Assembly: GCA_034670405.1 (NCBI GenBank)
Contig: JAXDDX010000166.1
Coordinates: forward strand, 496,001 to 560,000
Origin: Hoplostethus atlanticus
Taxonomy: Eukaryota > Chordata > Actinopteri > Trachichthyiformes > Trachichthyidae
DNA: 64,000 nucleotides
Direction: 5' to 3'
The notes under the pieces were generated by a model, which saw only the letters and a list, made by a program, of their open reading frames with translations, had not been told where the DNA came from and searched no databases. Below, one piece after another: positions 1 to 64,000 of the stretch. The translations under genes and the position numbers were made by a program. The first letter of the stretch is position 1; each line of letters begins with the position of its first letter.

Positions 1-457
1 TCCATGTCTTCTTATTTGGGGCATCATTGTTAGCCGGGACAGCAGTTAATTTCAAGCTAGATTTTACACCATGAAGTTTGTATTTTAAAAACGACAAAAA
101 CGAGTGAATGTTAAAAAACGGGTTACATACAGCATGCATTAAACAAATGATTGGGGGAAATGTAAACTAGATGTAGACAATAACTCTAAATGACACCGGT
201 ATTCTCCTCTAAATCATCAGCCTCTTTTACATGAGTTATTGTGTATGACCTACCCATGGTGCCACTATTTAAACTTAGATGAATAGCTCTACTTGGATTG
301 ACGGTTTATTAGTGATAATTTGTAGTGAGGAATTGGAATGAATGTCAGCACATTTACAGAGAGTAAAAGGGCCACTTTTCCTAGTGTTAGGCAGCTTTTT
401 AACCACATTGGATACTTCTTCGGTTTGCTCAATGCTCAGTTAACTGATATCACACAC

Positions 458-1869
458 CTGGCTGGTGCAGGCACTCCATAGGTAGACACAGGTACCTAGT
501 CCAACACTGAGGACATTGAGAGAGGACCAGTCCACTAGGTTGAGGTAGAAGTCGTCCTGAAGCTCTGGAGCATCCAGTACTTTGAATGGAATTTTGGAAA
601 TCTTACGTGTTGGTTTCCTTGGCGACCGCAGCAGTTTCTGGCTGCAATGCACAACACATTCATTTATGAATAATAAAAACTACAGATCAGAAGGATGTGA
701 ATATAATGCTTGGTCTTCTCTTAGATCAAAGAGGTAACATTAGAGGAATGACAGCACAAGGAAAGCTTATTACCTGTTGCTACTGACAGGTGATAGGGAA
801 TACGGAGAGACGGCATTGCCATCCTCTTCTGGAAGAGCCCGTTTGGCACTTATGGAATACTATTAAAACACAAACAGATGATTGATGTTGCTTACAAAAG
901 ATGTGTATGATAAACATGATTATCATTTAAAGATGAAAAGGATAATTTTAACATTCCATAGATTAAATAATTTACATGTCAATTACAGTTATGGTAACAT
1001 TTCTTACACTAAAAAGGCTCCTTTTGGCAGGAGTGGAGGGCTGGAGACGGCGGTCTTCTGACTGGGGGTCCTGGACTTTCTCTATGCCTGCTCCTAGCAG
1101 CTCGTTCTTCAGTAGGGCCGAGTAAGCCAGACCATCCGCTAAAGGCAGGAAGAGAGAGAAAGGAACAGCGAAGGAAAAATAAAGAAGAAAGGGGAGATCA
1201 CACTGGATTCACAATCTAATTAAATGCAAACACTGTGTTCCCTTTCCAATTCAATCTTTATCCGTAGCTCTCGAACACCTCTAACGCCGGGGACACACCG
1301 GACGCGGAACGGCGACGAAAGGCGCCGAATGCCGAGGAAAATTCTTTCCGCGCCCATGTTAACCAATGTGGCCGTGCACACTGGCCGCGGAAGGGCGCCG
1401 AATGGCCGCGGCCTGCAGCGACCGTTTCGGCGTCAGGTCTAAGATTTTCTCGATTCGTGAGCGAATGTGTCAAGCTGGGCAGGAAGTCAGACACAGGAAC
1501 GGCATAGAGCATCCGGTCAATTTCCAAAATATAACAAATTTCAAAATAAAACACCCTGATTGATGGTATTTCTGAGTTGTGTCTAAACTTTTACCGTCTG
1601 TGTCTAAACAGAGAGCGAGCGAGAGACGAGCAGGCACACGCACACAAGCAGAAAGAGAGAGATGTATATGTATTATGCATGTGCATTTTAATAGACACCA
1701 TACTACTCAAGTATACATAATGCTTAATAAGTTCTTACTTGTGTTGCCCTGTTACTTGTGGCATGTACTTTCATATTGTTGTAAATGTTGTTCTTTGTCT
1801 GTTCATATACGTTTGCTTTGGCAATATAAGCACTGTTCACTTTTCATGTCACTAAAGCTTCAAATTGAA

Positions 1870-1907
<38 letters not shown>

Positions 1908-1919
1908 GAGCAGGCACAC

Positions 1920-1980
<61 letters not shown>

Positions 1981-2001
1981 GAGGAGCAGGCACACGTACA
2001 A

Positions 2002-2053
<52 letters not shown>

Positions 2054-3727
2054 ATAGAGAGGGGGAGGAAAAGAGACAGACAGATACACAAAGAGAGAGA
2101 CAGAGGGAGGAAGACAGAGAGAATGGGAGAGAGACAGGGAAAGGGAGAGGTAAAAAGGGAGAGATGGGGAGAGAAAGCAAGAGATAGAGAGAGAGAGAGA
2201 CCAAACCCCTACATTGAGAAAACCAGCGGAGATCGGCGCCTTTTGGCGCCGTTCGGTGCCGGTGTGAACAACCAAACTCCTTCTTGCTCATTCGGCGCCG
2301 ATCGCGGCGCTTCCTTTTCTTTCCGCGTCCAGTGTGTCCCCGGCGTCAGGATCACAGAAAAAATTACACTAAGGTTTGTCTAGTCCTTATCTCCAGTTTC
2401 CACGAGCCTCCCTAGGCTTTGTAAACTAGAGAAGGTCAAACTATCAAGTTTGACAGGAACAGACAGACAGATACCAGTAGAAATAATCTGAAAAAGCGAA
2501 CAAGACTACACTCACACAAAATACACAGATACAATAGAAAGGCATATCAGTATCTCACGATAAAAGTGGATTGGTTACCTTTATTACTATCTGTGGTGCC
2601 ATCTTTGGTTTTCCTGTTCTGATTGTGCGACTTCTCAATTTCCTATGTCAGGGAAACAACAATTATGAAAAACATTCTCAACCAAGTCTTACAAACCCAG
2701 GTATATGTAAAAAAAACGAATTATAGACAAGTAAAAGAAGAATGTTTGTGGATAATGTCATGCGTTTCCTTATGAACCATAAAGTAACACATTCATCTTG
2801 AAGCTTGAATCTTGAAAAGAGCAGGAGATTTAGCAGGAGTTTAAATTCCAGGGTGCATTGCAAGAGACTCACATTGATGCGGTGGAAGTTGACACTCCAG
2901 TTGGCACCAGCCCGGGAGGGAATGAAACGGTCGCCATGCTTGCTGGGGGAGGACAGCGGGGAACTGGTGGGAGTCAGAGCTTGCACTGTTCCTATGGCCT
3001 TCTACACAAGGGAGGAGAGGAGAGACCATCTCTGACCGGGAACCACACACAAACAGGCCTTGGACACTGATTTGAGATCAAAACAGGAAGACATTGAAGT
3101 GGCAGATTGGGTGTTTGTGTGAGGTGTCAAGACCAGGAGGCGGCATTCACAAAAGCTCATCATTTGGTCACTGAAGTCTTGTTTTCACCCAACAACAGTA
3201 ATACCACCAAATGACAGAGATTGGCTTGTTGAACCGTTTCTGCTCCCAACACTGTGGCACCCCCTCCCCACCCACATTAATTATTTTGCCAGTTTTGAAC
3301 CCTCTTTGGGACAAGCTAGTATCACACTATTGTCAAACTAATGACTAAAAAGAAAACCCTTGTCCCAAGGCTAGATGCAGCACTTTCATTGCAGTTTTGT
3401 TTATATGTATTACTTAAAGAGGAAATATAGCTACCATTACTGTTAGACCAACTATATAAATCTTTAGCCTATAGAATTAATTGAAGTGCTATATTATAAC
3501 GTCACTATGAGGATGTCTGAACATAACCCTATGTCCATAACATGTCAGGGAAGAAAAACAAAATACAAAATAACACTTGTGAATAAATAAATAAAGAGTG
3601 CTTTTCAGTCCATAGGGGATACATCAGACAATGTGGAAAGGGTCCTTTATTCACTTACTATAGGGCTTGCATTCTCGTTTTGGATGTTGATCTGCCTCAG
3701 CAGCCTGCACTCATAGTCCTGGTCCAT
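458..3727 (-). CDS. fzr1: Fizzy-related protein 1 (Cdh1), APC/C co-activator; N-terminal 221 residues, partial
   Basis: Co-activator of the anaphase-promoting complex that recruits D-box and KEN-box substrates in late mitosis and G1. Six coding exons on the minus strand join in frame: 3727-3659 (starts MDQDYECRLLRQ), 3001-2873, 2642-2579, 1138-1008, 859-774 and 641-458. The C-box DRFIPSR is at about residues 47-53, followed by GANWSVNFHRIN. The segment with DGLAYSALLKNELLGAGIEK and the SPRKPTRKISKIPFKVLDAP stretch match vertebrate FZR1. Several SP/TP sites (SSPSK, STPAK, SPYSLSP, RSPRKP) are plausible CDK inhibitory sites, as known for the family. The last visible exon ends after ...LWSACTSQ, just inside the WD40 propeller, with a GTGTGT donor; the remaining propeller and C-terminal IR tail lie beyond base 1. 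The start of exon 2 could be 3001 or 2998 (both in frame). Bases 1-457 are intron. Whether this is the a or b teleost copy cannot be told. Confidence 0.95.
1281..2349. mobile_element. Non-autonomous TIR DNA transposon in an fzr1 intron, holding GA arrays
   Basis: The 29-bp ends 1281-1309 and 2321-2349 are inverted copies with 27 of 29 matches (core GCCGGGGACACAC). Both arms are GC rich and are followed by subterminal copies of GGCGCCGAAT; a further related segment lies at 1364-1437. The interior has no transposase and is mostly simple repeat. No clear target-site duplication was found, so the superfamily is not assigned. It sits in the intron between 2579 and 1138 of fzr1. Confidence 0.65.
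1615..2200. repeat. (GA)n arrays with an interspersed 20-odd-bp minisatellite unit
   Basis: Long pure GA runs lie at about 1873-1906, 1923-1977 and 2003-2050. Each is preceded by a variant of GAGCAGGCACACGCA, also seen near 1627, so the array grew by duplicating a compound unit. The long open frames across it on both strands are low complexity (alternating Arg-Glu or Ser-Leu) and are not genes. Confidence 0.9.
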
Positions 3728-4660
3728 GATAACTAAAGACAGAATAAGACTGGTCATTAATCAACGCAATAATCAAATCATCTTGCAATTTACTGAATCG
3801 TTAGTATGTAATAGTTAGTTAGTAATGAAAAGTTAGTAACATAAACTGACATACTTGTTAACTATGATTTGTTCTGGGCAATAAGATTAGCTGTCTAACA
3901 ACTGATCTGTCTGAGAACACATGATATCTTTACCAGCAATGCAGTGTTGATTTCTGCTATTACCAAATAGCTACTATTGTGCTCTAACTACTAGACGTAG
4001 ACGGCTAACTACAAGACAGCTTACTGAGTTAATAATACTCAGGCTGGTTGACTGACTAGTCGACTAATTTTATACTTTAAATCCACTTGCCTAAAAGCAA
4101 ACTGGGCAATGACATTGCAGTGCACACGATTAGATGTGAGTCGGCTCAGTCTACTTCTTCCAACAACACTTGGATTATCTTGAAACCCGTTTGTGTACTA
4201 TGACTGTAAAGTCACACTAAAGCCAGGTCGCTGCTGTGTTGATTTCATGCAACATTTGCGCGTGAAAAACGTTCAGTTACCGAACCACATTGAGCGACCA
4301 TTTATCAAGTATCTAACAGACCTTTAATTGTAACAGTGAAAATAAACAAAGACCGGGCAACTCGATCGTGCATCAAATAGGCTAATGTTAGCCTTCTTCG
4401 GTGAACTAACGTAAGCTAACGCTAGCTACCTGGCTAATACATTAGCAACATTGTTGGTCCACAGTCAATAATTACATGAAAACGTACCGTCCACCGTTAA
4501 ACTCTTCCCGTTACGTACCGTTGACTAGTGTATCTTACCGGTGTCGATTCCTGTTAAAGATTTGCTGTTTTATATGTTTTATTCCCAAATGGTAGTAAAC
4601 TAAATACAAATGTTTTCTTTTACCGAACGTTCAATTGGGGTTCGCTAAGGACCATGGGAA
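3728..4660 (-). other. fzr1 5' UTR intron and probable first non-coding exon
   Basis: On the minus strand an acceptor (CTTTAG) lies a few bases before the fzr1 ATG, so a leader intron is likely. Possible donors for a non-coding first exon are near 4541 (CACCG then GTAAGA) and near 4490 (GTACGT). Neither is proven. No coding sequence is seen in this stretch. Confidence 0.4.
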
Positions 4661-4672
4661 GGAAGTGACGTC
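4661..4672 (+). promoter_or_regulatory. ETS-CRE composite site in the probable fzr1 promoter
   Basis: GGAAGTGACGTC combines an ETS core with an ATF/CREB half-palindrome. It lies about 120 bp upstream, in minus orientation, of the most likely first-exon donor of fzr1. Such sites are common in CpG-type housekeeping promoters. Function is inferred. Confidence 0.4.
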
Positions 4673-7053
4673 GCCGTTTTTGAATCACACATTTTGCGTT
4701 GCTAAGGAAACGCCACTCAGAATGATTTACTGTTCTATTTACTGTACTTCTTTGCTCAGTCTCTAAACGGAAAACTGCCACCATATCTCTTTGAGCAGCA
4801 GAAGATATAATAAAACATTTCGACATTGACACAGCCAAGCTGGCTAATATACACTTACTGCAACATTGTACCGTTTGCTACAGTGTTCAAAAACTGATGG
4901 ATCAAGCATCTCCTAGACTAGAGCTTGGCTTTGGTCTGAAATATGAGACCGGCCCAACCCAAGCCCCCAACATTTTCAGTCAAACTCAAACTCCTCCTGA
5001 GCTTTAATCAAGAATAAGAATCAAGACACAGTGTATGGCAACGTGGGGCTCGATTATCTCAGATAGTTGGCAATGTCAATGGGAGAGGTGCAACAGGGTA
5101 TTATTAGCAGTGTCATATTCAGTCTTATATGTGCTGGATAAAATGAAGTTGCAGCCATTTTGACATTATGATTTCATGCTGATTGACAGTATCATTAAGA
5201 TGGCCATGTTTAAATATGTTAAATCATTTTAGAAATTGCAATATTTTGGTGTTACTAAATGTTTTGATTCTTGGTAACAGATCACACACTCTTCATGTTA
5301 CTTTATCTCTGAAATGGCTTTTATTAGAAAACAAAATCAATCTTAATAGAACTGGATGATGGCAATGAAATGTATATAATCTGACATTAAGTAAAAATAC
5401 AAAGATTGAATTCCATGTGCAAAGGCTTGAAAATAAAGAAACATTTAACAACAAATCCTCCTCTTTGTGGGTAGAATTCTGACCAAAGAAATAAATTGTT
5501 TACTGTTTTGCAGAATACAACGATGCCTTGTAGTGTGTAATATGGCTGGGGAAAATTTGAAATCTACAATGACAAATTTTATCTGCAAGCCAAGACTGAC
5601 AAATACGTTGGTGTCCTATTTTAAAGGACATCTAAAAATTTGCTCAACAATGGTCCAACAACAATTTACCTATAAGAATTTGATTCAAAGTGCCACAGAG
5701 TAGGTACAGTAGGTTCAAGTAATTGAGTGAAATTCTATCAAAAGCCTAAATACACAGTTAAGAACTGTTAAATGTGCAAAACTATAGATCTTTAAAAAAT
5801 AGTATTTCAAATGGACTGAATGATAAACAAATAATGGGCTAGCTAAAAATCTTCTTTCTCATAAACAAGAAGGGAGTAAAATGTGTGGCTCAACTCGGCA
5901 GGTAAAGGGCCCACGCAATTCGTATCAGGACAGTAATAGTGCATTGCCAAAGGTCTTCTAAAGTGGACAGGGATTCTAATAATGTAAAACCTCTTCACAC
6001 ACTGCAATTACTGGCTCACACTAGAGGTCCACAAACTCCTGGATTGCTCCTTGCTTAAAGCATAATTCTGGTTATTTTCAACCTGGGCCTTATTTAACAA
6101 TTTCTTTCCATCATGCTGATCGATTCAGATCAAAATTTCATCAATTACGTCACTGCACAGCTCTGCATACCCCTCAGTTTGCAGGGAGTGCTGCAAACCA
6201 ACGGGGCAAAAGGAAACTCAAAAAGTCAAACCTAAAACCCCCCTCGTATGTGCAAGACATACAGGCATTGTCGCCAGCATGTGTGAGCAATGTGTGTCAA
6301 ATAGACTAACTGAAATGGCATGTGATAATTGATAATCACAGCTATCTAAAAGACAAATATAACTACAGTGTGAGTGTTATTGTGTTGAAAGGGCATAGTG
6401 GCTTTTTGGGTACAAATGAAGTAAGTGAAGTAAAATAAGGCCCAGGTTGAAAATAACTGGAATTATCCTTTAACTTACTCATGTTCATAGTATTGTAATT
6501 CCTGAACAACAAACACAACCCTAGCTCTTCAGCAGTACTTGGGAACAGAGACTTACATCATCACATTATTTGAGAATACAGCAAGTATATGACTAGTAGA
6601 AATTATAATATAAAACATATTTACTATACAAATAATAGAGTCAATCATCTAATCAAGGCAAAGTGTGAAAATGATACAGAACAATGGCATGTAAAATGTC
6701 AGAAATTACACAAAGTACAGTGTTGTGTTTTCTATGGCCCAACTTCACGTGTAATGGCTGACAACCACATGATAGAGAAATCCTTTCATCACTTTATATG
6801 GGCTCAAATAACCTACTACAATATCTGAATAAGGATCTTTGTACATTGAGCAAAACTCAATATACTCAAAATTAAGACAGTGAAGATCTGAAAAGCTACA
6901 GCGTATGTGATAAGGCCATGATTGGTGCGGTGTGATCATTGGAATGGGAAGACAAAAAAGGGAATTTGGTAGAAATTGGTAGATAGCTAAGAGTCTTGAA
7001 GTGTAGTGACAAGGGAAGAAAATAAAGTGTATCTAGACATGGGAGAAGCTGGG
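4673..7053. other. Intergenic DNA between fzr1 and plekhj1
   Basis: AT-rich sequence with no ORF that looks like a gene. It contains the TTAA-flanked MITE described separately and the 3' flank of plekhj1. Nothing else is recognised. Confidence 0.6.
6055..6473. mobile_element. MITE with about 41-bp inverted ends and TTAA at both borders
   Basis: The sequence 6055-6096 reappears inverted at 6433-6473 with only a few mismatches (core TTTTCAACCTGGGCCTTATT). Both outer ends are TTAA, the target site of piggyBac-type elements. The interior has no transposase ORF. Assignment to piggyBac rests only on the TTAA borders. Confidence 0.65.
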
Positions 7054-8914
7054 CTACATTGAAGAGGTATCTTTAGGCATGAGTTGCAGACCATTGCTGA
7101 CCTGGAAGCGAGTTTCATCTGATATACCATACTGCTCCAAGGGGTCCTGGGGAGAAAGCAGACGGTGAGTAAAGGCTGTAAGTGGCACATACACTCCCAG
7201 GATTAGGGGTGTGATTCACACTGCAGACGCTCCTTGTAAAATGTATGCACTCGTGACACTGTGAGGTGCTTTGTATAGAAGCACCAACCATATGGCATGT
7301 ATTATGATAAGCTGTTGTGATGGATCTCACCTTGCCAGTCAGCCTGTGGATTTCAGTGCGATAGAATATAAGGTTCTTCCTCATGAACTCATAACTGAAA
7401 GAGAGGACAAGTAGATGTGACACTTGAAGAAAAGTCTAGACACATAATATCTAAAAGCAAAACTATAGCCCACAAAAGCAAAGCTATAATCCTTTGGAGT
7501 CGAACATGACATGCAGCTTACATTTCTTCATATGACCTTGAATTTTAAATCAATCGAACAGCAAGCAAACCCAATTTCGGCATTACTGAGGTAAAAATCT
7601 ATTCTTCATGGCTCCCCAGGGCCTACATGTCTGCTGCACTGAGTGTGAGGAAACAATCCTACCTGGCCTTGATGATGGAGTCTATCCACTCCACACACTG
7701 CTCTTCAGAGTCACACTCAAACAGATACTTCCTCTCTGCCTCATCTAGAAATGCTACAAACACACACATATACATCAATAAGCCTAGAATTACTCAGAAA
7801 TAATTAACAACCAAATACACAAGCTTTAGAATCAGTATACTGTTCATATTTACCCATTTTTTAAAGCCAAATAAAATGTATTTAGGAAATTGATGAGACA
7901 ATGTGAGATCTGTATATGCATAGAAAGTGACTGCCAAGGCTCAGGGGTGGGATCATCAACACATGCATAGCTTCGGGAAATCAATGCCTACTTCAGCATA
8001 GTTCAAGTTGTGATATGAAATTAGGAGTACTGGATTCCATTAAAATTGTCTATTGCTGTTAGGTGACGGATTCACAATGCATTTTATACACCGTGCTGCC
8101 TGAATAGACCTGCTTACTCTACAAAACACAATTCAAGTAAGCTTACTCATCGCCACTGACAAAGAACTTGAACACAATCACTCAGTGAGAAACTGGGTTA
8201 GTCTTGTGAATGTGAAAAGGGGAGGCAACTCTGAAGATGGCTCACCAATCGAGAAGGCCTGGCTGTCCTCCCTCTCTACCCGGCACTGCTCCAGTAGCAA
8301 AGCTCCAAGCGGCTGACAAATAAATGATGATTAAAAAGAATGTAGTGTATTTGTTTACTTTACAGGAAATTAGTTTGCTTAATAACGAGGAACAGTGTAT
8401 AAAACACATACATGGACAAACCATATGGTGTAACGCCTTATATATAAATATATATATAGTGCACGACAGATGTGTGCTCTACTAAGCAAGTACCGTTTGA
8501 CTTACCTCCTCCTCATCAGTCCGGAAATAGAAGAGGAAGTTAACAACCAGTTTCACCAGCCTCTTCTTTACAACTGTATGATGACAATAAGGAATCATAT
8601 TAAAACACATTTGCCAATTACAAAACATACGGAGTACACTACTGTTACATAGATGATAGCTGAGGTGAACACACCCTGTTCTGGTTCTAATGCTTTGTTT
8701 CTATCGGTCAATGGTCCTAACATTTAGTTAGTTTCAGCCCAAAACATGAAACGGAAGTAAGTATGAAAAAGAGCATGCCAGCAGGTTAGTTGTGAATCAT
8801 TAGGTATCAAGCCAGGCTACCATCTCCTTTCTTGGGTCCTCGCATCCCCAGCTCGGCTGCCCTTTCTGAAGGTTGGCGACTGAGCGAGACGAGCTCCTTC
8901 TCGTTGAAACGCAT
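7054..8914 (-). CDS. plekhj1: Pleckstrin homology domain-containing family J member 1
   Basis: Six minus-strand exons join in frame to 158 aa: 8914-8821, 8573-8506, 8312-8246, 7753-7663, 7394-7331 and 7146-7054 (stop TAG). The protein begins MRFNEKELVSLSRQPSERAA and contains RGPKKGD. A PH-type fold follows (RLVKLVVNFLFYFRTDEEE, then RKYLFECDSEEQCVEW near the C-terminal helix), and then YEFMRKNLIFYRTEIHRLTGKD. All splice sites are GT-AG and all phases agree. The family is about 150 aa and single-domain; its cellular role is poorly defined, with phosphoinositide or membrane binding presumed from the PH domain. The C-terminus, GLQLMPKDTSSM, is slightly longer than I recall for mammals. It is head to head with sf3a2, as in human. 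Confidence 0.93.
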
Positions 8915-9400
8915 CACGACCACTGACGTAGTATACAGTTTGAAGACACTCGGATACTTTGGCTACGCTTGAGCCATTTTCCCTGTCACAATTCGCTGCC
9001 TCACTATCTGATCTTTTCGAAATGTGCTGGGCTGTGGCTCGTCATTGCTGCGGTCAAATAATTCAGTGAAGTCGTCCTGTTTCACTGACAACCTACAAGG
9101 TGGACACTCCTCCGACTGTGACACTCCTCACTAGCACCAGGAACCAGGAATAGTACGGTGGGCGTTAGGGGCCAAACCAATAGAACAAATGATTACATGT
9201 CTTGTAACATGTATTTTATATCTGGTCAGCATGTAGCTTCCTAAGTTGGCAGCAAGTCATTAGAACTTAAATGTATGTAATAGTCTTGTGCTACACAGTA
9301 AACTAGTAAAACGTGCATGTAATGCCACTATTTTGTAAAAAGTGACGATCATTATCAATAAAGTTATACAAAATGTTGCGCATGCGCACTATCAATTACA
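8915..9400. promoter_or_regulatory. Shared promoter region of plekhj1 (minus) and sf3a2 (plus)
   Basis: Only about 500 bp separate the plekhj1 start codon from the first sf3a2 exon, so the two divergent genes probably share a promoter. The stretch has a CCAAT motif near 9177 and the NRF1 palindrome at 9377-9388. No TATA box is obvious. The transcription starts are not known. Confidence 0.55.
9377..9388 (+). promoter_or_regulatory. Perfect NRF1 palindrome
   Basis: TGCGCATGCGCA matches the NRF1 consensus exactly and is self-complementary, so it can serve both directions. It lies just before the sf3a2 first-exon donor at 9433 and about 460 bp from the plekhj1 ATG. Confidence 0.6.
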
Positions 9401-9432
9401 TGGACGGTCCTGATCCTAACGTCGTGGAGTTG

Positions 9433-11352
9433 GTAAGTGTTTTGGAGAAAGAACATAGTTTATAAGAGATAGCTATTGCATGTTTGTTGTTTTATCGTAT
9501 AGCGGATTTGAATATGTACCACGTGTAAACAGTTAGCTATTTTAAATACGTATTGATAATTCCTATTGTTAAAATCATACCGTATTACTAACGTTCGTTA
9601 GCTTAGCATTAGCATTGCCAGTATGAACTCAGTCAAAGATACTTACTGCGGTCTGTTTAGGCTAATCTTTTAGCGATCAGATAAAGATTATTTATGTAAC
9701 TTAGTTTTATAAAACTTACGTATTTGTTGTAGTAAATTGACTCAAGACATCTCTGGCAAAACCAGCCTGCCATTACCCTGTTCCTCTACTGTTCTGTTTC
9801 AGTAATTAGACGGAAACCCTGTGTTGCTGGTGAATAGAGATAGCCAGACCCTCCATTCTGAGCTGGAGTCGCACTTGAATCGTGATGATTTTTAAAAGAT
9901 AAAAGGCAGACTATCAGTTATAGGTATACATACGGGTTTATGAATTCTAGAACTTATTTATCTCTTTCGTAACATTCGCATCCCTATAAAATTGTAATGC
10001 TCAAATGTGCAATTTGCAATTTGAAAAGTGAGTCTATATGATAAACTCGTTCAATCTGAGCATTAAAACAAATCATTCGTACAGTCAAATTAAAATGAAA
10101 TCTGTATTGGTGTAATTTTGACAGCACAGCTGGATCAGTAATTTCAGTCTGCACATAGTGCTGTATTGTTCTTTATAACATGTTTGCAGTGGATTTGTGC
10201 AACAACCAGGGATTGAAAGAGTACCAGTATATCTTACTGAAGTAGAAATCAGTTACAGGTGTAAAAAACTACTTAAGTAAAAGTATAGATTAGCTCATTT
10301 TAAATTTACGCAGAATATAATATCCTGGGCTACTTGAAAAAACCTTGTTACACATAGGATAAAGGATGAGAGAACATAGTTCAAACTAGGTTCTTTTAAT
10401 TGAAAGAAAACTCTCACTCTCATCAACTCCTATTTTTTTTTCCATTTTAACTTACCCATTTACTTTCCCTCTCTCATCAACCCCCTTGGTGCAAAACAGT
10501 TGCTGTGGATACATTTAATAGTGTGCAGTACCCCCACATGAAATGCAGGTTGAAGACAGAATGACAAAGGCCACATGAAAGTATGGTGCATACTTGGCGT
10601 GGATGTGCTGTGGAGAGTGCAGTCAGTTGAAGCATTAATCTGTCCTCCCACAACTGCTACACTGATTATTGTTTACTCTCTGTAAATTCATTGTTGTTAT
10701 TGTACATTTTTAGAGACTTCTCTGAGTGTTCTGAAAATAAGATTTTAATATGAATGTCATTATATGATCTCATTTTTTTGAAAAGAAATCCCTATTATTC
10801 AATAATGTACTACTTGTACTACTAATGTACTGATGTTTCTTTAGCTATGAGCTATCTATCTAACTAGCTAACATACAACCAGGCAAATGCAAAGAAACAA
10901 CACTGTAGCTGAATGCGGGGCTTTTTGATTAATGTTAACTAAGCTACTATCAATACATTTGAGTATTAAATGTTACAGTCAGTTAACTTAACATTGCCTA
11001 CATCTGCTTGCACAGCTTTGCTGCAAATACAATTTGTGGTTGGCGAGTTTCTAATTAAGTGCTTATGGAGAGCTTACAAAATTGGCACAATGTAGCTAAT
11101 GGATGTGATTTAAATACTTTTGTCCAAACCTACTTAACTGACTTTGAAAAAAGACTTACAAGTGCATGAAAAAGCTACTCAGTTACACTTATGAGAGTAA
11201 ATGTAGTTGTTACTTTCACCTTTGGTAACAGTGTATCTTTTATTTTTCCCAGGGTATCAGACAGAGTTTGCTTTGAGTGTTTGTAACTGTCCAGTGTTGA
11301 CTGTGCAAGTGAGTGTGGGTGTGTCTGTGTTTGAGTCCATCAACCTGCAAAG
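9433..11352 (+). other. sf3a2 leader intron
   Basis: A strong donor GTAAGT follows 9432. Possible acceptors are near 11253 (TTTTCCCAG) and directly before the ATG at 11353 (GCAAAG). The interior is AT rich with no coding sequence and contains a probable MITE. Confidence 0.5.
10230..11225. mobile_element. Probable degraded hAT-like MITE in the sf3a2 leader intron
   Basis: The left side has ACTACTTAAGTAAAAGTA. The right side, read in reverse, begins GGTGAAAGTAACAACTACAT and continues as a threonine-codon-like TTTACTC motif. This pair resembles a common teleost non-autonomous family. The borders are degraded and no duplication was confirmed. Confidence 0.3.
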
Positions 11353-13297
11353 ATGGATTTCCAGCATCGAGCTGGCGGGAAGACGGGGAGCGGTGGGGTG
11401 GCGTCCGCCTCTGAGAGTAATCGAGATAGACGAGAACGGTTACGTCAGCTGGCCCTGGAGACCATTGACATCAACAAAGACCCCTATTTCATGAAGAATC
11501 ATTTAGGCTCATACGAGTGCAAACTTTGCCTGACACTTCATAACAATGAGGTGAGGAGGCACAAACTAAAACTCTCTTAGATGGACCAACATTATCTGAA
11601 CATTATCTGCAATTTCTTGTTTTACGAATCCCTTGCTTGTAAATGAAATATCACAAGTTGCTTTCCTCTCCATTACAGGGCAGTTATTTAGCTCACACAC
11701 AAGGAAAGAAACATCAGACCAATTTGTAAGTCCATGCCTTTACGCAAATATGTCTCACATGGAAATGCTGTTTCAAAGGTGTTGACTGTCAAAACACTGC
11801 GCATTTTGTTACTTTCAGAGCACGAAGAGCAGCCAAAGAGGCAAAAGAAGCTCCTGCCCAGCCAGCTCCAGAGAAAGTGAAGGTTGAAGTCAAGAAGTTT
11901 GTGAAGATTGGTCGACCAGGATACAAAGGTGGGGGCAGCTGCATGGTCAGGTGTCAATGTCATCATCTTTTATGTTCATATTGGCCTCATTGAAGATTCA
12001 TGTCATTTGTAATGTGCTGAACATGTATTCCTCTTATCTACAGTAACTAAACAGAGGGACCCAGAGAGCGGGCAGCAATCTCTACTTTTCCAGGTTAGTA
12101 TGTTTTGTTGGTATAACTATGCAAGATGTTTTGATTTAAAAGGATTTTAATTGTTTTTGGAACTTTCTTAAATTAAGCAAATTAACATTAAAGCTGCACT
12201 AGACAAGATTTTTGTTAAAACCCATCTGATCATCCTAAGTCGCGATGTGGGGCTGCAACACAGGAGAGCATCCCATCCCCCCAGTTAAGATGCAATACAT
12301 TTGCGCCATCTACCAAAATAATTACTGTTATTAGGGTGTCTGGTATGGACACAAGTGGGAAATTGTCTTTGTGCACAGGAAGTGACAAATCAAACCTTTT
12401 AGAACAAAATACAAAACCTGCTCCTAAACAGCAGAGAAAAAGCCTGACTCCCCAACAATGGCTGAACCAGATGTAAAAAGGTTTTCTTCACCACCTCCAC
12501 CCCCACCAGCCACTAAGAAGAAGTTTAGGTCCAAGGAGTGAAATCATGTTACATGATTTCTGGGTATTTAAGTCCTTAAAATTCAAACAGTTACCTCTAC
12601 CTTTTCCCCTTCTTCTGCACATCAGATTGACTACCCAGAGATAGCCGAAGGAATTGGACCCAGGCATCGTTTCATGTCTGCTTACGAACAGCGCATTGAG
12701 CCCCCTGATCGTCGCTGGCAGTACCTGCTACTGGCCGCAGAGCCCTACGAGACCATTGCCTTCAAGGTGTGTGGGAGCTGCGCTTCTGTTGTGCTTTCAT
12801 AATATATTTTTCTGACTCTGACATATAACATCTGTGCTCTTTTAGGTCCCCAGCAGAGAAATTGATAAAGCAGAGAACCGTTTCTGGACCCACTGGAACA
12901 GAGAAACTAAACAGGTAGGAAATAAGCATTTGCTATTACAGTGCAAGACTGGGTGTTTTTAATTTAAGCATAGAACAAATAAATTGATTAAACCCCTCTT
13001 TCATTTCATTTTTGCTCCTAGTTCTTCCTGCAGTTCCACTTTAAAATGGAGAAATCCATTTCCCAGTCCAGTGGACCAGCACCTCCAGCAGGTGTGAAGC
13101 GCCCCCCTCCTCTCATGAGTGGGCTTGGGCCCCGCCCCCCAAATGAGCCCATGCCCCCTCCCCCGCCAGGAGGGATGCCTATTCCCCCTCTCCCACCTGG
13201 CGCCCCTCAGATGCCCCCTCAGATGCCCCATCAAATGCCCATGCCCCCAATGCCAATGAGGCCACCACCTCCAGAGGGCCTTAATAATAACATGTAA
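11353..13297 (+). CDS. sf3a2: Splicing factor 3A subunit 2 (SF3a66)
   Basis: Subunit of the SF3a complex of U2 snRNP, needed for pre-spliceosome assembly in the nucleus. Seven coding exons: 11353-11550, 11679-11725, 11819-11928, 12044-12093, 12626-12766, 12846-12914 and 13022-13297; all phases agree, giving 296 aa. The N-terminus MDFQHRAGGKTGSGGVAS is diagnostic. A matrin-type C2H2 zinc finger has C56, C59, H72 and H78, split by the first intron. Then come KFVKIGRPGYKVTKQRDPE, DYPEIAEGIGPRHRFMSAYE and FWTHWNRETKQFFLQFHFKM. The C-terminus is a short Pro/Met-rich tail ending EGLNNNM, without the long GVHPPAP heptad array of the mammalian protein (464 aa in human). A non-coding exon probably ends at 9432 (TTG then GTAAGT), leaving a leader intron of about 1.9 kb. 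Confidence 0.95.
12185..12545. repeat. Interspersed repeat in sf3a2 intron (12094-12625)
   Basis: The block starts with AAAGCTGCACTAGACAAGAT and ends with a pyrimidine-rich CCACCTCCACCCCCACCAGC stretch. From memory the first motif recurs in introns of many teleosts, so this is probably a dispersed non-autonomous element. No terminal repeats were confirmed. Confidence 0.35.
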
Positions 13298-13619
13298 TAA
13301 CTGATCCACTGTTGGTGTGTTATGATTGCGATCCTCCGTTGTTTGCTGTCACACTGCCCTGCCTGGCTAGCTGTTTTCTCCTGCTTTTAAATATTGCGGG
13401 TACATTCATGATTTTTATTTCTACAAACGTTTTTTTTCTTCAAGGTAGATTTTTATACTTTTTTGTTTTTGTTTTGTTTTCTGAAAGTAAGCCAGTCTCC
13501 AGAGTGTCTGTGATAGCAACACTATAAATATTACCACCATGTTTTGTATAAATATTTAGCCTCTGGACATCGAGTCATGAATGAGAATTAATAGCTCATC
13601 TTTTAAGGTTTTTTTTGTA

Positions 13620-13625
13620 ATTAAA
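13620..13625 (+). terminator. Probable sf3a2 polyadenylation signal (ATTAAA)
   Basis: ATTAAA lies 323 bp after the sf3a2 stop, in a T-rich 3' UTR. Cleavage site not determined. Confidence 0.4.
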
Positions 13626-14646
13626 TACTATGGAGAAAATATTTGTCTTGAAGTCTGTGCTTCTTCATAGGTACAAGTAATCTTAGGACAAAATGAATTA
13701 CAAAGACATCACGCATGGGAAGCTTTATTGATGTATTCACTGGTTAAATGAGTGGGTCACAGTAGAAGAAACACTGATTAAGTAGTGGAGCAACATTACA
13801 AAAATACTTGAAATAAGGCGGAAACTTGCTAATTGGCAAATATCAAAGATCAGGATAAAAGCATGAACTTACTGAGGAAAATGTCTTAACTCGGCTCTTG
13901 AACCATTTGTCAGATGGCTTAACTGGGGCTAATTGGGTCAAAATCTTGATAGACCCAATCTTGATCTTTATTAGCCCTGTTAAGATCGCTCCACATAAAT
14001 TAAAAGCTCTTACAGCATACTAATCTCAGCAGTTAACTGGGGTGGCACTTTTGGTAATCAATAGATTCAGGAAATCAGCAAGAGGTCTTGCATCTTTTAA
14101 CACAAATGGGATCAAGTGTGATCAAGTATTCACATGGAAATTTAAAAGCTGATGAAAGCATATCTACTCTTATGTAGAATAAAGCTGCCAGTCAAAGCTT
14201 ACGATTCCAGCAAAATGTAATGTATAAATAAGCTTGGAGGCAAATGAAACCTCAACTGAAATATCAGTCTAGCAAAGCAACAAAGGCATGGTCGAAAGGC
14301 ATTCATTGTGTCATTGAATATAATATGGTTACACTTCATTTGAGACTAATTGTTACTACTTGAAAGGGATTTTTCAGGTGGGAAGAGTAAATCTAATAAG
14401 TTAATATCGCCACCTATTTTGCTTTATTGTGCATTTTACATAGAACATCACTACTAAGATAGTTCTTACCCTTAATTTACAAATGTTTCCAAATAGAGTC
14501 ACATAGGTACAAGCTATGTTTAGATTATGAATTGTGTCTATATCACAGGAGAAAAAAAATCACCTCAAGCTATTTGAGCCTTTTTCTTCTCTTTCTTTTC
14601 CTCCTGCCTTCTGTTCTTCATGGGTATTGCCTCTTCCTCATTTTCC
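13626..14646. other. Short gap between convergent sf3a2 and jsrp1; no amh
   Basis: Only 3' flanking DNA is seen. In human, AMH lies between SF3A2 and JSRP1, but none of the ORFs here resembles a TGF-beta family protein. Confidence 0.6.
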
Positions 14647-16684
14647 TCATCTTCCTCTTCTGCCGCTTTTGCTGCCTCTCTCAGTATTTTCATTTTTTTC
14701 CCCCCTTTTCTTCTCTTTGATCTCTTCATCCTTCACTTTCTTGGCTCTCCTGTTCTTTAGTTTGCCTTCTCTTTGTTTTGTGAGTTTTTTGTCTGGTTGT
14801 GGCCTGTTTCTGAGACCTCTTGAGACTGCTGTGCCTCTCTTTGACCTCCCTCTTTTGCCTTCTCCATCCTCCCTTTCATCATCAAAGTCTGGCAGCCACC
14901 AAAACATCACCTCCCATAGAGAAGTCTCAGGCTACAGGGGGCAGAACACAAGAAGTGGTTATAACAATACTACCAGCAGTGTAGTGCTTTTGAGATTGGC
15001 AAGCAAAATACCAGCAATTTTGTCTTTTATTCTGAAACCCAGTTGGATGGTAAAATAGTGTAATAGGTACGTTCCAAAAGCAAGCAGTCACTGGCCTGTA
15101 GAGTAATTGCTACCTTCCTGCCCTGATTGTAACATTTTAGTAATATATGCTGTGAAATATAATCTAGAGTAATTAAGAATATCCTCCTTGGATGTCAAGT
15201 GTTTTAAGCCTAAATATGACTTGTCTTTTTCTTTGTTTACCTCTGGTGGTTGCGCTCTGTGTCTTAATGTGCCTGAACGTCTGACTGTCAGTCCAACTTC
15301 CTCCTCCTCCTCCTCTGTTGTCCTCTGACCTCGCAGAGTTTCTGTTTTGAAAGGAGAGCACTCAGTCATAGGGGGCACACATTTTTCTTTTTCAGGTCTT
15401 GCTTTTGTTCGCTCCCATTCACCACGCTAGTTTACTTGCCGTGCAGCCTCTGAAACCCCGAGGTGAGCACCAGGATGGTAATGGCCACGAACAGACAGCG
15501 GTTGAGAGTGACATTCTCCCATGGTGTTTCAATCTTGGTCAGATTCTGGATGGACATGGATTTACGCAAAGACGCTGAGGCAAAGAGAGAGACAGGAGGG
15601 GAAGCATTTGTCTTAATCACGTAATTAAATGTACAAGTTGAAAGGTGACAAGGATGGAAGGGTTGTGGAGAAAGACTCACTGGTTCTGTGAAAACTGGGG
15701 TCCCTGGGTAGCATCTTGGGGACTGGCTGTGGTTGTAGAACTGAAGCAGATTCCTATTGGAGAGCGAGATGTGGCTTATTGCTCTAAATGTGATTTGTGA
15801 GGAAGACATTTTTGAGCTGTTAACACAGTGAAAAGAGGGGGATGTTGGTTGATTTCCAACTAACCTCTTTGATTTTTCTGGCTGCATACATTTCTGGAAT
15901 AGACAGATGGAGTGATTGAAGAAACCATAAACACCAACGGCCAAAACCACCGTACCCTCAATCTGGAATTCATTCTTGCACATATTTACATCAATTCTTG
16001 TTGATGGAGAATTAGCTTTTTTTGTCATTTTCTAACACAAAATACACAAAATACAAGTGACTACTGAGCCAAAGTTTAGATTGCAAATATAACAGATAAT
16101 TATAGATTAAAATATATTAACACCCATATTGTCACACACTGTTAATTCTTAAGAGCTCTGTCAGAAAAATATCCCAAGTCCTGGTTTTCTCATTTCGTTT
16201 ACATTCGGTTCAGGGATTAGGCCATGTGTGAGAATGGAGGGAGGAAGGAAGAAGGGTTTATGTATGTGTTTGGGAGACGAGGGGGGTAAAGCTAGCTGCA
16301 TCCCAGTGATTAGTAAAATGAATATGGTCTTCACCAACCATCCCTGCAGTACGACTGAGGCAAATTATTACTGTGGTGCTTTAGACCAGAGATCATATTT
16401 CAATGGCTTGGTGACTATATAGAGGTATGCTTCTCCCACCAGCCTGTGCTGATATTTATAGACTCAAGTGTTCAAAAGACCTGAAACTGTGAACGCATAC
16501 TTGAGGAGGAACGCTTTTGTGTGATGGCGTGACAGATTCTGTGTGTGTGTGTGTGTGTGTGTGTGTTCGTGTTCGTGTTCGTGTTCCCACCTGGTCTGCG
16601 GATCTGACGAACAGGCTTCTGTGGAGGAGGCTCTTGTCCTGGTGGTCCTAACTCCTCCTCAAATGTCTCATAGCTTTCCTCCAT
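14647..16684 (-). CDS. jsrp1: Junctional sarcoplasmic reticulum protein 1 (JP-45)
   Basis: Single-pass membrane protein of the muscle junctional SR that, in mammals, links the voltage sensor Cav1.1 and calsequestrin. I reconstruct six exons: 16684-16591 (MEESYETFEEELGPPGQE), 15893-15865, 15753-15681, 15574-15440, 15341-15241 and 14931-14647, giving 238 aa with all phases consistent. The key match is PWENVTLNRCLFVAITILVL at about residues 84-103, the conserved pre-membrane motif and transmembrane helix. The C-terminal half is luminal in the family and here is a Lys/Arg/Glu-rich tail (for example AKKVKDEEIKEKKRGEK). The intron after 15440 needs a GC donor (CACG then GCAAGT); without splicing the frame stops at once. 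The tail frame after the G/A run near 14700 could be altered by an indel: another frame gives EAAKAAEEEDEENEEEAIP and ends near 14560. Converges on sf3a2, as in human. Confidence 0.8.
16541..16566. repeat. (TG)n microsatellite next to jsrp1 exon 1
   Basis: A pure TG run of about 13 units, followed by a short TTCGTG repeat, in jsrp1 intron 1 close to its donor. Confidence 0.85.
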
Positions 16685-16947
16685 CCCTTTCCTGAGAGAG
16701 GGAGAGGGAGGTTGCTCATAAATGATTGAGCAGCTTTGGACAGACAAGCTATTGTATTGTACATATTGTAAATTGTACATATCACTTTGTGCTGTAGAAG
16801 ATTTCCCTTTCTGTTTGTATTTTGCTGCACAAAACGACACAAGAGTCAACTTCTCCAGTACATGAATAGTTTCATAACCTTCAAGATAACGGCTTAACGC
16901 TTAACTTGACATTTCTAACTGGACACTGGGCCAATGTTCTAGCAGCC

Positions 16948-16957
16948 CTATAAATAG
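16948..16957 (-). promoter_or_regulatory. Perfect MEF2 site upstream of jsrp1
   Basis: CTATAAATAG (CTATTTATAG on the gene strand) fits the MEF2 consensus exactly and is 264 bp upstream of the jsrp1 ATG. A CCAAT motif is at about 16931. jsrp1 is a striated-muscle gene, so MEF2 control is expected. The same sequence could also act as a TATA element. Confidence 0.5.
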
Positions 16958-17931
16958 ATGAAGCAATGCCACTGGTGAGACAGATGAATACATACCGCAT
17001 AAAAAAGATACAGAATGATGTAAAGATGTTACCGTTATGATCATAGCTTGTCTCCCCCCATAATAAAGTGTCACCCTGGAAAGACCTACCTGCTTCGACA
17101 TTGGGGCTCCCCTGGGCAGCGTCAGGGAGCCTTTGTCAAAGGCCCGTTGTTCGTTGCAGAGATGGCAGCAGAGTCACCCTTTGGACTCTCTGACAGCCAA
17201 GCACAGGTGGTGGAGAATGAAAAAACAAAAAGCATTGAGTGTCAGTCAGAGGGGTTGACTGAAGCATGGGGTTGACTTTACCATGTGCCATACAGCAGTC
17301 AAATCCCAAGAGAGGGGCAAGTGGGGTAAAGAAAGGGGCAGAGGTTGTACCAAATTGTGGCCCTTGTTGGAGAAATGTGATCATAATCGCATCTGACTCA
17401 GTATGAAAGCATTTTTAGTAAACTAATTCCAAAGATTTTAGGCAACTAAAGCAACAAAACAATGTAAACAATAAATGCAATATTTTTTTTTTGTTCTGAG
17501 CATTTAACAATAAAATGGACAAAAACAACAGAAGCTTATTTCTAACAAGGAGTGCTACAAGCGTATGGTGGTGGAGCAGTGGCGGCTGGCCAATAGAGGG
17601 CGCTAGGGCGCCGCCCCACCACTCCCCACATCCTAGACTTCATTGAATCATTTTCTTTTTAAATGAGCGAGGTAAATATTATATAGTTAGTGAGTAAAAT
17701 GTATAATCTGCAATAAAATGTAGATTAAAATTGTTCTACGTTGTCTAAAGTTACTGCTAGGCCACGTATTTCCGGCCTGGGGCGCAACAATTTTTTCCCA
17801 TTGACTCGCGTTATAAATTGTACATGCGCAGTTCGCTCCTCTCAATACAAGAGATAGGAGCTTGGTGGGGCGCAGGCCAACAGCATTTATCTGAATGCTG
17901 CTGATTTACACACCACCAACCACTGGTTGGC

Positions 17932-18366
17932 AGCAGAGAGCGAGGGGCTCGTGGTACATCTGACATAAAATGCGCCAGAATGAGACAATATACTCGGTCG
18001 TTTTCAAGGAGCTGGTTTAGTAGGAAGGCTTGGCTAACTGCATGTAGTGACACCAATGCTTTATTTTGCTTTCCCTGCACCCTTTTTCAAACGACAGGTC
18101 TCAGACCCAGCATGGATTCAGACAGGTTTGAATGATTTAAACCACATATCAGAAAAAAACAAAGCAAATGTTTGGGAAAGTAAACATAGCTGCTTAGCTT
18201 GATGAAGGCTACAGGATAGGGATCTGTAAGCATAATGAAGAGGTTGACAAAAACAGGCACATCCTGTCTAAAATAATAAACTGTCAAGTTCTGTGGTGCC
18301 ATAGAGTCATTGAGAAATGTGCATCTCTCAAGGAGAGAAGGGCAAAATTTATGTACAAAAAGGTTT
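17932..18366 (+). pseudogene. Decayed hAT transposase, TTF zinc-finger region
   Basis: Three short segments in shifting frames read like the N-terminal part of a TTF-type hAT transposase: RSFSRSWFSRKAWL followed by ALFCFPCTLFQTTG (from about 17980), LNDLNHISEKNK (from 18128) and KHNEEVDKNRHILSKIINC (from 18228), then VKFCGAIESL. Each junction changes frame and stops intervene, so no functional protein is made. It marks the element as a once autonomous hAT. Confidence 0.7.
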
Positions 18367-19426
18367 AAGCCACAAGATGGCAAAGTCATATGGCTTTGAG
18401 CCAGTTCACTCAGCTTTTTGATGGCACTGGGTATTTCAAATGTAATACCATATTCATTTATTTTTTTCTTAAATGTTATTTTCTATTAGGTCTTATTGTG
18501 TCTTTTCTGACATTGTCTCAGAGGCTTTGTGTTGTCAGATTTCTTTTGCACTTATTGAGGCACTTTTCGCTTACTTTAGTCTTTCACCATTACATATTGT
18601 AGTATAAAAGATAATTATTATAAAGAATTTGCATTAATTGAAGTACCTTAACTTACCTTAAGCACGTTTCATTACAACAAATGTTCATTCATTATACAAG
18701 TTGGTGGGGTGGTTGTCTGAGAGCCAGACGGAGTAAACAGCTCTCAGCGTTGCACGTTTATGATGCAATGTGAATACAACATTTTTAATCTCTTGAATTT
18801 TACTTCTGACTGAAATTTGGATTGCAGAATTGTGATTGTGAAACCTGGAAAATTGGCATAACTGTCTAAATCAGCCTCTCTGACCAGACCCATGTTGTAT
18901 GTATGCACTATAACCAGTCTGTTCTGTTGTCTATGTTGTCTCTTATGTTTGGAGTATGAGACTGTGTGACAGGTCAAGCATAATGGCAGCAGCCTGGGGG
19001 GCTTTGGATGGGCAGTGTGTGATCACCTTTTACAAACAAAAAGCACTTGAATGGAGCAAGATATTCTTAATGCTCATGGATGAGCAGTCATGGACATGGT
19101 GGTGAGTTCTGCAGAAAATAAAGCAGCTAGTATTGTTAGTTTCTTTTTTGTTGATATTTGCTTCCCTCATTTTCTATTAGGGATTATTTTTATCTATTAG
19201 TATTTTTATTTATTCATTAGTGACCATGTGACTCTGGGTGTGATGAAATGTGTGCCGAGGCCACAGAGCTCAGATTGGCTGTGACATCATGACATTCTGA
19301 GAGACACAGTGGGCACCAGATGAAACTCAGAGCTTCAGACTTCACTCTACCAACCTGAAAGAAACAGCGATTTCATTGTCTTAGTTGGCAAACCGTTACA
19401 ATTTCATTCATTTAACAAAAGCAATT

Positions 19427-20720
19427 ATGGAGGAGAATTTCTGTCCAGGTAAGACAAATCTACTTGTATTTTTCTTTTTTAAACAGATCTACTATCCTAA
19501 AACGTTCTTTCCAGCCAGTTCTTTTACTGTCTGGTTAGTTGTCTCTGTGTGATAAAAGATGAAGCTAAATGTTTTAGAACTGAAACTCTCTGTCAGCCTA
19601 TGTTTTTGCTCACATGCTGACATACCTTGTCTCCCTTCTTTCAGCGTGGATGGATCAAGTCATTCGCCTCAACGCCCTCAAAGGTGATGATGATGAATTC
19701 ATGGCTTACATCTCAGCCAACGACCATGGGGAGAGACGATATGCTTACGCTCCAGCCTCTATCTCTGGATACGCTGTTGAGCTCAACTGTGCCCTGTCTC
19801 CATTTGCTCAGCCCACCTCAGCTGAAGACCATTGGGAGGGACGATACGCTTATGCTCCAGCCTCTATCTCTGAATACGCTGTTGAGCTCAACTGTGCCCT
19901 GTCCCCATTTTCTCAGCCGACCGTAGGCTCCAGATCTACCTGTGGACTTGAGAGTCTCCACTTCTGGGAACCAGTAGTCAGCGCAGAGGAAGACGTACCT
20001 CTCGTACCTAAGGACGAGACTTCAGGAAATGCTGAACCATGCAGCCATCCAGCCCAGGACGCCGAGACTCCATCCAACCTGCTCAGAGATGCTGAGGCTT
20101 CATTCAGCATGGCGCAAACCAGTGAGACCATAGAGCTCATTGGGAGGCTGCTGCAGCAATCCTGCATTGGTGACCTAGAAGACCACGTGTATGAATACTG
20201 CAAGAATGTACTTGGTGAAAAGTACTTCTATGCTCCTTCATCTGATGTATCTGGATTTGTGGTTGACTGCTCTTCACCCTGTGGGCCGTATATAAACCAG
20301 CTTGATACATGGGAGCCAGTCGTCACAGCAGATTCTGACTCAACGCAGTTCCTCTCAGACTTGGAAAAAGAGGAAGAGGGCCAAGACCATGTGGTCCTCA
20401 AGGAAGACAAAGTCATGTTTTCTGCCAGTGATCCAATTGATGAAAGTGCCACAAGTGTCCATGAAGATGCAAATCCTGAGTGTGATGAGAAAAACAACGT
20501 CACTACTTTGCTCTGTGCTGGGCCTGACAGCAGTATCACTGCACAGGAGGAGGGAGACTTCGTCCAAGCACTCGACCCTGCAGGACTTGATTGCTCCAAC
20601 GTTGAGATCACCGCTTCAAAACCAAAGAAAGAGAGGAAGAATTCTGGCTGCCTCTCTTGGCTCTTCCGTCTCTTCAGGCGAAAGAAGAACAGCAAATCCT
20701 CTAATGCAAATCGTACTTGA
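19427..20720 (+). CDS. Uncharacterised 365-aa repeat protein with basic hydrophobic tail, inside the hAT element
   Basis: I do not recognise this protein. Exon 1 is 19427-19448 (MEENFCP plus one base, donor GTAAGA) and exon 2 is 19645-20720 (acceptor TTCTTTCAG), phase 1. A polyadenylation signal follows at 20746. The N-terminal third has two nearly identical 35-residue tandem units (RYAYAPASIS, YAVELNCALSPF, period 105 bp, near-identical DNA). A third, diverged unit at about 200-235 has YFYAPSSDVSGFVVDC and ends TWEPVV, matching FWEPVV after unit 2. The middle and C-terminal part are acidic (SDLEKEEEGQDH, DESATSVHEDANPECDEK). The end is KPKKERKNSGCLSWLFRLFR then RKKNSK, a cluster of aromatic/aliphatic and basic residues that could bind membrane or a nuclear partner. 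There is no transposase, nuclease or polymerase motif. An inverted CCAAT box (GATTGGCT, about 19274) and a CRE-like TGACATCA (about 19282) lie upstream. Alternatives: a host gene with its own locus, or a gene captured by hAT. Confidence 0.7.
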
Positions 20721-20745
20721 ATCATTCTGCTTATTGTCTTGTTCA

Positions 20746-20751
20746 AATAAA
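20746..20751 (+). terminator. Polyadenylation signal AATAAA of the hAT-internal gene
   Basis: AATAAA starts 26 bp after the stop codon of the 365-aa protein and supports that it is a polymerase II gene. Confidence 0.6.
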
Positions 20752-23700
20752 TGTATTTAAACTAAATACATTGTGGATTCTATCTGTACAAGTGTATTTG
20801 TATAAACCAATGGATCTACTATTCTTTGTTTTAATTTTGTGCCATCAAATCATTTTATAAGTGTGCATGTCATCTTTTGTCATTTTGGAACAAAACTCTC
20901 AATATTGCCTACAGAAATAGTCTTGTTTTGGGGCTGATCCATTGGCTACCAAAGCAGGGAAGCTTCCACTGCAGACCTTTTCAAAAACAAGGAGGCATCT
21001 GCAAGATGATGAGAGATGCATTTTCATCAGCAGCCCACACCTGATTCCCTGTCATGTTACTTTACAGTTAAATGTTTTACAGCTCAGCAAATACAAATAA
21101 AGGCCTTTTCATTTATTTAAATACACTGATGATACCTTAGTACATGTTTGCTTGATTTTTGGTATAGCCCCCCCTGGAGAAAAATGCACCAGCCGCCACT
21201 GTGGTGGAGATTTTATTTTGGATGCCTTTCTCTGTCAATAGGACATTGTTTGGGTCTGGACAGCATCGGGATGTTGTTTTATTGTTCGCCAGCAGAGAGC
21301 GCCACTGTCATAGGTAACAGCAGCAGTCGACGTGACCAAAGATAGACTAGCTGTCAGGCAGATCAACAGAGGGGCCAACACTCTTCCTTATGTGCTGACA
21401 TACACCAGGGTCAGCTGGTTGCAGGCCAGTTTTATATGGGATGTTTGGTAAACAGACTCGGCTTGTGGCAAATGTTGATGATTCATGCCTTTGTTGGGAC
21501 TGTGACGTCTTGCTGAATCACACATTGCTATGCCGTCAGTAATCAGTTGAATTTGACGTAATCTCTCCAACCTTGCCCATGGTTAGCTTGACCAAGAGAG
21601 AGCTGTATCACATATGATACCCAGAGCTGCATCATATGACATCCTACTGTTGTTCTCGAAAACTGACCAGCGCCACTATCTCTGTCACTAGTGGTGCTGT
21701 GCACAACAGTGGGGATAGGCCCTCGAAACCTTTGCAGATTTGTTTGCTTGTTTAACATACACAGTGTACTATATGTTATGCATTCATGTGTGCCTCTGCT
21801 GTAGAACATGATAGTCCTATATACACATACACGATTGGCATCATCTATCATGCCTTTAGAGTTATTCTTGCTTATAATGAGGAAGTCTACGGGCTTAATT
21901 GACCAAATGTACACTCTCCCCCAGTTGGTTTGCCAATTTTTATCGCTCCCAAGGCTATGGGCTCATAACGAGCTAGAAGGCATCATCAGTCTGAATCCAA
22001 TTACTGTTGATTGAAAATCACATTTAATTTGGATAAATTAGGTCTCTTTCAAAATCAAATTGAGCTCTCCAAACCGACAAATTTCCTCCTTATTAATACG
22101 TTTTGTGAGTAATCAAAGCTCCTCTTTCTCATCCTCAAGGCGTTTCTATTTTAGAGAAGTGAAACTGGCAAGTTTGGGCCAAGGATTCAAGGAATGTTTC
22201 AAGGACATCACACGCCCCCTACGGACACATAGTGCCTGATAAAGTGAGCTAACATTTCTTCCGGACTTCTGCGCTCCCAATTCAGACACTAGAGAGATCC
22301 AGGTTGGACGACTCTTTCTGTCCCCTTTTGTCCTTATGTAATGGGGACTGTGCTCAAAGGACAGACTGAGTGTCCGGCACCCAGTGGGAGCCGCTCTGTG
22401 CCCTCCCTCACTGAGGAGTATGGTGGAGCGTGAAATAACATTAACTATGTCGTCTGCCTGCAAGTCACAGCCTTGGATGACTTCACTACAGTGAGTTAAA
22501 TTATAATTGAATTTAATTATTGTGTTTTGAATTATTCAGTCAGTGTGAAAGAAGACTTGACGTGTCTTTAAGTAGCTAACATTGAGAGATGAGTCTGATG
22601 TTTCACACCTCATCATGGCCAGAGATGGAGCATTATGCAGCGAATAAAGATATTAGACAATGGCGTTGTAAATGGAACAAACTAGAACAGGGTTAGAGGT
22701 GGATGGATGAATGGATGCTGATGCAGAATAAGGATAGAAATGGAGGAAAGGCTGCCACAGCCCCTGACAAGCAGGCAAGGTTAGTGACAGAACCGGAGAA
22801 TGAATTATCCATTCTGGATTTTTCTTCTGTGTCAGAGCATTTTCTGGAAAGGTTTTTTTTTTTTTTCCAGTACAGCAAAGGGAATCAACCTCCAACAGAG
22901 CAAGATCAGCACTTCTAATCCAATGTATTCACGTACAGAAGACTTGCAGTTTTTATGTTGGGGTTTCAGAATTCCAATGTTCAACAGAGGAACATGAAAT
23001 AGAGTTCAGTTTTTTTCTTATACATCTGTTCTGCAAAAGGTATGTTCATAGAAATGAAAGTGAAATGTTAAACAAAAGTGAGCCTAAATCATATTCTGTT
23101 TACATGCATTGAGAAGTGACTTTGTGCTCCCTATTTTCTCTTATTGAAACATTTTACAGACAGACTTTTATATAATTATAGTATAATAGTATAATATAAT
23201 AGTATAATAGAAGTATAATAGTTTTACTGTTACTTTGATTTATTCTCAGTGTATTTGCCTCTTGTCTAGGGTTTTTATTGTTTATCTTATTGACTTTGTT
23301 TGTAACAAATGTGTTTTTGTAATGTGCAAAGCAGGCAGCTACCCATCCATGGAGCAGGTTGGTCCATAGGGTGAGGTGCACTTTACCCAGAAGCACTTTA
23401 ACTGTGTTGGGCACTGGGACTGAACTCCTTCAATTACGAGGCAGCCTCAATAGACAACCTGCCACCCCTGGAGCACCGACGTCCATCTGTAGTTAACTTC
23501 CTCCTTCCTAGATGTGTTGACAGTGAAAAGCGTGTTAGAGGAGGAAAGACATGGGATCCACAAGAAGTCGATCGCATTTCTCTGTGCCGCCCGCCTTCCA
23601 CCTTGAATCTTTAATCGAACCGTTTGTGTTCTGTTTGAACCAGTTTGGGATACATGTGTTTGCCTATCATCACTCTGTATCTCTTCAACTCACTCAGCCT

Positions 23701-24389
23701 TTGATCTTTCAGAGACCACTACGTGTAACTGGCCGGATCATTAGTGTGAGCCCTCCTGGGTTCACGTGGGATCGCTGTGTTGTAATCTGGATTGCGCCCT
23801 CAGGCAGATAAATGTTCAAATGTCTAATCAATGTGATAATCTGTCCCTCAATCTCCCACCACAGGAGAGAGAAGCAGAGGTGTAATGCCCAGAGAGATAG
23901 ACATCTGAAGAAGAAAAAAAACACAGAGCATGGAGTCCTGGACCTGACATGCAGTGACCTGGAATGAGACCCAGAGGTGTGCTGAGACATGCTGCTAGAT
24001 GACAATGGCTGGCATAGGGAATGGGATGATTGGGCAAGAGAAGATTAGGGATAGAGAGAGGGCTAGAGGGATTTTCATCATTTGCAAGCTTTGCATTTCC
24101 TCCTCATTGATCTTTTTCCCCATATGGCTTGAACACTGGTTTCATCATCATTGTGAGATGATATTAGAGAAGGGTAGATAGAAGACGAGAGAATGGGGAA
24201 TGTTGAATTGTCCAAAAAGCAATGGTCACCCGATTGGAAGTGTGCTTTATCAACACTCAACCTATCAACCTGTTGTCGCACTCTCATGCACAGGCACACG
24301 CAAGCTTGCTCTTTCCTTCTGTCTGTCTTTGTCTCTGGTTCTGTTTCTTTCTCTCTTAAGATTTATTTTCCAAATGTCACCAACTTTTT

Positions 24390-24500
24390 TTTTTACAGTT
24401 ATTTATCCGTGGAAGGTTGAGCTGAGTGACGGGCTGTTTCAGCAATGAACGGCTTCACACTCGGTCAAACGCATTTGCACCTGGGAGCGTCTTGGCCTTA
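24390..24500 (+). repeat. Dispersed repeat, short copy
   Basis: The stretch TTATTTATCCGTGGAAGGTT, followed by a CAGCAATGAACGGCTTCACA block and CACCTGGGAGC, matches a longer copy at 31732 with scattered differences. Probably a SINE-like or other non-autonomous family. Confidence 0.5.
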
Positions 24501-26550
24501 CTATGTTCTCTCTCTCTCTCTCTCTCTCTCTGGGCTGTTTATTGATGGAGTAATTTGCCCTGAGATTGTACTGCGGTCTCCGGGGTGCTATGTGTATTAA
24601 TTACCATCTATTCATCTGGGGCTGTTCAGCCTTTCAGCATGCTCCAGAGCAGTGGTTCCAGGCCAATGCTTCACAGCGTCTGTCACAGCCCTAATGCTTC
24701 GGCAGACGTGTGCGCGCCTGTTAGAGAGGACTAATGTGAGTCCCCTTGGAGAAAAGAGTGTGATTTAGTACTTTTCAGTGATTACAATATTGCTGACATT
24801 TAGAAGAGATGCAAAAGCAACACTATAAATCTTCAGTCTGTGCATCCTGGACTTTTGAGCTTTGAGTTTGAGTCCAATCCAGGCTATACCCTGAATGCCT
24901 TGTGTTGGTAAGTGTTTGCCATTATGGGGTGGAAAAGTGGCCTGCATGATTTAAACCCTCTTCACTATTATTTCTCCAGCCCAATCTCACATTGTGAGCG
25001 AATTGTAAATGCTTTTTCTCAGTGTGACATCAACCACCTCTTTGTGGGGGACTTCAAATCTCTCTCGCTCTTCCTTGTGTGTGTACGTGTGTCCAAGCAT
25101 GGCAGTTGTGTGCATGCATGCCTATGATCAATAACTCATTTGAGTCTCTTAAACTCAGTAGGAATTGGTGAAACGACTAATCAATGTAAGAGAAAGCTTT
25201 CATTTAAAATGAGTATAGAGTGTGAGCGAGAAAGGGAGGCAGAGAGGGGGGGGAGAAAAAGAGGTAGGGATTTTGTTTTGCAAAGGATGATAGAACAATA
25301 CACAGAGTTACAGACAGACAGCTAGAAATACAGACAGGGGATTTGAGAGAGACGGTGACTGGCTGGTGTTAATTCCTCAATCAGCTAGAGTATTTGATGT
25401 TAGCGCTGATAGAGAAGGGATTTGTGCTCTCTTCTCACCCCCCCCGCCACTAACACCGCCACTTCTGTCAATCATATAGACACAAGGGAAAATCAATCAA
25501 TCATCAATCACAAGAGTATGCATTTTTTACAGAAATAGTATGTATATTTTTTCGCAGTTATGCACAATTCTGCTGATCTAAAACAAGCTCTTTTTCTCCC
25601 ATTGTCTCTTTTCATCATGACAACTCAGGTAGTATTCTCTCTGTGAAGAAGCAGGACCACAGGTTCATTTCATGCCCCAGCTTTCCCAAACAGCCTTTCT
25701 CAGCCTCCATTGCCATCCCGCCCCTGTATGACGGTTGATGACAGGACTGCTGCATTTTACCTCCCAATTCTGACCCCCCATCCCTTTTCTTAATCTAATC
25801 AAGGAGTCTACCAGGTGCAATTAGTTTGTTTCTCTCCATTAGTGGCACCGTTACGCCTCCACTGATATAATCCTCCAAGGCTTCACAGACCAGATATTAG
25901 TAATTTGCTATATTCCTTTTTAATACCAACTTTTGTAATGGATAAGGGGGTTTGGAGAGATATGTGAGGCTTTGAAGGAGACAGGAGGCTTTAGAGACAT
26001 GAGTCAGTTCTGTTATCATTTTTTTAGTCTGTTTAATATTCACATTTGCTGCAGCCTCATTTGTGATCTCATTAGAACAAATTGTCTTTCACAACCTGGC
26101 TGTCTGCTTTTGAAACCATTTTTTGTCTCTTTCTCTCTCTCTCCCCCCCCCCCATGTGACCATTTTCTTTTCTTTCTCGGTAAATGTTACCCTCTATCTC
26201 TCTGCCCCTAATGCCTCTCTCCCTCTATCACTCCCTCACTGGTGTTTGTGTGCGAGCAGCCATTCAGCCAGCCCCTGGTTGTCAACTGATTGAAGATAAT
26301 TACAGCTATTTGACTGCAGCGTTCACATCCAGTCCTTTCTGAAGGCACTTACAGAGGGAGAACATGCCAAGCTGAGGCTCTTATCTGTCTCTCTGGATAA
26401 CTATGGCTACAATGACCGAGTGAATATGATAGAATATGCATCTGATGTTTCTATAGACAACACTGTTGCTAGCTATTCAGAAGTTGGGCCAAAGCCCAAT
26501 CCAGACCCACTGAAAACCTCAATATCTGAGATAATACCTGATTCATTCAG

Positions 26551-26720
26551 TAGTTCCCAATCCAGTCCTCAAGGACCCCCTCCTCCTGCAGGTTTTAGCT
26601 CCAGCTCTACTCAGGCACACCTGAACCAATTAAGGCATCATGAAAACGTGAAGCCTCTAATTGGTTCAGGTGTGCCTGAGTAGAGCTGGAGCTAAAACCT
26701 GCAGGAGGATTGAGAACCAC
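26551..26720. mobile_element. Hairpin MITE with a 51-bp perfect inverted repeat
   Basis: Bases 26582-26632 and 26658-26708 are exact reverse complements over 51 bp, separated by a 25-bp loop. Outer motifs TAGTTCCCAATCC (left) and, inverted, TAGTGGTTCTCAATCC (right) extend the similarity; the left arm has about 20 extra bases. The perfect arms imply recent activity or gene conversion. The ORF across it is fortuitous. Confidence 0.8.
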
Positions 26721-27595
26721 TAGGGAAGAACTCAAATTGAGAGAAGAATTGCTGATTAGAAGTTGTGATTGATGCTTTGACCAGATGCAGTGATATAATG
26801 ATCCTTAACATTTTATGACACTAATCACTGCAATACATTAGATAACCATTCCCTTTTTCAAGTCTGTTAGAGGTCCAAGCACGTTTTCAAAAACAGTTTT
26901 CCGCTTTTCAATAACGTCATTGCATAATGCCCAAACATGGTAAATCATATATGTCTCTGAAAACATGTCATATCTCTTTATTATACTTAACTGAGTGTCT
27001 CATTTACGCCACTGCAGTTGTCAGTGGTGCTGGAGTGGCAGTCTCAGAGGAAACTGAGTATTTCCTCAGTGTACTTTTTAGGACTGCCCTGTTCCCTCAC
27101 ATATTGTGTGCCTAATCCCGGCTTGAAGGAATGTAATTGTTCTCGAGCTGTCGTACATTAGCTACATGCCTCTCAGCTCTGTGCTATATCCAGAGCAGTA
27201 GGAATGAGTCAGACTCTTTATGATGACAGGCCTCCCTATGTTTCCCTCTCTCCCTTTGTTTCTCTCAATGCCTGCCTGACACTTTCTCCCCCTTTCTTTT
27301 CGTTCACCGTTTCTTATCTTCTGTTCCCTCTCTCCACCCCCCCCCTCCCCTCCCCTCTCCCTCCTTACATAAGCTGTGTTGTGTGTGCAGTGACAGAGGA
27401 GAATTGAGGACTCATCATAGTCCTCACTCAACAGGAACCCCCTTCTGTCTGTCTCCTTGTTTCATGGGGAGCTGTGACAGCTGCACACTTGACCGGAGGC
27501 AATGGTGGATAATAGCAAGGGAGATCAAAGCAGAAAAGATAACACACACACATGAACGTTCTCTGTCTCTTACTCTCTGCTCTCTCTACCTGCTA

Positions 27596-27596
<1 letters not shown>

Positions 27597-27634
<38 letters not shown>
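27597..27634. repeat. (CA)n microsatellite
   Basis: About 19 uninterrupted CA units. Confidence 0.9.
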
Positions 27635-27638
<4 letters not shown>

Positions 27639-30526
27639 CTCTTTCTTTCTTCCTGCCTTCCTACTTCTGAGTAGTAGCTTGTTGTGTTTTTTTTGATCAT
27701 ATCAAATGAATGATTTATTAGACTCTGTCAAACAATGTCCCCGTGATCAAAGTAGAGGAGCGAGGATGACAGACGTTGGAAGCAAGAGAAGGGTAAGACC
27801 ATGTCTATAGGTACTCGAGGAGTAACTCTCTAACAGCTACCTTGCTAGTGTCTCTCCAAAAAGGTGTCAGTTACTCTTGTACAGTCAGTTGACAAGTGAC
27901 ATATCTAACATTATGACAGGCTAACAAGATTACAAAATAGATGCTTAGATTTGGTTCACTAAATACATCGTTTATAAGGGAATCTATGAGCGGGATACAA
28001 GTGAGTCCCCGGATAGTGTTTGTTCCTGAGGGGGTTTCTCCCTGCTTTGCCCTGCTTCTCCTCGTATCCATGGACTGAATTTTGACAGCTAGAGGACAGA
28101 GAATAACTATGGAAGGAAAGAGGGGAGTATGTATGATTATAGAACTGAAGTGTGTCCCTGGCCTCCCTCAGGCTTGTCTTGTCCTGCAAGGCAGAGCCCA
28201 GATTCCTTCCCAACAAAACGCCACACACACACACACACACACATACACACACTCGCGCACTCACAAATGGGCAGACCTTGGCTTTTTTATCTCACTACTG
28301 CAGGCACTCACAGACAAGCCCCTCTGATCACACACACAGGCCTGCGTATGCGATGCTAATGCTCAATGTGTTTGTTGGTGCGTCTGTGTTTAAACCCGTA
28401 GCCGTAGACTTCTTTCTACATTGTCTATTGGTGTGTGTCTGCACGCCGCACACGCCTGTGCATGCATGCATTGATGTCTTTCTGGCAATTCTTTGAACCC
28501 TCTAGCTTAAGAGCACAGGACCCAGCAGTGTTTTTGAACATATGAAAAACACGGGTGTGCTCAAGTCAGATTTGCATTCCACGCTGAGATATGTTTATGG
28601 TCTTTTGCGTGTGTGAATGATTGTGTGGAGGAGAACGCCGGGTTTGGAAGATCTGGGCATGTTTCGCTACCACCTGCTTTCATTCTTCCTCCTGGGCCTT
28701 TTGCATGATTGTGACCCTGTAATCATATTAGTGATTAGCGAGGCCGCTCATATCCAGAAATCTCTGTGGGCATTCATGTTATTCATGTCCTTGTGTGTAC
28801 AGTAAGTCGTGCTTTGGTTTAGGCCAGCGTCTATAGGAATCCAGGAAATCCAGATGTACAGCTTAGCTCCAACATAAAACAGCTTGTGTGTGTTCAGGCT
28901 ATGTGCACCTGCAGCTCGTGATAAGAGGGAGATCAATGTATGCCTCATAATAACAGTAAAGACTGCTTCAGTCTCAGCTGTGTGTGGGAGTCTCTTGCTA
29001 AATATTCACACCAGGTGCCAAAACAAAATAAGATTACCATTTATTTTCTCAGTTTCATTTAGAGTGCTGTAATTAATGCAAACCTGGGCCTCATATATCA
29101 ATGCTTCATTTTCTGTATGCATGAAATGTTGAAATATGCTGAGATGCTTGACCAAGCGCTTGTTAATTTGCGAATATATCATAAGATAATTAGTAGTGAG
29201 TAGTGAGAGTAGTGAGTGTAAACACACCTTAGACTTGGTGCCAAAAGTATCAACCGTTTGCCAGGTTTGGTGCATTACTGACTTGCCAAGACTATATTAC
29301 TCTATATCTATTCTCTATAATAATGAGGCCAATATCAGCTGTGCCTTGGACTGCCGTGGTCCTGGTCTCAGCTGTTAGATGGTCATGCCAGCCAATAGCA
29401 GCCCAGCCTGCATCAGCAGACATCATCTATCTCTTGTCAGTTTCATTTCCCGTTGGGCGATAGCGCTCTCCATCACTCACCCTTCTCCATCAGCCCCTGT
29501 GATTGGCTTATTATCAGCTGTCCTGCACAGAGAAGGAATGGGCCATGCATCACTGCACACATCATTGCTTGTACACACACTTAGGAACCCCGATACACAC
29601 ACACGCACACACAGAGACACACAAACACACAAACGAACAAATAGGATAACACCTTTTTGTCGCTGTCTGTTGTAATAGCCTGGTGGGACACAGGCATCTG
29701 TTGAACACACATACACATGCATGTGAATACGCATGGGTGCACTCACATATACACACCCATTCACATGACAACAGAGGACATGAATACCTCAAGGGCACTG
29801 GGCAATGTAACAGTGATGTTACACCGCTAAATCTTGAGTTTACCTTGACTGCAAATTTCAGGATAAGAATCTGAGTGCCATTCATAAACCAAATACCCAT
29901 CTGTCTTCATTGGTATCTTAGGAAAGCTGAACATGTCGTACATGTGCTGTAAATTACACTACAGCAGTATGGTATTTTAGTCACATAGAAACTACAGTGC
30001 CGTATTACATGACATCAATGAGTTCACAGTGCAGTCAGATGCATGATGTGCCTGCTCTTACTACCTGTCTCTGTGTAAGGGAAGATATGCTGCCCTTAGG
30101 CCCACTGGCTCTTGACTTGACCGAGGGCCCCAGTCATTCGGATTAGTCTTCTCCTCACAAATCTTAATATGAAATAATTACCAAGGGGAAAACAACAGCG
30201 AGTCGAGCGGCAGGGCCTGAGCTGTGCATTGGCTGGGTTCTTCACCGGGATGCGTCCGCAGCAGAGCGTGGTTCTGGTATAACAAACTGCAGTCTTCTGG
30301 AATAATCCCACCCTGTTTCAGGCCTGATTTCACCTCAGCTCAACGGAGAGGGAGGATGGGGAGTGATAGAGAAAGACAGAGAGAGAGGGGATGGGCAGAT
30401 GGATAAAGTGGTGGCGGCGCGGCTTCCATGTTGGAGTCATAGGGTACAAGGATCAGCGTTTGTGTCCATGTGTGCCATTTAATTTGTTGTGATTGTGTTT
30501 ATGCGCTGCATACATCCTTCAGCATA

Positions 30527-30529
<3 letters not shown>

Positions 30530-30576
<47 letters not shown>
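30530..30576. repeat. (TG)n microsatellite
   Basis: About 23 uninterrupted TG units followed by a short GA run. Confidence 0.9.
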
Positions 30577-30584
<8 letters not shown>

Positions 30585-31731
30585 CAAGGATGGATGTGAG
30601 TGTTGTTTTGCCTATAGCAGAGGACATTTTCTCACAGTGCGAACAGAGGTCACCGCCAATAGCCTGAACAGTCTCTCAACGTCCTTCTGCCTTATCCTCT
30701 TACTACAGTCCCTTCCTTTTTTACCCTTTACTCCATCATTTCTCCAAATACACTCTAATTCCCCAACCACTTTGATACTATATTTCCCCCAAAGCATTTT
30801 TTCCCCTTCATTTCTACCTCCTCACTTGCCAACCCTCCTCTACTTCACACTTTAAATTCTAATTTAGACATCCCTCTTCCAGTCCTCTTAATATCCTTTC
30901 CAGTCTCTCTGACCCTTTCTGTGTCATCCCTCTGTCCCTCCGTCCCTCCCCATGCCCCTGACCCCTACCAACCTGGCTTTCTAAGTCTTCCTTCTATAAG
31001 CCTTATGAGATGCCCTGAGCTCACGAGCAGCATGAGACTGAATTGCTATTCCCAAGGGTTGGAGGGCTCGAGGGTGTGTGGGATTTTGTATCTGTAGTGT
31101 TTGTGTGTTGGGGGGGGGGTGCAGATATTGTCAGGGGACTGAGTAGTATCAGAGGTGATTAATGTGCTTCCTTTCCTCCACTCATGTAGATCGGACATCC
31201 TGGGAGGGGAAAGGCATCACAAGGACAGGAAGTGGGGCAGCAGGAAAAAGGAAGTAAACTAATGGAAGACATGGCTTCTGTTTATTTCAGAAGAGAAATA
31301 TGCCGATATAAGTTTCTCTTAATTAAAGGTAAGAAGCAGCAGACGGATGGATCGATGTTATACAGGGCGGATGAGCGGGTCGAAGAAGAAAATGTTATTC
31401 TCTCCTCATAGAGCTTTGGGCTTGACTTAAGGTTACATGCTGCCAGCTAGTATAGAACAGGTGGATGGAGGGAGATATAGAAATGAAGATTAATTAAAAG
31501 CATTTTTTCTTCATATATATAACCTCCTTGCCCATGACCACGGGGTTGAGGCAGAGAATAAAGGGCTAGAGTAGAGCAATGGGGGAAAAGAGAGAGGTTT
31601 AGAGAGAGGTAGAGTGATGAAGGTGAAAGATTAATCACCACCCAATCCCCGGCTAACAGGCTATTGGATGTGGTGCTATCCACAGCCATCAGTGTGTTTG
31701 TGCATTTGTGTGTGTGTGTGCGCGCATTTTT

Positions 31732-32045
31732 TTAAACCTTTATTTATCCAGGGAAGGTTGACTGAGCGTGGAAGCTCTTTTCCAGCAACGTTCGGCTTCA
31801 CACTCACACAGTCATAGACATTCCCACCTGAGAGCCGCCCAGTACAACACAGTCTTCTGCTGCTGGCCACTGAGCAGCTCCACTGGGTGTTAAATGTCTT
31901 GCTCAAGGACGCCTCAGGAGTAAGTTGTCACAGGAGGGGAGAGCATTTCTTATTCTCTTTCACCACAAGGATTTTCTCACACATCCTTGACTGGGAAAAC
32001 TGGATTCAAACCAGCAGCCCTCCAGTAACAAGGCCGCTAACTACT
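31732..32045 (+). repeat. Dispersed repeat, long copy (related to 24390)
   Basis: Begins AACCTTTATTTATCCAGGGA and includes CAGCAACGTTCGGCTTCACA, a CTTGCTCAAGGACGCCTCAG segment and, near the end, GGATTCAAACCAGCAGCCCT. From memory the last motif is typical of teleost dispersed elements. No tRNA-like head or clear duplication was found. Confidence 0.5.
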
Positions 32046-32320
32046 TAATGTGTATGTGTGTTACCAATAGCGGTGGGGAATTGCAATGATTTTATGCAGC
32101 ATGTTTAATGCCCCCAAGTGCCGTTCCTGGTCCATATTATGTGAAATTAATTAATTTCACTTTGGAGATACACACATGCACACATGCACACACACGTTAG
32201 ATGAGACTTTATATAGCAGTGCCATGCTCTCTTTTGCTATAAACTCATATGATTCTGTGTATATAAATGAAAGGGTTTTGTATTGTGGAGAGAAATGGTG
32301 TTTGCACGGTGGGCAAGGAT

Positions 32321-32321
32321 A

Positions 32322-32361
<40 letters not shown>

Positions 32362-32403
32362 TTGTGTGTGCGCGCGTGTGTGCGTGTGTGCGCAGCGCGC
32401 GTG
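32321..32403. repeat. (TG)n with CG interruptions
   Basis: Interrupted TG array with CGCGCG patches; alternating purine-pyrimidine, so Z-DNA-prone. Confidence 0.85.
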
Positions 32404-32546
32404 TTCTTATTGGGTTTTTAATCAGGGCGTCACGCTCTCTGTTCCGATTAGGTGCAGCAGGGCTCTCCAACCGACTGCTTCTGAACAACAACACCCTCTC
32501 GAAACTAGATAATACCTCGACTCACAGACTCAAAGAAAATCAAACA

Positions 32547-32612
32547 CTCTCTCTCTCGCTCTCTCTCTCACACACACACACACACTCTCGCTCTCTCACT
32601 CTCTCTCTCTCT
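32547..32612. repeat. Compound (CT)n-(CA)n-(CT)n
   Basis: CT runs flank a short CA run. Low-complexity ORFs here are not genes. Confidence 0.85.
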
Positions 32613-33874
32613 CTCACAACTCTCGTCCAAATCAGATTGATGCTCTGAGAAAATGAAACTCCACAATAACGGGACGGTGGGAGCAGCCCCAGGTATGAGA
32701 TGTGTCTTCTTACATGAAAAAAAGAGAATCTAATACGAGGAGCGACCAATATGATTCAATGTTCCGTCCTCTGGCCCTCCACATGTCACGAACCATTTTC
32801 AAAGATCATCAGAGACAATGTGCACACACATACACACACGATAATAATACAGTGAAAGAGATGCACTCACATTGCAGCTTGTCAACCAGTGAAATGGGTG
32901 TCAGAAAATAGAGAATGGCTCTGATAAAAGAGGCAAGGGTTTGACTACTGTTCAACAATAGCTGCTTTTGTCTTCGCAGCCTTTGGTGTATGATATTCAT
33001 CAATACAGTAAAGTACCAGAAACAACAGATTCACACCTGGGCACCCACATGGTATCATGCAGCACCAAACCTCACATTGTATTGTGAAATGAGTGGAAAG
33101 CACGAGTGATAAAGAGAGACACACAGTGTGTAATGATATAGGACTTGATTATAATGCATTATAATGTATAGTTATACTGGCTTTTTCTACCAAATTGAAA
33201 AAGAAGAAAAACAAATTCGTCTTCGTAGGCTTTCAGAAAAAGCAATGCCCAAGCTGTGTCAAGTTATGCGGTTCAGCCTCACCACCGTCGCTATCCTAAA
33301 CCAAACACTGAAAGACAATGTCCTGTATTGAAATGGCTGGTTTGATTCCCAGCATTTGCCTATAACCCATATGGCTCCCAGCGTCTATGTGATGGAATAT
33401 CACATAAGCAACTGTGACAGATGCCCTGTAATTGGCTCTGAATGGAAACTGTTGCTTCACGGGCAGAAAGCCTTCTGCCATCTGTTTATTCCCGCCACAC
33501 CTTTGATAACAACGTTATACCGGGAGGTGATATTGAGAGGGAGGCAATCAACCCACATCCCCCACTCCCCCACCACCCCTACACACACACACTCATGTAC
33601 ACACACACACACACGCACACACACAATCTTTGAGTTTATGAGGCGTAACATATCTGAGGATTGAGGGGTGAGTTTCTGTGGCGTCCCCATGGAGATATAA
33701 AAGGTTAGACCGACGCTAGATGAATTGTGACGGACATCCAACTAGCTGCTCTAGCCAGATAATCATGCCGGCTGCAGACCAGCAGAATTCTGCTTCCCGC
33801 TTCGCCCTACTGACTAAACACATCATCATATCAGTTTGTTGCTTTCCTCTCTGCAGTGGTCACCGGTGAATTTT

Positions 33875-34306
33875 AGAATTGATGTTAACATTTTTACTAA
33901 TCACATACAAGGCCTCACAAGGTCTGCCAGATGACTATGTATTCAAGCTGCTATGTCATATTTCACTTTCAGGCCCCTTGGGTCCTGTAATGCAGGGCTC
34001 TTGGTCATTACTGTCTAGATTAAAACCAAGAGGCAGCCAAGCTTTTCTTATAATGGCACCTAGAGTCTGAAACAGCCGTCCACGAAGAGAGCTGCTAAAT
34101 CTGTTATTGCTTTTAAACCACATTTCAAAACTACTTTTTATAGGATGGCTTTTAATAATGGCTTTATTTTTAATGGTGTTTTATATTGTGTTTTATCCCT
34201 TGTGTTTTATCCCTTGCTTTTACACTATATTTTATTTTAATTTATTCTTTATGGAAAGCAATTTGTGCCCGATGAAGGGAAAGTGCTATATAAATTGTTA
34301 TTATGG
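33875..34306 (+). mobile_element. 5'-truncated L2-type LINE, 3' end
   Basis: Translation gives LLITYKASQGLPDDYVFKLL, then LLSRLKPRGSQAFLIMAPRV, stop, NSRPRRAAKSVIAFKPHFK. This is the pattern at the C-terminus of L2/Maui-type reverse transcriptases (YKALHGL... RAF..AAP.LWNSLP... FK..LKT). The 3' UTR ends with AAAGTGCTATATAAA, also typical of that group. Dead fragment. Confidence 0.65.
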
Positions 34307-35124
34307 TTTTCTAGCAGTGTGGCTGCTACGGCCTAATGCCTACAGACGTTACACAGCTCCATGTCAGTAGCTTTAGGGAAATGCCATAGGCTCACACAGG
34401 CAACTTGCTCTGAAACTGTCTCACTGCAGAGCCTGCTCTGGGCCAGTGGTCTAGGGCCTGAGGGGCGTGGTGGTCTCTGGGTCTAACAATGAGGACAGGT
34501 GGGGTTACTGGTATTCAGGTCAACCAAGGCCCAGCTTAGCCCCATGCAAGGGTGGAACAGATGCAAATGAGCTTTTAAGCTGCAGCTAGTGAGACAACAT
34601 TCTCTGGAGCTACCTCATTCAGCCCCTTTATCTTGTCCTAAGCTGGGGATCCAGACAGCCGTTCTCTGGGCTAGTATCTGGGTGTTGGGAACAGGGAGGG
34701 AGACTGTGACCCAAATGCCCCTGTTCTTCTGTCCATCTTGTCTCTCGTCTAGGCCTGCAATATGTCTGTCTCCTGGCAGCTCTGCCTGTCACTGTTTGAG
34801 CTCCCTTCAGGAATTCTCTGACTAAGCCTGAGCCCAAAAACATCTCCCTCTTGTAAGGCTGCGAGCTCTTCCCTCTTACTGGCAAAAAAAAAAAAATCAG
34901 GCGTGGAATGTTAAAAAGAGGCTGATATTTCAGTCTCCTAAAAGGTATTTTGCATCTGTAATCACACTGTCACACTTTGTGGCATTTTGTGTGTTTTGTC
35001 TTGCATGTTAGTCTATGTGTGTGTACATGTGGGGTTAGTGGCTATTAGATTACTGTTGCCATGGTTTCTTCTGTTTTGATGGCTCTTATATAATGTTGTT
35101 GGTGGCTGGTTGCTGTGAAAAACG

Positions 35125-35125
<1 letters not shown>

Positions 35126-35176
<51 letters not shown>
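35126..35176. repeat. (CA)n microsatellite
   Basis: About 25 uninterrupted CA units. Confidence 0.9.
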
Positions 35177-35180
<4 letters not shown>

Positions 35181-35570
35181 GTGTCAGTAAATGTTGCTAA
35201 CCACCCCCACAGCCTTGTCCTTCCTAGAAGAGAGCAGCCTGAGGACAAACAACAACTCCTCTCACATCCTCTTACTGTCTTTTTTCCATCACACCCTCTC
35301 GCTCTCTTGCTCACTCTCTCATTCCCTCTCTTTCTCCTCATCACTACCTCCATCACCCTCTTTGGAAAGCTTCTTTGTCATCATTCTCTCACCTCCTCCC
35401 CGCCCCAGTTCTCCTTCTATCCACTTTATCTCTCTCTCTAGTCATATCTGTATTGATTTTTGTAGGCCTCTCCTGTCATATCTCCATATCTCTTAATTCA
35501 CACACTCTCAATCTCTCCAGCTCGCCAAATTGCTTCCATTTTCACACACACACTCAAACACAGAAACATG

Positions 35571-35576
35571 CGCACG

Positions 35577-35614
<38 letters not shown>
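35571..35614. repeat. (CA)n microsatellite
   Basis: CA array starting with CGCACGCACG, within a long pyrimidine-rich stretch (35200-35820). Confidence 0.9.
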
Positions 35615-35617
<3 letters not shown>

Positions 35618-36459
35618 TCTTTATCATTCATCTATCTCCATCTATCTCCATCTGTCTCTGTCAGGCACAACATCTCTATCTCTCCATCAGACTCCCAACG
35701 TCTTTCAATTCTCTGTCTCTCCCCTCCTTCAGGATATAGTTATTCCTAATCTCTTCTTCTCTACATTTCTATCAATCTCTTCTAAAATATATCTCCATTC
35801 CCCTTAGCTCTGTCTTACTCACTTTGCTTTTCCATTTATTAGACACCTTTGCAGCTCCTCTCTCTTCACCTCTTTCTTTCACAACTCCCTTGACTATGTG
35901 TGTTGACCTACACACTGGCTGTCTGCCACTGTCTGCAGGGAGACAGTGTGTGTTTGTGCATACCTGTTGAATATCTGTAGGGCAAAGTGTTGACAATGCC
36001 CCTTTCTGCCATGGTGTCACTGAGAAACACTCATTGTGTATTTGTTGCTGTAGCAAGATTTATATTCATTTTAGAGCCTCGGAAAATCTCAGGATAATTT
36101 CATTGCTCCTGGTTCCTGCTTGGTATGACAGAGCTGTTGCTGTGGCAGTAGAGCTGCCTCCGGGGACAGGAGCACTGCCAGCACTAAAGGTCTGCACTAA
36201 AGGTCTTTGTAGGCCCATCTGGGGGAGCGTTTGTACGTGTGTACATGTTGTGATTTGGATTCATTTTTCTGTTAATATTATTTCATTGTCAATTGCACTG
36301 TGGGATAGACCGAATGATGTCAGAGATGACGAAGAAGTGAGATCCCACACCAGTGGGGTACTTCCTGTCACCAGCATGAGCGTGGTTGGAAGTCATTTGT
36401 TTGTATTTATGGGAACCTGCAACATATCAGCAACTTTTGCAGATATATTCTGCTGTTAA

Positions 36460-36825
36460 TACCTGTGGAGGTCTGCCCTGGGTCTGCCCTGGGGTTTCCT
36501 CCTAGTACTAACCCTCCAAAGGGAGGTGCCGGGGGTGCATCCTTACCAGGTGCCCAAAAAACCTCAACTGGCTCCTCTAAATGTGGAGGAGCAGCAGCTT
36601 TGACTCCGAGGTCCTCCCGTACCACTGAGCTCCTCGCCCTCTCAAACAGAGTGAGGCCAACCACCCTGCAGAGAAACCTCATTTTGATTGCTTGTAGCTG
36701 CAATCTCATTCTTTCGGTCTGAGCTCGGGACCCTAGGTGAGGGTCGAAAAGAAGACTGACTGGTAAATCAAGAGGGGCAGTTGCTCACCCCTCACCCGAA
36801 TGGAACAGACCACCAGTTTTTGAGA
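36460..36825 (-). mobile_element. Fragment of a non-LTR retrotransposon coding region
   Basis: On the minus strand a frame reads SQLRFFGHLVRMHPRHLP, and an adjacent frame SVVREDLGVKAAAPPHLEEP, the pattern of the C-terminal part of a common teleost LINE (..SQLRWFGHLVRMPPGRLP..). The frame is broken in several places. The clade is not certain. Confidence 0.6.
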
Positions 36826-37940
36826 AACTTTGTTTGAGATCTGCACAAAAACAGTGATTATACTATATTGGACAGACAGACCAATCCTGTCAACCCTGTC
36901 TCTTTCTTCCCCCTCTTATTCATTCATTTATGTATTTATTGGCTCATTTAAGCATTTTCTTCTACTCATCAGCAACACATAACTGTCCTCTTGTTTCTAC
37001 CTCTACTGCTACCACAAAGCACATCCATACAAACACTTGCATAGGCCTAGCTCACCCCATGCAACTGCTTCCCAACAACCATTATTCACCACACATTATC
37101 TCTATGCACATGTACAGCACACCTGTCATTTGTCATGTTGCTTACCTGTGTCCACCCCTTCTTTCCTATTTGTGCATCATTTCTGCTTCTTTGTTGTTCC
37201 TCTGCCTACGTATGTACTTGTCTCTGTCTACCATCTGTTCATCCTTGCCTTTGTTTGTGTATTGTCGGTCTGTTTTCTACACTGAACATAATAAAAGAAA
37301 TTAAAAATGTTGATGCCACAGACTGCTCCATCTTAGACCATCCCTGATGATGTCACTACCAACAGCCGGCATTTTTTTACACCCAGTCTATGAATACACA
37401 GGAATGTATGTTATACCCTTTGGGGCCATCTAAAACAAAGTTGTGATAGTGAGGACAAGGCTAGGGGACTGGTGCTGTCTGTTCTTGCCTATAGCCCTGT
37501 AGGTGAGATCAGTCAATCAAACACCTTGTTTCTAACGCTTGTCTCACCTCCCCCTCCCCAGTCTTCCTCATCCTTTTTCCTCTGCCATCTTTCTCTCTCA
37601 ACCAACTTGTTCTCTTTTTCTTTCCATTCTCTGCCCCCTCCCTCTCCTCCTGCTTTCCACCCGGCTCACGTCCCATTTGCTCCCCATTTCCCTCCCCCTC
37701 TCTTCCTTTTTTGTCTTTTATCTTGCGCTCTTCTCGTTCACTATATTATCCCTTTTTGATATGCTTCCATCTGTCTATTGCCCATCTCCCCATCTGCTCG
37801 CTTCCAGCTTCTTCTATTTCTCCTCTTATCCCTCAATTCCACTGTTCCCTCTGCACCCTTCCCATCCCTCCCCCTGCTCACCACCCTGCTCACGTCCAGG
37901 TCTGTTTCCACTGATAAGACTCTCACTTACACACATGCGT

Positions 37941-37941
<1 letters not shown>

Positions 37942-37980
<39 letters not shown>
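37942..37980. repeat. (CA)n microsatellite
   Basis: About 19 uninterrupted CA units. Confidence 0.9.
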
Positions 37981-37982
<2 letters not shown>

Positions 37983-40900
37983 AAAAAGAGATAAGAGGGT
38001 TCCATTAACAGCATAGTTAGCATCACAGCTAACTGCTAGCTCTCTCTTCTCTAATACTGTTGCTAATGAATATGTCATCATTGATCTATCACTCCAAGAA
38101 ATAGAGGAAGAGTGAGTGGACGGCAAAGGAGAGAGTGAGAAAGCGGCCAAAAGAGAGAAAAGGTCTATTTGGAAATCTATTTTGTTTGTAGCTGGACTGA
38201 AAACAAAGTTATTACCTGATATGTCATCGTCGACTCAGGTAGAGAGAGCGGTGAATAAGTTGGTTTATCTGAGACCTCCAGGCTGAGTTATAGGACAGGC
38301 AGGTTATTACTGTCAGATATACAGCAATTTTCCCTTCTGGTCCACACAGTGTTTCCAGCCGAGCACCAATACACTAGAAAGTCTCAATCTAAACATTTCT
38401 TGACCATATTTTATGTAGTAAATCTGGAGGGATAGAAATTGATCATTTTGCAACTTTCCTAACTAATTGTAACTCAAAATGCAACATGAACAGTTTACAG
38501 CCCCATATACTGTCATACTATCAATCCTTGTATCAGAACAACGTCAGTCCAGCATTTTGAGAGAGGAAAAATATTCTGTTTTCAATGTGATTAATCACAA
38601 TGTAAGAAAAGTGGGACAGTGTTTGAGCAGGATGTGCCATGCCGCAATCACGGAGCCTTCATTTATTTGGAGGTTTAACTCGCTTCAACCTCTGGACTCA
38701 TACCCCAGTCCACTGTCCAATTTTCATCACATTTTGTTTTGGTTTTCTGCCATGATCATTAGAGGCTATTTCAGTAATTCTGATTGCAAATTGAAAATGG
38801 TTTCCTCTGTGTTTGGATGAAAAGGACTTTGAAAGGAAAAGGAAGCATTGATCGGACAGGACTGATATTTAAACTGAAACCATAGAGAGAATCTTCTTAA
38901 TGAAAGCAAAGGCATGTCTTTCAACAAATCATGTAACAGTCTGCTCTTCATCAGGCTGACTTGGGTTGCTTTAATACATCAGCATCGTATGGGATCCTCC
39001 AGGCTAGGAGTGAATAACTGAACAATTTCCAACAGTCTGCAACACATGCTGAATTAGGCAGAAACTTCGGGTGAGCCTCGTCTGTATAAACATTCTCTGT
39101 GCATCTGCTACATTTTGTAGTTTAGACTGCCATATTCCTGGTATAGAGTCACTGATGGGAAATAGCTCAGGTCATATGAGAAGTGCATGGTATTTTTGTG
39201 AGTGTGCCTGTGTATGAGTGCCGTGTGGGTGGAGATGCAATTCCACTTGTCTCCTGACTGTCTGCCTTTTGAATAGACTGAAATGCACAGAAGTTGCCAA
39301 ACACAACTGTAGCTAGCATTGCTGTACTCTGTTTCACAATGCAGCTGCTGGTAGGAAGTTTGAGGCGGTCATAACACGAAGCCATATAATATATATAATG
39401 TATCTGGTTCTGAGAAGTAGCACTTCATTTGCAAAATCCCAAGGTGTGTTAACATCAAGTCACGAGGAAAGGAAAGTGTGGATGTGAGTGAGATTCATCA
39501 CCTGAACTGGAATAAACTGTTTGGGCTTGATAATGAAATATTGACTAATTGGGTCATTTATCAAAAGAGCATATGACCATGTCTGGCTGTGTAATGAATA
39601 AATTATGTTCCTAACTTTTTCTTTGCGACAGTTGCACCATATTTCATATCCAGCTTGTTTAATGTGGTATGACAGTAAGCAGTGTTCGTATCAGGTAGTT
39701 CCTGTTGAACTCCATCCATGCCATTGGACGTATTTATGCCATGGTCTGACCCACCTCCCACATACTCTCACAACTCAAATGTCATCTTATTCTAAATGTC
39801 AGTGCAAATGAAAGTCTTTCCTTAAATGGAGCCTTGGGAAAGGAGACTGTCACTTGACTGCTGCCGTACTCCTCATGCCCTATACAACTGTGAAGCCACT
39901 GTTAAGTCTTGTCGCTGCAGTGATGTATTGTGTTTGTTGTGATTTTGTGCGTCCACCAAGATATCCGTTCAAGGTAGAGCCATGAAACATGCTAGAATTG
40001 TCAGAGTGAACGACCTTGACTTACAAGGGCTGATATGTTGGTGGGATATTGCAGCTACCAACTGACTGTCTTGTTCAGGACAGGGTTTCTGAAAAGCACT
40101 TCAACACTTAACAGTGTTAGTCATAAAACTCACTATCAGGGTCATTTATGTATTTATTTAGTCATTTATTTATTTAGTCGTCAGCACCCCATTTCACCAT
40201 TTGTATATTAGTCTAGAAAAGGTTGTTCATAAAAGCACACAGCAGTGGAAAAACACCACCTGCTCCTCTGGTGTTTTTGTCAGCTGGCATCTAAAATATG
40301 AAAAAATATCTAGGATAAAAAATGTTGCAGCAAATTATGTTACAGGCATCACATGATGTCAGGGTGTCAACCATTTATTTCTTTGGAAACACATACATTT
40401 TTCCCAATTTTCTTTTTTCTTAAAATAGTGAGGTGACTGCAGGTGAGAACTTGAAACTTCACCGTGTCTTAAATGCCGTCCACTGAACTTGAACACAGGC
40501 ATGGTCATCCACTAGCGTGTCTGTCAGATGTGCAGTGCTCATTTGGTATAACGATTTCACTAGCTGTCATCAGAATAGAGCAACGGTAATCCGACTCAGT
40601 CACAGCAATCACTGCCGCAGTTGATTCATCAGTAGATAAACCAGTTCTAATTAACAGGACTGATTTAGTGCTTCCAGATTTGTCTCGGCTCCAGTGCAGT
40701 GTTTGTCTGTATCCCACTATAAGGCAATGAAGCAAAGCTGATCCCAGTGTTAAAAAGGAAGATATTGATTCCTTTTCCCCGTTGCTAACGATTCAAACTA
40801 TTAAACTTTGTCAGTCGATACCAAGCAATCTGATGTGTTATGCTCACTCAACAACATAGAGTAGTAGACCCCAACGATAAGAGACATATCCCATTTTTAT

Positions 40901-41050
40901 CCATTAGAAAGATCTGACATCCTCCTGTATCTGAAAAACACTGAAAATCGTGTTGGTCTTGGAATCAGATTTTAGACAGTAAAATTGTATATATTATGGC
41001 ATGAAGGGTGCACAACTGTTTTTTATGTGTATATCTGTATGTGTTTGCAG

Positions 41051-41053
<3 letters not shown>

Positions 41054-41092
<39 letters not shown>
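41054..41092. repeat. (TG)n microsatellite
   Basis: About 19 TG units; a second shorter TG run is at about 41270-41292. Confidence 0.9.
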
Positions 41093-41093
<1 letters not shown>

Positions 41094-41371
41094 GGGTTGG
41101 ATTGGCAAGGAGTTCGGAGTGTTAGGCGTTTGCTGAACTTGGTCTCCACCAGGCATCATGAGAAGCCCGACCCCGACCCCTGGCCTCCAGGTCAGAGGCC
41201 AGACTTCTTTCCTGCGATGAGCTGTTAGCTGACCTTAGGGTCAGTCAGTCGGCTATAAGAGTGTGTATCTGTGTGTGTGTGTGTGTGTGTGTTTGTGTTT
41301 GAACCACACTACCCAGTGATCTGATGTACCATGACAGGGCAGCAGGACTGAAAAAAAAATGTCCCTGTGTA

Positions 41372-41374
<3 letters not shown>

Positions 41375-41442
<68 letters not shown>

Positions 41443-41520
41443 TCTCTGTCTGTCTCTCTGTCTCTGTCTCTGTGTATCTAGCTTTCCTCTTCTCTCTTTT
41501 CTCTCTCTCTCTCCATGCTT
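41375..41520. repeat. (CT)n microsatellite with degenerate tail
   Basis: Pure CT to about 41429, then CTCTGTCT-type imperfect units. Confidence 0.9.
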
Positions 41521-41869
41521 CAGGGGAAATGGGGGAGTTGATTAAACAGGACAAACACACCGGGAAAATTACATTCCCAAGGAATGTTTTTTGGAACACA
41601 AATCTCCCTCTTCATTTGACACACATATCTCTATGTCAATAACAGTTGGTGATTTTTGTCGTCCTCTATTCCTGGTCCAAAACGCAATTAGCTGTCACAG
41701 ATCCCTTCCTCTCTCCTGTCCTTCCCTCTCCTAATCCCTGGTCTCTGTCTCTACGTTTTTCTTCCTGCCTGGCTGTTAGGAGAGAATCCCTAAGCCGTAA
41801 GCCCGGCGGCACAGTGAATTGTGAAACCAAACAGCGGGAGCAGCAGCAGATAGACAGTGTCTGAGAAAA

Positions 41870-42477
41870 GGGAGGGCGGGGGGGGTGGGAGCGATAGATA
41901 GAGTGAGAGGCGAAAGGAGAGAGAGAGAGAGGAAGAGCATGTTAAGAGAGAGAGAGGCGCTCATACTGAACGAGGCAGAGGCAACAGCTACAGCAACAGA
42001 GCCAGCACACTCCCCCTCTCGTTCTCATAATCCCAGATCCACACCAGGGGAGATGGAGGGCACCCTGCCCCGCTAAGGAGCACTGTCTCAGGGAAGGAAA
42101 TCTCACATGAGCCCCCCCCTGAGCCTGGATCATTTTTGGACAATAACCACCGGGGAGTGAAAGGAGGTGTGTACACGCGAGCCAGCCGGAGGAAGGGAGG
42201 GAGGGAGGGAGAGAGAGAGGAGAAGTAGAGAGAGGGAAGGGGGATGAGTGGCAGGTTCAGTACAGCTGCTGATGCCAGGGTCTGACAGAGAAGGAGGCAG
42301 CCAGAGAGAGTGAGGGAGCGGAGGACCTGAGGATCGGAGGAGTGGAAGGCTGGCACGTGTCGAACAGCTTCAGCAACTTATGGGCCGAGGGAGAAGCAGA
42401 GGAGGACACAGAGGCAAAATACATACGCACACAACTGGACAGATGAGGAGGGACCAGGGACCATGCTTCAGTCCTGG
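41870..42477 (+). other. Candidate 5' UTR exon of lingo3
   Basis: A GA-rich but not purely repetitive block, higher in GC than its surroundings, ends with CAGTCCTGG followed by a GTATGT donor at 42478. LINGO genes have non-coding first exons far upstream of the coding exon, and the next acceptor on this strand with good context is at 61525. Joining the two would give a short upstream ORF before the lingo3 ATG. This is inference without transcript support. Confidence 0.3.
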
Positions 42478-44946
42478 GTATGTTCACTTATACTATGTGC
42501 TGCATGGACGCCCCCTCCTCCCACACCACACACACACACACACACATATACTGTGCTCTCGGTACAGTGCATGCTTGCATATCTTCAGGGATGATGTCTA
42601 CCCACACTGACAAGTCTCCCTACTTGTCCTCAAATACTTCCAGCAGAGGAAGGAGCAAGGCGACGAGGAGGAGATTTGGCCTGTGTGTGTGTGTGTGTGT
42701 GTACATGCATGGGTCTGCCTGGGCATGCTAGCTCAGCCTCCACCACACCTCTTATGTTATAATGGGATTGTATACCACCAGAGGCATTTCATAATAGGTT
42801 TCATGAGCTGTCCGAGTGATGCATGTAAACACACCTCCAGTGGTAGGATGCTGTCATGTTTCATGTAGCTGTTACATTGGATATTACATTGCAAACTTTC
42901 TATGTGGGTTGTTTGTTCTGGCAAAAGCTTGGGCAGCTTTGCTTAGCGTTGAGTAATAAATTAAGCACAACGGGAGATCAGACTTTCTAACATAACTTTA
43001 TTGGCTCGGTGCTGTGTTGTGTTTTGACAGCTCCAGTGCATCTTGTTTGTGTGCTCTGGTCTGAAACATGTAGCGCCGTGTGTATAGCCATGCTACAGCG
43101 CTGTTTGCCATGTGAACATTGACATCTGTGGCCATGTGTTATGTCATGTAATGGCAGAGTGCATCAGGTTTGCATGAGGTGCCTCTTCTTACTTCCAGTC
43201 CAACTGCCATTTCAATCCGCTGTCCCTCCTTCTCTCCATCACACTCTTTCCACCATCTTCCCTCTTTTTCCCTGTTTCACTTTCCAATTATAGGCTGTCA
43301 CCTGTTTTGGTAAGCGCTCTCCCGTTCCTCCTGATCTTAACCTGTCTCCATTTTCATTCTCTTGTTGTGCAATTACCGCCAACCGTCTCTACACCCCCAG
43401 ACAGCATGACTGACTACCTGCCTGTCTGCCGTTCTATTATCAAACTGAAGGAACATGGTGATTTTCTATCAGTTGTGGATGGGCAATGAACAGACCTAAT
43501 GATGCCTGAATTCAGCAGCAACTATTTTGTTGCTGCTATGCAGATACATAAAAAAGATATAAATATGAAGCCTTTTATTGTACGGTAGAATACTTCCATT
43601 GTCGTATGATTATTTTCCATGTTGGCTCAATAAGGAGCCCTGACCAAAGTAATGCCTAAACACTGGCTCAGTGTTTGATAGTGCGAATTGTAATCGTGCA
43701 ATCACCTCATCATTTCTTCAAGTTGATATGCTGCTCATTAACTTGTTTGGGTTTCTGACTTTATTGCTGTTCTCAATCTCTTCTTCCTAAAAAAACATTC
43801 CCCCAGACAGACGTTTGGCATCCAGATCCCTCCCAGCATATGGGCAAACTGGGTGTCAGACAGACGGGACTTGCCAGTGGGCTGTTCCCCACTGAGTCTC
43901 TCTCGCTGGGGGTGCTGGAGGCATCTCCGTTCAAAACCCGATGTCTCTCTCTCTCTCTCTTTCTCTAGCCTCATTTGTAATGATCCCGCCTTACACCCTT
44001 TTTAGTACAACAGTGCAACTCATATATATACACAAACACACACACTCAAACCACCAGTATAACCCTTTTAGCAGAGCAGCGTGACAGCTGGCTGAAGAGT
44101 GGCATTGCTGGGCTCTCTGCTGCCAAGCCTGTAAAATGTACTGGGACGGAGAGGAGACAGAGGCTGGAAATGAAAACATCGTGGGGTCACTGTAGAGAGG
44201 GATGAGAGGATGAGAGGACAAAAATAAAAGTCGATACACAATAATGAAACAGAAAGAGGGTAATAGGAACAGTGAGATGAAAGTGAGTAGTGATGGAGGA
44301 GGAGGAGGTCTGAGGGGAGTTAAAGGGATAGATCGAAAAAAAAGGGTTTGGAAATGACCAGAAAAATGGAAGATTAAGGGTGAAAATGTTTAGCTTCTCT
44401 GTTGACCTGGCACTGAATGCTGATGTCTACTTCCAGCGAGTGGACACAGTGGCGAGGTGATGGCTTTCATCCACCTATGGGGAAAGAGGGTGAAGACGGA
44501 GAGAGAGAAACAGAGAGAACAAGAGGGGGACACCGATTGCCCTAGTATTGCGTTTGATAAAAAAAAAACAGAGCCTCGGTTGTGTCTCGTTAAGGCTTTA
44601 AACTCTGAGTAAAGAGTTCAAGACGAGAGAAGGGTTAACACTTCAGGGAGAAAGATGGGGGTGGGTTATTTCTACAGCAGGAGATGTTAGAGAGAGAGAG
44701 AGAGAGAGAGAGACGAGTGGAGGGAGAGCAAGGAAAGAGGGGGCCATGAGAGGTGAGACTAGGCTGTGTGAGAGGATTTGATTGGGAAGGTGACTGAGGC
44801 TATGTGGGTGTGTTAAAAGGAGCTCTTCATCTCACTGTGTGTGTAAGGATGATGTTTGACCTTGAGAAAATGCACCACGGACCTCGAAGATGTCCTATGT
44901 AGAGGACTGTGCTATTAGATTGCTGGATGGTGATTGCAGCACACGC

Positions 44947-45038
44947 TGCACATACATGCACACACACGTGCACATACATGCACACACACGTGCACATACA
45001 GTACATGCACACACACGTGCACATACATGCACACACAC
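44947..45038. repeat. 22-bp minisatellite, about four units
   Basis: The unit ATGCACACACACGTGCACAT plus AC is repeated with small changes. Each unit is nearly palindromic around CACGTG, which is also an E-box core. A pure CA run follows at 45131-45171. Confidence 0.8.
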
Positions 45039-45133
45039 CATTGGAGTGTCTCCGTAGTATGGAAGATTATATGGCCATACTGATACCCTTGGCATACAGC
45101 CACTACTACAGACAGGTTGACACACACGCATGC

Positions 45134-45176
<43 letters not shown>

Positions 45177-45682
45177 CCAGTCTTTATTAAGGTGCCTTGT
45201 AGACTAGAAACTCTAATTTCATGGCCTTGCTCTTTGTCTCATTCAACACAACAGCACAACACTAATGTTTTTAGGGTCATGGTTGCTGGTGTTGCAGTAC
45301 ATGTGCAAAATCAAAGCCGTGATCTCTGGCTTGACACAATCGCACCCAGTCAATAACAAACAGGCGGAGGAAACAGGCCATGTAACTAGCAGGATTCAAC
45401 AACAGCTTCTCTCTGAGGCCATTGCAGTCTCCGTCTCCCTCGCTTTTCAATTACAACCCGCTGGCCTCTGTTTTCTCTCACTTTCTTTCACTTCCTCCCT
45501 CTCAATGAATTATTCTCTCTTGCAATTTCCCTGTTTCCAATATTCTGTCTTTTCATTTTCCATTTGGCTTACTTTAATTTACTTTCAGATGTGACCCACA
45601 GCCTCTCGACTCTGTTTTTAATCTCTCTCATAGATGCTGTCTCTCCTGCGCTTTCCTTCACTTTCTCCCGCTCCCTCCCTCC

Positions 45683-45685
<3 letters not shown>

Positions 45686-45728
<43 letters not shown>
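45686..45728. repeat. (CT)n microsatellite
   Basis: About 21 CT units. Confidence 0.9.
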
Positions 45729-45730
<2 letters not shown>

Positions 45731-46646
45731 CTGTTTGGGTCTGATAGGGAAGTTTAAGGTCACCTGATATCTCTTGCCTAACACTCATCCTGAATTAGCA
45801 TTTCGCTTTGCCTCATTCTTCAGTCTGACACTACCATCCCTAGAGTCGTTCTCAATCTCTCTAAAATAGGGGGTCAAACTGGTCAAATTGATGGTGATTT
45901 GATATTTCCCTTCAAATTACAACATTTAGCTACTGAGCCATATGAAGTCTTTGGGGGTTTGTCTATCGTTGTCATTCTAAAAGGACCATTGAAAGGGTTC
46001 AATACCATTGTGGTCAGAGAGCCCGTTGAGAGGGAAGGAGAGCCAGATGCCTGACTCATTTAAAAAGTCTGAACAACTTCTCATGGTGTTGCTAACAATG
46101 TCATGATGCAGGGGGCTGGACCTGGGCAATGAGATTTCCCTCTCTGTCAAACACACATACACTATTTGCTTTATTTGCTGTGAAGCGAGTTGGGATGAGA
46201 GGATGATGACATGCAGCGAAGCAGGATGTCTTTGCACTATTACATTTGATCTTATCTATGATTATGGGTGTTAGCCGAGTAGGTCAGGATCACAAATGTC
46301 AACAGAAAAGGTGAGAATGTGTGATGGGGGTGTCTCAGTACTCACTGGACAATGTATCTTGCCCCCAACATCCTTCAGAGCACAGGGGCCCCACTCTATG
46401 TTACCTATATCTGTTCCTCTCATCACCTGTTCACCTGTGCAATGAGAGGAGTTCACAAGTTGTGTGTGTGTGTGTGTGGCAGCCCTCTCTCTTCCTCTCA
46501 TTACCTGCCCTGTTTGAGTTAAGGACTCATGTTCCTCAGACTTCATTAAATGTTGATGTGGGTCATGAGGTTTGTGGCTCTGCTCACCTGTAAGGCTGTG
46601 TGCTTCCCATTCCTCAGCAGATGTTAATGCAGGTCAATGAGATTAC

Positions 46647-46649
<3 letters not shown>

Positions 46650-46699
<50 letters not shown>
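46650..46699. repeat. (TG)n microsatellite
   Basis: About 25 TG units; further TG arrays lie at 46881-46918 and 47085-47133. Confidence 0.9.
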
Positions 46700-46702
<3 letters not shown>

Positions 46703-48005
46703 CACAAACACGTGTTTGTGTGGGTGAAAGTGTGCATCTTCTATTGTTAACTGAATGTTATTGCAGGTTAAATAGTATCACCTTACGTTTAATAATGCAA
46801 CTCAATTAATGACCACACAGGATGTAGCTCAACTTTCTTCACACTTACTTTCCTCTCCTCACTTTCCCTGTTCTCTGTCCTGTGTGTGTGTGTGTGTGCG
46901 TGTGTGTGTGTGTGTGTATGAAAGGGAGCCATTTCAGTCATTTTGATACTCCCATGGTAAGAAATGATGTCTCCAATGTTGGTGTGATAACATGGGTGGA
47001 AATTGTAATACTCCCAAAATAGCCGTTGGCTGTTTGAAATACTAAGTGAATGTCCTGACGGACTGCAGTGCACATGCAAATAATTTGTGTGTGTGTGTGT
47101 GTGTGTGCATGTGTGTGTGTGCGTGTGTGTGTGCACTAATGCCATCTGTGGGACAGGCCTTAAAGGCAGGGGGTGGAGCGTTCTTCATTAACTCTAACCA
47201 CATGACTCCTGGACAAGAGCACTATCATATTGTGTGTGGTGTGCGTGTGCATGTGTGTGTGTGTGTGTGAGTGAGAGAGACATAACTAATCAGTCTAACT
47301 TGTATTCTCTCCACTTCTCTCTCCCCTCTCTCATTTCTCATTTCACTCCTCCGTCTGTAATACTCACTAGATGAATGGCTTTCTGATCCTTAAGGACTCT
47401 GTTAATCAATGGTATATTGCTATTGATTTCTCCTCTGATCCCTCACACTCGTTTGTTCAAGCGCAACGCACACCACCTTGTCCTGCTGTGTCAAGAAGAG
47501 CTTTAGCTGACGGTTGTGTGAGAGTCCACGGTTTTGCAAATTGGGTTATAATGATGCAAGTGTCGCTCCTTGAATGTTGCTAACTGCTACCGTCAGAAAT
47601 TAAAATGATGATGCCTTCCATGAAAGATTGGGATTACAGTTACAGCCATTTCAGAACCCGAGAGAGTCAGGAAGGAAATGTTGTTTTGCTGCCGTAGCTG
47701 CTATTACCTTAACCTTTGAGGCCATTTCACATTAATGTGATGTGTACTGTCTGTTTGTTGTACATGTTTACAAAGATAATCTTTTTTTTTCGAGGGTGGC
47801 GGGGCTAAAAGAAACATCATCATCCTTGCTCACCATTTATTTGGATGAATATAGATAGAAAGATTTTTTTTGTGGTGTCCTTCAGCACTGACCCTCTATT
47901 CTGCACATAGACACACAGACAAGCACACACACACATAAATACAGCTCTGAGGGAGTCAGACATTATTTCTGCCTCACTGCCACACAAAGCCTGGGGACTG
48001 TTCAC

Positions 48006-48010
<5 letters not shown>

Positions 48011-48058
<48 letters not shown>
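48011..48058. repeat. (CA)n microsatellite
   Basis: About 24 uninterrupted CA units. Confidence 0.9.
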
Positions 48059-48063
<5 letters not shown>

Positions 48064-50553
48064 ATTCATGCAGAGACACATGTGCGTCACCATCCCTGCA
48101 GGACTGTTGGCATGGAGGCGACCGAAGAAAGTGACTTGGGGATGCGCGCACATATGTGTCGCATTGTCCTTTTATATGTGTCATATACATTATCAGCCTA
48201 TGGACGACTCGCCGGGGCAGAGCAGGACAAATGCAGCACGTGCCTTTTAATGCTCCTCCACATCTAAAGGTTAGCCACCTCTTTAAAATGAAATCATTCT
48301 CTGTTTGGCTGCTCCCCGCGTTTATGAAACCAAACTGCCTCAGATCATACGCTCCATTGCGCGCTGACCTCAATGTTTTTCACCAGTTTCGTATTGGCCC
48401 ACGCCTTATTGCCCTTTAGCAAGGCAGTCTGGGTATCTTAGTATTTCAAAACAAATCCAAGTCACAGAGAAAAGAGGCCGCATACACAGAGAGAGGTGAA
48501 GCAAAGGGGGGGAGAGGCTGTGTTAGAGTGTTTGTTCAGGTTAATGTGCATTCTTGCATTAACAGATGTAAAGACTGAATGTGGATGAGCAGACAATAGT
48601 TAGTGTAGTTCATTAGCTCAGGTTCTTGCATGACTGACTGTGCGGTGCTGTTGTTAAGAGAGGACAAAAGCCCATGGCAAGTTGCATCTCTTCTGGTTTC
48701 CCCTCCTGTCTCTCTCTTTCATAAACCATGGGATTTCATTCACCGTTTTCAATTTTAGTTCCCCTTGCGGACTGTCAAGCCCATTCTGCTGATCCCATGT
48801 TGATGCTGTGTCAGCTGTGGTATAGGCCTATGTCCTGATGTGTGGATATTTGATGAGGAACCCCTCCTTTATTTATATCCATACTAAACAGCACTCTCCT
48901 ATCTGTTCTTCAACAAGCCATCCCTTTCATCTCAGCCTGCATTCTGCGATCTGTTGTTTCTCTCCCTTCATTCTGTCCTATTTCACTCTTGTCCCTCACT
49001 TCGAGGCACACACAGAACCCCATGTGAGTCCTTGACTGTTTCCCCCCTTTCTCCCTCCTATTTCTCCTTCCTTTTAAACATTGAGTCATGAATTTATTAT
49101 GTGAATCAAAATAGAGCTATGACTCTTCCCTGTCCCCTTCCCTGCGTTTCATTGGTCCAGAATGAATAATTGAGGGACTGTGGGTGAAATTAGGATCAGG
49201 AAAAGAAATGATTTTGGAGCAGCACCATTCAGGCTATTTTAGAACGGCGAGCTGTCAGCGCCTTTCCTGCAGCGCTCACTCTTTCTTCTCCCTCTCTTCT
49301 TGCTCTCTCATTCCTCCCACCAGCTCACTCACTGCCACATGCAGATAGAGCAGATTCTTCTCTCTCTTCTCTGTCGTTGGGAAGGAGGGAATACTGAGCA
49401 GATGGGTTGGGATTGGCGGTGGATAAAGTCAACCCTATTCTTTGCATGCCAGCTCCATTGTATCAATATGGTTGGGGTGTGTATGCATTCACCAGCGTGC
49501 GCACATTTGATGTGTCTGTTGTTTGTCTTTACAGCGTGTTTACTGAGAGGTTTGTGCATCTTCCGTTACCAATCCCCAAGGTTGTTTGTCAATATGCTGA
49601 CTTAAGTGGCGATTGTGGGTGTTGTTTTGCAGATTCTGTGCTTGCTGGGTAGCTTTGTGAGGATGACAAAACAGACAACGTACGCGGCTGTTCACCAGCT
49701 TTCTCCCTCAAAGACAGCCAATTGATCTTATCCTGAAAAGCTTGCCGTCTTACCCTGACTCGCATTCGGCGTTCGGCACTTTAGATATGAACTGACGGTT
49801 ATGGAATACCCCTAAAGAAGACAAAACGTTTCACAGTCTCAGTTTTAATGTGCAGTGGGGTGCGGCTGAAATGCTTATCGCTTCACGTGAGATGAGGCGT
49901 CCTGCTTGGGATGCAAACAAACCGGCAGGGAGTCTGATAACCCGCTGAGGCTGTGACAGAGAGGGCACTGGGTAGTCAAACACCTACATATATATACAGA
50001 TATACACATCATGTACGCATGGACATTTCCATACATACAGAACCACGTAACTACACACACACACACACACACATGCAGACGCACACACGCTTACATGATT
50101 ATCCGTGGCCTCCTTGGGTATCATGACCTCGCTAAGAGAACGCGAGGGAAGGGAAGGGAGAGATGAGCATTAGAGGGAGTGAAAATGAGAGACGGAGAGA
50201 GTCCTTGAATTTTAACCAGATGCTCCCTGGGGAGAACAACCATCATCTCTGTGTGTCTTCTATGCCACAGTCCCAGAGCTTCCTTCAGGAGCTCAAGGAC
50301 CCTGACTGTTCTAATATTCTCTTAGGGATGCTTGTCTACCATCACTCATTTTACAGCTACTTTATGGAAGAAATGTCATTTGATAAATCACTAGCGTTGG
50401 CTTTCTCCCTCTATGCAGTTTCACTGCTGTTTAATGGCATTTTTGCAGTCTAAGACAATTCTACCAGAGTACCAAGATGTACGAAACGATGCATGTCACT
50501 ACCAGTTATCGGTTTGAACAAGGGACCGCTAACGTAACGTGATCAGGATTTCA

Positions 50554-50555
<2 letters not shown>

Positions 50556-50597
<42 letters not shown>
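50556..50597. repeat. (TG)n microsatellite
   Basis: About 21 TG units. Confidence 0.9.
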
Positions 50598-50598
<1 letters not shown>

Positions 50599-51230
50599 CC
50601 CGAGCACGTGCATGTGTGCATGTGCATGTGGAAGTGGAGAAGCTAACGGGAGCTGTCAGAGTGCTGTGTCTCCAGAACGTCTTCAGAGCGTCACCAGCAT
50701 GCTGTCATTCAGCAAACCAACCCTGACCTCTCCACAACCCGGCACATTGTATCGCCCACAGCTCTTTCTTTCCTTCGCTCTCTCTCTCTCTCTCTCTCTC
50801 ACTGGCTTGTCCTCCCTTTTCATCTCTTCCATCTCTCTTCCTCCTTTTTCTTCTCTCCTGTCCTGTGTTTTTTCATAACGCTATCCCTTATTTGTTCAAA
50901 CGTTTCTCTGACCTTTCCAGAAACTTCCTCCCCTGTGATCCCTCTCCTCCCCCCTCCTCATCCTCCTCCTCCTCCTCCTCACATTGCTCTATCTTTCTTT
51001 TCACTTCCTTGCTGCGCAGTGATTGCTCAGGTTTCTGTTTACCAAGCCTTCATAGCCATATACTGTATGTGTGTGTGTGTATATGTGTTTATGTGTGTGG
51101 GGGTTTTTGTGTGAGATGGAGATTCAGGGAATGTGGGAATGTGATCAAAACCTAATGTCATAGTGTGAACACCATCTCTTACAAAAAACAAACATACATA
51201 CATACACACAGATACACACACAAAGGCATG

Positions 51231-51261
<31 letters not shown>

Positions 51262-54200
51262 ACAACATGCCCTGTTAGTGTACAACCACAAACTGAAGGG
51301 TTTAGTCACTCTGTGATTGTCGCCATTGTTTCCTCAGTACAAAGGATTCAGCTCTCTCCTCCACATCCCCTGCTTTCTTTTGTTCCACATCTCCATCCTT
51401 GTCGCTCTCCATCTCTCTCTCTCTCTCTCTCCCCGCCCCACATCGTCCATTCCTTTTTTTTTTTCCTCACCTCTGTTTCTCTGTCTCTCTCTCCCCCTCA
51501 TTCTGTCCCTTCATCCCTACATCTGAAACCCTAGCGACGGCTCCTATTGGTTCTGCCGGCAGAATCAGAGAAACGGGGAGCCAGTAAGCTTTCAGGCTAA
51601 CAGGGTCACCATTATCCATGAAGCAGTGCAATTACTCGGCTGTCTAGATCCCTTCCTTGTATGCATACGCTATGCTCTCTCCATCCTTTTACCTATAGTG
51701 CACATGAATACCCCTTAACCTGCATGTCTTGCTTGGCCATGTGAATCATTAACAGCCAGAACAGAATGAAAGGTCTTTTTTTGTACGACGGCCATGCACT
51801 CTGCACACTGGGCGCTTTTTTATCAGATGAGGAGCAATTTGAGAGAGCTGCTTCAATAAGAGAGAATATTTCTTACATACTCCCAGAACCACAAAGAGAG
51901 ACTGTTGTATGTGTGCAGTGTGCAGTATAGCATACCTTGCAATCAGTTTATGCATTCAGTTCAAACCTATGTACATATTCATTGTAAATTCTCCCCATGT
52001 GACTCCGGCACCATGCTGCTCTTCAAAGACGGGGGAAGGAAAGCTGTCACACTCCTCCCCTCTCCCCCCACTCTCCCTCCAACTCATTCTATTGCTCGCT
52101 GTTTATTTGCCACAGTGCCAGTTATACATTTGTACTACTTACCGGCCGGGCTTGCATTGGGCTCTGCAGATTACGGTTTTCCTGATGTCTAGTGTTGTAA
52201 AATATACTTCTAGACATCAGTTCTTTCAGGTTCTCAAGATTTGCCGTAGGTTTAGGACAACCTTGAGGCTGTATGTTATAATGCGGGCTTCTCCTCTCGT
52301 GGCATCTGAGGCAGCGTCAGGACTGATTTGCATCATTAGATTCTCTCAACTGTGGAAAAGATTTGACCTTCCTCCATCATTAGTGACTGAGTGAGACAGA
52401 GTATCCCTCTCACCTCTCCCCACCCTCTCTTTCCTCCTCTTTCATCCGTCACACTCGCCCCTTTCCTCCTGTCCTCCATGTCCATCAATTCCCCGATGCC
52501 ATATCGCTCCATCACTCACATTTGTTCATATTCTCTAGCTCTATACTTATCTCTCTCAGTCTTCTTCCCTCCATTTCTATTTATCACTCTTCTCTCTGCA
52601 CCCTTCTTATTCGTGAGAGTATTGAAGAGCTGACTGTCTTGGTTTGAAATCCCCCATTTGGCTTTCACCTATCTAACGAGCTAGAGAATTTAATTTATTT
52701 ATTTTCTTCTGATGCCCAAAGGGAGACACACTCCCACACCTCAACACACACACACAGTTCTACATGGTGAGAGAGGACCGTTGCTTTTCTAGGGAAATGT
52801 TTTCTTTCTCAGAATTCGCTCAGCTATCATCACAATCTATGCCTCCTCCAATGGCGCTGGAAAGAAAGCATGATTTCCTTGGGATTGCCCCACCATTTTG
52901 TTATCCGACAAGTCATTAGCCTTTAGGGAGGAAATGACACCAGACAGGAACTCCCTTCATATCCTGTCTAGAGCCCAGTAATCAGTATTGTGATGACAGA
53001 CTCTCTTGTTTATGCTCTTATATCGTATATAGGGGATAGGCATCTTTCAGATTTGTCTTCCTGACAACAACATTCAGACTCAATCATCTGCGTGACCCAC
53101 AGGAAATTGCACCGACAAGTACATGTAAGACAATCTAAATCTAAGACAAGTCAACTAACAAACTAGAGAGCAGACAGTCTGTAAAAAATGTTGCCATTTA
53201 TGTTGTATGTGTTGATATTTTAGCTTCTTTCTCTTTTGCAAACGTGAATAAATACTGTCAAATAATGCTCCTTGAGGTGACCGAGTTGTTTTCATCCATG
53301 TGTGAGTCATTTCAATCCTTGCCTGTAATAAGGCCACAATTCCCCAGAGGGCAAAACTAATTGAAGGCTGTTGAGTTACTTGTCATATGTCACTCAGAAT
53401 GATTGGTGACTGCAAGTATGATATTGCTTTTTCTTAGTCCAGTCAAGTTTGATTGAATGAGGTCCTTTTATTCATCTCCCTCTTTTCCTCCTGCTAACTT
53501 CACTTTTCTCTCTCTTGCACTCTTCCTAATAGCATGAACTTCTGTACTTGCTAATTAGATCCCAGCATAAACTTTTGCTACACTAAATGGCTTTCCACAA
53601 TACACTTACATTACAAAAAGGCATGTCAACACAGGCCTGTGTGTACACAGACAAGCATTGTGTAGCTTAGGTAGTGCGTGCACCAGACTTAATGACTTGT
53701 AGGTCTGCTATCTGTGTACCAGCTGGCATATGGCCAAACCTCTGATCAGTAGAGAGATCCCTTCATCTTTCCTAAAGTGACTGTGGTGCACATAACGCTA
53801 CATCACACAGACATGCATACATGCCATTTCAGCACATCAGAGGGACTCTGCTGAACTGGGATGAAGGTGATTTTGTACATCATTCAGCATCAACTGAGGA
53901 AATGGATTCTGTAGCAGCTCCAGCCTGCTCACTAATGAAGCAAACACCCATTCTGGCTAACATGCACTTGTAATGACCTTGCCATACTTGTTGAATGCTG
54001 GTGTCTTTCTCTTTAACAAGGAGACAACATGCGTTGATGAGAAAAGCTCTCAATTAGGGAAACATTGTGGAAGCTTGCTGCTGAGGACTTGCTCTCCTCC
54101 TTGGAAAGCCCTACGCCAATGTACAAGGTGTCTATGTATGCATGCTATGAGTGTGCACATACATGTGAGTCATACATGCTTGTGACATAATGTATATAAA

Positions 54201-55369
54201 TTTAGCATCCAAAGTGATAATGGGTGGGTGACTTTTGTTGGGATGTAAACCAATCTGTTCCCCTTTTAGCCCTGGCATGCTACCAATGTCAAGTAAGCAA
54301 ATTGTGCTTGACACACTGGAGATTTATGATAAAGCAGCCATGACCCCTGAACCCACCAACCACATGACTTCATTCAGAGTTATAGGGGAAAATGTGATGT
54401 CACCGCATATAAATAGTGTATATGGATTTACTGTGGCTGCTAAGAGAACTGATCCCAGATTCGTAGTCTGAGAGAGTCCAACCACTTGAAGACATGACAG
54501 TTGTACAGAGACCAGGTGGCTGCAGGCAAGGTTACCTACCTACTAAAGAAGATTCCCTGGCTCCCCGCTGTCATTTGTTTATCGTGTGTGTGTGTGTGTG
54601 TGTGTGTCTGAGCGTGTTTGTGTGTGTGCATCTGTGTTCTCAGTATGTGTAGCCATGTGTTCGGGTCTGAGCCAGAGATAAGCAGGTCAAAACACTGCAG
54701 GGTGTGAGCCTCATCAGAAGTGAGCTAGAGCTAATTAAACGTACCAGACCGAATAAAACAGAAGAGGATCCATGTTCACTAAATACGACGATAGGAAACA
54801 CCATAACATCACTCACCACTATAACGCATATAATGCATTATAGTGGTTTTAGATAGCCACATTAGCCAGTCCATTCTTACACTGTGGTGTAAGAGGTACC
54901 CAATAGATGGGACGAAACAAGACAAGTTAATAATATTGTTAAATATGTTTCTGCTGTGTGAAGTGATTCAGGGGATGCTGCAGTGTTTTCTTTCATTTAA
55001 TCCCACCTTACCACCCTCTGTCTGTATGCATCACCACCACAGTATGCCAAAAGCAGAGAAGAGCGAGGAGACAGGGAGAAAGAGAGGGAGAAAGAGAGAG
55101 AGGAGGCGATAGGCTTACTCATAATATTGCCAAAAAACCATCAGAACAGCATAATCCATTTTAGATCCACAGGGCATTTCCCACAAAGGTTGAAAAGCCG
55201 ATATCCTGTAAACTGCGGCACTGACAACAACTCAGAAGTTACTTTTGCTGTGAAGAATACTTTCAGCCAATTTTCAGTTTTTACACTTGCCAGTTATCAG
55301 TGTGACTTGCTAAACAGTTGTCAGAGGAAAGATCCCTTTTTGGGTGGATTGTGTACCTGCACACATGGA

Positions 55370-55370
<1 letters not shown>

Positions 55371-55411
<41 letters not shown>
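55371..55411. repeat. (CT)n microsatellite
   Basis: CT array with one TTT interruption. Confidence 0.9.
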
Positions 55412-55416
<5 letters not shown>

Positions 55417-56003
55417 CCTATCCCTCTTTTTTTTCTCTCACACAGGTCAGAGACAGGAATAAATGGTCTTACTTGTAGTAAGCACAGAGACAATGAGAAA
55501 AGATTAAGAGTATTAAGAGTGAGAACAAAATTCCCAAACGCAAAGTAGGCCGAGGATGCAGGAGGGATAAAGATCCTGAAAGTTTGGTGCATCAGATGGT
55601 GACTTGGCCGACGAGAACGAATGTGAAGCCCCAAGATTCATTGCCACTTTGACAATTTATTTATCAGTAACTAGCGTATCTTCCATATATGACGACATTG
55701 CTTGACATTGCTTGAACATCCATTGATTCATTGATAATAAATGAATGTAATGCAGTGACTAATCACTCTGAGTGCATCAAGTGAAACTGATACAGATTAA
55801 AGCTATCAGTGTCATGGAAGTTGCCAGCCACCTAACCTGCTCTGCCCTGTACCCCTCACAGAGGGCTCATTGTTGGGGTAGTTCAGACTGAAAACATGCC
55901 AGGCACATTCACATACACTAATTTCCCATCTAATCCACTTAGCATTGTCTTCCTGCCCACACACTAACCCAGACAGCTCCTGTCTGCCTTCATGGACATT
56001 TAT

Positions 56004-56006
56004 AGT

Positions 56007-56037
<31 letters not shown>

Positions 56038-56044
56038 GGTTTTG
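56004..56044. repeat. (GT)n followed by a G19 run and T4
   Basis: Eight GT units run directly into about 19 consecutive G (56021-56039) and then T. The long G run can form a G-quadruplex and is also an assembly-error hot spot. Confidence 0.85.
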
Positions 56045-56705
56045 CTCAACTAAAAAAGTTAAAGTTAAAGTTTTTTTGGAATGTGATGTTTGCTGAAGAA
56101 GTCATTTGAGGACCGAAAGAGATTCTCACCTCCTTAATGAACAGGCAGAACATAGAATATTTATTTTCTCTTGTGGGTTTTCATTTTATTTTGTTTCAGC
56201 TTGTTTGTTGTTTGCTGCTGTTCTGTGGCTGTCAGGCACTCTTGATGCATTGTGCATCCTCCACCGATGTTCAATTTCAATGTGATTTGGTTGACTTTGA
56301 TGCAGTTAGAGAATTGAGCCTAGAGTTTGACTTTGTCATCTCATGCCACTTTCTGCCAACTTGAAAAGTCTCAGCATTGGTGGCATTTCCTCTGGTGTAC
56401 CACTCAGCAAAGACAGAATATATCACCTCGTTGGTATCACAGAGATCTGTGAAGTATTTTGGGGATCACCTGGATAGAGGGGAAACAGAGTACAGTAGGA
56501 TATGTGGCAGGAGTCAGAAAGCTCCATGAAACATCAAGGAGACAGTCATCAGCAGAGGCGTAATGTATCCCCAAAGGATGTCTGTCTCTTTATCCATCTA
56601 CCACCCAGGAATCTTTCAACTATGCCTTCATGACGGAAAGGATAGCATATGTGCCCCATCTAACATCTGTGGTTTATCTGATGTGTTTATGTGTGAGTGT
56701 GAGTC

Positions 56706-56741
<36 letters not shown>

Positions 56742-56856
56742 CAGGTGTGACCGTGTGTGTTCTGTTAGCTCTACTTCTTGCTGTGCAGCAGAATCAGTGC
56801 AGTCAGAGGCCAATGAGAGGATTGAGACTGACAGAGTGGATATGTTACCGTGCATA

Positions 56857-56859
<3 letters not shown>

Positions 56860-56913
<54 letters not shown>
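56860..56913. repeat. (TG)n microsatellite
   Basis: About 27 uninterrupted TG units; a shorter TG array is at 56709-56738. Confidence 0.9.
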
Positions 56914-56914
<1 letters not shown>

Positions 56915-57332
56915 CTGTGTGACTGTGTGCTCACTGGCATGCATATTTGCACAATGTAGACCTACAGTAGCATATGTAGGTATAATCTAGAACCCTGTAT
57001 GTTGACTGTTTGTTTATATAGATTAGTGTTTACATGTAATACAATGTGGCCAAGGTGACGCTACTGTAGCAGTCAAGTTGTAATGGTTTGTGCTTTTGTC
57101 TCTAATCAGCTAAAGGTCATACCAGGCAGCATGTCAGTCTCAATCAGTTCACACTGTATGGCTCAGTGAGTCAGAGTTAGCTAGCTAGAGTTGTTACAAG
57201 AAGAGGGCACTGCACTATGCTTGCATCAGACTGAGCGCTGTCATGAGTATTTCTATTGGTTTGTGACTATTTAATACTAACCTTTAATACTTACCAGGGC
57301 CCCCACCAAGACACACACACTGCCCCTCTTAT

Positions 57333-57368
<36 letters not shown>

Positions 57369-57539
57369 AGGTAAAGACTACACATAATTTATATTATATT
57401 ATACATACAATTTTCCCTTTTTTTACTATATTTTTTTATAAAGTGCTCTTATTGTAAATATTGTGTTGTTTTTTATATAGAGCTCTTAAAAACTGTGACA
57501 TTGTAAATATTGTGTTGGTTTATTGTAAATAGTGTGAAC

Positions 57540-57650
57540 CTGTTATTTTGCACATTTCTGCTAAGCATTGCCACTTTGCATTTCACTACACACCTCGTGT
57601 GTGTATGTGACAATTAAACTTCTTGAATCTTGAATCTTGAATCTTAATAC
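57540..57650 (+). repeat. Retroposon-like 3' tail with (TTGAATC)n
   Basis: TTTGCATTTCACTACACACC, a GTGTGTATGTGACAATTAAA block and then TTGAATC repeated three times. This order is typical of the 3' end of fish non-LTR elements. No coding part remains. Confidence 0.45.
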
Positions 57651-58090
57651 CTTACAGATTAGTATTACCAAGCTGAGACTTTCAGAGCTTCCTGGCAATC
57701 ACAAATCTTTGTGATGAACAGATTTCTTCCCTAATTTTACCAGAGTTGTCTTCCTCTCTGACCCCACATATTCTCCCGCTCGCTCCCTCACTCCTGTGAC
57801 CCGCTGCAGTGTGGCTATAGCCACTGTGCAGCTGTATGAGAGAGCTGCTAAGCTGTATTCCATGCTTGACTTGGGCTTAAAATGGAGTGACTAAGCACAG
57901 ATTTAATATTGGACTTATAGCTACTTAGCAAGGGAAAGTACAAACTGTCAGCTTTCCTCTGAAAAGTACAAACTAGTCAAGTTTCCACCTCAGTTTGTTT
58001 GCCAACAATAAAAGTAAAAGCCTTCCTTTAAAAACCCGCTAACTGGTTGACTGCTCCCACATCACTGATGCTAAATTGTGTCTCTGAGAG

Positions 58091-58293
58091 GTGTGTGTGT
58101 GTGTGTGTGTGTGTGTGTCTGTGTGTGTCTGTGTGTGTCTGTGTGTGTGTGTCTGTGTCTGTGTGTTAAGGTTTAGGGGGGGGGCGGGGGATGCTAGTAT
58201 TGAGGAGATCCACGCTCTGCCGATCATATATAAAGGCTTAGAAAGGCTACCAGTCAACTTGGATGACCTATTTACAGACACACAAACACACAC

Positions 58294-58341
<48 letters not shown>

Positions 58342-58348
58342 ACACACA
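58091..58348. repeat. Inverted microsatellite pair: (TG)n then (CA)n
   Basis: A TG array (58091-58166, with TCTG interruptions) and a CA array (58276-58348) face each other across about 110 bp that include a G7 run, so the two can pair into a long hairpin. Confidence 0.8.
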
Positions 58349-61300
58349 AACCTACACGTACACATACACATGCACATATACATACGCACACCAGACAATG
58401 AGTATATTCTTTCTTCACAGTTATAACTCTGTTTTGGTCCAGGTCTTCTCTTGGTGAAACTGATGAAGTGTGTGTGGGAGGACAGGGATGTTTTCCCAAC
58501 ATCTGTTCATTAGGTTTTTATAAAAGTTAGTTATATTTAGCTTCTGGCCAGCTAGTTGCCTTCTACTCTGGCTGATTCTGCCTCCCTCTCCCTGTCTGGG
58601 CTCTTGTAGGATTTGCCATCGCTGTTGCCTCAAAATCTCCAGTGCTAATTTATGTAGTGTGCATTTGGGGACTCCTGGTGTGATTGTGTGGCATGTCTGG
58701 CTTACAGGCCGGCAGGCCTGGCAGTGAGGCATGCTAGACCCTTGGCTCTCTATTCTGAAGAGTAGAATATGAGATCAGTAGAATACACAGGAGGGCAGGA
58801 AGAAGATACATGTAGATCTACTGGACCTGCATGGCTCTGCCCCGACTAGCTGATGAATTGATGAACCAAACTTCAACAACACCTAAAAAACACTCAGAGA
58901 ATGCAAACCTCCATCAACGCTGAGCAATTCTCCAACTTGCTGTAACACCCAAAGACATCATTACTTTCACTTACATTTGAAGTTAAATTGATTGTTTGAC
59001 CGTACAATCATACGCTTAGGATTTGGCAATCAAGTCTCTATCTCTGTTAGTTTCATAGTTATGGCTAAAAAGGCGATAATTATCTAATGGTGAGAATCTC
59101 AGATACGGATCACCACCAAAATCTAATCAATTGTTCCTTGGCCCAAAGCCTATCTCCACATTTAATGGACATCTATTCTCAGGTTTATCAGATATCCTGC
59201 TGACAGACAGACAGACAAACTAACTAACAGCGGCAAAAGCATAGCCTCCTTAACAGAGGTGTAAAAGAGTGTATCTTCAGTGTTTGGCATGGGAGCAGGG
59301 AGAAAAGTGTGTGTGTCAGTGTGTGTTTCACATGTGTACATATACCTGTGCGTGTGTGCGCATGTGTGTGTCTGTATGTAGTGTCTATGTCTGTGTGTGT
59401 GTGTGTGTGTGTGTGCATTTATTTGCCTGCTCACCTGGATGATGTGTGGGCTCCTCTGGGTCCATGTATCTGATGGAGTGTGTGTGTCTTAAGGAACCCT
59501 GCCTGTCCTTGACTCAAACAGTGGGGACCTTGGCCACCTTGACGGTGTCAGCTCACTGATTCATGCTGCGACTCTGCCACTGACCCGTAGGATAACACTC
59601 TTGGGGGGTGTGGAGACAGGTTGCATCTATCATACTGCCTAAGAGCCAGGCAGATGGGCAGTGACACACACACACATACACACTCACAATGTAAACGCTT
59701 CAAAAGCCTAAAGACCGAGTGGAGTAAAAGGAGCAAGGAAAGGAAATATCAACGAGTCACTGTTATGCACATGGTTTTGGGTGCAAAGACAGATCCTAGT
59801 TCTGTTTGATTTCGTAAGATAAATAGCTCGTTATTTCCGAACATCTGTATACTGATGTTTGTTTTTCAGATTCAGTCTGTTCCTCTCTTGGGCGCTACTC
59901 CATAGGGACATTAAGGTTTGCTGTTCTCTTCTTGTGGTCATGGTGAGTTGTTGCTGGTTGACAGTGTGAAGCTGTGTTTTTGTTGAGAATTGGGTCAGTT
60001 TGTGCAGCAGTCTGCACAATAACCTTCTATGCCTGTGTTTTGTCTCCCAGCTACGAAAAATCATGCCAGATTTCAACCAGATCGTTTAGTTATGGGATCT
60101 GTAAACAGAGTGTCTTCAAGGCCTGTCTAAAATTGTGGGCCTTATCCACCCTGAGGCTTAGTAGATGAGACAATCTCTGCGCGTTTGACTGGTTTGTGTG
60201 TGTGTGTGTGCGCGCGCATGTGTGTATACAGGCATGTGGAAAACCAAGGGAAAGAATTTATGTCCATCATTTAAATTTAGTTTAAATCCTGTTTCATCCT
60301 GTTTGATCTCATTGATACCAGAGCATTGAAACAGACAGATATGATTATGCTTTCAAGAGGGTTTGTTTAAATCCAACTTTAGACAGAAACAACGCCTACT
60401 GGAGAAAGTGGTGACTCTTGGCTCTTCACTCTGTGAACACTGCCCAAGCACGAACCAACCCATATATTATTAATCTGTTTAGCTCTGCCTCCCTTTACTG
60501 CAATCATCAGAGTGCATTTTAACATGCTGTTGATACCCCTGGTGATGATGATATATTCTCTCTCATTTCCTCTCCATCTGAAGAAAAGACTGCCAAGCAA
60601 ACAGTTTTAAGTCTGGGTTTTTCTGAGTTTTCTGGTGACTCTTGTGTCCTGGTAACTGGATGGACACTGGTACCGAGTTGGACCGTGTTCCAGCCCTAAT
60701 GCCAGGTGCTCTTTGACTGTCTCAGAGCTGAAAACATTGTGTGGGTGGGATGACAGTTTGCCTCAAAGAATGTTTAAGCACAAGTGATTCATCTCATCTT
60801 CTTGCCAGGAAGAACAAAATGATTTGTAATTCACACAGAGATAAATGGAACATCCTATACATAAATGCATCAACACATACATGAACAAACACACAATATG
60901 ACTCGAATACACTCAAACACCTATTTCTCCTCACATTTCATAGAATTTGCATGCATGGTTTCCAGGCATACTTGTTTGTCTCCTTGCATTGCAGCATGAA
61001 TTGTGTCAAGAGAAGTTCAGTCTGTGTTTATGCATGGTATCAATAAATTCATTGTGTTTGTCAAAATGGAGCAGAACATCTCTCTGCAAGGCGAAGAGAG
61101 AGTAGAAGATACGCAACATGCATGAATTTAGCTGAAGCAAGAAGCTCCCTCTCAGTGTCCCAGTTCTCCAACTAAAACCCATAGATGAATTAATGAATAG
61201 ACAAATTATCTTAAATATCTGAAACTGATTCATGTCCCTGTAATGGATCTAGTCATTTGTATTTTAATGCCTTGTCAGTAATATGTCTCAAAGCTCCCCG

Positions 61301-61580
61301 GATTTCAGTAAAATAGGACTTTTTCTGTAGGAAGCATTGATAATTTATAGCAGTATGGATGTCATTTTTATGAGCTTGTGAGATGATCTTTCTCATATCT
61401 TCTCTCTTTCCTTCTCATGAACATCTCATGTTTTTATTCCCTCTTCACTTGTTTTTTCTATTTATTTCCTCTCTTTACTCTCATCCTTTTCCTATCATCT
61501 GTCTTCCCTCTATGTCTTTTTGCAGGTGTATGGCGCACTGACCCTGCCTGTGATAGGCTAGGAGTCAGAGGACCAGGGCC

Positions 61581-63788
61581 ATGATTGGCTCTCCTGGCTC
61601 TGGTGGGTGTGCCTTAATGCCATGGCTGAGGGTGTGGCGATGCGTCCTGGCTGCTTTTCTGGTTGCCATGATAACCTTGATGTTGCCAGAAAGCTGCCAG
61701 GCGTGTCCACCACGGTGCGAGTGCTCGGCTCAGCTTCGGTCTGTGTCATGCCAACGGCGACGCCTCACCAATATCCCAGAAGGCATTCCCACGGAGACAC
61801 GACTCCTGGACCTCAGCAGGAACCGGCTCCGTTGGGTGCAAGCAGGAGACCTGGCACCATACCCACGACTGGAGGAAGTGGACCTCAGTGAGAACGTCAT
61901 CGCCACATTAGAGCACAATGCCTTTGCCAACCTCCAGAATCTTAAGGTGCTGAAGCTGAGGGGGAACCAGCTGAAGCTAGTGCCCATGGGGGCCTTTGCC
62001 AAGCTGGGCAACCTGACCAGCCTGGACCTAAGTGAGAACAAGATGGTGATTTTGCTGGACTACACTTTCCAGGATCTGAGGAGTCTGAAACATCTGGAAG
62101 TGGGAGACAACGACCTGGTCTATATATCCCACAAGGTAAGTTCTCCAGCATGTTATCACTACCGTGACTGCTTTACTAATGAAATATCCGACAGGAAAAA
62201 CAATTATTCACTGAATGAAAAATATCTCTATCTTGGAAATTAGGTCTGAAGGGATTATACCATCATATCAATATCAATTGAACATATTGAATCTTATTAA
62301 AGATTTTAAAGCCTGTATTCTGCACTTGGCACAGGCATTCTCAGGGCTGCTGGGGCTGGAGGACCTGACTATAGAGCGCTGCAACCTGACATCCATCTCT
62401 GGCCAGACGCTGTCCTACCTCCGCAGCCTGGTTTCCCTACACCTACGCCACCTCAGCATCACTGCCCTGGAAGACCAGAACTTCCGCAAGCTCACCAACC
62501 TGCGGGGTCTGGAGATCGATAACTGGCCATACCTAGAATACATCTCCCCTCTTAGTTTCCAGGGCCTGGACCTCCACTGGCTCTCCATCACTAACACCAA
62601 CATCACCTCTGTCCCCTCGGCTTCCTTCAAGAACCTGGTGCACCTCACCCACCTCAATCTGTCCTACAATCCTATCACCACACTAGAGCCCTGGGCCTTC
62701 AAGGACCTGCTGAGGCTGAAAGAGCTGATCATGGTAAACACGGGGCTGGTAGCAGTGGAGCCCCATGCCCTTGGAGGCCTCCGACAGATCCGTGTCCTCA
62801 ACTTCTCCTCCAACGACCTGCAGACTTTGGAAGAGGGCGCCTTCCACTCTGTCAACAGTCTGGAGACCCTCCGAGTGGATGGGAACCCCCTGCTGTGTGA
62901 CTGCCGTCTGTTGTGGATCCTGCAAAGACGCAAGACCCTCAACTTTGACGGCAGAGTGCCCATGTGTGCTGGACCGGTGGAAGTGCAGGGGAACAGCCTC
63001 AGCACCTTCACCGATTCAGCACTCTTTGACCACTTCACATGCCAGAAGCCTAAGATCCGCAATCGTAAGCTGCAGCAGGTAATGAAAATGATTAAATAGG
63101 TAAATAGTTATTGTTTGGTTATTTAGGTGAGTCTAATTGCTTCTACAAACAGATTCTTCTACATTCCCTGACATTCTATCATTTATTAATCGATGCACCT
63201 TTCCTCCACCCACTGCAGGTGATCGCTCGTGAGGGCCAGCCAGTGAGTTTCCTGTGTCGAGCCGAGGGAGAACCCGCACCTGCTATCATCTGGATCTCCC
63301 CACAGCGCCGTCGGATCACCGCTAAGAGTTCAGGGCGCATCACTGTCCTGCCTAGTGGCACCCTGGAGATCCGCTACGCCCAGCTTATTGACAGCGGAAC
63401 CTATATCTGCATCGCGAGTAACGCTGGGGGCAATGACACCTACTTCGCCACACTCACAGTGCGTAGCCTGCCGTTGGACGCCGCCTCAGCCTTTTTTCTC
63501 AACCGCTCGCTGTACAACGGCGAGTTCTTCAACGACACAAATCTAAACAGCACGCGCGTTTTTCTCAAGTTCACCTTGGACCTGACCACGATCTTGGTCT
63601 CCACGGCAATGGGTTGCATCACCTTCCTGGGGGTGGTTCTCTTCTGTTTCCTGCTGTTGTTCGTGTGGAGCCGGGGACGCGGCCAACGCAAGAACAACTT
63701 CACAGTGGAGTACTCTTTCAGGAAATCAGAACCCGCCACCGGAGCCTCCACGGGAGGGACCAGGAAGTTCAATATGAAGATGATATGA
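61581..63788 (+). CDS. lingo3: Leucine-rich repeat and Ig domain-containing protein 3
   Basis: Type I neuronal surface protein of the LINGO family. Three exons, 61581-62135, 62335-63078 and 63219-63788, give 622 aa, the usual family length. Order: signal peptide (to about residue 41), cysteine-rich LRRNT (CPPRCECS), about a dozen LRRs, LRRCT (NPLLCDCRLLWIL to FTC), one C2-type Ig domain at about 434-515 (C446, C497), N-glycosylation sites (NRS, NDT, NST), transmembrane helix at about 556-582, and a short cytoplasmic tail ending RKFNMKMI, the family signature. EDQNFRKL, EIDNWPYLEY and the Ig-to-TM segment point to LINGO3 rather than 1, 2 or 4. The introns (199 and 140 bp, both phase 0 with GT-AG ends) interrupt a coding region that is one exon in other vertebrates. 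The ATG at 61581 is the first in-frame Met after a stop; Met13 is an alternative. An acceptor at 61525 shows a leader intron. Confidence 0.93.
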
Positions 63789-64000
63789 AACAACGCAGCC
63801 AGGGGTCGCTCGGGGGAGGCATGAGCACGTCCCAAAAACGTGTTTGACACAAACAAACACACACAGCTACTGACTCGCAAAGATATATAAAAGGATAAAA
63901 TAACACATTGTCTATGGCTCTATTCCAATTGGGTGAACGCTTCAAAACTGGAGCCATGACTAGATTTGGTTTTTGACGAAAACAAAATGACCCTGATCTC
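63789..64000 (+). other. lingo3 3' UTR
   Basis: Sequence after the TGA with no ORF of note. No polyadenylation signal was identified before the window ends. Confidence 0.6.

Follow-up and report, generated by a model that had tools for sequence, protein, structure and literature searches.

The cargo of plant Pack-TYPE elements consists mostly of gene fragments. They resemble the element described below in being non-autonomous DNA transposons with captured coding DNA (PMC8903248, in the sections drawn on here). In animals, hAT is the commonest Pack-TIR carrier, with 208 of 370 captures in the sections of Tan et al. (2021; PMC8277862) drawn on here, and the claim of an earlier, sequence-only reading of the present locus that gene capture by hAT elements is known mainly from plants was therefore too strong. 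The same sections count eight Pack-TIR captures in zebrafish and only four multicopy Pack-TIRs in reference genomes (three in frog, one in alligator and none in fish), one multicopy example being a 291-bp piece of a 5′ UTR found on three chromosomes. A search of the open-access literature found no fish in which a hAT had amplified a whole-gene cargo, zebrafish captures as such being published.

The element analysed here, from the fish Hoplostethus atlanticus, is like the animal Pack-TIRs and Pack-hATs of those sections (PMC8277862) in having captured host DNA between terminal inverted repeats (TIRs) and several copies with distinct target-site duplications (TSDs), but it carries a whole two-exon gene and the gene is present at about 95 loci. 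The Drosophila melanogaster element Ssk-FB4, as described there, is similar in that a near-complete gene was captured with its upstream region and transposed recurrently, and in its junctions, with a 2-bp microhomology on one side and extra DNA on the other. However, FB4 was judged to be MULE-like and has four copies, with protein and positive selection reported, whereas the present element is a hAT with a far higher copy number and near-neutral shared substitutions. A hAT of the fungus Pseudocercospora fijiensis also captured a gene, for histone H3, and reached hundreds of copies, but there RIP inactivated all copies except the original (PMC6710886, in the part drawn on here), whereas 13 frames are open here.

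The window, the whole 64,000-nucleotide stretch that was analysed, contains at 17577–21201 a complete hAT-type element in which an open two-exon gene lies between inverted ends that match at 13 of 13 bp, flanked by an exact 8-bp duplication. Elsewhere in the window, at 61557–63788, lies a LINGO-type gene, which indicates a vertebrate and is in keeping with a fish. The parts of the element are as follows.

17569..17576, no strand: left copy of the target-site duplication, TGGTGGAG, identical to 21202–21209
17577..17589, plus strand: left terminal inverted repeat, CAGTGGCGGCTGG, exact
17577..18691, plus strand: left part of the putative 1.28-kb non-autonomous hAT element, about 90% identical to the gene-free elements L001–L003 (blastn)
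18692..21069, plus strand: insert with the gene, 2378 bp, missing from L001–L003
18692..18825, plus strand: 134-bp stretch without counterpart in L001–L003 and in gene copy L030, present in other gene copies
21070..21201, plus strand: right part of the putative non-autonomous hAT element, 97% identical to L001–L003
21189..21201, minus strand: right terminal inverted repeat, CAGTGGCGGCTGG on the minus strand, exact
21202..21209, no strand: right copy of the target-site duplication, TGGTGGAG, directly outside the right end

Both the ends and the duplication had been noticed in the sequence-only reading and were found again exactly. TIRs of the hAT superfamily are short and start with CAG. An exact 8-bp TSD flanks both the window element and the gene-free element L003. 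The junctions of the insert read AAATGTTCATTCA on the left and AAATGTTTTACA on the right. Within the window neither motif is rare on its own: the end motif was found twice against 0.80 expected (up to two mismatches), with two or more in 17 of 100 shuffles, and the TSD octamer six times against 3.03 expected. The ends are taken to be real because of the arrangement of the motifs and their genome-wide counts, not because of their rarity within the window.

The gene had been described as an intact two-exon gene with good splice sites, a long open frame and an AATAAA signal, and this description was borne out.

19427..19448, plus strand: exon 1, MEENFCP and the first base of the next codon
19449..19644, plus strand: intron, GTAAG...TTTCAG, GT..AG type, 196 bp
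19645..20720, plus strand: exon 2 up to the stop, the whole protein having 365 aa
19709..19918, plus strand: 105-nt in-frame tandem repeat in two copies, single in the non-hAT relatives L047 and L048
20746..20751, plus strand: AATAAA polyadenylation signal

No relatives of the protein were found in NCBIfam, PADLOC, PDB sequences or viral contigs, and a Pfam hit to CLAMP stayed below the cut-off (E 0.026). A single-sequence AlphaFold2 model of the protein had a mean pLDDT of 36.5.

The elements L001–L003 show what the hAT portion looks like with no gene in it. L003 is a complete gene-free element of 1283 bp with the TSD CGTGACAT on both sides, and in L001 and L002, as in L003, the left part runs straight into the right part. 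A search of the 632.8-Mb genome for the ends and for gene copies showed that the left-end 26-mer occurs 552 times and the right-end 26-mer 464 times (up to one mismatch; reversed controls 0 for both), and that an exact right-end 15-mer occurs 575 times against 3 for its control. For 63 of the 83 exact left ends listed on contigs C1–C10, a listed right end lies no more than 15 kb away; these pairs span 0.9–1.4 kb in 47 cases, and 7 of the 63 enclose a gene match, one of these being only a fragment. Judged from these comparisons, the hAT portion of the window element is a 1.28-kb non-autonomous element split by a 2.38-kb gene insert.

It had been claimed that the element contains a transposase disrupted in three or more frames. 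This was not confirmed: Pfam detected no hAT domain in any of the six frames of L003, in six ORFs from the window element (the form in which its left part was scanned) or in five further frames of the insert, and the weak matches obtained were to unrelated families below the cut-off (best E 0.012). hAT transposase domains are numerous in the genome. Within the parts of the transposase lists that were covered, no autonomous partner was found among the two candidates inspected near matching ends. At C5:4740585 the open frame has no Pfam match and by eye reads as a LINE, and C9:6267514 is the short hAT element itself, interrupted by other DNA that by eye reads as another hAT.

The protein gave 158 matches in the genome, and clustering of the 150 listed gave about 95 gene loci. 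Among the matches listed, with 114 of 224 candidates scored, exon 2 is open over its full length at 13 of these loci, the window copy being a complete, open-frame member of the gene-bearing elements. Both hAT ends (up to one mismatch) were present in 10 of 20 fetched gene regions, where the TSDs agree at 8 of 8 positions in six, 7 of 8 in one, 6 of 8 in two and 1 of 8 in one; the six exact TSDs are all different (CACCCTAG, CTTCTAGC, TGCCACGG, GTTGGCCT, CCTAAATG and AACAGGAA). Since distinct 8-bp duplications flank several gene-bearing copies, the gene-bearing composite transposed repeatedly. These results uphold the earlier claim that the hAT carries an open, intron-containing non-transposase gene and spreads it, and the proposed search for same-ended copies elsewhere in the genome indeed returned several with the gene, each with its own TSD. 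Some gene copies, such as L030, show no hAT end in the DNA read around them, as would be expected if a hAT had merely landed beside the gene or a gene fragment had entered one old hAT. Such chance co-occurrence is almost inconceivable, and for elements of the window type it is refuted: of 25 mobile-clade copies, 16 have an intact right junction and 12 an intact left one, and the TSDs differ where both ends are present.

Taken together, we are confident that a Pack-type hAT ('Pack-hAT') captured a complete gene and then amplified it. A 1.28-kb non-autonomous hAT would, presumably in a single event of template switching or gap repair, have incorporated roughly 2.4 kb of host DNA spanning a gene from a host family of internally repetitive proteins, from its upstream region through both exons and the intron to the poly(A) signal. 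The composite, with both hAT ends, would then have been mobilised in trans by a hAT transposase, with an 8-bp duplication each time, and its copies may later have degenerated through internal deletions, frameshifts and nested insertions. Against this explanation stand the two partner candidates, neither of which fits, the 134 bp at 18692–18825, which have no known source, and the type-B copies and the broken copy L049 described below.

The relatives L046–L048 have no hAT ends within the stretch read, and in the tree they fall outside a 100%-supported clade that holds all 25 mobile-clade copies. L046 and L047 share a 3′ flank that extends past the hAT junction. A 50-aa segment of L047 matched (76–91% identity, matches with E < 1e-13) open frames of 630 aa at C25:3.2M, 1044 aa on C67, 425 and 377 aa on C77 and 414 aa on C41. 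Queries from the N and C termini likewise matched within these frames on C25, on C67 and at both C77 loci, and were spread over three frames on C41. These members, compared here by their frames, are presumably ordinary host genes. Because this related family with longer open frames (377–1044 aa) exists elsewhere, the direction of transfer was most likely from host to transposon. Pack-TIRs are recognised by a parental copy elsewhere, and here L046–L048 and the long-frame members are candidates for it. L030 (C25:273–278 kb) was initially favoured, with no hAT ends visible and a 3′ flank continuing past the junction. It was rejected as native donor: it lacks the full 54-nt source-family segment, carries the 105-nt duplication and shows the type-B boundary, and the locus holds two mobile-clade copies in tandem.

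The gene-free join sits at a 13-bp near-repeat and could alternatively stem from deletion between the junction near-repeats. Slippage deletion of this kind is predicted if an autonomous hAT with two genes carried this one from the outset as an accessory and the 1.28-kb elements are internal-deletion derivatives of that hAT, and many gene copies do have other internal deletions. This history is nevertheless very unlikely, given that the element has no detectable hAT domain, that related genes sharing the N-part, the repeats and the C-part occur in the long frames at C25:3.2M, C67 and C77, and that L046 and L047 share their flank beyond the hAT junction with no hAT ends in the stretch read.

Type-B copies have a fixed 3′ boundary and native 3′ flank but no right hAT end, and plain right-end transposition does not account for them. 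They are mixed with type-A copies in the tree (L045 groups with L050, 100%), which would call for conversion, recombination or a more intricate history. L1-like retrotransposition fits the fixed 3′ boundary and varied 5′ ends, but the retained intron and the lack of a visible poly(A) speak against it. A hAT with a cryptic right end was rejected, a near-duplication being seen at C27 (7 of 8) and none at L049 or L034. The native 3′ flank gave 41 matches, mostly adjoining gene copies already identified, or on short contigs; apart from those there were at least five, of 48–72 bp, on C49, C14, C3, C173 and C2. Copy L049 combines the hAT left end, the mobile-clade 105-nt duplication, the source-family 54-nt segment and native 3′ flank, and thus looks like a transitional copy. 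It is itself broken, with exon 1 deleted and a stop within exon 2, and its host segment could have come from gene conversion.

At the right junction, the native 3′ flank and the short element share the 10-mer TTACAACAAA at the matching point. This superseded a 3-bp microhomology (AAA) deduced from L030, the older flank being in L047, L049 and L051. The 10-mer is compatible with template switching and also with a variant of the Pack-hAT explanation that differs in the capture step only, in which two short hATs flanked the host gene, were co-mobilised by their outer ends and then lost their inner ends. Such an arrangement is seen in L038, where the gene is followed by 151 bp of native 3′ flank and a second short element (covering element positions 77–300, 682–1115 and 3496–3625) that ends in a right end. 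It is, however, the one such copy in 20 fetched regions, and the left 76 bp are missing from its second element, which is perhaps a later event; we regard this route as possible, if rather unlikely.

The extra copies may be expressed, and they could be functional and under selection, the hAT being useful to the host or the gene aiding the transposon, which would be compatible with Pack-hAT capture. Besides the 13 open exons, the mobile-clade copies retain the ATG in 22 of 22 covering the start of exon 1 (deleted in 3 of 25), the GT of the intron in all 23 and its AG in all 24 copies that span these sites, and AATAAA in 23 of 25, and their consensus has a dN/dS of 0.53 against L048 (bootstrap 0.34–0.88). 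The dN/dS among 22 copies was about 0.6 (0.61), but these were picked by protein score, and ranking by protein score, used for most fetched copies, biases the sample toward open frames. Substitutions common to at least two copies gave an N/S of 56/21, near the neutral expectation of 2.4–3.3, five changes create stops, and at 82 of the 95 loci exon 2 is not open over its full length. That the copies are functional and under selection is possible but rather unlikely, and the constraint relative to L047 or L048 may be a legacy of the host gene. Equally doubtful is the joint proposal that the hAT is an ongoing vehicle seeding working copies of a fast-changing repetitive host gene family and that type-B copies represent a second, undescribed dispersal route.

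Having the complete gene, its carrier in gene-free form, a transitional-looking copy and numerous near-identical open copies together in one vertebrate genome makes it possible to read how capture, amplification and decay followed one another, and the copy number suffices for testing selection on the cargo. Annotators could mistake the cargo of one transposon, at roughly 95 loci, for a gene-family expansion.

The window is C166:496001-560000 of the searched genome, which totals 632.8 Mb; the features of the element, in window positions, are as follows.

17577-21201: hAT-type window element with exact 13-bp inverted ends
ATG at 19427, GT..AG intron 19449-19644, stop at 20720, AATAAA at 20746: cargo gene, 365 aa

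The sequence-only reading had claimed 13-bp matching ends with an 8-bp target duplication and an intact two-exon gene. Both claims held, as the ends are exact, TGGTGGAG flanks the element exactly on either side, and the ATG, the intron, the open frame and the AATAAA are all present. The broken transposase that it had also described was not supported: Pfam detected no hAT domain in six frames of L003 (a gene-free copy of the carrier), six window ORFs or five further insert frames.

The complete element L003, 1283 bp long and flanked by an exact TSD of its own, aligns to window 17577-18691 and 21070-21201, the two parts being joined without interruption. Exact 15-mers of the ends occurred 575 times in the genome (control, 3), and 26-mers with at most one mismatch gave 464 right and 552 left ends genome-wide (control, 0 each). 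Among the ends listed on contigs C1-C10, 63 of 83 left ends had a right-end partner; 47 of these 63 paired spans measured 0.9-1.4 kb, and seven contained a gene match, one of them merely a fragment.

The exon-2 protein gave 158 genome matches, and the 150 listed fell into 95 loci, an approximate count with 114 of 224 candidates scored and clustering by a simple rule. Six loci hold divergent copies (two on C451, one each on C388, C569, C1092 and C77). Among the matches listed, 17 loci showed a single-frame full-length match, 13 of them stop-free. Twenty gene regions, chosen by protein score, were fetched; both hAT ends were present in 10. Six of these have an exact TSD; the other four match at 7/8 (one), 6/8 (two) and 1/8 (one) positions. 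The mobile-clade copies compared number 25: the window, 21 from the fetched regions, and L049-L051. The right junction was intact in 16 of the 25, and the left junction in 12 of the 20 reaching that far, with a deletion there in the other eight. Divergence among copies was about 2-4% in the left part of the short element, the non-coding insert parts and the right part. The 105-nt in-frame repeat is present three times in L042 and L045 rather than twice, so repeat number differs between cargo copies. On the features tested, the window-type element counts as a hAT-type Pack-TIR. Gene completeness and copy number set it apart from the animal cases described by Tan et al. (2021; PMC8277862), and its amplification resembles that of the fungal H3-hAT (PMC6710886).

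The gene family was queried with a 50-aa segment of L047, a divergent relative; its middle 18 residues are missing from the fetched mobile copies except L049. The results showed repeat-rich genes with long open frames at C25:3.2M (630 aa) and on C67 (1044 aa), C77 (425 and 377 aa) and C41 (414 aa). On C25, C67 and C77, N- and C-terminal queries match inside the same frames. We infer that these are ordinary host genes. The gene family at C67 was seen here through positions alone.

C67:1684378-1687434, (-) strand: open frame of 1044 aa in which the 50-aa segment has 11 strong matches, spaced in part by 144 bp

The broken divergent copies L046-L048 fall outside the mobile clade in the tree (100% support), and no hAT ends were found in the 5.5-8.5 kb read around them. 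Beyond the hAT junction, a stretch of 3' flank of about 105 bp is common to L046 and L047. Both sit on short contigs, and L046 1451-8499 comprises two tandem 4.1-kb units of the divergent broken gene. A GA-rich repeat with similar flanking frames, seen by eye in ORF lists, occurs at window 1576-2345 and at L048 1068-2325, inside the C77 gene copy; it is probably another mobile repeat. L049 combines the hAT left end, the 105-nt duplication, the 54-nt segment of the source family and the native 3' flank. It is broken, with exon 1 deleted and one stop, and such a copy could stem from gene conversion. None of the other 24 mobile-clade copies (from 23 loci: the window, L026-L045, L050 and L051, with L030 contributing two) matched the full 54-nt segment, and L051 showed no match to it of any kind.

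Type-B copies lack the hAT right end. At 11 (L030, L034 and L049-L057) of the 12 loci whose post-junction flank was read at its end, the copy stops within about 14 nt of one point, close to ...GAACCATGATTTAGGATCAGA, and enters differing DNA beyond it; the exception, L038, runs on into a second short element. Their 5' ends vary: L049, L034 and C27 have the hAT left end, and in L050, L051 and L030 the 5' end is internal; probes did not find a left end where expected at C79, C41 and C26.

The right junction is the point where TTACAACAAA is common to the native 3' flank (L047, L049, L051) and the short element, with a few bases lost. Directly after the left junction stands a 134-bp stretch that is absent from L001-L003 and L030, and a piece of the short element, about 13 bp long, occurs on both sides of the insert. 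These junction features fit capture by template switching during repair, which is proposed for animal Pack-TIRs in PMC8277862; they also fit a composite of two elements, for which L038 is cited as an example. Spread would have relied on a hAT transposase acting in trans. The genome holds 150 PF05699 and 121 PF14291 matches, none of them linked to the carrier's ends in the parts of the lists that were checked. An apparent further hAT, by eye, is DNA starting CAGGCCTGGCCAACCCGCGGCTC that is nested in a short-element copy on C9 (L063), with a DUF4371 frame nearby.

Among 22 copies, a set biased towards open frames, mean pairwise dN/dS was 0.61. Singleton changes numbered 86 nonsynonymous and 52 synonymous with four stops, and shared changes 56 and 21 with one stop (neutral N/S expectation, 2.4-3.3). 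Consensus dN/dS was 0.59 (0.36-1.0) versus L047 and 0.53 (0.34-0.88) versus L048. The gene was likely under constraint in the past; constraint on the copies today is unproven.

One further gene was seen in the window.

61557-63788: LINGO-type gene encoding LRR and Ig domains; 2id5 and 4oqt are its best matches in PDB

Its presence suggests a vertebrate genome and is compatible with a fish. LINGO coding regions are usually without interruption; this one is split over three frames by apparent short introns, one beginning AAG|GTAAG at 62136.
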